From Hamiltosporidium tvaerminnensis (lineage: Eukaryota > Microsporidia > Dubosqiidae): 64,000 bases of DNA. Each line of letters starts with the position of its first letter. The first letter of the stretch is position 1. Location of the stretch: the NCBI GenBank assembly GCA_022605425.2, contig CM061255.1, positions 372,001 through 436,000 on the forward strand, written 5' to 3'. Shown piece by piece: positions 1-64,000 of this stretch. A program made the position numbers and the translations under genes. The notes under the pieces are model-generated. The model was not told the origin of the DNA and made no database searches. It saw only the letters and a list, made by a program, of their open reading frames with translations.

Positions 1-1299
1 CAAACAGAAATTTATGCTTGATACTGATTTGAGATCCAAAAATTAAAATTTTAGAATTTTATAAATGATGCTTGTCTATCTATTTTAAACATTTGAATTA
101 TTAAATCTACCATTATTTTTTTGAGTAAATTATTATTGGCAAATATGCCTCTATATTTTGCTTTTTCTTTTCTGTGCAGTTATATTCATAATTCAAAACT
201 TAGCAAATATATTATTATAACGCTATAGAAAAATCTCAAATTTTAGTTAATGTTCAATAAATAAAGCCACTAGTATATTGTTTTATTCATCTCATAAAGT
301 TTTTTTGTTAAAATTTTTTATATATCCTTTAAAGTATTTTCGCGCATCGTCGTCTATCTTTTATTTGAACAAAGAGATGCTAGTTAAGAAATTTTTTCTA
401 TAATGTGTACATAAATTATGTTTTACAGCAATGTATGTCCATATATTTATTATTTTTTTTATTTATATGTTATCTAAGATTGACAAATATATTCTTTTTT
501 TTGAATTTATAATTCAAATGATTAAAAGGTTAAGATCCTTGGCCATTTTAATATTCTAAACATGAATACATTAATTCCGTGATTTATATATTTTTATAAA
601 TTTAAATTTTGATGTTATATATGGTATTTTAACAGATTTGGATATTTAATATGTAGTCTATTAGACCGTTATAATTTTCAATCTTTCTAGCATCTAGAAA
701 TTAATGGAAATATATATAATTCGTTAAAGTAAAAAATTATCGTTATTCGAACATTCCTTTAATTTTTTTATGAAAAACAATTTGTGAATATTAAAAAGTT
801 TGCGTTTCTGATAAAATAATATATAAAGGTAGGCAAAATATTACATTACAGTACATGTCTTAGTTTAAAAATATTGAAAACTTTGAAGCATATGAAAAAA
901 ATAATAGATATGATACTAAATTTTTCTCAATTAGAAATCTCGATGCTGTCTTTTAAAATAGTTTTTGCTTATATAAAGGAAGAAATGTATTTAAAAATCA
1001 AATTGGTAATGAGATATCCAAGCATACATAAAGACTCTAATCTTTAAAAAGTGATATTTTAAAACATATCTGGTATGTGTTCTTATAAGTAGAATTAGTG
1101 GAAATTATTTAAATGTCACACAAATAGATTATGTAAAAAAAGCAAATGCGTTTTTGCTTAGATCCTAATTTTGTAAGGTGATAAAATGTTTCTTTCGTTA
1201 TATTTATCCTATTTGAATTTTTTTTGAAATCATTTTTTTGTTTACTTTTTTTTTAGTTTTATTAGTTTTTAATCCTTTATATTTTTTTTGATGTTTGAT
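1..1299. other. AT-rich stretch downstream of rDNA, no gene seen
   Basis: Very AT-rich sequence beyond the 3' end of the LSU rRNA gene. I see no ORF with recognisable features, no tRNA and no tandem array. Base composition changes sharply at about 1295-1310, where the rRNA gene begins. Confidence 0.6.
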
Positions 1300-1599
1300 C
1301 ACTCTTGGCGTTATCCAACGAGAACCACGTGGAGGTGGTGATCATCTCTCGTCATGAGTGCTTGCTAGCCTCATCCACTCGCGATCTTGTGGATTACAGC
1401 TGCAGCACCCAAGCACGTCGTCTTCATGCTAGATAGTACAGTAGGGCCACGTTGAAGCTTAGAGGCCTTCAGCTCTTCCGTGCCAGGACGTTGCTTAGCC
1501 CGTACCTTACCAGATATAGGCACGACAAGAGGTCCTGCAGATTCGTTCCTTTCGTACTAGCATCTGCTCCCTTAGTACCGTAGCAGTAGTGTAAAACTA

Positions 1600-1637
<38 letters not shown>

Positions 1638-1741
1638 TGTTAGTGGGTGAACAATCCAACACTAGGTGCCTTCTGCTGCACCATGATAGGAAGAGCCGAC
1701 ATCGAAGAATCAAAAAGCAGCGTCGCTATGGTCGCTCGGCT

Positions 1742-1773
<32 letters not shown>

Positions 1774-2049
1774 ACGTCACCCATTGCTAGATGCTCTGTA
1801 AGCAATGGGATCGCTAGGCCTGGGTTTCCCCTCGTATTACCGTGTAGTAATACGTCAGGGTGGCTTTTGCCCTTGGACTACACCCTCGGTTTCTCTCCGA
1901 AGTTAGCCACCCTTAGGCCATCTGCGTTGTAGTCTAGCAGATGTACCGCCCCAGTCAAACTCCCCATCTGACAAATACGGGTCGCTTGCACAGCTAGTGG
2001 TCTTTCAGTTGCCCCACCTTGCTACAGCTGCACAAGACCCCGGCGTCAC

Positions 2050-2086
<37 letters not shown>

Positions 2087-2183
2087 GCATAGCCAAGACC
2101 GTTCCCTTGGCTCGTGGGTTCGCAGGTTGTTAGTCGGGACAGTGGGAATCTCGTTGCTCCTTTCGTGCGCGTCACTAATTAGG

Positions 2184-2237
<54 letters not shown>

Positions 2238-3900
2238 CTGCGTATACAGCCCGACCTGTCTTAACAGCTGGGCACTGGGCAGAATTCACTTTGTGTCCAC
2301 GTACTACACCACCACAAAGCTATGTTTTTATTAAACAGTCGGATTCCCCGTAACTAAAAGTTCTAATTCCTTAGAGCTAATCCTTTTCCCGAGGTTACGG
2401 ATCTAATTTGCCGAATTCCCTAACTAACGTTTGTCCTATCGCTTCCGGTATACACCGTACGGAGCCCTGCTGCGGTCGGTACGGTCATCTAGGTCATAAA
2501 GGTATCTTTTCACGGATCCCAGCTAAGACAATTGCATATGCCTGTATTGCTCTGTACAACACGCTACATACAGTACTGCTACAAGGAATGGGTACCTCCT
2601 TGTTGTCGTGCCTAAGACGTAAACACCATATTTACTGTTGCCAAATACCTAGATGGCTCGGGAATATCAACCCGATTCCCTGTCGAGATCTCAGGACCGG
2701 CTAACCTTCTCCTTATTAAATCTTAGAAGAACCCTTCTCCTGAAGCCTTCGCGATTCACACACGAATTGTAACTACTACCACCAAGATCAGCACTAGTGT
2801 ATGCTCCACTTTACCTCACGGTAAACCTTCTGCACATACACCACGCCCATCTACCTATAAGTACTGCATCGGGTCTGGCCTTGTACCGTCCATTTTCGGC
2901 GCACATGAATTCGGTAGGTACGTTGCAACACGTTTCTTACCGGATGCCAACCTCCATGGCCACCGCCCTACTGTCACAATTCATCTACGGCCTTAAGAAA
3001 AACCAGATTAGGCCCCTTATCAGTACGTCAGGTTGATCCCTCTTCGCACGTCCTGCTTACCAGAACGCGCCCACTAGACACATATATAATCGCTATTCTT
3101 TAGTACAAGAATAACACGTACACGTTCGCAGTTCGTCGGTATGTGGAGATTGCTCCCCTTTCATCCCGCCGTTCCTCTACCGCATAATACTAAATAACTT
3201 GTGTCTGCTGTCCTGAGAGACATTTCGATGGGAACCAGCTACCCGGCTGTTCGATTGGTCTTTCGCCCCTACACCCAGCTCAAACCATCGATTTGCGCGT
3301 CAGAACAAGTTTAGGTCCTCCACCATCCTTTCGAATGGCTTCAACCTGGCCAGGTGTAGTTCACAGCCCTTCGGGTCGCATCCGAACAGCTATATCTGCT
3401 TTCGCTACGCTTAAAGGAAACCCCCCTTTAACTTGCTATGCAGATGCACTCCTTGGTCCGTGTTTCAAGACGGGTCCTGTTATCAGGATACTCAATACAA
3501 TTTCACGTCTTTGCACTTTTTAGCTTTTCACCTTTCCATCGCTGTACTATTACGCTATCGGTCTCCGCTCATATTTAGCCTTAGATGGAACCCACCACCT
3601 CTTCAGGCTGCATTACCAAGCAACCCTACTCTGCCCATTACTCGTCACTACGGGGCTATCACCCTCTATGGCTTACCTGTCCCGGTAATTCGTTACGACG
3701 ATCTTAACAATGCCCGGAGGCTTACATTCGGGGCTATTTCTTGTTCGCTCGCCGCTACTACAGAAATCCTAGTTAGTTTTTGTTCCTCCCCTTAATAATA
3801 TGCTTAAGTCCAGGGGGTAGTCAGGCATTTACAAATGCCGTTCGGCCTTAGTTCTCGGAAACTATTCCGGCCTTCCTCGGATACGGAGCCAAGTGATCCC
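1300..3900 (-). rRNA. Large-subunit (LSU) rRNA, with fused 5.8S-like 5' end
   Basis: LSU rRNA of the cytoplasmic ribosome, read on the minus strand, about 2.6 kb, which is short for a eukaryote and normal for microsporidia. The 5' end reads GGATCACTTGGCTC (3900 downwards), like the start of 5.8S. About 88 nt later comes the conserved LSU 5' core GACTTAAGCATATTATTAAG (3809-3790). No second spacer separates them, so 5.8S is part of LSU as in other microsporidia. The sarcin-ricin loop reads AGTACGAAAGGAAC (1558-1545). The 3' boundary at about 1300 is set from the composition change and is approximate. The small ORFs read on the plus strand across this gene are spurious. The gene follows the SSU in one transcription unit. 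Confidence 0.93.
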
Positions 3901-3945
3901 TTGTATGAGTTTAAAATGAAAAAACTACACATTAAAAGTACTATC
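3901..3945 (-). other. Internal transcribed spacer between SSU and LSU rRNA
   Basis: About 45 bp of AT-rich sequence between the SSU 3' end and the 5.8S-like start of LSU. It is the only spacer in the unit, as expected for microsporidia, which lack ITS2. Boundaries are good to a few bases. Confidence 0.75.
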
Positions 3946-5250
3946 ACTGATCCTGCTGCAGGTTCTCCTACAGCAACCTTGTTACGACTTGTATCCAATC
4001 TAATCCTACGTCCTCAGAAGGAAAACCCTCTTCGAACATAGCACCATCTTAGATAACGACGGGCGGTGTGTACAAAGAACAGGGACGCAGTCGTCGCCCG
4101 TTAGTGACACGCGACTACTAGGAATTCCTGGTTCATGCGTCCATTACAGAACGCAATCCCAACCGAGTTATCCTTTATCTTTACAATATACCTCTAGAAA
4201 TAACATTGTAGTGCGCGTGCAGCCCAGAACATCTAAGGGCATCACAGACCTGTTATAGCCCCCTCCTTCCTGAAACTTATAGTCCCCAGTCGCCGTAGCT
4301 GAGGGTCTCACACATTACAGCAATAAACCTAAAAGTCACCTCACATGTTGTGAACGGCCATGCACCACTTAGTCGTACTCATCAAAGATTCGTCATACAA
4401 CTGGCCCTGGTAAGTTGTCCCGCGTTGAGTCAAATTAAGCCGCACACTCCACTCCTGGTGGTGTCCTTCCGTCAATTTCTTCAAGTTTCAATCTTGCGAT
4501 CGTACTATCCCCATAGCCCATATACTTGATTTCTCGTGGGTACCACTACGTAACACCCAGTTGGCATAGTTTACGGCCGGAACTACAGGGGTCTCTAATC
4601 ACCTTTGCTCCTCCGGCTTACGTCCTTGATCACCGGAAACGTACTGGACGACAGCTTTCGCTTCGGTTTGTCCTACGTAGGTCGTCAACTTTCACCTCTC
4701 GCTACGCAATACAGTCGCCCTCTTCCGCTCCTACATGCTAACCTAGAATGCCAATACACTCCATGAAGAAAGTGTCTTCTAGCATCCCTGTCAACACTGA
4801 CTACGGACCTTTTAAATGCAGCAATGCACTATGACACTCCTGGAGCTGGAATTACCGCGGCTGCTGGCACCAGACTTGCCCTCCAGTCAATCACCGGTAT
4901 TCTACCCCGGTTACAAAATATACGTCTCATAACTGCCTCTCTCCAATTGGGCAAGTTTCGCGCCTGCTGCTGTCCTTAGACCTGGTAGCCGTTTCTCAGG
5001 CTCCCTCTCCGGAATCAAACCCTGATCCCCCGTACCCGTTAAAGCCATCGTACGCCCTTACCGTACGATAAAACTGATGGGTCGGCGTCTTACTCGTGTT
5101 ATTAGCCACAGTTTCCCGCGGTTATCCTTCCTACACGATTAAATAATCACCGTTCTACTGAGCCGTTCGCAGTTCCACTTTCGCTTCACCAGACTTGCAT
5201 GGCTTAATCCCAGAGACAAGCATCCTCGTCAGGCAGAATCAACCTGTTGC
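3946..5250 (-). rRNA. Small-subunit (SSU) rRNA
   Basis: SSU rRNA on the minus strand, about 1.3 kb. The 5' end reads CAGGTTGATTCTGCCTGACG (5247 downwards), the standard microsporidian SSU start. The 530 loop GTGCCAGCAGCCGCGG is at 4870-4855. The 3' end has AAGTCGTAACAAGGTTGC (3990-3973), followed by CCTGCAGCAGGATCAGT. The short length with these universal blocks retained is typical of Microsporidia, which lack several eukaryotic expansion segments. It lies upstream of the LSU gene with a spacer of about 45 bp. Confidence 0.97.
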
Positions 5251-5252
5251 AC

Positions 5253-5640
5253 AAATATACCATTACACGTCACATCCAAATCACACACAATTGACTCGTT
5301 GAGTCCATAACTTAATCCCGATGAATAAAGCAGCACAAGAAACCAAAGTAACAACGGAAAACCTCCAAAATCTGCATCAGAGCAGTAACCATATGTAACA
5401 CCAATTTGTTACTTGAACATGTCAAAGTAACTAGAACACCATATCGATTTGATCATTGATCTAAATCACGTGAATTAACAACTAAGTTAATGATTCGAAA
5501 GTACGTTTGTAGATCAATTTGATTAGATCAACTTGATTTCTACGGTTACATGCAATTGTAATTTCTGGTTGATTTGTCTCATTCTTAGTGTTTTCTATTG
5601 ACATTTTAATTCTCATATGATTTGGGGTAAACAGTTCTAT
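5253..5640 (-). promoter_or_regulatory. Putative rDNA upstream region (5' spacer/promoter)
   Basis: The roughly 390 bp immediately upstream of the SSU 5' end are visibly GC-richer than the sequence beyond 5640 and have many short inverted motifs (for example GATCAA/TTGATC around 5513-5535). By position this should hold the RNA polymerase I start and any external transcribed spacer. No consensus is known to me for this group, so the assignment rests on position and composition only. Confidence 0.35.
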
Positions 5641-7966
5641 AAATAACATCCTTTATATACGAAAAAAATAATTTTCACAGTAATTTTAACACCAAATCAA
5701 TTTTTTTAAAAATATTTAGAGAATATAACACCAATAAAAAATAAAATCAATCAATCAACTTATTTCTAATATAAAGAATTCTAAATATGTTAAATTATTT
5801 CAAATTTCTTTTCTTACCCATTCTCTACTAACGAATCATATATCTAAAAAAGAAAAAATACTAAACATCAAATTTTTCTTTGTGTATATAAATATCACAT
5901 TCGTTAATATTTAACTCCAAGAAGATGTTCTATTTAAAAAAATTGTTTTTCTATTTCCAGGTTTTTCCTTCGAACATACAACGGTTAAGAATTTTTTTAT
6001 AAATTAAAAAAGTATTTTATCATGTCAAAAATATCAAAAGATCTTTTTTTAATCAAATTTATTTAGAATGATATTGATATATCATAAATATTAAAAAAAT
6101 GTTTTTTTCTAAACAATATAATGATCTTGTTCAAATTTCGGCATTTGCATTGATTTTAGTCGCTTAAATAATTAAGATCTATATTGCTATATTAATACAG
6201 TTTCTAACATCTTCCTAGGGTCTATTCTAGAAACCTTTAAACACTGTTTCTACAAATAATTTTAAGAAATTCATTAAAATTGCTATTGTTTTTACATCAT
6301 AAAAAATAAACTACCTTAAAATTTTCAATATTGAAGAAATCTTTTTTGTAAAATATCTTTTAAACATTTAATTGGTACTTTTACTCTCGTTACGTTAGCT
6401 TTCAAACAAACTTTTACTTCTTATACAATTCATTTTTCTAATATTAAAACAAATGCGTTTTTTTTATTGCTTTGAATATATATATTTATATTTTATGGTT
6501 TTGGAAAATACGAAAACCAAATGATACATTATAGGCGAATATGTTGATTTTATTTCTGTTTATCTCTAATATTTTTTCTTCTGTGACTAACTTTTTCTAT
6601 TCTTTTGAATTTATTATCGAAGGTCACCTTTACATTTTCGGAAAGGCTTCTAGTTAGATTTGAAATTTTTAATTTGTTTTTTTATTATCAGATTATTTCT
6701 ATTTTGATCTTTTCAAAGCATATAACTCTAAATTTTTATAATAAATTGTTCGAAAGAATATTATATATTTGGTTTCGATTTGTTTAAAATTATTAAATTT
6801 TTTACTTTCTTTGGTGCATGCAAATCGATATTTATACTGCCGTTTCAATCTTTTTGTTTATACTAGATATTATTGTTAATTGATTAGAATATAAAACCTA
6901 ACTCTATAAAGAACTATCTTTACATAGATTTTTTTAGATAAAAGATTGTAATAAGTATGTCATACAAGAGTATAATATAAAATCGGTGTGATCACGTTGA
7001 CTAAATACACCAATGCTTTTATATCAATTTAAAAAATGCAATTGCTTAATACTATTAATTCAAAGATTCAAAAAAATAAATTTATTTTAGGTTGTTTATA
7101 GAGTAACCATTGCTATGAACATTAGTGAAATTTATTTGTGTAAATTTTTTATAAGTTAAGTGTAAAAGCAACGCATTTTTAATTTACTGCTATGTTTTTA
7201 TATTATGTTTTCACGCCTAATACAGAATCAGCAATCTTCTAAATTTACAACAAATAATCAATTACAATTTTCTTTATTTAATAAATTCTGGTTAAAATTT
7301 TTGTAGATGTTTATAAATTTCCTTCTACCTCTTTAACAACCATTATTTCTTCTTCTAATCGATTACAATCACAATTTTGGCAAATATTACTTTATTTCTA
7401 AACTAGAAATATTCTAAACTAGGCTGATTGTTATAGTTTTTTCAAATGAAGATAATACAAGCTCATGATGTTTATGATAGATTAAATTTGATATAATTTT
7501 TTTGTAAAGGTTATACATTAGGATTGCCACAAAAATTTAATCACTATTTTTTTAGAATTAATTTACACAAATAAAACAGATTTGAATCAGTTCCAATGAT
7601 GTAAAAATTAAAGGTAGAACTTTATTAGAAGTGCGAAGGAAAATATCATTACGATAATCAGCAAAGTAAAAAAATATAGCATTTAGCAAGTATATGCAAA
7701 ATTGCTTAAAGATGAATAAATATGACTGCATAAGGCAGTTGTTAGAAGTCTATACTTATTATTCTGGAATGTAAAGAAGTTCCGGTCTTAAAAAATAAAT
7801 TGGGAATCACTCGGTTCGAGAATTTCTCGATACATAAGTGTGTGGATTAAAATTGGATATCAAGAAACAAGTTTATGTTAACCTGTAGAACAATGAATCT
7901 TATAAATTTATTTTAGATCGAGCAAAAATAAAATTTCACTTTTTAAAGTAAAAGAATTATGAAAAA
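5641..7966. other. AT-rich intergenic region, no gene seen
   Basis: Long AT-rich stretch. The one moderately long ORF (6605-6787) is Phe/Ile/Leu-rich, has no CCC motif and looks like chance. Confidence 0.5.
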
Positions 7967-8152
7967 TTTGTACTTTAAATAGTTCGAACTAAAATAATAT
8001 AAACATTTGTACTTTAAATAGTTCGAACTAAAAATAATATAAACATTTGTACTTTAAATAGTTCGAACTAAAAATAATATAAACATTTGTACTTTAAATA
8101 GTTCGAACTAAAATAATATAAACATTTGTACTTTAAATAGTTCGAACTAAAA
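7967..8152. repeat. 39-40 bp tandem array, five copies, each with a 10-bp palindrome
   Basis: Five near-identical units with the perfect palindrome AGTTCGAACT at 7981, 8020, 8060, 8100 and 8139, giving spacings of 39, 40, 40 and 39 bp. Each unit also has GTACTTTAAAT before the palindrome and an A-rich linker after it. The last copy diverges after its palindrome. The layout is iteron-like, but no function can be assigned from sequence. Confidence 0.9.
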
Positions 8153-10400
8153 ATAAACTAAAGAAGTAAGGAGTATTTTGATCAAATAAATCTTATTTAT
8201 AGGTTTGGAGTTCGATAATTTCTTATCCGAAAATTTGCGACAGCCTGAGCAAAATATTATTAGATAAATCTTAAAGCTTAATTACCCATAAATATAATAC
8301 ATAAAAATAATCACTATATTATTTAAAGAACGTCGAAATAATTTATTTTGATCGATACGTATGTCTTATATTAGTTTAAATTATTAAAGTGCTAAGATGA
8401 AACATAAATGAAGCTTATGCATGTACTTTAAAGACATTAAAAACCAATATTTCATTCCTGAGAACCAAGAAACAAAGAAGATTTTGGGAAATAGGTAAAA
8501 TAGCCTAACGTTGGTTTTAACTGCAGTGACCATTCGAAAAAATCCTTTCAAAAAACATAGAAGGTGAGTCGGGTTTAGAAGACAAAAATAATGTGTAAAA
8601 GTATTAAAAGAAAAAATTTAAATTTTAGATAGATACTTTTGAAAAAAAATTTTAGTTAATTAAAGTTTTTAAATCTATCAAGTTCAAATATTTTCTACAG
8701 TGGTATTAAAATTTTCATTTACGTATATTTTAATCAATACTTCAGAGTTTGCAGTCAATGGAATGGAAATGTCTAATATCATCAAGAATGTTAATAAATA
8801 AAGATTGTATTTATTTTAAACAGTAAACATACATATATATTGTATGAGCCTTGGAAGATTGAAGTCTTTAAGTTCTAACAAAATTAAAAAAACTTGCGAG
8901 ATATTCTTTTTAGGAATAAAAATATCCATTAATGAATTATTTATTACTAAAAGTTGGCGGATGGCAAATAAATACAATTTTAGATGGCTTTATTTTTTAA
9001 ACAATATATTCAAACTTTCATTGAACACGAATGATATCGTATCACTTATATTTTTATAATTTTCCGGAGTTCTAAAGATCTAATGTGTAAATATAACAAG
9101 AATAAGAACCTATACATTATCTTATAAAATGGTTAAACTAATGGTTAAGAAAAATTTCTTATGATATTAATTACTTTTTGAATAAATAAATTGGAATTTA
9201 TTTATAAAACATATATTTTACGATCTAATTAAAGATCTTCTGAATTGCAAGAAAATATCGTGCGTAAAATAATTGAAAATAAAATTTCATTTTGAGATAC
9301 TTTGCTGTAGAATATACTAGATTTAATTTTTGAGGGTTTTAAAATGTATTTTAGCCTCCATCATATTACGGTAAAGATATAGAGTTAATGTAACTACAAG
9401 ACAATCAAATGTCTGATAAAAAAATTATTCCATTTTGAAATAGGATTAGTAACAAAAATTATTTTATTTAAGCGTTTAAAACATATTTGTCTATTTAATT
9501 CAAAACAGTTGTAATCAAATATATCTCTAATGTTTTTATATAAAACTATTATAATCAATTAAAGTAGGGTAATCTAAATTTCTAACTAGAGTTCTTCTGG
9601 TTTCTTTAGCAATTATATAAGTTAAAATATTTATTCAAAGTATTAAATAAGAATCAACTGCGGTGCAAGCAATGGTTTTGAATTTACATAGATGATGTTA
9701 CACATATAAAATCATAATAGTATTCAACTAATATTCATATGAAGTTTCAGTTATGTTATTCTTAGTGCGAACGTGGCATATTTTTTACTAAAAAACGCAG
9801 CACTTTAGGATCTTGAAGAACTAAGTTTTGTTTAAATTTATTCTTCGTTTTTCCCTACTGCGCGTTGTATTTCCCCTTTGCCACACAATGAGTTATTAGA
9901 TACTTTACCATATTATTTAGACATCTTTTTCGATGTTAACCTCGTCTTCTCTTACTTTCAGATACATATCTGGTAATTTTACTAAATATATTCCTTTTGA
10001 AATTATTTTTCACGGGTCTAGATTATTAATTCTCCGCTGTTTTTTTCACGGTGACCGAACTGGCATACTTTTACAAAAACTAAAAAAATATAATTTATTT
10101 TTTTTAATTTATTCAATATGAATAGCATAACTAACAAAAAAAGAGGTCATCTATAAAACATATGGTATTGAATATCTTATCGAAATACACTGAAGACTTG
10201 TATATAAGATCAAAATAAGAGACTTAAGGGGTGAATTCACATATAATAAAATGAAAATACGCTATTGTTATTTATAAGTATAAAAAAAAATTATGATTCT
10301 TTGAATAAAGATCGTTTTCTTTAACTTAATCCCTAAGAATTTATTTACAGAATGTAAAAACAGAAATATTTCTGTAAAAAATATGTTTTTTTATTAAAAA
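8153..10400. other. AT-rich intergenic region, no supported gene
   Basis: Small ORFs at 8844-9059 and 9933-10121 have no start signal, no recognisable domain and ordinary AT composition; I regard them as chance. No RNA gene or repeat was recognised. Confidence 0.45.
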
Positions 10401-11118
10401 CTTAGGAGAAGGATAATAACCATAAAAAAACTTTCTGCTTGGCAAAAAACAGATGATTTAATATATGAAATGATTGTTTGGGTTTTTGGTGGTAATAAAG
10501 CCACACTAAATTTTTGGTTGGTTCATCAGAGTTATTAAGAGAAAGAGGAAATCTAATAATCTTGAACCCTTTTTTACAAATTTATTTTGCAGTTTTTTAT
10601 GTAACTAAGTTAGAACTCAAGCTTATGCTTGTATGTAATTTCATCGAAAAGCAAGAGATACTAGACTTATCCGGATTAGAATACTTAAGGTCTGGGAGGT
10701 ATAAAATTAAAATTATTTGATGCCAAGAGTTAAGTAGCGATAATATCTGTTGGTATGACATTACACTTTCTAGGTGGTCAGATGTAAGTCTCTGAAATAT
10801 ATCTTAGCTAGAAATTTTTTGGGTTCGGAAATTGTAAGAAGATGAAATTCTGCATAGTCTTGGGAAGCTCAGGGTTGATTTCAACCTAGGTAACACTCCA
10901 TGAAACGAACATGAACGAACTGTGGAACTGCCTCGCATATTAATTAGGTTCTACACATCTTTTAGATGAAAAGGTTTGAGATATAAGTATCGTAGGATGT
11001 ACCGACAGTGTGATATTTTAGCAGTTATTTATCTAAATTTAGAACTGCGTAAATGCCATGAAAACAATCTAACATTTGTCACTGTTTTTTAAAAATATCT
11101 GCTATTTTTGAATAAAAG
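10401..11118 (+). mobile_element. Family A retroposon, old full-length copy
   Basis: Diverged copy of the roughly 720-bp dispersed family. It keeps the 5' block (ACTTTCTGCTTGGCAA), the middle block (ATATATCTTAGCTAGAA) and the 3' block (AGAACTGCGT... to TTTTGAATAAA). It is flanked by the 11-bp direct repeat TTTATTAAAAA (10390-10400 and 11119-11129), a candidate target-site duplication, although such an AT-rich repeat is weak evidence alone. The small ORF inside it (10514-10720) is not conserved between copies. Confidence 0.75.
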
Positions 11119-11799
11119 TTTATTAAAAAATTAGTCTGTTAATATTAAATTACTTTTAAATTGTTCAAGTAATATCATGGCAGTATGATGTTTAAGTTTT
11201 AAAAAAAGGATTACATCACTTGGAATTTAAAATTTTCTAATCCTACACATTTAATGATTTAACAATACTTTCTAAAAACTTGATTCAATTAATATAATTG
11301 TAAGAAACCCGTTCGAAATCGAATGACCTAATATAGTTAGTTTAAAAAATAAACGAGGGTACTGCTTTAAAAGATTAGAAAAATACAATATAATTTCAAA
11401 TCAACTTCGTAATTTAAATCTTTAAAACAGCGTAAAATTGTTTAGATTGGATATAAAATTGTATATTTGTGCTATTTATTGTCTACCATTAAAAATTTCT
11501 GATTATAGTTTATAGATTTTCATGATTTTGTTTTTTGTATTCTAATATCTATAAAAAGTTATTCAGTGATTTGAAGCAAAAATTGTATCTTTGCTGCTAT
11601 ACTATAAATTTAAGAGCAGATTTATGAAATCCTATTAATCTTAAAAACGTAAACTTCAAATATAAAGAGGTTTATATGTGGTACATTCTTAAGATTTTAT
11701 ACATTTTTTATTAAACAATTATCGGTTTTACTCCAAACTTTGAGGTTACATTATTCGAATTTTATATTAAAATAAAATAATTATTGAACTTTTCACCCC
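11119..11799. other. AT-rich upstream region of TrpRS
   Basis: About 680 bp without an ORF of note. The last bases carry the CCCC motif before the TrpRS start. Nothing else recognised. Confidence 0.5.
11796..11799 (+). promoter_or_regulatory. CCCC start-proximal motif of TrpRS
   Basis: CCCC directly abuts the ATG at 11800 in an otherwise AT-rich region. CCC-like runs just upstream of start codons are an established microsporidian expression signal, and this one fixes the start choice. Confidence 0.7.
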
Positions 11800-12957
11800 A
11801 TGGATTCAGAACAAAAAATAACACCATGGGAAGTGACAGGTGAAATCGTTGAAGGAAAAAACATGGCAGTTGACTACGAAAAAATAATTAAAAATTTTGG
11901 ATGTCAAAAAATTGACGAAGCTATTCTTAAAAGAATAGAAAAAATTATTAAGAAACCTGTTCATCATTTATTGAGACGTTTGTTGGTTTTTGCACATCGA
12001 GATTTTAATAAAATATTGGATTTGGTTGAAACGAACAAAAAATTTTATCTTTACACAGGTAGAGGTCCTAGCAGTCAAAGTATGCATCTAGGACACGCTG
12101 TTCCATTTCTTTTTTGTAAATATCTTCAAGACATATTTGATGTACATCTTGTAATTCAAATAACAGATGATGAAAAATATTTATGGAAGGATTTATCATT
12201 AGAAGATTCAATTAAATTCGGAAAGGAAAATATGAAAGATATTATCGCATTTGGATTTAATCCACAAAAAACTTTTATTTTTTCAAATATAGAATATTCA
12301 TATAAATTTATTAAAAATTCGTTACGAATTTCTAAGCATATTAATCTCAATGAGGCTACAAAGGTGTTTGGATTTGATTCTACCTCTAATATTGGTCAGA
12401 TAGAGTTCCCTTCTAAAGAAATAGCACCCTGTTTCTCTTCTTCATTTGATTTTTTGGAAAAAAATATGATGTGTCTTATACCGGCTGCAATAGATCAAGA
12501 TCCTTATTTTAGATTAGCCAGAGACAAAGCTGGTATATTAAAAGAGCCTAAACCAGCAACTCTTTATTCAGGATTCCTTCCTGATTTAAAAGGATTGAAT
12601 ACCAAAATGTCAGCAAGTGATACTAAGAGTTCGATATATCTAACGGATTCCGATTCGGTTATAAAAAATAAAATCAATAAATATGCATTTTCAGGGGGAA
12701 AGGATACGTTAGAAGAGCATAGAAAATATGGTGGAAATATTGATGTTGATGTTCCTTTTCATTATTTAAAATATTTTGAAGAAAATGACGAAGAATTAGA
12801 AAAATACAGAACAGGTTACCTTGATGGAAGTATTTCTACTGGAGAAATGAAAAAAAAATGTATTCAACTTTTACAAAAGTTCATATCAAATTACAGAAAA
12901 GCAAGAGAAAATTTAACAGATGAAATAATTGATAAATTTACTGCTTTTTCAAAATAA
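11800..12957 (+). CDS. WRS1: Tryptophanyl-tRNA synthetase, cytoplasmic
   Basis: Class I aminoacyl-tRNA synthetase charging tRNA-Trp with tryptophan for cytosolic translation. The 385-residue protein has the HIGH-type motif HLGH at residues 96-99, in the eukaryotic/archaeal TrpRS context GRGPSSQSMHLGH. The KMSKS-type loop is NTKMSAS (KMSAS at 269-273). The segment between carries the usual eukaryotic TrpRS blocks (for example IQITDDEKYLW, and AAIDQDPYFRLARD). It lacks the N-terminal WHEP extension of animal enzymes, giving the compact fungal/microsporidian length. ATG at 11800 is chosen because CCCC abuts it and the N-terminus matches the family. The next gene, PUS7, follows in the same direction after 488 bp. 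Confidence 0.96.
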   Translation: MDSEQKITPWEVTGEIVEGKNMAVDYEKIIKNFGCQKIDEAILKRIEKIIKKPVHHLLRRLLVFAHRDFNKILDLVETNKKFYLYTGRGPSSQSMHLGHAVPFLFCKYLQDIFDVHLVIQITDDEKYLWKDLSLEDSIKFGKENMKDIIAFGFNPQKTFIFSNIEYSYKFIKNSLRISKHINLNEATKVFGFDSTSNIGQIEFPSKEIAPCFSSSFDFLEKNMMCLIPAAIDQDPYFRLARDKAGILKEPKPATLYSGFLPDLKGLNTKMSASDTKSSIYLTDSDSVIKNKINKYAFSGGKDTLEEHRKYGGNIDVDVPFHYLKYFEENDEELEKYRTGYLDGSISTGEMKKKCIQLLQKFISNYRKARENLTDEIIDKFTAFSK

Positions 12958-13445
12958 ATTATTTAATTTTTTGCAAAAAAATCTATTTTATCTCCCAAAA
13001 AACCTTTATAAACCGCTTCTCTATATCTAAAAAGTTAAGATTTCAACACATAATTTTTAAGTTTCTACATTCAAAAATATTTTTTTTTCATTGAATTGTG
13101 TTTTTGTCATTACGACTTTATAACAAATTAGCAATAAATTTTCTTTAAATATTTTATATTCACATTCAAGTCATACATAATATTTTCTGGCTGATTTGAA
13201 CAATAGAAAGTATTTATATGATGCAACAATAATTTCTAACATTAAATAGAAATTCTAAATGCATGAAGTTTGTTTGTTTAAAATTGTGATTTTTTTAAAT
13301 GAATTTTTAATTTGTATTTTCTTCAAGAATTTATATTTATAACTATTTAAAAAATTTCAAACTCATTTTTTGCAGTTTTAATTGTTAAGCCGTTATAATA
13401 AATAAGTCAAGTGCACAATTAGATTTTTACCCTTTTTATTTAAAA
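12958..13445. other. Intergenic region between TrpRS and PUS7
   Basis: AT-rich, 488 bp, same-strand neighbours. A CCC at 13430-13432 lies 13 bases before the PUS7 ATG, further away than in most genes here. Nothing else seen. Confidence 0.5.
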
Positions 13446-15194
13446 ATGTTAGAAAACGTAAATATAACTGAATATTTTAATTCCGATCCTTTTGTTGAGA
13501 ATTATTCACTTAAGACATTTTTTAATGATTTTATTGTTCAAGAAATTCACGAAAATGAATTATGTGAGGAAACAGATATATTTGATACTTTAAACGCTGT
13601 AAAAGTTCTTAAATTTATAAGAGAATTTGCAAAAATTGAAATAATTGATGAAAAATTAGAAAATCTAGTAAAAGCAATTAATCTAAACCGACAAAAATAT
13701 TTTTTAAACAGTGAAAAGAATGAAACTATAGAAAGTATAGAAAATCTAGAGAGTATAGAAAATCTAGAGAGTATAGAAAATCTAGAAAGTATAGAAAATA
13801 TAGAGACTATAGAAAATAATAAATTTGATAATTTTTTTGTAGAAAATAATCAAAGAAAATTGCTTTTTAAAATCTACATTCCAACTAGAACGTATCGAAG
13901 TGTTTTACACGGTTTTTTACAATCCCATCCACTTATATCGACAAAAACAGACAACAATATTGTTTCGGTTTTTTATATCTCTGATAATTCAAAAAAGTAT
14001 TCATTTGTATTGAAAAAAACAAATAGAGACACATTAAATGCATGCCAAATAATCGCATCGTATTTAAAAATTTCATATAATTCTATCAAATTTTGTGGAA
14101 ATAAAGATAAAAGAGCAGTTACTTATCAGAAAATGTCAATTACTGATATTTCCTTTTATGATTTGTATCAAATTGCTTTAAAACTTTCCGAAGAAAATAA
14201 TGGTATTTCAATTTATAAAATACGAACTTGTGTCTCGGGTATATCGTTAGGCACATTAAAAGGAAATCGATTTAAAATAATTTTACGTCCGAAGAATAGA
14301 AATGAAAATTCTTTGACGGAAAATTCAAATTTACAGAATAATTATGATGTGGAAAAAATTAAAATGTATTTAAACAATGGATTTATAAATTATTATGGTA
14401 ATCAACGGTTTGGAAAAAATATGCATAATCATATTATTGGTGAATTGATTGTAACAAAAAAATATAAAGAAGCGGTGGAAATCATAATGGAGCCTATTTC
14501 TAATGAAAGTGAACAAATCACACAAGCAAGAAATTTATACAAAGAAGAGAAGTTTAAAGATGCGTATGAATTGTTTCCTCAACGTTTTATAGCTGAAAAA
14601 ACAATATGCAAAGGAAAAAGCAGAGGATTGTCCGATAAAAAATGTATTGAGAATATTAAAAAAGAACTTAAAAGTATTTATTTACATTCTTATCAAAGTT
14701 ATATTTTTAATAAAATGGCATCCGATAGAATAAAAAGAGGCAAAAATATTCAGGTGGGTGATTTGGTTTTGAAACGAACAAAAATTTCTTCAAAAGAAGT
14801 CACTTCAGGCAATGATAATATATCGAATTCCCATAAAAAATTAGAAGATATTAAATTAGATTCTGAAGTTTTTATTTTTGATAAAAATATATTCAATAAT
14901 ATTTTATATGATTCTAAGAAAGAAATTTATGAAGAGAAGGAAACTTTGGAGGAAAAAATAGAAACTATAACGGATGAGAATTTAGATTTACATACCATTT
15001 ACGATGTAGTTATACCTTTGAAAGTTGAAAGAGGTTTAAAAGGTGGGTATCGAAAATTAATTGAAAAAACTTCTGATTTATCCGTTTCTATTGAAAATAA
15101 TATAATTTATTTAGAATTTTCCTTGTCAAAATCTGCATATGCTACAATGGTTATACGAGAAATCATAGGTAATGATATTTTATACTTAGAATAA
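13446..15194 (+). CDS. PUS7: tRNA/RNA pseudouridine synthase, TruD/Pus7 family
   Basis: Isomerises uridine to pseudouridine in tRNA and, in fungi, also in U2 snRNA and other RNAs. The 582-residue protein has the TruD catalytic motif GNKDKRAVTYQ (residues 218-228), with the nucleophilic aspartate at D221. The second family motif, NYYGNQRFG, is at 315-323. The C-terminal end (LSKSAYATMVIREI) matches the family's conserved tail. Length suits eukaryotic Pus7. Residues around 97-125 are a low-complexity insertion built from ESIENL-type repeats, encoded by a tandem DNA repeat (about 13726-13815), placed before the catalytic core. No close CCC motif precedes the ATG (nearest at 13430). Confidence 0.93.
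   Translation: MLENVNITEYFNSDPFVENYSLKTFFNDFIVQEIHENELCEETDIFDTLNAVKVLKFIREFAKIEIIDEKLENLVKAINLNRQKYFLNSEKNETIESIENLESIENLESIENLESIENIETIENNKFDNFFVENNQRKLLFKIYIPTRTYRSVLHGFLQSHPLISTKTDNNIVSVFYISDNSKKYSFVLKKTNRDTLNACQIIASYLKISYNSIKFCGNKDKRAVTYQKMSITDISFYDLYQIALKLSEENNGISIYKIRTCVSGISLGTLKGNRFKIILRPKNRNENSLTENSNLQNNYDVEKIKMYLNNGFINYYGNQRFGKNMHNHIIGELIVTKKYKEAVEIIMEPISNESEQITQARNLYKEEKFKDAYELFPQRFIAEKTICKGKSRGLSDKKCIENIKKELKSIYLHSYQSYIFNKMASDRIKRGKNIQVGDLVLKRTKISSKEVTSGNDNISNSHKKLEDIKLDSEVFIFDKNIFNNILYDSKKEIYEEKETLEEKIETITDENLDLHTIYDVVIPLKVERGLKGGYRKLIEKTSDLSVSIENNIIYLEFSLSKSAYATMVIREIIGNDILYLE
13726..13815 (+). repeat. In-frame 18-bp minisatellite inside PUS7
   Basis: Repeats of a unit like GAAAGTATAGAAAATCTA coding for E-S-I-E-N-L, four to five copies with decayed edges. 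It keeps the reading frame and sits N-terminal to the catalytic domain. Confidence 0.85.
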
Positions 15195-16044
15195 TAAAAC
15201 TTTTAACAAAAAAATCTCTACTTTTAATAAAAAATTCTATAATTAATAAAAAAATAATTTAATTGTAAACCCACTGTAACTTCCCAAATATATTCTATTA
15301 GATCCCAATTGGTAAAAAAATATTTAATTTAACTATAAGCTCTTCTCTGTTTACTTAGAATAAGAAATATACTCTATATTTAAAAAAATATGCATAAAAG
15401 ATGAGTTATTAATATTACAGTATTTTTTTCCGACTAAGAAATAAAACAATTAAACATAAACTCGTCGCTATTTTCGCTCTATATTTATTATATTATTTAT
15501 ATTATTAAAAAAAGGTATTTTTTCAAATTTAACTAATTTTGATGTCCTGTTATAGGATTTCTGCCGATTTACAATTTAAGATCGAATTTTAAAACAAACT
15601 TTTACTATATCTTCAAAAGAAGTCAAGTATGTCTTTTTTTGGTTTTATAACATGATTTCGCTTTCATGAATTATTAAGTTGTTATTTGTAATTAATTTTA
15701 TCTTTTGCAATAGTTTTTTCTCGAATCATTTGTAAAAAAACATGTTTAAAATTCTGCTGGGCATTTGCAAAATTCGAATATTATATAGATGATATTATCT
15801 CGGATAGGCTGTGAAATGATTTCTTGTTATGGATTTTCTAAAATCAATATCAAACACAAGATGTTTTTTGTAAACGACATGGAATTTTAAAAAGTAAAAA
15901 TTATTATTAGGTACTATTTCGAAACTAAAAAAAATAAAACTAATACATTAGTCTTTCAGTGAAACATTATAAAAAAAGAATTTATTCACTTGATTTAAAA
16001 AAGTTATATTGTAGAAATTTAAATGAGTCGTGTATTAGTCAATA
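15195..16044. other. AT-rich region downstream of PUS7, no gene seen
   Basis: Homopolymer-rich sequence. No ORF, RNA gene or repeat recognised. Confidence 0.5.
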
Positions 16045-16760
16045 TTTTTTTTACAATTGCATTGAAACTTTCTGCTTGACAATGAGTATCTTAAATTGAT
16101 GTAAATATCATTATTTAGACTCTTTTGAGAATCAAAGCAAACTACGTATTCTGTCTTCAATTTGAGTTTCTATAGAGAGTAGGATGTCTACAAAACCGAA
16201 AAACCATTTCTAATGTCTGTTTTGTAGCTTTTTATGTAGATAGACGTAAAATGCAGCCAAAATTGTAGACAATAGTCATGTCTAAGGCTTTATGCGTAGC
16301 ATTTCTCATTCGGGTTTGAAGACTTAGCCCTGAGTATGCTAAAAACTTAATGTTTAAGAATCTATGAAGGCTAAGAATCGATTAACTACTTCTGGTATGG
16401 ATTGTAAGGTCTAGGTGGGATATATGTTGGTCTCCGAAATATATTTTAGCTGTATGTCTATAAGTTCACAAAATGTAGTGTATACGAAAATTCTGCTGGT
16501 CATGATAGTACTTAAGTCTGGTTTTTACTTACATCACATGACAAATAACCTATATTGACGAACACTGGGCAAAACCCGTGACCATTAATTTGTTTACATG
16601 GTTTTTAGATTAATGGCTTTGTAATATAGGTTTCTACAGAATACTGATGAAGTTTCAAGAAGCAGTCATTTATTTTAAACCTAAAACTATGTTCATTTCC
16701 TAAAAATAATTTACTATATTCCGCTTTTCTAAAAATATGTGTTTTCTAATAAATAAAATA
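16045..16760 (+). mobile_element. Family A retroposon, highly decayed full-length copy
   Basis: Order and spacing of the family A blocks are retained: AACTTTCTGCTTGACAATGAGT near 16066, TTGAAGACTTAGC near 16315, GTCTAGGTGG near 16410, and the 3' block ending TAATAAATAAA near 16758. Many substitutions mark it as an old insertion. No flanking duplication is visible and the ends are approximate. Confidence 0.7.
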
Positions 16761-17279
16761 TTATTTAAAATCACTTTCCAAGGAAAATATTTTTGTTACA
16801 ATATAATTAAAAATTTTTCGGCCTAAAACCAACTAAATTATTTTTTGGTTAATTTTCAAGTGCAAATAATTACCTTATTGTTTCATGGTTACATGTACTT
16901 AAAAAATATGGGATGGTTACATACAATCAATTTATGAATATTTTATCATATTCCTAATAATATCTTTCCAGTAAATCCGGGTTTTAGACATCAAAATAAC
17001 ATAGCCTGTATTACATTAGAATTGACGTACCTTAACCCAAGTCCATTTTTAAAAATCGATTCTTGAAAAGCTATTAGATGAATATATTTGTTGTGTAATA
17101 CAATAAATATTTTGAAATATTCAAAACAAATGAATTAAATTGAAAACTTAGTTTTAAAAAATTATATTAATAAAAAAAACTTTCAAGAATCATACTTACT
17201 TACATATTCCATCTCTCTTTTACTTCTCGGGTTCGAGGATGACAAATGGAAGTTTAATATTTGTTTCCTTTAATCTCTT

Positions 17280-17413
17280 ATAACTCGAAATTATAGGAAA
17301 TAGGCCTATAGATCCGTTTGGTTTATATTCGGCTAAAATGTAAACATTTATTCCCGAACAATTCTACGCATTCATTTCTAAACAAAAAGTTTTTAAGGTG
17401 GTTATCTTCCCTC
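17280..17413 (-). mobile_element. Family A 5'-end remnant
   Basis: The plus strand reads AAACAAAAAGTTTTTAAGGTGGTTATCTTCCCTCCACT at its right end, which is the reverse complement of the family A 5' terminus with changes. Upstream (17280-17370) weaker matches to the next 100 bp of the element continue. The rest of the element is missing. Confidence 0.5.
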
Positions 17414-17841
17414 CACTCTTAAAGAATCATACTGGGTATAAATTTAAACCTAAACATAAAACTGATGAATTATAGCTATTATGTTAAATACTAAACCAAG
17501 GTTCTTATTTAATACATCACATTTATTTTTGGAGTTTAGAATCAAGCATTTGTTTTATGTTAGGAGATAAACATGATACTCATTGTATTTCATCGATAAT
17601 GCAATTTGAATTGCTTTAACCTGAACATGTTTTTTATATTTATAATCTGTTAAATTTTAATATTTAAATAATCTTTCTAAAAGCATACAAGCTGTTCTAG
17701 GCATTTGCTTTCACCGAAAGTTATTTACTCGCTGTTGTAATGCAACTTTCGTGATTCTGTCGGTTTCGTTAATTAATTTATTTTGGATTTAAAGTGAATA
17801 TTTTATACATATCTATAATTTTTATAAATCACAATAATAAA

Positions 17842-18574
17842 CGTACTTTATTTAAAAGTATCACATCTTTTTTAAAATATGGGCAAGTGTTACATTTGTT
17901 TTCATGATATTAACGCAGTTCTAGGTTTAACATAAATGACTGCTACCCCAAAACTCTATCAGTAACCCCTGCGATACCTACGTCCCAAAGTCTTTCATCT
18001 ACCAGGTGTGTAGAACCTAATTAATAGGCGAGGCAGTTGCCCGGAGTTCGTTAATGTCCGTTGCATGGAGTGTGATCGAAGGCCGAAGCCCTCCTTGCCT
18101 CTCCCAAGACTATGCAGCATCCCCACTTACTCTACACTTTCTGAACCCAATAAACTTCTAGCTAAGATATATTTCAGAGATTTACATGGGGTCCACCTAG
18201 ACAGTGCAATATCATACCAACAAGTATAACCTGCTACTTGGTTCTCCCAGCTTTAAATGGTTTTTATTTTTATATCTCCCAGGCGCTAAGTCTTCTAACC
18301 CAAGTGAGCAAGGCTAAGTTTCCATGCTTTTACATGGCAATTACCTACATGTCAGCTGCGGTCTGCAATCTGGTTACATAAAAAACTACAAATAAATTTA
18401 TAGAAAAAGTTTCTCCATTTCTTAGACCTCTCCGCTTCATAACAACACCCATAGAACAACTGAAGATATAGTGTGGTTGTATTCCCACCAAAAATCCAAA
18501 CAATGACGTCATACCAGTTTCACACACTCATTGCCAAGCAGAAAGTTTTTTATGTGGCTATCCTCTCTCCACTA
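17842..18574 (-). mobile_element. Family A retroposon, young full-length copy with target duplication
   Basis: Well-preserved copy, 733 bp, on the minus strand. It is flanked by the 11-bp direct repeat ACAATAATAAA at 17831-17841 and 18575-18585. The 5' end (AGTGGAGAGAGGATAGCC) is at the right and the 3' end (...CTTTTAAATAAAGTACG) at the left. An ORF at 18345-18527 reads into the element, but indels in other copies break this frame, so it is not a conserved gene. The core contains GGCTTCGGCC, a UUCG-capped hairpin. Confidence 0.88.
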
Positions 18575-18585
18575 ACAATAATAAA

Positions 18586-20413
18586 AGTAAAAAATTGTTG
18601 AAATAAAAATATTAAAAGCAAATAATTGTACAAACAAGTACCAACTATCACAATTCCATACTATACAATAAAATATTTCAACCTTTTTAAATTTCAAAAG
18701 CTTCGCTTTTAAAAAGTATTCCCTGGATATTTGGAAGTTTCAATTTATCTAAAAATAGTAAATATGTTAGTTTTATTTTCTTATATATTTTTGACACTAT
18801 ATCAAGAGATTTATGTTAGAAAAATCAACATTTTACACTTTTTTTTGCAAATCTGTTTTTGATTTTAATTTTTTAAATAATATCTGTCAAACAGAGTCTT
18901 TTTGACGCACAGTAATTAAAAATTGTTATATTTTTCTTCTTATTTTAGAAATTGTTTTCCACTATTTTTTCCAATAATTTTGTTTGATTTATTTACATTT
19001 TTATTACTCTTGGTTATTAATTTTACGGAATTGAAATAATATTCTAGTTTATTTAGAAACAACAATTTTTTCTCATCTTTAATTGAATATGTTTAGAGTT
19101 TATGAATTTCCAGATTTTTAATGCTTCAAAATATTCTAAAGAAATTTATGATTTCAGACCGAAATTGTAATGAGAATTTTAAAATATATTCGATATTATT
19201 ATATTTAATTCATACACTAATTAGCACAAGTCTTCAAATATTCTTTTATTTAAATATTTAAAAAAATTGCAGAAATACAACGATAACTTTTCTGTTCATG
19301 ACTAATTTGCCCGAAATAGCATCAATTTAATTTTCATATTATTAGATTTTTCGTTGTATTTATTTTATTTTTAAGTCTACCTTTAGTTTTCGATTTTTTT
19401 TTAAATGCTTTTTTTCAGAAAAACATAAATATTCTATAATTTCACTTCCATTATAATAAAAATCTGATATATGTTTGTAATTGTGTAATTTGCTCTAATA
19501 TATTCAAGCACGGTTTCTCATTTTTTATTTATAGTTTTTTTTTGAGCTTTAATATTCTACGTTATAAATTTTTTAATTTTTTTAACAATATTGATTGATA
19601 TTTATAATTTTATTAAAACATAGAACATTCAATATTTACTAAATAAATCTAAATAAAACCAAATTAAGTTATTACTTCTTAATTTAAAATTATTTTAAGA
19701 TTTTAGATAATCAGATGACAGAAAATGTAAAATTTTTTAAAAAAACTATTAAACATTCTTTTATATAAAAACTATGTTTTCTGTAAATTTGATATGCTCA
19801 TATTTTTTGAAGTATTTCGTTTCATTTTGATTTCCTTTATTATTCATATTTAACAAATCTTTCAAAAAAAAAACTAGATCCATCATTACTCATAAAATCT
19901 TTACATTTTTCTAATATAGAAAAATTATACAAAATTAGAAATATATAATTTCAAAGTAATCTGTAACTATCAAAACATTTGTACATTATTTTTCGATAAA
20001 TCTTAATAGTATATTCATAATAAAAACATTTTCTTATCGAAAAAAATTAATTTAATTAATTAAAAACACAACAAATATATTTTTAAGAATTTTTGCGATT
20101 CTACTCAATCAAAAATTTAATCATATTTTACAATTAAATAAAAAATATTTATGAAACATATGCTTCGTACAATAATTTCTACTGCAAATTCATATGCATT
20201 ATAAATAAGTAAATGTTTTATATTCAGTTAAATACTCCATTTTTAAATTCTACCAAAATATTTTATAATAAATTTATATGAAAAAAAATTAAATAATATT
20301 TAATGCAGACAGTTCTATTTACATTAGAGTCTCTGTAATTCTTTTTAATACATTTTTTTTTAAACTTAAAATTATAAATTTGTATAAAACTTTTTTCATA
20401 AAATTGAAACCTT
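18586..20413. other. AT-rich region upstream of casein kinase 1, no gene seen
   Basis: About 1.8 kb of AT-rich sequence with long A and T runs. No ORF, RNA gene or repeat recognised. No CCC run lies next to the CK1 ATG (only ACCTT). Confidence 0.5.
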
Positions 20414-21469
20414 ATGGATCAAGATATAATTGAAGAGCTTGGTGATTATAAAATAATAAAAGTTTTAGGTAGAGGAAGCTTTGGAACAGTATATGAAGCA
20501 GAAAGAAAAGATAATAGAAGTATATATGCAATAAAAGCAGAAAATATGCATGCGCATCCGGATCAAAGCATGTTGAAAAATGAGTATACTGTTTATAATG
20601 AAATGAAAGGATTAGATGGAATAATTGATGTCTATTATTTAGGTGTGTCTAATGACATATATTATTTGGTTATGGATAAATTAGGAAATTCTTTAGAACA
20701 AATTTATGAAGAAAGAAATAGAAATTTCAGTCTCAAAACCATATGTATGATTGGTAAAAGAATGATTGATATAATTAAAGGAATACATGAAAAAGGAAGA
20801 ATATATAGAGACATTAAACCAGAAAATTTTTTGTTGAGTTTGGATAAAAAAAATATATATTTAGTAGATTTAGGAATGACAAAAAGATATGTGGATTTAT
20901 ATTCTGGAAAACATATAAAATTAGAAATAAATAAAAAACTTACTGGAACTGCAAGGTACGCTTCTATTAATACACACAATGGATTGGAACAGAGTAGAAG
21001 AGATGATTTAGAAAGTATTTTATATGTATTGATATATTTTAGTGTAGGGTCTCTTCCATGGATGGGAATACATGCTTCTACTGGAAAAGAGAAATATCAA
21101 TTAATAGGAAAAAAGAAAAATGAAATATCACCAGAAACCTTATGTAAAGGAATACGAGGCTCAAAATATTTTATAAAATGTTTAAAATATATAAGAAGTA
21201 TAGAATTCGAAGAAAAACCAGATTATGATAGAATAAATTTTTATTTTGATAGTTTAATGACATCGAAAAATTTAGAAAACGATGGAATTTATGATTGGTT
21301 GGTAGGATATACTGAATATGAGACACTAAATATGTATGAAGATAAAAAGGATGTAGAAATATGTAATATTCAAGGGGAAAATAATAGAAATAAAAAAAAG
21401 AAAAAAGGATTTTGGAAAAAATTGAAATCCTTTATATCTGAATGCGGATCTTCAAATCATAGCTCTTAA
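20414..21469 (+). CDS. Casein kinase 1 family Ser/Thr protein kinase
   Basis: Protein kinase of the CK1 family, phosphorylating Ser/Thr in membrane traffic, signalling or chromosome segregation. Of 351 residues, about 10-285 are the kinase domain: glycine loop GRGSFGTV (19-26), ATP lysine K41, catalytic loop YRDIKPENFLL (131-141, catalytic D133), and the CK1 signature SINTHNGLEQSRRDDLES (184-201). The YRD form and the segment SGKHI resemble the CK1-gamma/Yck subgroup more than Hrr25. The metal-binding DFG is DLG (152-154), unusual but retaining the aspartate. The tail (325-351) is strongly basic with Phe/Trp (KKKKKGFWKKLKSF) and a single Cys near the end. That could bind membranes electrostatically, whereas Yck kinases use a terminal Cys pair for palmitoylation. 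Subgroup is uncertain. Confidence 0.95.
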   Translation: MDQDIIEELGDYKIIKVLGRGSFGTVYEAERKDNRSIYAIKAENMHAHPDQSMLKNEYTVYNEMKGLDGIIDVYYLGVSNDIYYLVMDKLGNSLEQIYEERNRNFSLKTICMIGKRMIDIIKGIHEKGRIYRDIKPENFLLSLDKKNIYLVDLGMTKRYVDLYSGKHIKLEINKKLTGTARYASINTHNGLEQSRRDDLESILYVLIYFSVGSLPWMGIHASTGKEKYQLIGKKKNEISPETLCKGIRGSKYFIKCLKYIRSIEFEEKPDYDRINFYFDSLMTSKNLENDGIYDWLVGYTEYETLNMYEDKKDVEICNIQGENNRNKKKKKGFWKKLKSFISECGSSNHSS

Positions 21470-22225
21470 GCTAGATTTTAAATAAATTGAAGTGTATCAA
21501 TTTAATGTTTTGAATAAATTGATGTTGTTTTTTATTTAAAATTTCTACCTTTAATGTGGCTAATATTTCTAATACAAATAGAATAAAAAATATTTCTAGG
21601 CTTTTTAAAAAAAATTAAACTGATAGTGCAATTGTATTTAAAAATCTAATTTATGTGAAAACGTATATTAAATACGAAAGTAGCTAGTTTGATACGAGCG
21701 CAGATGCAGATGTAAATCTAGAAGAAAAGCGTCATTGTATGCCTTACAAAGAACAGATAGGCACATACAGCCTATAAAGTCTTCAAATATATGTAGCTAC
21801 GTTAAAAATTTGTTAAAATAATAGAGGCAAAAAAAATTATTATCTAAATTTGGATGATACGACCACTAATGTCTGATTTGACTAAAAATGTAAAATCGAG
21901 CCGAATTTTGAATAAGAAGACAAGAGGCGGCAAAATAAAGGAAATGATCAGAATAGATCTGAGAATAACACATAAAATAACATTTAGAAATATTTTAAAT
22001 CAGTATAGATTAGGACAAAATATCTATGACTCAATATGATTTAATACTTGACAATAGTACAGGCTTTAAAGTTTTCAAGTTTTATAACACATTAATTTGG
22101 TTATAAATATTTTTTATGTGTCTCAAAATATTTTTAAGTTCATTTGTATTTTAATTTATCTTTGAATATTTTTTTTAGATTTTTTTTATCTGTCAAATAA
22201 CAATATTTTACAATTTGCCCCATTT
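21470..22225. other. Intergenic region between CK1 and the RAD51-like gene
   Basis: About 750 bp. The ORF at 21854-22039 (61 codons, Arg/Ile-rich) has no start motif and no recognised domain; probably chance or a relic. Confidence 0.4.
22218..22221 (+). promoter_or_regulatory. CCCC start-proximal motif of the RAD51-like gene
   Basis: CCCC lies four bases before the ATG at 22226 and supports that start for a short, otherwise hard-to-call gene. Confidence 0.65.
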
Positions 22226-22819
22226 ATGATATATCTTCTGGGTATAACAGAATTTTACGGAAATAATGGAAATGATAAGATAGATGTAGCTTTAAGCTTA
22301 GTAGAACATCATAACACACTTCTAATATCCACAAAAATAATATCTTTCTTTAAAATTGAATCATTTAAAAAGAATATGCTAATATTTCGAATCGATGAAT
22401 TAAATAAACTAAATATCATATTAAAATACAAAATACGAGATTTTATAATTGATAACAGTATAGAATTGGTTATAATAGATTCTTTAGAACATTTAGTATA
22501 TTACGAAGAGCTCAACAAAGAAATTTATAAATCTATAACCGAAATTATTACAAATATAAAACAAATAAATTATTCTTTAAAAACACGATTTATACTTATA
22601 AATATAAATACAAATAAACCATTAACTGATTATTATAATAATGTGTTTGGATTAGAATGGAATTACTCTGTAAATACCAAAATAGAATTTATTACTCGAA
22701 ATAATATAAAATTTATTAAAATCAGAATTTCTCCCGTATTAGATAAATTAGAATTTGAATATCAAATACGAAAAGGTAAATTATATTTCAATGAAACAAA
22801 TATTAAATTAATTATATAA
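22226..22819 (+). CDS. RAD51-paralogue-like protein (Rad57/Xrcc3 type), degenerate Walker A
   Basis: A 197-residue protein that I align by eye to the RecA/Rad51 ATPase core. Residues 7-24 (ITEFYGNNGNDKIDVALS) match the paralogue pattern ITEIYG-x-G-x-GKT-x-x-ALQL, but the P-loop is GNNGNDKI (12-19): lysine kept, second glycine replaced by Asp, and the Thr/Ser replaced by Ile. Walker B is LVIIDSLEHL (81-90). The C-terminal part (FGLEWNYSVNTKIEFITR, then ISP at 168-170) matches the LGxxWxxxVxTR...SP block of Rad51 paralogues. It is shorter than Rad57 or Xrcc3 and has no N-terminal domain. Paralogues act as mediators of Rad51 filaments in recombination, and this one probably does not hydrolyse ATP. 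Alternatives are another RecA-fold scaffold such as an Elongator Elp4-6 or Csm2/Psy3-type subunit. Confidence 0.65.
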   Translation: MIYLLGITEFYGNNGNDKIDVALSLVEHHNTLLISTKIISFFKIESFKKNMLIFRIDELNKLNIILKYKIRDFIIDNSIELVIIDSLEHLVYYEELNKEIYKSITEIITNIKQINYSLKTRFILININTNKPLTDYYNNVFGLEWNYSVNTKIEFITRNNIKFIKIRISPVLDKLEFEYQIRKGKLYFNETNIKLII

Positions 22820-24371
22820 ATATATAATTTCTTAAAACTTTAATCTAAAAAAGCAGCAAGATAAAAATGAGTAAGTTTGTAATCCAATAATATTTAGATA
22901 TCTTTTAAATAAATTTATATGGTTCTCATTCATATGAAGGATTTTGTTTTAAATTTTTAAATTTTTAAATTACAAATTCGAAAATAAAAAATATTATCAT
23001 TCAATGTATAATGTTGTATTTTAAAACAATATATAGTAAATCTAAAAAACTGTAAAAGAATTATTTCGAGCAACCAAAATAATATTTTATAGAAATTTTT
23101 ACAGGTTGGTATAGAAGTAAATGTTAAACACGAGGAAAAAAACATAATTTCTATCCTTCAAAAAACAAAGAAACTTGGTTTTATTTGACATCTTTCGCCT
23201 TGTTATTTTAATATAGGAATATTCTCGATATTTTAATTAAAATTTATAACTTTACTTAATATGTTTACCTGTATAGGGTTGACCTTCATATATGCATGTT
23301 TTTCTTTTCTTGGATATTTCTTTAATAGTTATAATGTCTTTACCTCTCAGAATAATATTTTCATTTTCTTTCCAGTTGCTTTTAAAGTGATAAGCAGCTT
23401 TAATCTGTTTATGGTCTGTACTGGGTTTTCTTATTATTTTTGTTACACCGTAACTTTTTTTGATTAAGCTTAAAACAACATCTAGGATTTTTCTTTAGCT
23501 TTTATTATTATTCTTGGGACTAAAGCCCTTCACCGGCCTTAGCCGTTCTTAGTAATACCGCTCACCGGTCTTTTTCTAGTAGGGTTGTTTACTTTCGGGT
23601 TTTGTAACAAGATGGTTTTAAAGGAGGAGTTGTTAGCCTTACGCCCAACCCAAACTTGGAGGTCTTTGTCTATACAAGAACCTTTTTTCCCGTGGTATGA
23701 TATATCAGTTTATGAAGTAATTACTTAACATCCTGATTCTTTTTTATTGAAGTGTTAAATATAGATGAAATAATTATTTTCTGGTATTATTCAAAGCATA
23801 GTTTAGTTGGTAAATAAATTAACCAAAAATTTATTAAAAAAAATAACTATGATTTGTTTTCCTATTTAGTTGTAACAAAGATCTAATTTGTTGAGGAAAA
23901 CCTTTATAATAAAGTTTATTTCCCATTGTTTTAATTATCTCATGTTTTTGTTGGTTCAACTTCATCTCTTTTCCGTTTGACTAAAATTGTTCTATTTTAA
24001 CTTTTTGTTATATTTTGATCGAAGCCATAATTATGAATTTTTTTCATCACTTTGAATTCATAAATTTCATCTTTGATTGTTCCGAATATCGCCCAACAAC
24101 ATGAATGTGTATTTAGAGTATATAAGTTAAGCTCTTGTTAGTCTCAGATACCTTCTAATTACATTTTTAATCAATATTTTGGCACGCTTTCAAAATTTTT
24201 CTTTTATAAAATAAATGAGATTTTTTGTTTGTTGAGTATTATTAAGGGAATTTATGTGATTATTCCAACTAATCAAACAGTTATTCTTTTCTTCTATTAT
24301 TTATGGATTAGCAAAAATTTGTACAATGAACTCAGAAAAGGTAGTTAAGTTACATTTTTTTAACTTAAAAC
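22820..24371. other. Intergenic region with a GC-rich island and an ATG-less minus-strand ORF
   Basis: Mostly AT-rich. On the minus strand an 80-codon open frame without ATG runs from 23494 to 23252 (Lys-rich, no domain recognised). It lies directly after a GC-richer island (23510-23710, listed separately) and could be part of the same relic. The remainder (23711-24371) shows nothing recognisable. Confidence 0.4.
23510..23710 (-). mobile_element. GC-rich island, possible LINE 5'-region relic
   Basis: About 200 bp far richer in GC than its surroundings, with phrases such as GGTTGGGCGTAAGGCTAAC and TTGTTACAAAACCCGAAAG when read on the minus strand. From memory this resembles the 5' leader of arthropod LINEs (a 'GGCTAACAACC... 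TGTTACAAAACC' pattern). It is not matched by the LINE fragment at 32641-33944, which is a 3' fragment. Recognition is weak; composition is the firm observation. Confidence 0.3.
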
Positions 24372-25068
24372 TAGGGTCTCAAAACTAAGGCCCGCGGTTT
24401 TAGTCCAGACATTTAACTGCATCTACACCCCCACTCTCACAATTTTTTTTATTGTAAGATAGGTGTTTTTTCAGCTAAAAAAATGAAATATTTCCTGTTT
24501 AGTATACAAAAAAATTACAATTTCAGATAATTTTTAGTATGATTTCATAATAATAAGAAAAGTTATTTGGGTCTTAACATTTTGTAAAGCAGGTAATACC
24601 AAAAAGTCAGAATAAAAAAAATTTAGAGGCATAATTTAATATTAATGAAATTGATGTAATTGTGATTAGGTACTACTTCTTGGTACAATTTGGGTAAATT
24701 TAGTAGTTTAAATTTTCAATAAGTGCTCCAAGTACTTTCTATTAAATTTGATTTGTAAATATATTTTATTTTGGAAAATACTTGTTCATGTAATTAGGTA
24801 GTGCCAAAGCCGAAATAATTACTAGAGCAAACTTATGAACTTGATTAAATTGTGAAACTTTAGACTCTTATGGAATTGCAGTAATTTATTTGAATATTTT
24901 TATATAGAAATATGGTTTATATATATGTTTATTTTTTAGACGTCTATATGGAACTTTAAAAATTTGATTTAAAAATATTAATAATAAAATCTTAGAAATA
25001 TTTTTTTGTATGTTAGCATAAAAAGTTATGATTTCTTGGCCCACAAGTCAAAAGTTTAGTGGCCCTTG
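24372..25068 (+). mobile_element. hAT-like non-autonomous element or relic, copy 1
   Basis: About 700 bp with imperfect terminal inverted repeats: AGGGTCTCAAAACTAAGGCC at the left and, on the other strand at the right, AAGGGCCACTAAACTTTTGA. Ends rich in GGCCC and reading (C/T)AGGG are characteristic of hAT transposons. The interior has no ORF. A second, diverged copy lies inverted at 48551-49222 with similarity over nearly the whole length, confirming a dispersed repeat. A clean 8-bp target duplication is not visible. Superfamily assignment is an inference from the termini. Confidence 0.55.
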
Positions 25069-26306
25069 TGCTAAAACAAACCTCCGAAAAGTAAAAAAAT
25101 GTTAATGCTATTCCTATTATGTAGTAAAATCTTTAAAGTTTATTTAACAATCGTAAGGCGAAACTTTTTTTAGACCAATTAAACATTTCAAGAGTGCCAT
25201 GTTGTATTTCTGCACACTATTTTTGGCCATGTAAAATTCTTGAATGAATTAAACCAATTTTGAAAAGTCATTTCGTTTTGGAAACACTAATACCAATGCC
25301 TTAATTTTTCCAAACAATTAAATATTTAGGTGAGTAGTCGTCTTGCCAGAATTGTTCGATTATATAATTGATGACCAATTATAAATCTTTTTTTTAATTA
25401 CAACATCTATACGTTAAGAATTAAATGAATAATGATTTTGAAACAATGTCAAATATTGTTTATTATATCACTGGCTGTGAAGCTGGTTGAAATGAACTTA
25501 ATTTATATTCAACAGAAAAATAAAAATCATTGTATTATCTCCTTAAACATCATTAATTAGCTATAGGAATTTTCTATATTAATCAGGCTTTCGGACCCCT
25601 CATAAGCAGTCTATTCGGATAAAACTTTGGTCTTTTATATCCATATTTTTAGCCGTCCTTGAGAAATTTCATAATAACATTTCAGAATGTATTTTACTTA
25701 ACAGATATTTCAAATTCGGTTTTATTTGGTTCAAATCGATAATAGTTTTAACCAATTTTTTTATACAATCAAAGTCACTGTCTATTTTTATCACTTCCGC
25801 TTAGTTTTTAAGGCATTTATTTATGTGAGTATTTTATTTGTCAAAAAAACTGTTCTTTTGAACAATATTAGTGGTTAAGCCCGTAGAAACGAATTTTCCT
25901 ATATATTTATAAGAAATAAATGCCGGGAATAACCTTTAACTTCGATACCCGGGCTATAGTTTCTTAATCTTGTCAATTAGAATTTTAAACCCTTGCAGCA
26001 TTCGTTAATCTTATGATTCATTGTCTTTTCTATCACATTTCTAGCTATCTATAGACATTTCGTATAAAATCTTAGGTTCTTTTCAATTTAGCTTATTTCT
26101 CTTCTTCTTTTATATTTACTTCAAAATTTTGAGCTTCAGCTCGGCTTTAATATTTAGTCTATTCACTATTTACCTATTTTTATTCATTCTGTCCCTTTTC
26201 TTGAAGAAATTTATCCTCGTGAATTGTTTTATTTATTCTGAAAAAACCGTGTGTTTTAACGATAGGCTTATTTGTTAATTTATTTATCGTATAGCTTAAT
26301 TTTAGC
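25069..26306. other. AT-rich intergenic region, no gene seen
   Basis: No recognisable ORF, RNA gene or array between the hAT-like relic and the next family A copy. Confidence 0.45.
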
Positions 26307-27026
26307 GTGAAGATAACCCCATAAAAAACTTTCTGCTTGGCAATGAGTGTGTGAAACTGGTCTGATGTCATTGTTTGGATTTTTGGTGGGAATAGAACCA
26401 CACTACATCTTCGGTTGCTCCATGGAGTTGTTATGAAGAGGAGAGGTCATAAAAATGGAGAAACTTTTTCTACAAATTTATTTGTAGTTTCATATGTAAA
26501 AAGATTACAAACCGCAGCTAAAATTGTAGGTAATTGCCATTAAAAAGCATGGAAACCTAGCCTTGCTCACTCAAGTTAGAAGACTTGGCGCCTGGGAGAT
26601 ATAAAAATAAAAACCATTTAAAGCCGGGAGAACCAAGTAGCAGGTTATACTTGTTGGTATGATATTGCACTGTCTAGGTGGACCCCATGTAAATCTCTGA
26701 AATATATCTTAGCTAGAAGTTTATTGGGTTCAGAAAGTGTAGAGTAAGTGGGGATGCTGCATAGTCTTGGGAGAGCCCGGGGAGCTTCGGCCTTCGATCA
26801 CATTCCATGCAACAGACTTTAACGAACTCCGGGTAACTGCCTCGCCTAGTAATTAGGTTCTACACACCTTTTAGATGAAAGGGTTTGGGACGTTGTTATC
26901 GCAGGGGGTACCGATGGAGTGTTGGGGTAGCAATTAACTTTCTTATACCTAGAACCGCGTTAGTGTCAGCAAAACAAATCTAACACTTGCCACTATTTTA
27001 AAAAGATGTGGTACTTTTGAATAAAA
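26307..27026 (+). mobile_element. Family A retroposon, full-length copy
   Basis: Well-conserved plus-strand copy from GAAGATAACCCCATAAAAAAC to GGTACTTTTGAATAAA. It contains the palindrome CTACAAATTTATTTGTAG, the block CTTAGCTAGAAGTTTATTGG and the hairpin region GCTTCGGCC. The first dozen bases of the family 5' end are altered and a flanking duplication is not clear (only a GTATA-type match), so the insertion is probably older than the copies at 17842 or 47810. The ORF on the other strand (26180-26401) overlaps its 5' end and is not a gene. Confidence 0.85.
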
Positions 27027-28706
27027 TCTGTATAACCTCATAGTCATTTTTATCAAAAATTTTTTAATTTGATCAAGTATAAAGTTTACGAAGCTATTAA
27101 AGCGATAATTGTTTTATGCAATTATTATTGATAATATAAATAAATTGCACAAAAGAACGGCAAAAAAGCATTAATCTTATCTTACAATTTTTTATGTAAT
27201 TGTAAAAATTTTTGAAAAGAATCCGAATAAATCAATTAAAGTTTTTTTTTAAAAAATAATTCTTTAGAGAAAGTAAAAAAACAAATTTAGTATGTTATTC
27301 TTGATAAATAATACAATTTGGAAGAAAATTTAGGAATTTTAGTTCAAATATTTTTTTGAACCAAAGAATCTTTCTAAGTGTACCATGTTCTACTTCTTGT
27401 TACAATTATTAGTTTGAAAATATATACGAACAAATAAAAAGAGTCAAATCCTAACTATAACACTATTATTGGTGGCTTGTATTTTTTAACCAATTAACAT
27501 TTTGAAGTAAGTCGACATCGTCAGAAAAGTACTGAATTATATTATAGAATAAAATTCGAAATATAAAAAAATTTGATTTTATAAAGTTATATATTTAGAC
27601 TTTCAAAAAACTTCAAAATAAATTAAATTAAGTTGAAATAATCTCAATCTTGAAATTTATTTCCTAATTCTGAAAAAAACTTTAATTTTTTTCTATCCCA
27701 AAATATATATTTACTATACAATAAAAATATTAAGATACAAACTTAGTATCAATAAAGGAATGAACTTGAAACATTTAAATTATTAAATTTCAAAATAATA
27801 AATTATAATTTTTTGTTTTTTAAACATATAGTTTATACTAATGCCATTCCCATTATATTTAAAATATTATTGATAAAAATTTTGGCAATAAATTTTCTCT
27901 CTTTTTAAAATTTTTTTCCCACCATTTTAACGCCTTCAAATATTCTAAAACGTATTTTTATAATCATTTAAATTAAATTTGTTTAGTTATTAGGTATGTG
28001 TTATTTTTTCTCCTCTAAAGATTGTTTCACCCTTTTTGTCAATCCCTTATCATTTTTTCTATATTAACTTCTAATTTTTATTGTTTTCCAATGATATGAT
28101 AGTTGATAATCTGTATACATATATATTTAAAATATCTTTGACAATATCATTTAAGGGTCATAATACATGAGTGAATTGTTTTAAAATTTAAAAAATCAAA
28201 GCTGGCATTCAAAAATACATATATTTTGTTATAATGAAAAAATTATTTATGTAGACATATATTAATTTGTTTATTGCCACAATAATATATTTAAGTAATT
28301 TGACAAATAAATTTAGTATAGTTTAATTATTTTTTATTGAAGAGATCCTTTATTTTTCGAATCGCAAGATATTATTTGTTTAATCATTTTTCTATTTGAC
28401 TTTAGAAAGATTGATTTCTTTCACACAGGCAAAAAATATCCAAACCAAATTAAATAATATATTTATTTATTATAATTTTCTGCTTTTTTAGATTAATAGA
28501 CAGAATCTTAGAATATAAAAAAAACAAATTGATCTAGTTTGATCTTTGATAAATTAAATTTTACATTGAAGATGATTATTTAATTTATAAATTTCTAAAA
28601 AAGTAAATTTTATGAAAATTTACTCGTAATGTTCTACATAAATGATAAAATTTATGATAAATTAAATCATTTTCTTCTTCTTTAATAAAAATACTGTGTT
28701 CCCCTT
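27027..28706. other. AT-rich region upstream of the SDR gene, no gene seen
   Basis: About 1.7 kb with no ORF of note. CCCC at 28701-28704 belongs to the SDR start. Confidence 0.5.
28701..28704 (+). promoter_or_regulatory. CCCC start-proximal motif of the SDR gene
   Basis: CCCC two bases before the ATG at 28707, in a run of otherwise AT-rich sequence; supports the start. Confidence 0.65.
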
Positions 28707-29588
28707 ATGAATCAAAAGAAAATATATATTACAGGTGCATCTCATGGTTTGGGCCTTGAATTGACACAAATGTTTCTCGACGAAGGGAGTGTTGTTTATA
28801 CTATTGATAGAGACAAACATCCGTTAGAGGGACACGAAAGGTTACATCATACAATAGCTGACTTATTAAAAGATAAGCTTGTGATTCCTAATGAAGAGTT
28901 TGATATTGTTATTTCTAATTTGGGAACGTATCCAGGGCTTAAATATTTTAAGGAGTTGACCGATCAGGATATTGAGAATTCTAATAAGTTGAATATTCTA
29001 ATACCAACTCTGCTGGCTAGAAATGCTGCTTATAAAAAAATAGTATTTGTAAGTTCGGTATGTTCTCAACTTGGATTTCCAATGTTGGGGTTGTATAGCG
29101 GAGCAAAAGCTTATCTGGCATTGCTAAATGAATCTTTAAGAAGAGAAGGTATAAAGACAATGATTGTATTTCCATATAAATTTAATTCTGGTATGTTTGA
29201 TGAAGTTAAAGATTTATTTACAATGCGAACTACTGATGTAGCAAAAGCTGTAATGTGTGGAATTAAGAAAGAGAAGAAAGAAATATATTTGCCATGGTTT
29301 TCTATTATATCTCCATATTTTAGAATTTTACCTACTTTTTTACAGGATTGGATTATGAAAAAAACAGCCAGTTATTTTTATGGAGAAAGTATGGCACGTA
29401 CGATTACCTCGAATGGAATTCTTTCGTGTATACAAGAAAATAATCGTAATTTCACATCAAAAGATGGTAAAAAATCAAACTTTTGTTTTACAAGAAATCC
29501 TTTTAATCTAACGACAGCCGTTTACATAATTTTCTTTTCTCTCATGCTTTATATTGGCTATAAAAATTACAATATTTCTATCAATTAA
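28707..29588 (+). CDS. Short-chain dehydrogenase/reductase with C-terminal membrane anchor
   Basis: NAD(P)-dependent oxidoreductase of the classical SDR fold, 293 residues. It has the cofactor motif TGASHGLG (9-16), NLG at 71-73 in place of NAG, the active-site serine in FVSSVCSQLG (114-123), and the catalytic pair Y130/K134 in YSGAK. The segment after the core (LPWFSIISPYFRILPTFLQDW) resembles the membrane-associated part of ER SDRs. A hydrophobic stretch at about 268-286 near the C-terminus should be a single membrane anchor, with the catalytic domain cytosolic. 3-ketodihydrosphingosine reductase (Tsc10/KDSR) or a steroid/acyl 17-beta-HSD-like enzyme are the best guesses; the substrate cannot be read from sequence. 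It is convergent with the TPR gene, 247 bp apart. Confidence 0.88.
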   Translation: MNQKKIYITGASHGLGLELTQMFLDEGSVVYTIDRDKHPLEGHERLHHTIADLLKDKLVIPNEEFDIVISNLGTYPGLKYFKELTDQDIENSNKLNILIPTLLARNAAYKKIVFVSSVCSQLGFPMLGLYSGAKAYLALLNESLRREGIKTMIVFPYKFNSGMFDEVKDLFTMRTTDVAKAVMCGIKKEKKEIYLPWFSIISPYFRILPTFLQDWIMKKTASYFYGESMARTITSNGILSCIQENNRNFTSKDGKKSNFCFTRNPFNLTTAVYIIFFSLMLYIGYKNYNISIN

Positions 29589-29835
29589 TTAAATTTGCTT
29601 TATTTCTGTTTAATCCATACCGTTGCTATTTTATAAAACAATTATTTTGTATTTACTTATAAGTAAATATTTAATAATTAGTTTAATTAAAAATTCGTTG
29701 CAAAAAAAATTCTTCTCATTTAAATTCAAATACTAACATATTGTTTAATAATATATAGTAGATACTAAAAAAAATGAGTACAAATAAAGAATTAAATGAA
29801 AAACAAAATTGTAAAATCAATTATTAAATTAAAAT

Positions 29836-30474
29836 TTAGTTAGTTTTTAAATTCTTTAAAATATCAGAAAGTTCATCTGGCGATTTTCCTTTAAGTTCGT
29901 CATACACACGTTTAAACTCAGGATTTTTTAACATTTCAGTAAAATAACTATTATTTATATTAAAATCATTTGGGGATTCTTCTTTTGGACTCGAAAGTAA
30001 ATTTATTTGTGATTTGCAAATTTCATTTTCCGGATCAAATTCAAGTGCTTTTTGATAAAATTCTATCGCTTTATTTTTATCAGTATCAAAATAAAAAGAA
30101 CCCAATCTGATGTATGCTTTGTAGAATGATGGATTAATATTTAAAGCCCTATGGCAATCTTCAATTCCTTCTTCATTTTTACTAAGTTTTGCATAGGAAG
30201 CAGCTCGATTACTAAATATAATTTCATTCAATGGATTTTCCTCAATTCCCAGTGTATAGTATCGTATAGATTCTTCATAATTGCCATTTTTAAATTCTTT
30301 ATTTCCAATTTCTTTATATTCGTTTGCCTTTTCTTTATTTGGATTTTCTTTTCTTATTTCTTCCTTTCTAGTTTTTGCATTTATCAAAAACTTTTCTATT
30401 TCTTGTATTTCATTTTGTTCGAAATATTCTTGATTATATTTTACAAAATTTGTTATGTCTTCAAATGATAACAT
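29836..30474 (-). CDS. TPR co-chaperone, Sgt2/SGTA-like
   Basis: A 212-residue protein with three tetratricopeptide repeats at about 51-84 (EYKEIGNKEFKNGNYEESIRYY), 85-118 and 119-152. The first two have the carboxylate-clamp-like residues K/N expected for binding Hsp70/Hsp90 C-termini (GNKEFK, FSNRAASYAKL). An N-terminal acidic/helical segment (1-45) precedes the TPRs, and a short C-terminal helix region (about 177-210, EMLKNPEFKRVYDELK) resembles STI1/DP-type sequence. The layout fits Sgt2/SGTA, which hands tail-anchored proteins to the GET pathway, but the Gln-rich tail of Sgt2 is absent. Another single-TPR-domain co-chaperone is possible. CCCC lies one base before the ATG (30476-30479, minus strand). 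Confidence 0.82.
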   Translation of the reverse strand: MLSFEDITNFVKYNQEYFEQNEIQEIEKFLINAKTRKEEIRKENPNKEKANEYKEIGNKEFKNGNYEESIRYYTLGIEENPLNEIIFSNRAASYAKLSKNEEGIEDCHRALNINPSFYKAYIRLGSFYFDTDKNKAIEFYQKALEFDPENEICKSQINLLSSPKEESPNDFNINNSYFTEMLKNPEFKRVYDELKGKSPDELSDILKNLKTN

Positions 30475-32640
30475 AGGGGTAATAAATTCTAAAAGACGTA
30501 TATTTTAAAAAATTATCAAGAAAAATGACATTTTGGTTTTTTAAATTTATTTTTATTGAAGAAATATTTTATTGGATAAAAGTAATATATTCAAATTGTA
30601 GATTTTTACGAAGAGAAAAAGGGGATACTAAAATAGTTGTTCTATAAATATTGAATTGTTTCTTTAAAAGGATGTTTTTAGTGAATAAAAATCTACATTA
30701 TAAATGGTTTTTACATGAAATGTAGAAAATTAATTAGATATTGCTTTTTAATTTAGAAAATATTTCTGTTTTAAAAAGGCATTTTAAATTCTGGAGCGAC
30801 TCTACCCATTGATAGGAATTGGAGAAACAAGCTATTTTATTTTTATAATGGAATAGTCAATGCTTTATTCTATAAAAATATGATGAATTCACCAAAATTT
30901 TAAAATTGTTGAAATTAAATTAAATGTTAAATTATATTTTGTATTCTTTGTTATTTGAAATTTGTTTTTATATACTAAGGACTACTGTACCACGAGCCTA
31001 TGTTTCCAGTCTGGTATTTAAATTTTTAATTATGATTTTTCTAGTTTATTTGTGCAGACAAAAGAAAGTGCAATAATTATTCGATAAAGAGTTATATAAA
31101 TGCTTTATATTGTTTAAACCTACCTATTTTAGAGCCATTTCCATATTTCAAATTTGAGTTATCGTTTTATTATCTAACAATAGTTTATACATGCTATATT
31201 TAAATTTTTAGTTACATACATACAAAAAAAATATAACACATTATGTACTACAAAAGTGTTTATAATTTTTATATTTTTTCATATTTTACGATGCTCTGTT
31301 ATTCTTAAATATCTCAATATTTTACATTTTACTTGTACTATATCTCATATTTTTCTATTTTTTATTAAGAAAGTTTTTTATAATGATACTTGTGAATTTA
31401 GAATATTTTAATACTGATTTTATTACTAATAATATGTACTTGGAGTTATATACACCTCAAACATATTTTAATCTACTTTTTTATTATAATAACATTGTTG
31501 AGTATTCAATTTTATGAGAAAAAAAGTTTAATTTATTTAATTTTTTAAAAGATGTAATGATGGTTTTACTCAAAAAGAAGCTTCTTAGTTTATCAAATAA
31601 AATCATATTATCAATTTATTTAAAGTTTTATTTTTTAAATTTCACTTCCGTTACAGTGCTATACATATCTAATTAAAAACGGAAATATATTATTAGATGT
31701 CGAATTTATTCTACAATTACTTAACATTCATATCCATAAAACCATAAAAATATCAGATTTATTCGGTTTTATGCTGCAATTCGTATATCGAGCTTAATTT
31801 CACCTTAATTTTTTTTCATATTTACTAGACGTTTTGCGATTCTTATTCAGATAAATAAAATTCGAAAAAAAAGGCATTAAAACAAAGAAAAGGCAGTCAT
31901 TATATATTTGAAGGGCAGAAAAAGCAAAGAGAAGTTGCTTTCAAGAATAAAAACACCGCAGCTTTGGTTTGATACGTTCAATAACTGAGGGTATTATAAG
32001 TTAATATAATTCGTTACAATATAACTTAAACGAAATTTTTTTCAAAGGTTTAGCTCACATTGTCGCTTTCATTAGAAAGTTTCAAATTTCACTTTTTGCA
32101 AAAACATTCTAAGCTTTTTCTTCATAAATGCTAAGCATTTGTTTCTTTTGGTCTCCTAGTGACTATCATAATCTTAAAGTTAATAGTAAATAAGTATAGC
32201 ATTGATTTAAGATTGAAATTGTGAATATCTTCATCCTATGTTCTACGAGTTACCTACCTAAAAATTTCGATATTAAATCGAGCCGGTCAACAATTACATT
32301 GGTAACATATGAACTTTTTAGTATACGATCTTTTTAAATTCATTAAAGGAACACCGATATTTACATATAAGCCTTACAAATATTCCCCTGCTTCAGAACA
32401 AGAAAAGAATTCTTCATAAATTGCATCTTCTTCGTATTTAACAACATTTTTGCTCATATAACTTATCAATAATATTTCAATAGAGGTTTTTTTAATTTTC
32501 CTCTCAATTTTTGATTGTGGCAAATCACATTGATTTATATATATACAGAACCGGCTTTCGCATATATTCTCAGATATATTGTATGCTTGTAAATAATTTT
32601 CTGATGATATTACTCAACTTGCACCTGTATTTTTGAAAGC
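30475..32640. other. AT-rich intergenic region, no gene seen
   Basis: About 2.1 kb. Nothing recognisable apart from the CCCC of the TPR gene at its left edge. The last few hundred bases may contain unrecognised decayed 5' parts of the LINE that follows. Confidence 0.45.
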
Positions 32641-33944
32641 CATTCTCACGTAGGAATATCTCTGTTAAATATTGGTTATAAACTTCCAAAAAAAATAGTT
32701 GCAAATAAGTTGGAGAAATGCGCTGAAGAAATTAACAGAGACTATCAATATATATTCAGTAAAGGAAGGTCGAGAAAAGATCAAATATTTATAATGAGAA
32801 TGATTTTAGAAAACTGCTACGAATATAATAATCCTACTCATCAACTCTTTCTAGATTATCAACAAGCTTATGATAGTATTTGTCGTAAATAGATGTTTAA
32901 TGCTCTTGGAGATTTAGAAATATCTACAAAACTAATGAGAATAATAAAATTAACTTCAGCTAAAGCGAAAGGAAAGGTATTGATAGAAAACGACGCTTCA
33001 AATGATTTTAGAATAAGCGGAGGCTTAAAACAATGAGACACACTATAACTTCATCATTAAACCTTACAATGAAAAAGATTATTCGTAGGTTTAAACCTGA
33101 TGAAAGTGAAACTATTTTTAAAGAAAAACCTTATACATAGCATATTCTGACAACCTAAGTATAATCTGCATAAACGAAGACTATATAAAATCTGTCTTTG
33201 GTGCAATCGCAACAGAATCAGTAAAATACTATTTAAGATTAATCAGAACAAGGAAAGTATATGGCAATGACATTTTCGCGAAGTAACTTAAACAAGGCTT
33301 TGGAAATTGACTCAATATAGTTTGAAAAACAATCGGGCTTCGAATATCTAGGAAATTTTTTAAATGAAAATATCAAAAGCAATGAGGAAATCTAGGAGCG
33401 GATGGAAGCAAGAATAAAGTCTACTTTGCGATGCAACGCCCGATTACATCAATATATAAGTATGAATTCAAAAAGGAAAATATATGACTACCATACGACC
33501 TGTTGTAATGTATGAATCTGAGACTTAGGTCATGACAAAAAAAGATGAATACTTTTAGGCGCTTGTTAAAGAAAGATACTTGCAGAAAAGATGGTTCAAA
33601 AACCATAAAAAATGGGCGAAAAATTCGAACTAATCAAGAAATTTATATTCTCTATAGTGAATCAAATTTAGGTATTGAAATAAAAATAGGAAGATTAACA
33701 TGGTTAGGACATATAACCCGAATTTCGCTTGATCGAGAGGCGGACCAAATCTATGCCTACAAACCTAATGGAAAGAAAACCAAAAGTAGACCACGGAAAA
33801 GATTGATATATGCCTTAGAAAAGGATATGAGAATGCTTAAAGCGAGGCAGTGGAAGGAAAACGGCGCAAGATAGAGAAGAATGGAGAAAAATCGCTATTG
33901 AAGCCCGGGCTCTTTAAGAGCTGTAACGCCAATTAGTAGTAGTA
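32641..33944 (+). pseudogene. Dead non-LTR retrotransposon (LINE) reverse transcriptase, 3' fragment
   Basis: A multiply broken reverse transcriptase of a LINE. Pieces in order: VGISLLNIGYKLPKKIVANKL (from 32650), LFLDYQQAYDSI (about 32842-32877, the fingers/palm motif), GGLKQ followed by a stop where GLRQGD is expected (about 33019-33036), AYSDN in place of the catalytic YADD (about 33139), FEYLGNFLNENI (about 33336), IRPVVMYESET with a stop for the usual Trp (about 33495-33530), then WLGHITR (about 33700) and the RPRKRL-type tail. Frameshifts and several nonsense changes separate the pieces. The 3' end has a short TAG microsatellite (33931-33944), typical of LINE tails. The endonuclease domain is missing, so it is 5'-truncated. 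The style matches arthropod LINEs, suggesting transfer from a host. Confidence 0.88.
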
Positions 33945-35767
33945 TTTTCATAAGATAACAAGAAAATTGATATCCGTAATTAAAAGTTTAATTTGGTCTT
34001 TTATAAACTCATTTTATTCGCCGATTTGCAGGATTATGTGCGTCTATGATGAGTATAACATGCTCAAGCGCATGTCTTTCTTTTAGCGTTTTTTCTAAAT
34101 GATACACTAAATGAAAACTTAATTGTCAATCTGGAATATTTAAAAACCATTCGAGCCAGATATTATTTTTTTAATACTTCCAAATCTCAACAGATAATTT
34201 CGTACTCTTTCTCATGAAAAATTTTGATTATCGTCTGAATTAACCTAAAATTCTGCAAAGTTATGCATTCTTGTCAGTTATTGACAAATATCTTTCTTTG
34301 TTCTTACATAGACTCGCAATATTTTCTGATGATTTTTAGTACAGTTTTTTATACCAATGTGACTAGTGAAATGTTTTTATGTAACATTAGACTCATAATA
34401 CTTTATAATCATCTGTTAGGGCTGCTTTGATATTATATTGGCATTTTTCGGGCATATATTACTGCTTTTGGTGTACATTTCAGCTGTTAGTATTAACAAA
34501 CACCATAAATTTAATTTAAGTTCAAGTTCGTATGTTCCTTTTGATATTTTAAATACATATATATCTTCTATTTCCTTATTTTCTCAATCATATTTCATGA
34601 AATTTTTACCAGTCAAGAATACAATTTATTTTTTTCCTTAAGCTTATGAAAATGCATAACCACAAAAGCTTTTATTCATATATGAATGCTGATCTGAAAA
34701 CTTACTTCGTTTAATACCAATTATGTATAAAAATAATTTGGCAAATAAGTTGGATAATAAATTAATAAAAGTAATGTATAACTCAAAAAAGGAATTTTTA
34801 GACTTATATTTAAATTTTCTCTGGTATTAGATTCTCGTTTAGACAATTTTGAGAGAATAAAATGTAAAGTATATACATATTTTTTTCAATTATGGAATGT
34901 CCCATACGCAAAATAAATATAAAGTCTGAAAATGAACTTATCAGAACTAAAATATCAATAAAACCTTTCAAAATCCATAAAATTTTATCGATAAGAAACT
35001 CGGAACTAAATCAAAATAACAGAAGCTTTTATAAAAACAATGTACTATTATTTAGTAAAATATAAATTTTAAATATGTTAATTTTAGTTAGGTTGAAATG
35101 AGCAAAAATTTGAATTATTTTTAGAAATATTGTTATGAAATTAAAAAATATTTAACTTTTGAGAAGTTTTTTTGATACAATTTTAAAGATTTTATGTTTA
35201 TAAATTTTAGAAAATAATTTTTGAATTACCGATTGTAAAAAAATGTTTTGATAAATATTATATAATTTCTTGTGTTTCATCAACTTAGTCTGTTTTTTCT
35301 CCCAAAAATTTTAGAACCTATTTATATGGCAAATTCAGATTATTTCTATTAATAATTTAGGAAGAATATAATTAGTAAGAATAGTGTTTATTTATGTACA
35401 CATATTTCCTAATTTCTTAAATACAATCATTATTTGTTAGCCAGAAAATAAACGTAGTATACCGAATCCTTTACAAGAATATATAAACTGAAATTGAAAA
35501 TTATTTATTCTCAATTTTTGGTTTTGCATACCCAAAGCTAATGATGATATTTTTTCTAATATAATTTTTATACGTGAAATATTGATTTTCAATTGAAATA
35601 AATTTATAAAACACCCGAAACTCAAAACTAAAAATGCAATTCACCTTAAACGAATTTTTAAATATCAAATTATATCGATCAAATTTTTGTTTTTAACTAT
35701 AATTATTTGCGGAAATGCATGTATAAAATCAGAATTATAATAATTTAGCTGTAAAATCGCACAGAAA
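33945..35767. other. AT-rich intergenic region, no gene seen
   Basis: No supported gene. ORFs at 34438-34641 (plus) and 35437-35625 (minus) have no start motif or domain. Nothing else recognised. Confidence 0.45.
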
Positions 35768-36498
35768 CTTTATTTAAAAGTATCACATCTTTTTAAAATA
35801 GTGGCAAGTGTTATATTTGTTTTCATGAATTAACGCAGTTCTAGGTTTAACATAAATAACTGCTACCCCAAAACTCCATCAGTAACCCCTGCGATACCTG
35901 CGTCCCAAAGCCTTTCATCATCCAGATGTGTAGAACCTAATTAATAGGCGAGGCAGTTGCCCGGAGTTCGTTAATGTCCGTTGCATGGAGTGTGATCGAA
36001 GGCCGAAGCCCCCATCTGGGCTCCCCCAAGACTATGCAGCATTCCCACTTACTCTACACTTTTTGAACCCAATAAACTTCTAGCTAAGATATATTTCAGA
36101 GATTTACATGGGGTCCACCTAGACAGTGCAATGTCATACCAACAGGTATAACCTGCTACTTAGCTTTCCTGGCTTTAAATGGTTTTTTGTTTTGTATCTC
36201 CCAGGCGCTAATTCTTCTAACCCGAATAAGCAAGGCTAGGTTTCCATGCTTTTACATGGCAATTACCTACATGTTCAGCTGCGGTCTGCAATCTGGTTAC
36301 ATAAAAAACTACAAATAAATTTGTAGAAAAAGTTTCTCCATTTCTTAGACCTCTCTTCCTCATAACAACTCCATGGAGCAACCGAAAATGTAGTATGGTT
36401 TTATTCCCACCAAAAATCCAAACAATGATCTCACACCAGTTTCACACACTCATTGCCAAGCAGAAAGTTTTTTATGTGGTTATCCTCCCTCCACAATT
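35768..36498 (-). mobile_element. Family A retroposon, full-length copy with target duplication
   Basis: Minus-strand copy, 731 bp, flanked by GCACAGAAA at 35759-35767 and 36499-36507 (9 bp exact, with C/T then T further left). It retains the 5' end (CCTCCCTCCAC in plus-strand reading), the CTACAAATAAATTTGTAG palindrome and a stem-loop-rich core (GGCCGAAGCC). The reading frame seen in some copies is broken here by an indel relative to the copy at 47810, arguing for a non-coding element. Confidence 0.87.
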
Positions 36499-37854
36499 GC
36501 ACAGAAATATCAATTAAAATAAAATAATATTTTAAAAAATCTTCAAAAACAAAAAATTCAGTTATGTAGACAAAATTATAATTCAAAACGTTTTTAATCA
36601 TTTGCAAAAGTTAACTAATATTTTGGTAAAAATAATATTATAGAGTTACCATTACATTATGTATCTAGAATCTGTTAAACGGCTTCGTATATTAGCTAAT
36701 TTAAAGGTAAGACATAAAACTCTCAGCCTGGTTTAGGCAAGTAATGCTCTATTTATGTTATGTAAACCTATCAGCACTATAAACAACAAGTAAAATATTT
36801 ATTAATCCAGAAAATACGAAATAGAATAAAAAAAGACATTTTTACATAATTATCAATGATATTCAGAAACGAAGAGTAAAAAATAGTATTTCGCAAAAAA
36901 AGAATAAACCAAGGCTATGTATAAATTGGAAAAGTTGTAACGCTTTTAAAGAGCACTAATCTATTATAATTGTAGAAAATATTAAATAAAATAAAATTTT
37001 GAATATTTACTATCTACTTGGTGATTAAATATATTTTTTAGCTAAAATTATACCTTCTTTTGAATTGCTAAGAAATTTTGTATGGCACAATAAATCAGAA
37101 AATAATTAGGAAAGACCTGTATATCATTAATATAAGTCATAATCAAAAAAGGAAAATTAAATTTCTATTAAACACAATTTTCATTAATATTGCTGCTGTT
37201 AAAACTTGCCATTAATTTGTTTACTATATCTAGAAAATCAAAACCGCATTAATAATTTTTATAATTAAAAAAATATATAAGAAACAGTCCTGTAAATTAA
37301 AAGAAATATCGGGCTAACCTTGGTTAATAAAACCATGGTTGTCCTTTTGATTTTATTTCTTTCTAAAACTCTTTTATGTATTAATCCTTGTACGAAGTTA
37401 ATTGTGTTCATATTATATTCTTTAAATCTGTCTTCTTTAATATGAGAATTTTATTTTGTTTTAGAAGTTTATATAATTTTCATGATTTGAGTTTGAAAAA
37501 ACAAGGATCATAAACTTATAAAATATTAAACCTAGAGCCGGCCCAAATAAGAGATTTTTTAGACATTAAAACTAGGAAAACATTTAAATTGTTAGTAGAA
37601 AAAACTTTAAACATTTCTCTCTTCTTTATATACATTTTTGATGTTATTTGAGTGTTGTAAAATATTCTTGCGTGATTTTGATTTCAAAAATCTTTTTTTT
37701 CTCATTTTAGCATTTTAACTACTTAACGAATTAATAAATTTTTAATTATATTAAGAAATTATATATTTTTTACCGTTTATTTATAAATTTCGTCTGATTT
37801 TAAGCCAATGGGATAGAAATCTCTATTAAATGACGATTCTGATAGATTTAAATT
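36499..37854. other. AT-rich intergenic region between two family A copies
   Basis: No ORF, RNA gene or array recognised. Confidence 0.45.
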
Positions 37855-38576
37855 CTTATTTATGTAAAAGCACCACATCTTTTTTAAAATAGTGGCAAGT
37901 TTTATATTTGTTTTCATGACATTAACGCAGTTCTAGGTTTAACATAAATAACTGCTACCCCAACACTCCATCGGTAACCCCTGCGATACCTACATCCCAA
38001 AGCCTTTCATCATCCAGGTGTGTAGAACCTAATTAATATGAGCGGCCGTTGTGATTTCTTAAATTTCCGTTGCATGGAGAGAAATAGAAGACCGAAGCTT
38101 TCCTGGGCATTCCAAGATTATGCAGTATTTCCACCTATTCTACACCTTTTTAACCCAATAAACTTCTAGCCAAGGTATATTTAGAGAAACACATGTGTTT
38201 TACTTAGACAATGCAATGTCATACTAACAGGTATAACCTGCTACTTAGCTCCCCCGGCTTTAAATGGTTTTATTATATCTCCCAGGTATTAAGTTTTCTA
38301 ACTTGAGTGAGCAAGGCCAAGTTCTCATCTATTTACATGAAAATTACCTACAAGTTCAGTGCGGTCTCCGATCCGGTTACATAAAAAACTACAAAATAAA
38401 TTTGTGGAAAAATTTTAGCCATTTCGTAGACCGCTCCTCTTCATACAAACATTCATAGAACAACCAAAGACACAATATGGTTTTATTCCCTACAAAAACC
38501 TCAATATGCTTTTCACATCCATTTGACATACTCATTATCAAGCAGAAAGTTTTTTGTGTAGTTATCTTGCCTCCAC
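37855..38576 (-). mobile_element. Family A retroposon, moderately decayed copy
   Basis: Minus-strand copy with the family landmarks (AACGCAGTTCTAGGTTTAAC near 37924, CCCAATAAACTTCTAGCCAAG near 38154, AAGCAGAAAGTTTTTTGTG near 38540). The core around 38040-38130 has several substitutions. No clean flanking duplication, so the ends are approximate. The plus-strand ORF at 38264-38458 lies inside it and is not a gene. Confidence 0.82.
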
Positions 38577-40377
38577 TATTAAATAAACTAAAAAATATTT
38601 CATTGTAATTCGTGATTTTCTACCTAAAGCTGGTTATAATCGTTAAATTTTGAATATTTTAATTTTGTGTCAAGATTTTTGGTTATAAGCTAATAATCTA
38701 TATTTAATTTTTTATAAATAAGAACGATGCCGTTGTGTGATACAAAGGATTCAATAATAGTTTGATATGCAGAAATTAAAAACACAATAAAGCCATTCTC
38801 TAAGAGTACGAAAATTTTATGCGTTAAGAAAGTTCTTTGAACACTTTTAATTTGCTCAATTTTTTTTGATTTTTTAAGGTTATATCTATTTTTGTAAGTA
38901 ATCTTATACTTTCTATGAGCATAAAATGTTTACAAAAAAACTTTAATTTTTAGATAATATGATATTCAATGCTTCTTGATTCTCTTTGTATTCGTTTTTT
39001 ATATGAATATCTATCTAGCTCTTAGTCAAAAACCAAATGTAAAAATGAAAAAAAACTCTTATTGTAACTTTAAATGCCACAAACGTATTTACAAAACTTT
39101 AATCACATTATATGTACATAATCAATAGTTAGGGGTTCTAGTAAATTAACTTTATGCCTCTAAGAATAGAATGCTACTGCTTTAAAAAATTTTTATTTCC
39201 CTGAATAAATCTATCAAAATCTTTCATCTATTTGTCCTTAAAGAAAATTCTCGGATTATATGTTATAGGTTTTGTGTCTATCGATATAATTCATGATTAG
39301 TTCTGAAGTTACTTTAAACTTAAGAGTTCAACACTGATTTAATTTAGAAGTAAAAACTACTTATGTTAGATTTTCCCTTTTTATACATGTTTAAATTTGC
39401 TTTTTTAATTTACTTAGGTCATTCTGAATATTCGTTTTGTTTTTTTCTTTTTTTCTGACAAAAATTATAATTGATTTATCATTTTAAGTCACAATTTACA
39501 ATAATTGTTATTCTTATTCAATCAATTGAATATAATATTTAGACTAATCCCTGGTTTCTAAACCAAATATAAAAGTAATTATATGGAAAAAAAACAAATA
39601 ATACCATTAAAAAATTCATTTATTAGCATATTTACACATTATGTCTCAAAAGTAAAATAATAATTCTTGTAATATAATCAATAAACATATTCTAAACAAA
39701 ATCACTTTTATCAATAAGAATTATAATTTAAATATAAAAGCTTATATAAAATAAAAATTATGTGTAAAGTAAAGCTTTACACAAATTAAATAGTATATTC
39801 TTTCCAAAATATTTCATAAAATAGATAATAAATTCGTATATTAAACTTTAATTAACCAAGCTCATTTACATAATAATTGTGTAATATAACCGCAAGAAAT
39901 TGAGTATTATATGCTGAAAGTTATAATTGAGTACTTCTTGATTACCTTGCATACCTGTTACGTTGAAATATGTAATTTATTATTCTAAAAAATATTTTTA
40001 TTTTAAATTCCAAGTTTCTATTATATTTTGTTGTCTAAGATTATTCTTTACAAAGCAAGTGTTTTTTTGATATTTAATATTATTTAAAACCAATAGAAGA
40101 TATTAAACACGTGTAGATATTTTGCATTGATTCAAACCATCTTCTTCTATCAAAAGAAATTAATTAGACGATATTTTTAATGCACTTTTACTGAAAAATC
40201 ATCTTATATGTACTTGAAAATACTTAATCCAAATCTTCTTTAAAATTTGTAAAACTTAAATCAAATATATCACACAGGAAATTACATAAACATTACTTCA
40301 ATAAATAAAACTCGAATTATTTATACTATCAAAAAGTAATATCTTATTTAATTTCCTTGCTAAAATAAATATAAATC
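38577..40377. other. AT-rich intergenic region, no gene seen
   Basis: About 1.8 kb without supported features. Confidence 0.45.
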
Positions 40378-40704
40378 GAATACTTTATCAAAGTTTTTTT
40401 ATTCGAGTTTCTATTTTGACATAAAATCTTATTCAAGAATACTTTATCAAAGTTTTTTTATTCGAATTTCTATTTTGACATAAAATCTTATTCAAGAATA
40501 CTTTTTAACAATAAGTTTTTTTATTCGAATTTCTATTTTGATATAAAATCTTATTCAAGAATACTTTTTAACAATAAGTTTTTTTATTCGAGTTTCTATT
40601 TTGACATAAAATCTTATTCAAGAATACTTTATCAAAGTTTTTTTATTCGAGTTTCTATTTTGATATAAAATCTTATTCAAGAATACTTTTTAACAATAAG
40701 TTTT
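40378..40704. repeat. 59/63-bp tandem array, about five and a half copies
   Basis: Units begin GAATACTTT at 40378, 40437, 40496, 40559, 40622 and 40681. Two unit types occur: 59 bp with ATCAAAG and 63 bp with TTAACAATAAG after the start. The shared part is TTTTTTTATTCGA(G/A)TTTCTATTTTG followed by ATAAAATCTTATTCAA. The order of the types is 59, 59, 63, 63, 59, then a partial unit of the 63-bp type. Confidence 0.9.
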
Positions 40705-41349
40705 TTGAACAGAATGACTCCTAATTCGTTTTAAAGACTTAAATTTATTTCTATTAAAGAAAAAAGAATGATTTTGAAAAAAAATTTAAAATTATTGCCT
40801 AAAGATAAATTATATAATTTCATTATCAAAAATCCATTAAAGAATTTTCTTGATTTGAAACTTACCTTTAACTTTTATTTATACATTTACATCTTGGATA
40901 TAACAGCAATATTATATTGTTTAATTTTTTAAACTTTTAGATACATCAAGTTCTTCTTTTATTACAATTATTCACTCTAAAAAAACATTTAAATATTGTA
41001 TTTACTCACCCCAGCTTTTAAGTTTTTGAAGAGTCGATCTCCTCAACAAATTTTCTCTAATCCTCCTTATCTTAAACTATTACCATTATATATTTTATTA
41101 TATAATGTTATAACAAGCTATCATTTCAATCCTTAAATTCCAATTTCATACATTAAGCTTATGATTTACACAAATAATCTATTTACATTATAAAGTAGGT
41201 TTTTTAAGTTTCTTACTTTTTCATTTTCATTTCAGGGGCTTTTTATTTTTATACATTTATATGTATCAAAGAAAAGAATATTAAGGGTATAAAAAAATAT
41301 ATTTAAAAATACAAAAAACACATATTTTTAATTTCATTTAACTCCCCAA
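40705..41349. other. Upstream region of the Sec5-like gene
   Basis: AT-rich, about 640 bp, no ORF. CCCC at 41344-41347 belongs to the start of the next gene. Confidence 0.5.
41344..41347 (+). promoter_or_regulatory. CCCC start-proximal motif of the Sec5-like gene
   Basis: CCCC two bases before ATG 41350; supports this start. Confidence 0.65.
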
Positions 41350-43599
41350 ATGCACAACCCACTTCTTTCAGAGTCATTCAACCCAATAAAATACATAAAC
41401 GACACATTTAAGACTTCAACAGAATACGATTTAAACGACACACTTGTTTCTCTTCATAAAAGTATAAACATTACAAAACTAAAAAGTAAACAACTTGTTG
41501 CTTCCCATTTCTCACAATTTGTACAGTGCAAGAGTGTCATCGACAACGTGTATTCAGACATTAAACTCAAACACATCACTCTCCACCACTATTCTACCGA
41601 CAACATGCTCAACCTTTTATCTTCACTTCCTTCCAAGCACATCGATCTTGGCCTACAACTGCACACCGACCATCACACACCCACCACACACAATACCCCT
41701 GCATCTCAAAATATATTGCCAGAATTTGTACTGTCAAAACTGTCAAAAGCACTTGAAAATAAAGATTATAAAACGTTTATATCGTTGTATCCGCAACATA
41801 TACAACACCCCATCAAAATCGTATTTCTCGATTCTCTGCAATCAGATATACACCACACCAAGTCACTATCCACACTTCTTAAACTTTTTAAATATTATTT
41901 TACCATCGAACCTACCACATTCCCATACCAAACCATCAGTAATACACTCCTCGTCAATTTCAAAGAATGCATCAACTCCATCGGCAAAGGATACACCAAC
42001 ATAACCTATAATAGGGATTCTAATACTACTAGTAATATTAATAATAGGGATTCTAATACTACTAGTAATATTAATAATAGGGATTCTAATACTACTAGTA
42101 ATATTAATAATAGGGATTCTAATAGTAATACCAACATAACTTCTAATACTTCTGTCTCAGCCAGTACAATATACACAACCACCCATTTTACCAATACAGA
42201 CATATTTAAAGTAACTCTTTACCTTAAAAATATAATAAAGAAAGTATCTGCAACAAACAAAGAACCAGACTTTACAAACACAGTTACTATTCTCGTAAAT
42301 GAATATATTAATTTCATTAAATATATTATTTATAAAGAAATAGGTAATGAATATAATAATGTAACATATGGTTATGAAACAATAGATTCAACAATACTTC
42401 TGAATCAAAACAGTATTGACCCAACATATTTCAATAAGGATGGTCTAACCAACAACAACCTTAATAACAGTTATATTACTAACATATCACATAACAACCA
42501 TACTAACAGTTATATTAATAACATATCACATAACAACCCTAATATTATATCACATAACAACCTTAATAATATATCACAAAACAACCCTAATAATATATCA
42601 CATAACAACCCTAATAATATATCACATAACAACCCTAATAACATATCACATAACAACCCTAATAACATATCACATAACAACCCTAATATTATATCACAAA
42701 ACAACCTTAATAACATATCACATAACAACCCTAATAACATATCCCATAACAACCCTAATATTATATCACATAACAATCTACCTGTTACTTCAACTTCATT
42801 ACTAAAAGTACTGACATTTACAAACAAAATATTAAATTCTTATAAATATGATACAATGGATATAGAAGATATTAAAAGAGAAATGTTATATAAAGAATGG
42901 TATGGTTCTATTTATAATATACCTATATTTATTAATATGTATGGTTCTTCTATGTTTAAAGAATGTGTTATACAATATATCAAGCGAGTTATCATTAAAT
43001 ATAATGAATATTTGTGTGGAAGGTTAAGTTTAAGTAAAGGTGATGGAGTAGAGGGAGGTATAGGTAAGAATGAAGGTTATAGTAAGGATAATAAGGATAA
43101 TAAGGATAATAAGGGTTATAAGGGTTATAGTAAGGATAACAATAAGGTTAATAGTAGTGATATTAAAGATAATAGAAATAGTAAAGATAATAAGGATATT
43201 TATAATAAAGATACTAATAAAGATACTAATAATACTAACATCAATAATAATAATACTAACAATATTAGTAACAATATTAGTAACAATATACCTTTTTACA
43301 ATGCATTACTAGTAGTTTATAACACATATGCCCTTCTTAATAATAAAAATATAAAAAATATAGGAATAAAACCTTCTTTATATAATACTTTACAACAAGA
43401 ACTTATAAATTTACAAGTAAGTCTTATTATAAGAATTATAGAGAATATAAAGATAAGTAGTAATATATATATGAGTAGTAAGAGTAGTAATTATAAGGGT
43501 GTTATTTGTAGTAAAATACTTAAAGTAATTTATAGTGTTAATTTTGTAGATAATAGTGTTATTGAAATTGTAAAGAATAAATATAAAGAGTATATATAA
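41350..43599 (+). CDS. SEC5: Probable exocyst complex subunit Sec5
   Basis: A 749-residue protein whose N-terminus reads FNPIKYINDTFKTSTEYDLN... followed by KSKQLVASHFSQFVQCKSVIDNVY. This follows the Sec5/EXOC2 pattern: F-x-P-x-x-Y-L, then T-S-Y-x-D-L, then L-K-x-L-V-x-x-N-F-D-R-F-V-x-x-K-x-T-I-D-x-V-Y. Exocyst tethers secretory vesicles to the plasma membrane. The rest is helical-looking but interrupted by at least three low-complexity inserts: three 11-residue NRDSNTTSNIN repeats (about residues 221-260), 8-residue NNPNNISH repeats (about 370-480) and KDN/NTN-rich runs (about 575-650). Other CATCHR proteins (Vps51, Exo84) share an N-terminal coiled-coil style, so identity is probable rather than certain. 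It is convergent with the DEAD-box gene. Confidence 0.72.
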   Translation: MHNPLLSESFNPIKYINDTFKTSTEYDLNDTLVSLHKSINITKLKSKQLVASHFSQFVQCKSVIDNVYSDIKLKHITLHHYSTDNMLNLLSSLPSKHIDLGLQLHTDHHTPTTHNTPASQNILPEFVLSKLSKALENKDYKTFISLYPQHIQHPIKIVFLDSLQSDIHHTKSLSTLLKLFKYYFTIEPTTFPYQTISNTLLVNFKECINSIGKGYTNITYNRDSNTTSNINNRDSNTTSNINNRDSNTTSNINNRDSNSNTNITSNTSVSASTIYTTTHFTNTDIFKVTLYLKNIIKKVSATNKEPDFTNTVTILVNEYINFIKYIIYKEIGNEYNNVTYGYETIDSTILLNQNSIDPTYFNKDGLTNNNLNNSYITNISHNNHTNSYINNISHNNPNIISHNNLNNISQNNPNNISHNNPNNISHNNPNNISHNNPNNISHNNPNIISQNNLNNISHNNPNNISHNNPNIISHNNLPVTSTSLLKVLTFTNKILNSYKYDTMDIEDIKREMLYKEWYGSIYNIPIFINMYGSSMFKECVIQYIKRVIIKYNEYLCGRLSLSKGDGVEGGIGKNEGYSKDNKDNKDNKGYKGYSKDNNKVNSSDIKDNRNSKDNKDIYNKDTNKDTNNTNINNNNTNNISNNISNNIPFYNALLVVYNTYALLNNKNIKNIGIKPSLYNTLQQELINLQVSLIIRIIENIKISSNIYMSSKSSNYKGVICSKILKVIYSVNFVDNSVIEIVKNKYKEYI
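42007..42125 (+). repeat. 33-bp in-frame minisatellite in Sec5-like gene
   Basis: Three full units of 33 bp plus part of a fourth (unit begins AATAGGGATTCTAATACTAC), encoding NRDSNTTSNIN. Near-perfect copies indicate recent expansion. The unit length, divisible by three, keeps the frame. Confidence 0.88.
42466..42780 (+). repeat. 24-bp in-frame minisatellite in Sec5-like gene
   Basis: About thirteen units of the type AACAACCCTAATAA + TATATCACAT, encoding N-N-P-N-N-I-S-H with variants (I for N, Q for H). The reverse strand is also open over the array, as expected for a periodic sequence without stops; that ORF is an artefact. Confidence 0.9.
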
Positions 43600-43693
43600 A
43601 TAAGGGGTGTTAATACTATAGTGTTAATTTTGTAGAGAGTAGTGTTATTGATATTGTAAAGAATAAATATAAAGAGTATATATAAATAAGGGG
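43533..43693 (+). repeat. Direct duplication of the Sec5 gene's 3' end
   Basis: The last codons of the gene and its TATATAAATAAGGGG tail (about 43533-43605) are repeated almost exactly at 43619-43693. The second copy is non-coding. It borders the tandem array that follows. Confidence 0.85.
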
Positions 43694-44300
43694 ATTTATT
43701 ATAGGGAGAATTAGAGGTATGTTAATACCATAGTATTGTACTAATAATTAAAGGGGTGTTAGTAACATAGTATTGTACTTTTAATTAGAGGGGTGTTAGT
43801 AACATAGTATTGTACTTTTAATTAAAGGGGTGTTAATACCATAGTATTGTATTTTTAATTAAAGGGGTGTTAGTAACATATTTATAAGTAGTGTTAATTA
43901 AAGGGGTGTTAATAACATAGTTTTGTACTTTTAATTAGAGGGGTGTTAATAACATAGTATTGTACTTTTAATTAAAGGGGTGTTAGTAATAATATAAAAA
44001 TACATCTTAAATAAAAGGGTGTTAATAAAATATTTATTGTACTAATAAAAGGGTGTTAATCATATAAATAAAAATACTACTTATATAAAAGGGTGTTAGT
44101 AATATAAATAAAAATACTACTTATATAAAAGGGTGTTAATAATATAAATAAAAATACTTCTTTAATAAAAGGATGTTAATAATATAAATAAAAATACTAC
44201 TTATAAATAAAAGGGTGTTAGTAATATAAATAAAAATACTACTTATATAAAAGGGTGTTAGTAATATAAATAAAAATACTACTTAAATAAAAGGGTGTTA
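43694..44300. repeat. Minisatellite built on GGGTGTTA, downstream of the Sec5-like gene
   Basis: Two related halves. From about 43745 to 43990 units of about 37 bp read AAAGGGGTGTTA(G/A)TAACATAGTATTGTACTTTTAATT. From about 43990 to 44300 units of about 35-40 bp read AAAAGGGTGTTA(G/A)TAATATAAATAAAAATACTACTTAT. Both share GGGTGTTA. The array fills the space between two convergent genes. Confidence 0.88.
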
Positions 44301-44456
44301 ATAATATAGTATTGCACCATTAAATAAAAGTACTAAATGAATACCAAATATTAAATAAAAAAAAATAAAATAATAAAAATACTAATCGAAACCCAATACA
44401 CAACCTAACCTTATACTAAAACACAAAATAATTTTAAAAACCAAATTAATTTTTAT

Positions 44457-45716
44457 TTAAGTCGTTTCATTCTGAGGCATAGGCCCTATAGAAGTATGAA
44501 AATGTTTCTCAATCTCCTGTATAACAGGCAAATCATCGTCAAAAACAAAATTAAGCGCTTTTCCTTTTCGTCCATACCTACCTGCTCTACCTATACGATG
44601 TATATAAGTAACAATATCCTGACTACGAGGTATATCAAAATTAATAACAAGACTAAGCTGTTGAATATCAATACCTCTTCCTAATAATCCTGTACTCAAT
44701 AAATATCTAAATTTCGAAGCTCTAAACCTATTAAGTATGTCTGTACGTTGCTGTTGAGTAAATTCTGAATGAATTACTTCTACAGGAAATTTCATTGTAC
44801 ACAACACATCATATAAATACTTAGCTTTGGATTTTGTATTGACAAATATCACACACTGAGACACATCAGAACTCTCTAATATGTCTACAAGGGCATCTAC
44901 TTTTAACATATCAGATCCTCTCGCAGGTTTAGGTCCCAAATACACATAATATTGATCAATTCCTTTCAATGTCTGTTCATCCTGTCTCAAATCAATAATA
45001 ACAGGATTTCTTAATATCTCTGCTGCCACATCTAATTCTTCTTTTTCCCACGTAGCACTAAACATAGCCACCTGTAATATATCTACAGGTAAAGTAAGAA
45101 ATATAGCTTTTACTTTGTCTTTAAACCCCTGTTTTAACATCTCATCCGCTTCATCTATAATTAATAATTTAATATTTTCTGTTTTTAAATGATTAGCTTG
45201 TATCATATGAAGGACACGTCCAGGTGTACCAACTACTATACCGGGATTTTGTGATAAACTAGAAATATTTTCAGAAACAGCAAATCCACCACACAAAAGT
45301 GTCACCTTTATGTTCATATGCATTCCTATACCAGCTATTCTCATAGCATTCTGTTCAGCTATTTCTCGTGTAGATACCAGTACAAGTACTTGTGTAGCAT
45401 CTATAGTCTCATCAATAGATTGTAATGCCCCAACAGCAAATGCACCAGTCTTTCCTGTACCAGACTGTGCTTGTGCTCGTAAATCTTTACCCATCATCAT
45501 AGGCTTAATAGCTACTTTCTGTATAAAAGATGGAGTAATAAATCCCGTACCGTATATTCCTTTTAAAAGGGATTCTTTTATTCCAAAATGTTCCCATTTC
45601 TCTATAATATCTGGTGTATTGTTAGAAAACGTATTCTTATCATTATTATTGTCGTTGGTAATGATATTGTTATTGATGTCTTGGTTTATAATATTGTTAT
45701 TTTCATCGAATTGCAT
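44457..45716 (-). CDS. DEAD-box RNA helicase, eIF4A / eIF4A-III (Fal1) type
   Basis: ATP-dependent RNA helicase of 419 residues with all core motifs: Q-motif region (FITPSFIQ), motif I AQSGTGKT (83-90), GG and TPGR, DEAD (188-191), SAT (220-222), VIFVNTK (289-295), LSTGLLGRGID (340-350) and HRIGRAGR (373-380). Overall length and blocks (HSEFTQQQRTDIL, DIQQLSLVINFDIP) match the eIF4A family, which unwinds 5' leaders in translation initiation (eIF4A) or acts in rRNA processing/EJC (Fal1/eIF4A-III). Which of the two cannot be decided. Motif Ia is STREIA instead of PTRELA. The first 35 residues are an Asn-rich low-complexity extension. CCCC (45723-45726) lies six bases before the ATG. It is convergent with the Sec5-like gene. 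Confidence 0.93.
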   Translation of the reverse strand: MQFDENNNIINQDINNNIITNDNNNDKNTFSNNTPDIIEKWEHFGIKESLLKGIYGTGFITPSFIQKVAIKPMMMGKDLRAQAQSGTGKTGAFAVGALQSIDETIDATQVLVLVSTREIAEQNAMRIAGIGMHMNIKVTLLCGGFAVSENISSLSQNPGIVVGTPGRVLHMIQANHLKTENIKLLIIDEADEMLKQGFKDKVKAIFLTLPVDILQVAMFSATWEKEELDVAAEILRNPVIIDLRQDEQTLKGIDQYYVYLGPKPARGSDMLKVDALVDILESSDVSQCVIFVNTKSKAKYLYDVLCTMKFPVEVIHSEFTQQQRTDILNRFRASKFRYLLSTGLLGRGIDIQQLSLVINFDIPRSQDIVTYIHRIGRAGRYGRKGKALNFVFDDDLPVIQEIEKHFHTSIGPMPQNETT

Positions 45717-45722
45717 TTTCTT

Positions 45723-45726
45723 GGGG
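45723..45726 (-). promoter_or_regulatory. CCCC start-proximal motif of the DEAD-box gene
   Basis: CCCC six bases upstream of the ATG (minus strand), supporting the start that includes the Asn-rich extension. Confidence 0.6.
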
Positions 45727-45844
45727 TTTGAATTTTTTTTTTATTTAAAAATATAAAAAGTAGGAAGTGTAAGAGAAATAAAACATATGAGATAATATAG
45801 AGTATACGTGTTAGTTATAAGTAGTTATCTATGTTTAGTTATGA

Positions 45845-46090
45845 GTATCAATGGTATTATAAGTAATACTGTTAGTAATAGTAATAATAGTAATACTGTT
45901 AGTAATAGTATTAATAGTAATACTGTTAGTAATAGTATTAATAGTAATACTGTTAGTAATAGTAATAGCATTATAAATGATATTATAAGTGTTAGTATTA
46001 GTAATAGTATTATAAATGATATTATAAGTGTTATTATAAGTAATACTGTTAGTATTATAAGTGTTAGTAATAGTATTATATCTTATATAT
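45845..46090. repeat. AGTAATA(G/C)T-type microsatellite
   Basis: Simple repeats of AGTAATACTGTT, AGTAATAGTATTA and similar trinucleotide-based units. They create a Ser/Asn/Ile/Val ORF (45808-46125) that has no CCC motif or non-repetitive part and is probably not a gene. Confidence 0.85.
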
Positions 46091-46254
46091 CAGTATATCA
46101 ATATATTTGTAAATCAATACATTAGTGTTATTTGTAAGAAAATTAAAACGTTATAAAAACACGTTAGACAAGTAAAACATATGTAATAAAATAATAATAG
46201 TGATAAGGATAGTAATAGCAATAAAATAGTAATGGTAATAGGTAATGAAACATA

Positions 46255-46470
46255 TCTAGTAAGATACTATTAAAATATCTAGTAAAATACTAGTAAGATA
46301 AGACTAAAATACTAGTAAGATTAGAAGTAAAATATATGTAAGATATTATTAAGATATGAAGTAAAATATATGTAAGATATTATTAAGATATGAAGTAAAA
46401 TATCCAGAAAATACTAGTAAGATATGAAGTAAAATATCTAGTAAGATAAGAAGAGAAATATATGTAAGAA
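46255..46470. repeat. AGTAAAATAT/AAGATAT-type imperfect repeats
   Basis: Imperfect tandem units of the type AAGTAAAATATATGTAAGATATTATTAAGATATG, each about 34 bp, preceded by shorter TCTAGTAAGATA motifs. Non-coding. Confidence 0.75.
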
Positions 46471-46731
46471 TTGATTGTATTGTTATTTTTAGTAAATATG
46501 AAAGATAGAGTTAATAACAATATATTATTAGATATTATTACTATAAGAATTATATTGGTAAGTTGGTAGTTATTAGTTTTTTAGAATTATATTGTTGATT
46601 TTTTGCTATTATTAACTTAGCATTTTTGTATTTTTAGTAATATCTTGTCTTTAAGTTTTATATTTTATTTTTTTATTCTATGAATACGAGAAGATTTGTA
46701 TTTTAATTTAATTAATTTTATTTTTTAAAAA

Positions 46732-47237
46732 TTTTAATTTAAATAATAGAAGAAATAAATGTCTAAGTTACTTGTAATATTGTATATACATTTTAATTTA
46801 AATAATTGAAGAAATCAATGTCTAAGTTACTTGTAATATTGTATATACATTTTAATTTAAATAATGGAAGAAATTAATGTCTAAGTTACTTGTAATATTG
46901 TATATACATTTTAATTTAAATAATTGAAGAAATCAATGTCTAAGTTACTTGTAATATTGTATATACATTTTAATTTAAATAATGGAAGAAATTAATGTCT
47001 AAGTTACTTGTAATATTGTATATACATTTTAATTTAAATAATTGAAGAAATCAATGTCTAAGTTACTTGTAATATTGTATATACATTTTAATTTAAATAA
47101 TTGAAGAAATCAATGTCTAAGTTACTTATAATATTGTATATACATTGTAATTTAAATAATAGAAGAAATCAATGTCTAAGTTACTTGTAATATTGTATAT
47201 ACATTTTAATTTAAATAATGGAAGAAATCAATGTCTA
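46732..47237. repeat. 59-bp tandem array, eight copies plus a partial
   Basis: Units of exactly 59 bp start TTTTAATTTAAATAAT at 46732, 46791, 46850, 46909, 46968, 47027, 47086 and 47145, with a truncated one at 47204. Variation is confined to a few positions (TTGAAG/TGGAAG/TAGAAG and ATCAATG/ATTAATG). Alternating TTGAAG and TGGAAG variants suggest that two-unit blocks were duplicated. Confidence 0.93.
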
Positions 47238-47447
47238 CGTTTTATATTTTAATATAAAAAAAATTTTAATTTTTTGGGTAAAATAAAATAGAGAGTGTGT
47301 ATATTTAAAGAAGATATATATTTGAAGTTATAAATGTAAAGAGGTGGTATATATGGAGAAATGAATTTGACTTGTTGATATTATGTGTATATTGGGGTTT
47401 TAACCATGAATATAATATACTTAAGATAATATTTAGTTATAGGTGTT

Positions 47448-47556
47448 ATTTTATAACAAAACCTAGAACTGCGTTAATGTCATGAAAACAAATATAACAC
47501 TTGCCACTGTTTTAAAAAGATGTGATACTTTTAAATAAATTAAATTTTATAACAAA
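47448..47556 (+). mobile_element. 5'-truncated family A insertion with perfect 13-bp target duplication
   Basis: Only the last 83 bp of family A are present (47461-47543, ACCTAGAACTGCGTTAATG to TTTTAAATAAATTAA). They are flanked by the exact direct repeat ATTTTATAACAAA at 47448-47460 and 47544-47556. Loss of the 5' part with an intact duplication means the insertion itself was truncated, as in target-primed reverse transcription. Confidence 0.88.
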
Positions 47557-47797
47557 TATCTCCAAACTTTTTGGATCGAAGACTAGACTACATTTCTTCT
47601 AAAAAAGCCTTGCATATTGCCGTGATATTCTAGAAGAAAGCTAAGGTTAAAGTGCGTCTTTAACAAGGAGGTCGTCTTTCTGCTAACTGTTCCTTTTTTA
47701 TTATGAAAATAATTGTTTTTATAAATAAAATAATTGTCTTTATTGGTTTTATTCATCATGACACACCCCCCTTTTCTATTTTAAAAATATAAATAAT
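47557..47797. other. Short intergenic stretch between two family A insertions
   Basis: About 240 bp, with a locally GC-richer part (47580-47690). Not recognised. Confidence 0.4.
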
Positions 47798-47809
47798 ATC
47801 ACACATACC

Positions 47810-48538
47810 TAGTGGAGGGAGGATAACCACAAAAAAAACTTTCTGCTTGGCAATGAGTGTGTGAAACTGTTGTGAGATCATTGTTTGGATTTTTAGTGGG
47901 AATAAAACCACACTACATCTTCGGTTGTTCCATGGGTGTTGTTATGAAGAGGAGAGGTCTAAGAAATGGAGAAACTTTTTCTACAAATTTATTTGTAGTT
48001 TTTTATGTAACCAGATTGCAGACCGCAGCTGAACATGTAGGTAATTGCCATGTAAAAGCATGGAAACCTAGCCTTGCTCACTCGGGTTAGAAGACTTAGC
48101 GCCTGGGAGATATAAAAACAAAACCCATTAAAAGCCGGGAGAGCTAAGTAGCAGATTATACCTGTTGGTATGACATTGCACTGTCTAGGTGGACCCCATG
48201 TAAGTCTCTGAAATATATCTTAGCTAGAAGTTTATTGGGTTCAGAAAGTGTAGAGTAAGTGGGAATGCTGCATAGTCTTGGGGGAGCCCAGGGGGGGCTT
48301 CGGCCTTCGATCACACTCCATGCAACGGACATTAACGAACTCCGGGCAACTGCCTCGCCTAGTAATAAGGTTCTACCCACCTGGTAAATGAAAGGCTTTG
48401 GGACGTAGGTATCGCAGGGGTTACCGATGGAGTTTTGGGGTAGCAGTTATTTATGTTAAACCTAGTACTGCGTTAATGTCATGAAAACAAATATAACACT
48501 TGCCACTATTGTAAAAAGATGTGATATTTTTAAATAAA
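47810..48538 (+). mobile_element. Family A retroposon, best-preserved copy, 12-bp target duplication
   Basis: A 729-bp plus-strand copy flanked by the exact repeat ATCACACATACC at 47798-47809 and 48539-48550. It defines the ends: 5' TAGTGGAGGGAGGATAACC and 3' TTTTTAAATAAA. Its GC content is visibly higher than the flanks. Landmarks are the palindrome CTACAAATTTATTTGTAG (about 47982), CCATGTAAAAGCATGG (about 48049) and GGGCTTCGGCC (about 48295). The plus-strand open frame at 47857-48090 starts with GTG and is disrupted in other copies, so I do not call it a gene. It sits next to the truncated hAT-like relic. Confidence 0.92.
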
Positions 48539-48550
48539 ATCACACATACC

Positions 48551-49222
48551 AATAAATCTTACTTTTTATGCTAACATACAAAAAAATATTTCTAAGATTT
48601 TATTATTAATATTTTTAAATAAATTTTAAGTTCCATATAGACGTCAAAAAATAAACAAATATATAAACCATAATTCTATATAAAATATTCAAATAAATTA
48701 CTGCAATTTTATAAGAGTCTAAAGTTTCACAATTTAATCAAGTTCATAAATCTGCTCCAGTAATATATTCCGCTTTGGCACTACCTAACCACAAGAACAA
48801 GCATCTTCTAAAATAAAATATGTTTACAAATCCAATTTAATAGAAAGTACTTGGAGCACTTATTCATAATTTATACTTGTAAATTTAACGAAATTGTACA
48901 AAGAAGTAGGCCTAATCACAATTACATCAATTTCATCAATAATAAATTATGCCTCTAAATTTTTTTTATTCTGACTTTTTGGTATTAAATGCTATAAAAA
49001 ATGTTAAGAACAAAATAAAATTTTCTTTTTATTATGAAATCATAGTAAAAATTATCTGAAATTGTAATTTTTTTGTATACTAAAAGGGAAAATTTCATTT
49101 TTTTAGCTGAAAAAACACCTATCCTACACTAAAAAAATTCTGGACGGTTAATGCAAGTACAGTCTAGACATCTGGTGTATATCAGATCAAATGTGTCTGC
49201 GGGCCGTAGTCTTGAGACCCTG
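48551..49222 (-). mobile_element. hAT-like element, copy 2, inverted and truncated
   Basis: The reverse complement of this stretch matches 24372-25045 nearly end to end. Its right end reads CGGGCCGTAGTCTTGAGACCCTG, the outer terminus. The other terminus (about 25045-25068 in copy 1) is missing, where the family A copy abuts. It is interior-ORF-free, like copy 1. Confidence 0.6.
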
Positions 49223-49384
49223 TTTTATACCAAATCACTTTTTTTATTGATGCTCTTAAGTTTCTTGCATCAAAATGGACTGAATTTAAAAGACTGTGTG
49301 AAACAAAGTTTTATCGTAGTTTAGAATAAAAGAAAAGAAAAGCTTAGCTTAGACTATTGTCTATGGGTCTAGAGGATAGCTATC

Positions 49385-50093
49385 AAATGAATATTGCATC
49401 ATTCTAAAAAAATGCCGTATTTTATGATCCTTTAATGAAATAGCGCATTTCTAGTTTAAGCATTAATAAGTTTTCACTAAAACTTTGTTGCTCTTACTTA
49501 AATACTTAAGTCTAAAGCCTATACCAAAATAGAATATAATTTATTTAATGAGAGAGGCAGTTTCTTTGGTTAAGTTAATAACCATTGATTGGAGTATTTT
49601 CGAGGGTTAGAAACCATACTTGCTTCGCTCGGGATAAGCAGAATTCTCATATAATCAGCATATTCCAACTAAATAGACTTCCAACTAATATATAAGGAGG
49701 ATTAGTGAAGTCTACATCGACGTTGCAATGTCATATAACAGCCATAACTTAGTACTTACGCTTGCTCACTCTTAAAATGTATGTTTTTTCTATTTCCCGG
49801 GTGCCAAGTCTTCTAACATTAGACATCAAAGCTATTTTTATGTTTTTACATCGCAGATACCTACAGATTAAATGGTTGTTTGCAATCATTTTACAGGAAA
49901 AACTAAAAGAAATCTGTAAAAATTTTATTCCTTTTTTTTAAATTCTCTTCTCTTTGTCAAACTTGCGTTTGAACAGTTGAAAACGTAATGGGGTTTTCAC
50001 CTTACATAAATCAGCAGAATTGTTTTTGCATCAATTTTACATAATCATGGCTAAGCAGATGTTTCATAATGCGGTTATTCTCGCTATATGTCA
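49385..50093 (-). mobile_element. Family A retroposon, highly decayed copy
   Basis: Landmarks survive in order on the minus strand: GTCTACATCGACGTTGCAATGTCATA near 49709, CCCGGGTGCCAAGTCTTCTAAC near 49797, TAAGCAGATGTTTCATAATGCGGTTATTC near 50050. The 3' part (49385-49560) is barely recognisable. No flanking duplication. Confidence 0.65.
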
Positions 50094-52736
50094 GTGAATT
50101 CAAACAGGATTTGGAATTAAATAAAGTAATTTGTCCTATAAACAGTTAGCAAACTAATTGAAAAGCTTTTTCTTTGTAGAAAAAAAAACTATAAAATTTA
50201 TTTAAAACTAGATATAAAGTAGTTTTTTTTATAAATTTAATTTGAGTTCGAAATATTAATTTACAATATTTTTAATATAAACGTACAATTAAGAATGCGT
50301 AATAAAGGTATTACAGTTTATTTAGTTTTTTTCACAATACACAATTCACGATTTTTTTAATATAAATGTGTAAATGTAGTACCTAAATAAAATATTTCCA
50401 TACATTTTTAATAGTTTATGATTACTTCTTGGACTCAAAATTATTTGAACTTACAATGCGAAATTATAAATATTTCAATTGAGTCATATAATTTGCAGTA
50501 GAAAAGTATTTTTTTGATTTAATAACATAATAGATTGCTCATTAAATTGGAATCATAACTCGACTATTTTACTAAAATGTGTTTAAAAATTATGTTTGTG
50601 CATTGATTCGAATAATAGTAATTTTATGAGTGAATAACTTTAGAATTAAGGTTTAATTCGTTAAAGTAAATATATAATACTTTAGTTGTTTGAAATAATT
50701 TTTTTGCTGATGTAATAAACATAAATCTTAGTTTTGAATAGTCGCAATATGATTTTGATTTCTTTCTTTAATTCGTGTCTATGCTTTAATTTTGCCTTTT
50801 TGGTCAAACTAAAAAGAGTAAAATTTAAGAATCCTTCCGTAAAATATTTTTGTCGCGTGTGTAGACACGAAGTCGAAATCTAAACTGCATGTAAAACACA
50901 ACTTCATATGCCCAATGCAATTAATTTATTTTTCAATCCATTATCTGCGTTTGATTTTGACTTCAATGCAGTCGTCAATCAAAAAAGATTTAATTTTTAT
51001 TTTTTTCACTAAAGATGGTACACATATTTTCATTCATATTGGTATTTAGTGTTTGTTAAAACATATATAATTAAATCCAATCATAGTATCGTTTATGATT
51101 TGAACACAAAGAATTATCTTAAGAATACATCTAAAAATAGTTAAGATTGCTAATGGAATGATTTAAATAACGATTTTGGTAAAATTAAACTCTTAAACAA
51201 TAATTAGTATTTTAACGCATTGAAAAAATGAAAAAGACATACTGTATGTTTCTATAACTACTATGAAGTCAAATGCAAATATAAATAATAATCAGATTTG
51301 ATTAATTTCTACATTCTTTGTTTTAAAAAACCATAAAAACCATCATAAATGATCATTTATAAACCATTAGTTGATATTATATGTAGTAATAAGATGACTA
51401 AAACTATATTTATTAAATTATACTTAAGCGATTTATATATTTACTTAGAAAGCATTAACTTATAATAATTACAAATACAACAAAAATCGGATTAAAAATA
51501 TAAAAAAATTACCAACAAATCAAGACTAATTCGATCTAACAGATAAATAAACATATACATACCACCTTGTTTAGTGCTACATTGGATTTCAATTATTATT
51601 AATTCATTATATAGTAATATCTCACATTTAATATTTCTTTAAATTATTTTCTTACTCAATTTTTCACTAAATTTTCATTAAAATTTCTATTATTGTTAAA
51701 AATAAAAAATTACTTTAAAATAATCGATTTTATTCCTCTTTATGATTAAATATTTCTTAATTCCATTCCTCATTATATTTAAAATTATAATTATCAATTT
51801 TAGTTTCCGAATTTAATTTCTTAAGTATATTTTTTAATCTACAATTTTAATATGTTTTCTAAATTGTATTTTTATAGTATATTTTTTAATTAAAATTCTT
51901 TATTGATAAAAATATCGATAGTATCAAATTGAATTTACAAATAATTATTCTTATATCATTATTTCTATAAATAGACAACAAGATATTAATAAGAATAATA
52001 AAGCGAAATAACTTTTAATGAATCATTATAAAATATTTGCAAAGTATAAATAATTCTTAAATTTTTAGATTAAGAAAATAATTGTATATTTGCCAAGCCA
52101 ATATACAGTTTCATTGAAATAAATTTAATAAAACATAAGGTGGATTTAAAATATATACCAACTTTTATCAAAGGATGTGAAATTTATAGAATAAAAAATA
52201 TGTTTTAATACCTTAAATATGTATTAAAGAATGTCTATTATTTATCAATGTAAATTTTATTGTTAATAAGCCTATTTTTTAGTACAAATTGAATGGTAAA
52301 ATAGGATATTTAAGGAGTAAATATTTAAAGAAATCAAATATTTATATTGAATTTAATTTAAGTAAAAGCTGGTATATGTGATTAGGAATGAAGGTGGTTA
52401 TTTAGGGACTATTATTTTTTTATGAATCATAAGAAATATAAATTTAGTGATTCAGAAGCTATTAATTACTACAATATTTTTTTTAAAAAAGATATGAGAA
52501 AGCCAGAAAATTATTGATTATACAAACTACTAATTAGAAAAACTAAGATTGTAAAAGAATTGTATTCCAAGAATTACAATCATCTTTCTTACAACCCAAT
52601 AATTAAAAAAACAAATATTTTATAAGATACATATTGCAAGAAGACAATCTATCTTTTATACAAGCAATGATTAGAAGAAAAAAAAATTTAAGATTAAATT
52701 ATAACAAAATATAAAGTACAATTTATTTTTGTATTT
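50094..52736. other. AT-rich intergenic region, no gene seen
   Basis: About 2.6 kb. Only very short ORFs (for example 31 codons from 52422) with no recognisable content. No array found. Confidence 0.45.
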
Positions 52737-53105
52737 TTATATTTTAAAATTGTCGTAAAATGTTTTTTGTGAATTTATGAGGTCGTTATTGTCTTTATTA
52801 TTATGAGTAGAGTCTTCATTTTTTAAATTTGAAGTTTTTTGAATTTCTTGTGAAGAATTGTCATAAAAACCATATAAATACTTATTTACGGGTGTCATTT
52901 GTTGAACATTTTCTTTTTTAAAAATCATATAATCGTATATTTTATTACTGCTAGGTACTTTTATTCTTGCCTCGCGATCTTCAGTTCCAAAGTTTTTAAC
53001 ATTTAAAAGCGTAATCATTTTATCGTCTGACTCGTTTAGTGTCCCTACATATCTTATATTCGAGGCAGATATAATTTCTACGCATGTGTTCTTCTTTATG
53101 ATCAT
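52737..53105 (-). CDS. SCD6: Lsm14/Scd6-family mRNP protein, short form
   Basis: A 122-residue protein whose first ~72 residues are an LSm14-type LSm domain. It has the family pattern I-x-x-A-x-I-R-Y-x-G-T-L (SASNIRYVGTL), T-L-L-N-V-K-N-F-G-T-E-D-R, and IYDYMIFKKENVQQM. The latter two are diagnostic of Lsm14/Scd6/Tral, where the usual form is VRSFGTEDR and Y-E-Y-I-I-F-R. These proteins act in P-bodies, repressing translation and aiding decapping. The rest (73-122) is Asn/Asp-rich and ends in KTFYDNFKI. There is no clear FDF, TFG or RGG region, so the protein is much shorter than yeast Scd6. CCCC (53108-53111) lies two bases before the ATG. Confidence 0.9.
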   Translation of the reverse strand: MIIKKNTCVEIISASNIRYVGTLNESDDKMITLLNVKNFGTEDREARIKVPSSNKIYDYMIFKKENVQQMTPVNKYLYGFYDNSSQEIQKTSNLKNEDSTHNNKDNNDLINSQKTFYDNFKI

Positions 53106-53107
53106 AT

Positions 53108-53111
53108 GGGG
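53108..53111 (-). promoter_or_regulatory. CCCC start-proximal motif of SCD6
   Basis: CCCC followed by AT and the ATG on the minus strand; supports the start at 53105. Confidence 0.65.
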
Positions 53112-54083
53112 TATGTATTTGTGTATTATTTAAATTTTGTTTTTTTTATTTCTTTTGTTTTTTGTTTGTTCCAAGTGTACATCAATGGTTGATTTTCTTC
53201 TATTTTTGATCAAAAATATGTTTTAATTTTTTGTATTGTTAACCATTAGAATTAAGAGATTTAATTTACATTCGAGTGTCAAATGAACTATAATTTGTTG
53301 TGACTTATAAAGTAACAAAAAATTTATTGTTTTTAAAAAAGAAACAAAAAATTGATGTTTTATATCATTTAGTATCATCAAATATTCTAGATTTAATTTT
53401 TTATATATATTTGATTTTAACTGTCAAATTTACAATAATCTAAATTTTGCATAAAATAAAATATTGCAATATCTTCTGATAATTTAATTTAGATGCATAA
53501 ACGAATTAATAATATAACTAAAGTTTATTGGCTTTTATTACAAAAGTATAATTTAAAATAATATAATATTAAACACTCCAATTTTTATAAATAATATGTA
53601 TAATTTACGTTCAAATAAAAAAATTGTAATTTTCTTACCTATTAAATTTGAACCAAAAGGCAAGTACTTGGTTTATTAAATCCAAACTAATTTAATAAGC
53701 CATTATACAGTTTATAAATCAAAAACAAAATAATATGAAATACCTAACAATATATTTGCATTTAATAACTCATTAGAAAATTTATAAATTAAAACCAAGT
53801 ATTTAAAATCCTTAATCTCAGATTTTTTTTAATATATTTTTCTAGAAATTTCTTTTTTGATTAACAATTTAATTTCTCTTTTTTCTAATTAAAATTGCAA
53901 ATTTATCTAGAAATTCTAATTGGTTTACACTATTAAATAACCACTAAAAATATAAATTTTCATTGAGTTTTGCTACACAATTTTACCCTTTTAAGTCCTA
54001 AAATTATATACATATAGACACATATGCTCATACATTTATCATCTTAAATTCCACATAACTATTTACTTAAAATATTTAATCTT
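53112..54083. other. AT-rich intergenic region, no gene seen
   Basis: Nothing recognisable between SCD6 and the family A copy at 54094. Confidence 0.5.
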
Positions 54084-54093
54084 AACTTCCACA

Positions 54094-54829
54094 CAGTGGA
54101 TGGAGGATAACCACATAAAAACTTTCTGCTTGGCAATGAGTGTGTGAAACTGGAGTGAGGTCATTGTTTGGATTTTTGGTGGGAATACAACCACACTAAA
54201 TCTTCGGTTGTTCTTTGGGAGTTGTTATGCGGAGAAGAGGTCTAAGAAATGGAGAAACCTTGTCTACAAATTTATTTGAAGTCTTTTATGTAACCAGATT
54301 GCCGACTGCAGCTAAACATGTAGGTAATTTCCATGTAAAAGCATAGAAACCTAGTCTTGCTAACTCGGGTTAGAAGACTTAGCGCCTGGGAGATATATAA
54401 ATAAAAACCATTAAAAGCCGAGAGAGCTAAGTAGCAGGTTATACCTGTTGGTATGGCATTGCGCTGGCTAGGTGGACCCGCTGTAAATCTCTGAAATATA
54501 TCTTAGCTAGAAGTTTATTGGGTTCGGAAAGTGTAGAGTAAGTGGGAATGCTGCATATTCTTGGGGGAGCCCAGGAGGGGGCTTCGGCCTTCGATCACAT
54601 TCCATGCAACGGACATTAAAGAAAATAGTGCAACTGCCTCGCCTATTAATTAGGTTCTACACACCTGGTTAATGAAAAGCTTTGGGACGTAGGTATCGCA
54701 GGGTTTACCGATGGAGTGTTGGGGTAGCAGTTATTTATGTTGAACCTAGAACAGCGTTAATGACAGAAAACAAATATAAAACTTGCCACTGTTTTAAAAA
54801 ATATGTGATACTTTTAAATAAAGTCCCTC
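54094..54829 (+). mobile_element. Family A retroposon, young copy, 10-bp target duplication
   Basis: A 736-bp plus-strand copy flanked by AACTTCCACA at 54084-54093 and 54830-54839. The 5' end reads CAGTGGATGGAGGATAACC; the 3' end reads CTTTTAAATAAAGTCCCTC, with a few extra bases after the common AAATAAA terminus. It ends about 155 bp upstream of the Gle1-like start. The ORF 54682-54903 spans the element end and is not a gene. Confidence 0.9.
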
Positions 54830-54984
54830 AACTTCCACATAATTTTTTACTCAAAATATTTTATCTCAATAATTCTTTCCTTCAACATAAAAATATAAAA
54901 TAAAAAACTACAAAATTTTTTGCTTAAAAATTATATTTCCTCAATTAAGATAACCGTTGTTACTCTTCAAAATAAAAATATAAA

Positions 54985-56034
54985 ATGTTTGATCAAGATT
55001 TAAAAAAATATGAAGAAATTGAACGTAAACGAAGAATTTCTGTTAATAAAGAAATTGAAATATTATTATTTAAAAGGAAACAGACAAATATAAAGATAGA
55101 AGAAGAAATAAGAAATTTAAGTAAAGAAATAACTAATTATGCTGATAATAGTAATAATATTATAGATTATAATATAGATCAAAGAATAGAAGATGATAAT
55201 ATAGATTGTACGATAGATAATAAATATATCAAAGACATTTCTATTGCACCAGAACAAAATACAATCCTTGCTACAAACATCAATACTACAGATACTTCTA
55301 TTACTAATATTCCTACTACAAACACTACTACTATTTCTAATATCACTAATATTCCTTTTACTGATGAGTTGGTAAGAAAATTAATTTTAACTGAAAAATA
55401 CAAAGAAATAGAAGAAAAAATAAAAAATGAAAAATCAAAAACAAACAAAAATATTTACATCAACTTAAAAATAAATATAAACAAAAGACTATCACAAGTA
55501 AGCCAATCAAAAGATCACACAATAAAAATATACAAATCCCTATCACAAATAACCTATCCATACCTTTTTATAGAATGTTTTGTTCTAAAACTACTGGAAC
55601 AAGGCAAATTACAAGTTTCTATTCATTTTCTTTCTTATCAATCGTATTCCTTACTTTTGTCTCTTTTTTTAAATAATTCTTTATTTGGTAACGAATTACT
55701 CGAATATTTTAGAGTAATTTTGTTTACACAAGAGAGTACCAAATCATCTTTAAAAGGAATGTATTCTATATATTTTGGTGTAATACATTTAAACAAAATG
55801 TATCAAGAAGCTTGGTTCTTTATTGCTAGTTTGTTAAATATTATACCTTCTGAACCTTCTTTATACGTTTTAGAATCTTTCCTTATCATCCTTGGAGAAG
55901 ATCTTTTTAAAATGTATAAATATAGTTTTATTACCATGCTTAAGTATGTTAAAGAAGAATATCTCACACGTATTACTAATGATGCCCTTAAGACGAGAAT
56001 AGAGACATGTATAAGAAATATAATTAAGGAGTAG
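54985..56034 (+). CDS. GLE1: Probable mRNA export factor Gle1
   Basis: A 349-residue protein. Residues 1-55 look coiled-coil (Glu/Lys-rich heptads), 56-125 are Asn/Thr/Ile low complexity, and 160-335 align by eye with the Gle1 C-terminal domain. That part has INKRLSQVSQSKDHTIKIYKSL (K-x-I-N-x-x-V-x-Q-I-S-x-T-x-x-x-I), YLFIECFVLKLLEQGKLQVS, GMYSIYFGVIHL, and EAWFFIASLLNIIPSEPSLYVLESFLIILGEDLFKMY. The last matches Gle1's W-x-x-L-A-x-x-L-N...P and GY-x-L-x-x-x-Y. Gle1 at the nuclear pore cytoplasmic face activates the Dbp5 helicase in mRNA export. The family A copy ends 155 bp upstream. There is no CCC motif before the ATG. Confidence 0.72.
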   Translation: MFDQDLKKYEEIERKRRISVNKEIEILLFKRKQTNIKIEEEIRNLSKEITNYADNSNNIIDYNIDQRIEDDNIDCTIDNKYIKDISIAPEQNTILATNINTTDTSITNIPTTNTTTISNITNIPFTDELVRKLILTEKYKEIEEKIKNEKSKTNKNIYINLKININKRLSQVSQSKDHTIKIYKSLSQITYPYLFIECFVLKLLEQGKLQVSIHFLSYQSYSLLLSLFLNNSLFGNELLEYFRVILFTQESTKSSLKGMYSIYFGVIHLNKMYQEAWFFIASLLNIIPSEPSLYVLESFLIILGEDLFKMYKYSFITMLKYVKEEYLTRITNDALKTRIETCIRNIIKE

Positions 56035-56327
56035 AAAGATTAGGGGGGATATTGTAGTAGAGATTAGAAGGATTAATAAGTTTTTTCTATTGAATAAGGT
56101 GTAATATAATAAGAGAATATATAAAAAGAAGTGTGTAAGTAAGAAATATAATAAAGAAAAGTAAGTAATAGAGAGAAGAAGTAAGTAATAAAATATAAGG
56201 AAGTAATAGAGAGAAGAAGTAAGTAATAAAATATAAGAAATTATTAAAATATAAGGAAGTATTTAATATAAATAAATATAAAAAACGTGTAAATTGAGCA
56301 TTAAATTTTATTCCACATTTTTACATT
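56035..56327. repeat. AAGTAAGTAATAGAGAGAAG-type short repeats between convergent genes
   Basis: Purine-rich imperfect repeats of GAAGTAAGTAATA and AATATAAGGAAGTA (about 56135-56265) between Gle1 and the next gene. Non-coding. Confidence 0.65.
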
Positions 56328-56777
56328 TTATATAAAATCTATTTTTCTAACACATTGGTATCTTTTATATTCAGGACTACCTTTTATTTCACAGTAAGCA
56401 TTCGGTGTTAAAATAATGATTTTTCTTTTTGGAGTTTCTATCTTTATAGAAGAATTAATAGTTTCGCTGTCAATAGATTTTTCCGATTTATAATTTATAT
56501 TGTTGTTATTATAATTATTGTTATTCGTTTTGTCTTCATTAATATTTTCTTTGTCTTCATTAATATTTTCTTTGCCTTCAGTACAGTTGTATTTATGGTT
56601 TTCTTCGTTATATTTCTCCTTGTTTGGTATGGTTTCGTAGGAAATATTTGTTTCTTTTACACTTAAAGGATGTCTTTTTCTTTTGGTTATGGATTTACGT
56701 TTGATAAGTATTTCTGTTGATTTCACTTTTTTCATTAAATTTTTAATACTCCAGTGGTTCTTTGGCTTGTTTTCCAT
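56328..56777 (-). CDS. Unrecognised basic, Asn/Lys-rich protein
   Basis: A 149-residue ORF that I cannot assign. The N-terminal third is strongly basic (for example IKRKSITKRKRHPL at about 25-38), a plausible nuclear localisation signal. The middle contains a short repeat (KENINEDKENINED) and Asn runs, and the end (residues 115-149, TPKRKIIILTPNAYCEIKG, ending VRKIDFI) looks non-random. Codon and amino-acid use match the neighbouring genes and the frame is free of stops in a very AT-rich setting, which favours a real gene. There is no CCC before the ATG. It is convergent with Gle1, 293 bp apart. Confidence 0.55.
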   Translation of the reverse strand: MENKPKNHWSIKNLMKKVKSTEILIKRKSITKRKRHPLSVKETNISYETIPNKEKYNEENHKYNCTEGKENINEDKENINEDKTNNNNYNNNNINYKSEKSIDSETINSSIKIETPKRKIIILTPNAYCEIKGSPEYKRYQCVRKIDFI

Positions 56778-57099
56778 TGCGTGTGTATTTTTGGAATTAT
56801 TTTATTTATAAATTTTTATTTTTGGAGGGAAATTGTAGCTTGTTGGAGGGAAAATGTTGGATTTTTGGAGGGGAAATGTTAAGTGCTGGTTCTTTACATT
56901 CTAATTAAATGTATTTTTTTTTGGATAAAAATTTTTATATTTTTGAAGGGAAGTTTTATAATTGGCTAGGAAATACATGTTTTGGAATTCTATTTTATTT
57001 TCGGAGACAAAATGAAGGAAGTGACCATTTTAATGCTATATCCATGTGCCTGCGAGAATTCTAATTTCTAATTTTTAAAAAACAAATATTTTTAAATCT
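56778..57099. other. AT-rich region upstream of the basic protein gene
   Basis: About 320 bp with GGAGGGAAA motifs (56824-56875) but no gene. Confidence 0.4.
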
Positions 57100-57104
57100 A
57101 AATT

Positions 57105-57310
57105 TTTGTAAGATCTACTGTCATACAAGATCTACTGTCATACTATATCTTCTGTCATACTATATCTCTTTCAGGATATATCTACTGTCCTACTATATCT
57201 ACTGTCATACTATATCTACTATCTTAATATATCTCTGTCATGATATATCTACGGTTATACTACATTTACTATCTTAATATATCTAGTGTCATAATATATC
57301 TATTGCCATA
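57105..57310. repeat. 17-18 bp tandem repeat, TCTACTGTCATACTATA type
   Basis: About ten imperfect units of ATATCTACTGTCATACT and variants, ending in more diverged ATATATCT copies. Non-coding. Confidence 0.82.
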
Positions 57311-60300
57311 ATATATTTATCTGTAAACTATGATATATATTTAACTATAAAATATATAACGTAGTATTTAAAAATCAAGGTAGTAATATAAATTACAATA
57401 ATGGTTGAAATAAATTAATCATAATCAGTTGAATAATATTCTTATTTTAGGAGATAGATAATACACTAAAAAATTTTAAATTACTTTCAGATATATTTAT
57501 GACGAGTAAATATTTAAATGAAGAAGGAAATGAGCGGTTTGAAGAAATGTACCGGTGCTATTTTTTGTTAAGTTATAGCAGCTCATCGTTAGAGATTCAA
57601 GGCAGTAAAAATTATTGATGTAAATAAAGAGCAAAAAAATAAATATATTTGCAAGGTTTTTTTAATATAAAATGTATTTAATATTCAATTTTCTGTCTAA
57701 GATAGATAGTTATTCAAATTTAAATACATTTAACTTATTTTTACATGACAGAGATGATTTTGAAAACAAGAAAGGTAAATTATGGTTAAGTATTAGAACA
57801 ATAATTAAATTACTTTTTAGTTTTGAATTATACGATGTAATTTGTCATCAATAAATTTATAAATATTTATATCTTGTAAATCTAAACGATAAAATCTTTT
57901 TGTATAAAACATTCTGCTTTCTAATACGTATTAAGATATGATTTATGCTTAAAGAATATAATATGTGCTTTGTTTAATTAACTAACAAAATATTTGTATC
58001 AATGATATTGTAAACTTCATTAGAAGAAAGAATAATTTACTATCATATATTAAAGATAAGGCATAAGCTGATGGAGTAAAAATTCCAATAAAAACATAGG
58101 TTTTTTGAAGTTAAATTTTACAAAAAAAATATCTAAATATGATTCCTGCTACAGACGAATTGCTCGATTTCAAATATGTAAGTGGGAATATTATTATTAC
58201 ATCAAAATCATCTAAATACTGATGAAGGCTATAAAACCCAGCAAAAATACATTCATATGTTGTGAGTAATCGAAGCAAAAAGGATCATTATCTATTCAAT
58301 AAATTAAAATAAAATAAAATGAAACAAGCAGCAATATTTATATTTGTAAGAGCGTATATGATAAACATTCCATATATATTTAATGAAATGACCACAAAAA
58401 ATGGCTTTTTGATTAAATTGTTTTTTATTTAAACTTTATTTATTAAAACTAAAAAACGAGCAAATAAAAAATAAAACACAAAAGTTAAAGTTTAAAAATT
58501 TAATATTTCCGATCGGCTCGTGCTGTCATCGTTTTTATACTATTTATCTGTTCCCCATTTAATGAGATATTTATTGAATAATAATACGCTGAATTAGTAA
58601 TGAAGTTGGTTTGAACTTTATTGTTTATTCATTATGCCAAATATTGCAGAAATATAGATATTCTCATATTAAAATATTAGAAGGAACAAAAAAACTCTAT
58701 GGAATCAGCTTTGAGATTCAAACAGTTTAATTTATTGAAATATTTTTTATTTTAAAAACAGTGTCATTTTTCAGCGGATCCCGGATTTGGAATATCCCGA
58801 AAATTAATTGTAAAACTAAATCCAAACACCCACAATATACGTTTTATGAATAATCGAATTAACTCTCATATGGTATAGAAACCTATCAATTAAAATTATA
58901 TGCTTATATTTAAATATTTTTTATGTGCTAAATACCTCGTAATTACATTTTTTTACCTAAATTTACAATTCCAATTTCTTATATTTTTGCAATTTTTTTT
59001 AATTTAGACGACCACAGCATTGTATTATTTTTTAATACGCTGTATTTTATTAGAATTTAAAATAAAAGGCGGTAAACGTTTTTACATTGTCGAACTTTTT
59101 TTGAACCTTAAAATAATCAAAATTGTTTAAAAAAACGGAATCTTTCAAGGTAAAAATGTTTTTAAATTTTTTAGGTACGCAAATAAAGTTTGAATGATAA
59201 AATCACGATGTGATAACAATATAGAATAAAGTAATGAACAGAGTGATTCTAAAATGAAAATATTTATCAACTCGATTTATTTGAAAAGTTAATGTTTACG
59301 CAACCGATTTTATATCAAACCATACAATGAATTTATTAAGAAACTACATAGCAAATATTTTTTCCTTATTAAACATAGTTATATGTCTGTATTTAAAGTG
59401 CTTTAGATATATCGTTCAATATCATTCACCTCTATCTCATGTTGTTACTAACTAAGAATAAAAATATAATTTTTCGCATTTTAAAAATACTTCGGTATAT
59501 CATATCCATCTTTGTTCAATGGTGGATTTTTTTATTTATATTAAACCAAACTGTTTTAGCACATAATTCTTAACATCAAACTGTCTAAAAATACAGTCTA
59601 TTATCAGCCCAGATTTGTATCAGGCAGTTTTAGTACATAATTGAAAATATTTATAATAAAATTTAGTGAACAAATTTGAATTATTAGGTGAATTTTTAAT
59701 ATTTCATGATTTGAGAATCAAAAAGCAAATATAATTTGGTTTCAATCCTAAGATTTATTCAGATGTAAAAACAATTCAAATCTAGATAGAAATTAACAAA
59801 TATTTTATTAAATATCTTAACATAATTATTACACTGGAATAAAAATTTGGAGGTGTTTTACATGCAATTATTGTTGCGAAAATACTTTCAAAAATGTCTT
59901 GACATCCAAAAAATATTTAAGTAGAATTCAATGCTTAAAAAATTTCAATATCTTGTAATTAATTTAAAAGATAAATTTCAAAAAAAATTGATTTTTGATC
60001 TAACAGTGATAGATAGAACCAAGATAGACCAAAGATATAAAGTTACGTAAATATATCGAAGAATTATAAGGAAGATAAAAACTCTGACAAATTATGTCCT
60101 TAAGTACCAAGAAGAAATTGAATAATAATTTTAACTGCAGCAAAAATGTGAAACTTTTACTTTAAAACTTAGCAAAAAATTAAAATTGCAAAATATTTTT
60201 TTTTAGTAAAATCTAAAATTTTCTTGAATCTGATTTAAACCTTAAGAACAAAAAAGAAATTTATATATATGTTAAAAAATAAAAAAAATATACAATTAAA

Positions 60301-60471
60301 AAAAGGAATATTTTAAAGAATATAAAAAATTTTAATTCGAACAAATATTTTTCAATTATTTCTATATAAAGAAATATAATTTATCAAATATAAACATTCG
60401 TATTCTCTTTAGAACTTTTACAATTTTCAATTATATTTTTTAAAAAAAGCGAATTCTGATAAATTGACCCC
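57311..60471. other. AT-rich region upstream of the secreted-protein gene
   Basis: About 3.1 kb. Two adjacent short ORFs (57499-57618, 39 codons; 57672-57854, 60 codons) have composition a little less AT-biased than the flanks, but no domain or start motif. They could be a relic of one gene. Elsewhere nothing is recognised. CCCC at 60468-60471 belongs to the next gene. Confidence 0.4.
60468..60471 (+). promoter_or_regulatory. CCCC start-proximal motif of the secreted repeat protein
   Basis: CCCC directly abuts ATG 60472 and favours it over the second in-frame ATG at 60478. Confidence 0.7.
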
Positions 60472-62238
60472 ATGAAAATGACAAAACGAATATATTTTGT
60501 ATATTTTTCACTTTTCATGTTTTATGGTTTGATTGCATTTTGTTCAAGTGAAAGGCCAGTTGGTTGCAAGAAAAGATCAGAGGAAGACGATTCAAAGAAT
60601 ATATCACATCGAACAGTCAAAGGCAAGGAATATATTACCACGGGCCCTGTGAACCGAGACTATATGGATCAAAAAAATGAAACTTCGGAACTTACACCTA
60701 AAATAAGTAATACTAAATTAGATGAAAACAATGGGGCTTCGTCTGATGCATCAAAAAATCATATTCATACAGCAAAAACTTCTAAAACCTTTCCCATATT
60801 TAAAACGCGAATATTTTATAATACTAAATATTCTGATAGATATTCTTCACAGATGATACCTCACAGTACTACGGCATTTCTTAATACTACTAAACAAGAT
60901 GGTTTTGTTATAACTGCATCAAGATCTACAGATAAAACTATGAATTTATATGTACCAGAAAACAATAAATCCTTAACTTTAACTACAAATGAAACAAAAT
61001 ATAAAGAAAAAACAACAAAAACGCGTATTCCCAATTTTCAAGTTACAAATCGATATGAATTTTCACAAGTAAATCCAGTTTTAATTGGCGTGCATCAACA
61101 AAATATAATCACAAAATACACTTCGGACAGAACCTCTATATCTTCATATGATAGTTGGCAAAATAATTCAAATCCTCCCATAAATTCAACCGCGGTATCC
61201 TATCAAAACCTACCCCCGTATTATAATCGCCCATATATTCCTATAACACCAAAATACCCGCCTCCTCCACAATATATGATTACACCATCAAATATGAGTT
61301 TTTTTTCTTCTATGCCACCAAAATACCCGCCTCCTCCACAATATATGATTACACCATCAAATATGAGTTTGTTTTCTTCTATGCCACCAGGATGCCCGCC
61401 TCCTCCACAATATATGATTACACCATCAAATATGAGTTTGTTTTCTTCTATGCCACCAGGATGCCCGCCTCCTCCACAATATATGATTACACCATCAAAT
61501 ATGAGTTTGTTTTCTTCTATGCCACCAGGATGCCCGCCTCCTCCACAATATATGATTACACCATCAAATATGAGTTTGTTTTCTTCTATGCCACCAGGAT
61601 GCCCGCCTCCTCCACAAAAAATGATTACATCATCAAATATGAGTTTGTTTTCTTCCATGCCACCAGGATGCCCGCCTCCTCCACAATATATGATTACACC
61701 ATCAAATATGAGTTTGTTTTCTTCTATGCCACCAGGATGCCCGCCTCCTCCACAAAACATGATTACATCATCAAATATGAGTTTGTTTTCTTCCATGCCA
61801 CCAGGATGCCCGCCTCCTCCACAAAACATGATTACATCATCAAATATGAGTTTGTTTTCTTCTATGCCACCAGGATGCCCGCCTCCTCCACAAAACATGA
61901 TTACATCATCAAATATGAGTTTGTTTTCTTCTATGCCACCAGGATGCCCGCCTCCTCCACAAAACATGATTACATCATCAAATATGAGTTTGTTTTCTTC
62001 TATGCCACCAGGATGCCCGCCTCCTCCACAATATATGATTACACCATCAAATATGAGTTTGTTTTCTTCTATGCCACCAGGATGCCCGCCTCCTCCACAA
62101 TATATGATTACACCATCAAATATGAGTTTGTTTTCTTCTATGCCACCAGAATGCCAGCTTACTCAACAAAATATGATTCCATCCTTAGCTGTTAGTTCAA
62201 ATCCTTCTATACCTCTAAGATATCCTAATTATTATTAA
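60472..62238 (+). CDS. Secreted proline-rich tandem-repeat protein (spore wall/polar tube or host-interface candidate)
   Basis: A 588-residue protein with an N-terminal signal peptide (hydrophobic YFVYFSLFMFYGLIAF at about 8-23, cleavage near residues 24-26). A Ser/Thr/Lys/Asn-rich region follows to about 240. Then come thirteen near-identical 23-residue repeats, residues 259-557 (61246-62142), each of the form PPGCPPPPQYMITPSNMSLFSSM, with the motif NMS in every unit. A short tail follows. The first two units have KY, and later ones GC, giving one Cys per unit from unit 3 on. No transmembrane anchor is visible. Proline- and Cys-containing repeats with a signal peptide are typical of microsporidian polar-tube and spore-wall proteins, but there is no specific family match. 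An in-frame continuation after the stop suggests recent truncation. Confidence 0.82.
   Translation: MKMTKRIYFVYFSLFMFYGLIAFCSSERPVGCKKRSEEDDSKNISHRTVKGKEYITTGPVNRDYMDQKNETSELTPKISNTKLDENNGASSDASKNHIHTAKTSKTFPIFKTRIFYNTKYSDRYSSQMIPHSTTAFLNTTKQDGFVITASRSTDKTMNLYVPENNKSLTLTTNETKYKEKTTKTRIPNFQVTNRYEFSQVNPVLIGVHQQNIITKYTSDRTSISSYDSWQNNSNPPINSTAVSYQNLPPYYNRPYIPITPKYPPPPQYMITPSNMSFFSSMPPKYPPPPQYMITPSNMSLFSSMPPGCPPPPQYMITPSNMSLFSSMPPGCPPPPQYMITPSNMSLFSSMPPGCPPPPQYMITPSNMSLFSSMPPGCPPPPQKMITSSNMSLFSSMPPGCPPPPQYMITPSNMSLFSSMPPGCPPPPQNMITSSNMSLFSSMPPGCPPPPQNMITSSNMSLFSSMPPGCPPPPQNMITSSNMSLFSSMPPGCPPPPQNMITSSNMSLFSSMPPGCPPPPQYMITPSNMSLFSSMPPGCPPPPQYMITPSNMSLFSSMPPECQLTQQNMIPSLAVSSNPSIPLRYPNYY
61246..62142 (+). 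repeat. 69-bp coding tandem array, thirteen units
   Basis: Thirteen 69-bp units, phase-locked to the reading frame, with a decayed fourteenth at 62143. Two unit classes alternate: CAATATATGATTACACCA (QYMITP) and CAAAACATGATTACATCA (QNMITS). Both other long open frames across the array (minus strand 61221-61967; plus +2 frame 61392-62195) exist only because the periodic sequence lacks stops. Confidence 0.95.
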
Positions 62239-62388
62239 AGTCAAAACCTTCAATTTATTTTAAACCCACCGTTGTCTCAACTGCCACCTATCTATTCTGA
62301 TCCTCAACAAAATATTATTCCACCATTATATATTAATGAATTTAATCCTATGCCACCGAAATATCATAATCCCCAAGTAAACAGGTGA
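62239..62388 (+). pseudogene. In-frame C-terminal remnant after the stop codon of the repeat protein
   Basis: Right after the TAA (62236-62238) the same frame stays open for 49 codons to a TGA at 62386. It reads LPPIYSDPQQNIIPP and NPMPPKYHNPQ, the same Pro/Gln/Ile style as the protein before it, including PPKY as in the first repeats. It looks like former coding sequence cut off by one nonsense change. Confidence 0.7.
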
Positions 62389-64000
62389 TTTATCAAATAT
62401 TCTCACCGATGGTAGTAACATAGCTCCAATCTATTCAAACCCCTGAAAAAATGATTTTTAATGTGTGATGAATCCCTATGTTCCGTGTACCATCCATTAT
62501 TGTCATAAAGATCTCCTTAACTTATTTTATCTTCTTTCATACTCAAAATCTCTTTTAACCCTAAAAGTTTTGAAAAATAGAGAGATATTTGTTCCACTTT
62601 AATAAAATCCAAAGTATAATATTTTATTTTTTTTTCTTATATTTTTAGAGTTTAATGTCTTTTAATCTTAAGAATATTAAAAATCTAGATAATCTAATGA
62701 ACTATCGAGGAATGGCACAAAAAAAATACTTTGTTTATAAATGTTCGGAAAATAGTCATTATTAGTTTTTACTTAAAACAAAATTCCTTAAAATTTGTAT
62801 TGATGAATGCAAAACTAAATCTATGTTGATGTCTCAATTCAACGGTTAACCAACGTGTTATAAATCGAAATAAATAACTTTGAAAAAGTATCAAGGTTTA
62901 AATACCAGAGATCCCTCTTTAATTGGAATATAAAAATGTTTTCGATATCAATCGTAGAATAAAGACAGCCAACCTGACCTACTTGGCTTTACAATGCTTA
63001 CTGAAATCAAATAAGATAAAGTAAATAAGAAATAGCAAATATATTGAAAGATTATTAGACTATAACATTTTATGCTTCTGAACATCGGTAAAGATCAAAG
63101 AGATTAAAACCCGTGTGACATATTCGGAAGAAAGATAATTAAAACAAATATAGCTTAATATTTCAAAATAAAGAGTGAGGAATCGGTCAAATAAAAAAAT
63201 ATATGAGTCTTATTTAAAAGCCAATTTAGTCCCTATAATCGAACAAAGAAGACACTGATGACTCGAAAATACACAAATAATGTATTCAGAAATAGTTTTC
63301 AGTATAAATTTTATATTTGCACTTGAAGAAAAGAGAAATACAAATAGATCTGGAAAAAACTGCCTGATGATGTGGATAAAAATCTAGGAAATGCAGTATA
63401 ATGCAATAGGTAACTTTAGTGAATATGAGATATGAATTGAGACATTTTGTTAAATAAGCTAGAGTTCTTTAAAAAACAGTGGCGACAGGAATTAACTAGT
63501 ATATTTATGGATAAAAGAACGCGTTTCAAATGCTGTAATAATATCTAAACAGTTATATAAAAAATTTTAAGAAATATATCTAAAAAGTCGATCATATTTA
63601 GCTGAGTACACAAAAAGTCGAAAATTTTGCTTTACTTAGTTACAATATCTATTTCGAAGGCGTAAATCTTTCTAAGATTTTTCTAGATATTAAGCTGCTT
63701 GTTGGCCCACATTTTTTCATACTGCAACTTAACAAAAAATTGCTTATATTGAACAGAACTACTACGAGTTTCCAAAGAGAAAATAGAGTAGAAATTCAGA
63801 ATATATAAATTCCCTTTACGTCATATTCTTTAGGAACAATTTAGCGATTTTATCAAGCATTTCAGACAGGCAATATGATTCTCTGATGTTAAAGCTGCAT
63901 ATATAGAGGTACGAATATAAATGCGCAAAATGACACAATTCTAAAGGTAATGGAAGCAAATGAAATGTTCATCACCAGATAATCTTGGCCAAAACTATTT
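62389..64000. other. AT-rich region to window end, no gene seen
   Basis: About 1.6 kb. Slightly less AT-biased stretches (62850-63250, 63640-64000) hint at decayed sequence, but I recognise no gene, RNA or array. Confidence 0.4.

What the first reader, a model, noticed from the sequence alone, without database searches (positions are those of the whole stretch)
47448..48550. A previously unnamed ~730-bp SINE-like retroposon family dispersed in a microsporidian genome
Seen: eleven related copies or remnants (about 10401, 16045, 17280, 17842, 26307, 35768, 37855, 47461, 47810, 49385, 54094) on both strands, sharing both ends and about 730 bp of non-coding, relatively GC-rich sequence. Five copies have direct repeats of 9-13 bp at their ends (17831/18575, 35759/36499, 47448/47544, 47798/48539, 54084/54830), each with different sequence; an AT-rich sixth flanks 10401. 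All end at a common AAATAAA-type 3' terminus. LTR solo copies would give 4-6 bp and hAT 8 bp duplications, so variable 9-13 bp points to target-primed reverse transcription. There is no ORF shared by copies. Inference: a large SINE or the non-autonomous partner of a LINE in the same genome.
Basis: partly seen in the sequence, partly recalled or inferred. Interest (0 to 1): 0.85.

Follow-up and report, generated by a model that had tools for sequence, protein, structure and literature searches.

The report
LINE-dependent SINE-like retroposon in Hamiltosporidium
A short non-coding sequence of about 730 bases has been copied hundreds of times around the genome of a microsporidian parasite of water fleas, most likely by borrowing the copying enzyme of a larger mobile element that uses the same kind of insertion site.

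Summary
All eleven copies or remnants were re-found: nine near-full copies, one 5'-truncated fragment inside a perfect 13-bp duplication, one internally deleted remnant. The genome is inferred to be Hamiltosporidium tvaerminnensis. Motif counts: 589 heads, 436 tails genome-wide, controls 0. Target-site duplications (TSDs) beat a mismatched-flank control in 38 of 45 copies; the 33 kept are 11-19 bp, median 13. Two pairs of copies at different loci differ at 1 of 727 sites, so movement is recent. There is no terminal repeat, long shared ORF, convincing Pol III promoter or poly(A) tail. It is a non-autonomous target-primed retroposon. Best partner: LINE A (801 3' ends), with an R2-type endonuclease, similar TSDs and the same insertion-site profile (r = 0.78; 0 of 2000 and 0 of 300 nulls). 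Both end TTAAATAAA, but no longer tail is shared, so the pairing is inferred. Strictly it is not a SINE; it works like Entamoeba EhSINE1. The paper searches made found no described microsporidian SINE.

The parts
47812..48538 (+). Copy A, full length (1.9% from consensus)
   Evidence: profile hit positions 1-727
47798..47809 (+). 5' TSD of copy A (ATCACACATACC)
   Evidence: 12 of 12 identical to 48539-48550
48539..48550 (+). 3' TSD of copy A
47461..47539 (+). Fragment I: 5'-truncated copy, about the last 80 bp of the element
   Evidence: BLASTN 95% identity over 81 bp
47448..47460 (+). 5' TSD of fragment I (ATTTTATAACAAA)
   Evidence: 13 of 13 identical to 47544-47556
47544..47556 (+). 3' TSD of fragment I
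35769..36494 (-). Copy B, full length (3.4%); TSD 13 bp, 1 mismatch
17847..18572 (-). Copy C, full length (5.2%); TSD 15 bp, 1 mismatch
54096..54822 (+). Copy D, full length (6.9%); TSD 13 bp, 1 mismatch
26308..27025 (+). Copy E, positions 7-727 (8.4%); no TSD above control
37859..38576 (-). Copy F, full length (16%); no TSD above control
10408..11116 (+). Copy G, positions 4-727 (24.5%); 11-bp A/T-only TSD
16065..16756 (+). Copy H, positions 25-726 (33%); no TSD above control
49391..50085 (-). Copy J, positions 5-716, heavily decayed; no TSD above control
   Evidence: profile E 2.7e-54
17335..17416 (-).
   Evidence: BLASTN E 5.4e-11; TSD not tested

Best explanation
The element is a non-autonomous retroposon of about 727 bp (GTGGAGGGAGG...TTTAAATAAA). 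Its non-coding RNA is copied into new sites by target-primed reverse transcription with proteins supplied in trans, most probably by 'LINE A'. LINE A is a LINE with one open frame of about 1,250-1,300 codons and an R2-type restriction-like endonuclease. Proposed steps: (1) a source copy is transcribed, probably by RNA polymerase II, because there is no convincing Pol III promoter and internal T-runs would tend to end Pol III transcripts (inferred); (2) the LINE A protein binds the RNA near its UUAAAUAAA end (inferred); (3) its endonuclease nicks T-rich DNA at about TATT^TTT (site profile shown, enzyme inferred); (4) reverse transcription starts at or just after AAUAAA, not in a poly(A) tail (read from the junctions); (5) second-strand cleavage 11-19 bp away gives the TSD (TSD shown, order inferred). 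Early stops leave 5'-truncated copies (one shown, fragment I).
For: TSDs exceed the 99% mismatched-pair control in 38 of 45 copies with both ends found (47 given); 33 kept, 11-19 bp, median 13. LINE A: 22 of 26 (28 pairs given), 18 kept, 11-19 bp, median 14. Site profiles agree position by position (31 against 18 sites): T(-8)A(-7), T(-4), A(-3), T(-2)T(-1)^T; r = 0.78, 0 of 2000 shifted nulls as high; T at -2,+1..+3 is 0.63 and 0.68 against 0.42 elsewhere, 0 of 5000 nulls each. With random genomic sites passed through the same TSD caller (300 runs) the correlation is again never reached, with or without position -1, nor are the T and TA..TA enrichments; the -8..-3 part alone is reached in 6 of 300. 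Sites do not simply resemble the element's own 3' end (mean identity 0.40 against 0.40 shuffled; LINE A 0.41 against 0.43). A 79-bp 5'-truncated copy lies in a perfect 13-bp TSD. LINE A C-terminus: C972, C975, H984, C989, P1057, D1058, E1073 each in at least 85% of 32 aligned sequences (query plus 31 chosen from 120 listed homologues); model pLDDT 88.8; the only PDB matches at E <= 0.001 are seven R2 chains, TM 0.53-0.67. LINE A has 801 3'-end hits, control 0. L050/L055 and L059/L115 differ at 1 of 727 sites at different loci. Longest stop-free stretch 77 codons in the consensus, 49-105 in 48 copies. Longest exact match between the two ends 6 bases, inverted or direct.
Against: The tail shared with LINE A is only TTAAATAAA, six of whose bases are the ordinary poly(A) signal. 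The element usually has a G after AAATAAA (32 of 45), LINE A almost never (1 of 26). LINEs L014-L016, L018 and L020 read TTATTAAATAAAGTTT near their 3' end, closer to the element. Seven of 45 copies and 4 of 26 LINE A copies lack a TSD above control. Some TSD calls fall in local repeats (L048, L068, L085, L087, L093, L131). Of the 40 fetched copies 39 were the best database matches, so they are not a random sample. Only one clear 5'-truncated copy was seen. No other RT family was given the insertion-site test, so the profile might be common to several enzymes. No RNA data were seen.
Confidence: 0.7

Rival explanations
1. It is a TPRT retroposon, but the trans enzyme is another LINE of this genome (for example the ~915-codon LINE group, some of which read TTATTAAATAAAGTTT near the 3' end), not LINE A.
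For: That sequence resembles the element's AAATAAAG(T) more closely than LINE A's end does. Only 150 of 456 RT candidates were scored, so other LINEs may exist.
Against: The copies seen of that group look target-specific: L014-L016, L018 and L020 share their downstream flank (by eye), whereas the element is dispersed. The element's site profile matches LINE A. The ~1195-codon LINE (L010, L011) has a TTTTA/TTTA repeat in its 3' region, unlike the element; its exact end was not determined.
Confidence: 0.17
2. It is a classical Pol III SINE whose head has diverged beyond recognition.
For: Size class, variable TSDs and lack of coding capacity fit. Weak box A candidates (2 mismatches at 371; 3 mismatches at 37, near the head) and box B candidates (2 mismatches at 274 and 558) exist.
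Against: No tRNA by ARAGORN in the window; no relevant Rfam match up to E 10 (lowest E 0.28, far under its gathering score); no box A/B pair near the head; T5, T5 and T6 runs at 79, 165 and 188.
Confidence: 0.07
3. It is an internally deleted derivative of an autonomous element (as Trypanosoma RIME is of ingi).
For: Such pairs are known (PMC2996970); the element and LINE A end in the same nine bases.
Against: Consensus against 36 LINE/LTR pieces (107,564 bases): best E 0.064 over 23 bp. Those pieces hold ORF and 3' parts of the families fetched, not every 5' flank and not every family.
Confidence: 0.04
4. Solo LTR, MITE or other DNA-transposon derivative.
For: Short, dispersed and non-coding.
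Against: TSDs vary from 11 to 19 bp; the ends share no inverted or direct match over 6 bases, apart from a 12-base chance-level inverted pair that includes flank in copy A; a 5'-truncated copy has a perfect TSD.
Confidence: 0.02

Closest known systems
EhSINE1/EhLINE1 of Entamoeba histolytica (PMC2996970, abstract and results section read; PMC3118788 and PMC3716655, passages)
   Same: About 0.55 kb, 393 copies, no recognised small-RNA ancestor, no canonical Pol III boxes, TSDs of variable length, T-rich insertion sites, a LINE endonuclease that nicks at GTATT and is called restriction-enzyme-like in the title of a cited paper. EhSINE1 also varies by one to four 26-27-nt repeats; one copy here (L116) has four tandem heads of 23-26 nt.
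   Different: EhSINE1 shares about 70 bp of 3' end with its LINE; here nine bases are shared. EhSINE1's repeats are internal, here they are at the very 5' end. No sequence relation is claimed.
Dong-R4-type LINEs of microsporidia (Microsporidia sp. MB, PMC13174016; Nosema bombycis, PMC3614468; passages)
   Same: Abundant LINEs in microsporidia; LINE A has the R2-like endonuclease that I recall for the R4/Dong group (recalled, not from a call).
   Different: Clade membership of LINE A was not tested by a tree; the passages seen do not describe a dependent SINE.
ingi/RIME and similar trypanosomatid pairs (as described in PMC2996970)
   Same: Autonomous/non-autonomous pair in a unicellular parasite.
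   Different: There the short element is similar to its partner along its length; this element is not.
Fungal tRNA- and 5S-derived SINEs, e.g. AfuSINE2 of Aspergillus fumigatus (PMC5063351, start of abstract in search listing only)
   Same: Short non-coding retroposons with short TSDs (4-14 bp) in a fungus.
   Different: Those have tRNA- or 5S-related heads; none is detectable here.

Membership tests
SINE, strict definition (tRNA or 7SL homology and Pol III boxes, as quoted in PMC2996970) | Homology to a small Pol III RNA | tested here: not met
   ARAGORN 0 in window; Rfam gathering hits only rRNA genes; Rfam E<=10 scan of the element gives no relevant match
SINE, strict definition | Box A and box B internal promoter | tested here: not met
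   best matches have 2 mismatches at 371 (A), 274 and 558 (B); a 3-mismatch A-like site at 37; T5-T6 runs inside
Non-autonomous LINE-dependent retroposon (SINE in the broad sense) | Dispersed, short, no conserved long ORF | tested here: met
   589 and 436 motif hits; longest stop-free stretch 49-105 codons in 48 copies
Non-autonomous LINE-dependent retroposon (SINE in the broad sense) | Variable-length TSDs | tested here: met
   38 of 45 above 99% control; 11-19 bp in the 33 kept
Non-autonomous LINE-dependent retroposon (SINE in the broad sense) | 5'-truncated copies with intact 3' end | tested here: inconclusive
   one clear case in the window with perfect TSD; not counted genome-wide
Non-autonomous LINE-dependent retroposon (SINE in the broad sense) | 3' end shared with a LINE | tested here: inconclusive
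   only TTAAATAAA shared with LINE A; best alignment to 36 pieces E 0.064
Non-autonomous LINE-dependent retroposon (SINE in the broad sense) | Same insertion-site preference as a LINE | tested here: met
   r = 0.78; 0 of 2000 shifted and 0 of 300 simulated nulls
Restriction-like-endonuclease LINE (for the partner, LINE A) | RT plus C-terminal CCHC and PD-(D/E)XK-type endonuclease | tested here: met
   RVT_1; conserved motifs; fold match to seven R2 chains
Dong-R4 clade (for LINE A) | Phylogenetic placement | not tested
   no tree built
LTR retrotransposon solo LTR / DNA-transposon MITE | Fixed short TSD, LTR or inverted ends | tested here: not met
   TSD 11-19 bp; longest exact end match 6 bases

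The most novel reading that the evidence does not exclude
The reverse transcriptase of LINE A starts at the polyadenylation signal itself: a nine-base UUAAAUAAA end is enough for recognition, so that an unrelated GC-rich Pol II non-coding RNA could become a parasite of the LINE without copying a long LINE tail. Published Iso-Seq puts A[A/U]UAAA on average 20 nt before the commonest mRNA 3' ends (PMC10542269), yet the element stops at AAATAAA plus 0-14 bases and LINE A at AAATAAA plus a few bases, with A-runs of 0-2 and 0-5 respectively after it.
Probability: 0.3. Interest if true: 0.65.

Novelty: new member of a known kind. Interest (0 to 1): 0.46.

Why it matters
In the published annotation 25.45% of this genome, out of 39.56% interspersed repeats, is 'other', neither retroelement nor DNA transposon (PMC10542269); this family may be part of that. 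It would be a documented short-retroposon/LINE pair in a microsporidian and, beside Entamoeba, another non-Pol III short retroposon apparently served by a LINE with an R2-like endonuclease. It also gives a simple test of how little shared 3' sequence such an enzyme needs.

Tried and rejected
RNA structure: one copy folds little better than shuffles (z -1.24, 20 shuffles, 1 as good). RNAalifold on 10 copies has an unfavourable covariation term (+5.01); 26 of 140 predicted pairs do show a two-sided change in at least one copy, which I judge weak in decaying copies. No case for a conserved fold is made. Other cellular RNA: no Rfam support. Relation to rDNA in the window: best E 0.48. Sister subfamilies: the best 39 non-self matches of the 33%-diverged copy H are 66-70% identical and include main-family loci (40 of 533 candidates scored), so I read H as an old decayed copy. 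One search was meant to test the L070 remnant but its coordinates were taken on the wrong strand (most of the remnant, not exactly it), and alignment A2 has the same fault in that row; neither is used. LINE A tail within 30 bp before an element head: 3 exact cases, too few to argue a coupled mechanism. Target sites resembling the element's own 3' end: not supported. Presence in viral or prokaryotic contigs: one 22-nt pattern, 0 hits in each (records near this genome may be left out). Eukaryotic relatives could not be searched.

Full report
WHAT WAS CHECKED. The window is G000:C10:372001-436000 of a 21,638,905-base, 17-contig genome. Rfam finds a microsporidian SSU rRNA. Contig C3 is 1,444,059 bases, exactly the N50 listed for Hamiltosporidium tvaerminnensis in PMC12449221; that assembly is 21.64 Mb in 17 contigs (PMC10542269; passages of both papers). 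I take that as the organism; this is an inference.

THE COPIES. Profile search returns nine copies covering 702-727 positions of a 727-base model (same hits). BLASTN adds a 3' fragment at 47459-47539 and a head fragment at 17335-17416. Divergence from consensus in copies A-H is 1.9, 3.4, 5.2, 6.9, 8.4, 16, 24.5 and 33%, so the family has moved over a long time. The consensus is 42% GC against 27% for the window. Genome-wide, a 31-nt head motif has 589 hits and a 33-nt tail motif 436, each with up to 3 mismatches and reversed-pattern controls of 0. The tail motif holds an A-run of variable length, so the two counts are not directly comparable. If 589 copies were all full length they would be about 0.43 Mb, 2% of the genome.

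TARGET-SITE DUPLICATIONS. I took 40 fetched copies, 39 of them all the further near-full matches to copy A listed and one (L134) from the head-motif list, and seven window copies (A-G). Ends were located in 45 of 47 (not wE, wG). One scoring rule compared each 5' flank with its own 3' flank and with other copies' 3' flanks. 38 of 45 exceed the control's 99% level. The seven that do not are L059, L063, L116, L121, L130, L134 and wF. In L059 and L121 the 22-base head is present twice and in L116 four times, which moves the flank out of reach of the script; by eye L059 has a 13-base duplication outside its doubled head. After dropping scores under 11, repeats over 19 bases and one-sided short flanks, 33 copies have TSDs of 11-19 bases, median 13. 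In the window six of ten copies exceed the same level. The 5'-truncated fragment at 47461-47539 lies in a perfect 13-base duplication. That, with a constant 3' end, is what target-primed reverse transcription predicts; fixed-length transposase or integrase duplications do not fit. The two ends share no exact inverted or direct match longer than 6 bases.

JUNCTIONS. The 3' end is AAATAAA, followed in 32 of 45 copies by a G; the A-run right after it is 0 in 40 of 45 and at most 2. Some copies have up to 14 further bases before the TSD, the limit the script allowed. Iso-Seq in this species puts A[A/U]UAAA on average 20 nt before the commonest mRNA ends of highly expressed genes (PMC10542269). At the 5' end usually one or two extra bases precede GTGGAGG, ending in G in 21 of 33. 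A capped RNA could give this, but so could a source starting with G.

THE CANDIDATE PARTNER. A search for reverse transcriptases scored 150 of 456 candidates. The 30 loci fetched fall into a ~915-codon LINE group (10 loci; an APE endonuclease match in one of the three members tested, 22.6 bits, under its cut-off of 24.5), a ~1195-codon LINE (2 loci; APE match E 2e-11 in the one tested), one LTR element (L019) and a dominant family, LINE A (17 loci). LINE A starts 0-11 bases upstream of its ATG as judged by TSDs (limit of the script 12). Most copies read AACCCAGAATTTTATTAAATAAA followed at once by flank, 38-43 bases after the stop codon in 7 of 8 copies. It has 801 3'-end hits, control 0. Of 28 copies given, ends were found in 26, and 22 exceed the 99% TSD control; the 18 kept are 11-19 bases, median 14. 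Its C-terminus has a conserved CCHC motif and a PD...E pattern in homologues from other microsporidia and elsewhere. A model of residues 940-1170 (pLDDT 88.8) matches seven R2 chains at E <= 4.3e-6, TM 0.53-0.67; no other chain reaches E 0.001. LINE A therefore has an R2-type restriction-like endonuclease.

SHARED INSERTION SITES. With L120 (same flanks as L119) and L048 (placed in a tandem repeat) removed, 31 element sites and 18 LINE A sites were aligned at the inferred first nick. Both show T(-8)A(-7), T(-4), A(-3), TT^TTT. The T profiles correlate at 0.78; none of 2000 randomly shifted LINE A alignments does as well. T at -2 and +1 to +3 is 63% and 68% against 42% elsewhere in the same sites, 0 of 5000 nulls each. 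Because the TSD caller could itself bias the boundary, I passed random genomic sites with the same extra bases and TSD lengths through it 300 times: the correlation (with or without position -1), the T enrichment and the TA..TA enrichment are never reached; for positions -8 to -3 alone the correlation is reached 6 times. The sites do not resemble the element's own 3' end more than shuffled flanks do (0.40 against 0.40; LINE A 0.41 against 0.43). This is the main argument for LINE A as the enzyme source. The control it lacks is the same test on the other LINEs, of which too few copies were fetched.

AGAINST THE PAIRING. Apart from TTAAATAAA no sequence is shared: consensus against 36 LINE/LTR pieces gives a best E of 0.064 over 23 bases. 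The element's trailing G is seen in 1 of 26 LINE A copies, while LINEs L014-L016, L018 and L020 read AAATAAAGTTT near their end. Those share their downstream flank, so they look target-specific (by eye), unlike the element. I give 0.7 to the LINE A version and about 0.9 to target-primed retroposition in general.

IS IT A SINE? By the strict definition quoted in PMC2996970 no: no small-RNA head, no convincing box A and B, and internal T5-T6 runs. It works like EhSINE1 of Entamoeba, which by the authors' account also fails that definition and whose LINE endonuclease is called restriction-enzyme-like (title cited in PMC3716655 and PMC3118788). EhSINE1 shares about 70 bases with its LINE; this element shares nine. 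I file it as a non-autonomous LINE-dependent retroposon.

NOVELTY. A word search for 'SINE' finds nothing in the main texts of the H. tvaerminnensis genome paper and five related microsporidian papers (PMC10542269, PMC12449221, PMC7313128, PMC4202319, PMC12558613, PMC13174016). 'Hamiltosporidium' with 'SINEs' gives 0 papers; 'microsporidian', 'SINEs' and 'non-autonomous' together give 2, neither on microsporidia by title. Nosema bombycis has an undescribed 'SINE' line of 0.18% in a table (PMC3614468), so 'first in microsporidia' is not claimed. Supplements were not read, and subscription papers are mostly not held.

Noticed in passing
L059, L116, L121 (G000 C7:805907, C11:388482, C15:971325): The head hairpin GTGGAGGGAGGATAACCACATA is repeated in tandem at the 5' end: twice in L059 and L121, four times (23-26-nt units) in L116. 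Exact doubled heads occur at three places genome-wide, these three. Possibly template jumping at the RNA 5' end; compare the 26-27-nt repeats of EhSINE1.
   Followed up: partly
L067-L074 with L039-L046: LINE A has almost no 5' or 3' untranslated sequence: TSDs end 0-11 bases before its ATG (18 copies), and the element ends 38-43 bases after the stop codon in 7 of 8 copies.
   Followed up: partly
L014-L016, L018, L020 (also L012, L013, L017): LINEs of about 915 codons; five share their downstream flank, suggesting target specificity (by eye). They may be the rDNA-associated LINEs mentioned in PMC12449221.
   Followed up: no
G000 C1:350613, C5:628110, C14:86210: A LINE A 3' end lies within 30 bases upstream of an element head on the same strand: three exact cases, a fourth with a mutated LINE end in L056 (by eye).
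   Followed up: partly
60472-62238 +: 588-aa ORF with a hydrophobic N-terminal stretch (possible signal peptide, by eye) and a 69-bp (23-codon) Pro-rich repeat, 13.4 units, 96% matches.
   Followed up: no
46731-47241: 59-bp minisatellite, 8.7 copies, 96% matches, about 220 bp before fragment I.
   Followed up: no
L119 (C16:143591-144476) and L120 (C3:1432735-1433620): Identical element copies (0 of 726 differences) with identical flanks where shown on two contigs: probably a segmental duplication. C5 matches at 654895/661627 and 680078/686815 are spaced 6732 and 6737 bases apart.
   Followed up: no
1352-5249 -: LSU and SSU rRNA genes of a microsporidian rDNA unit at the window's left end.
   Followed up: no
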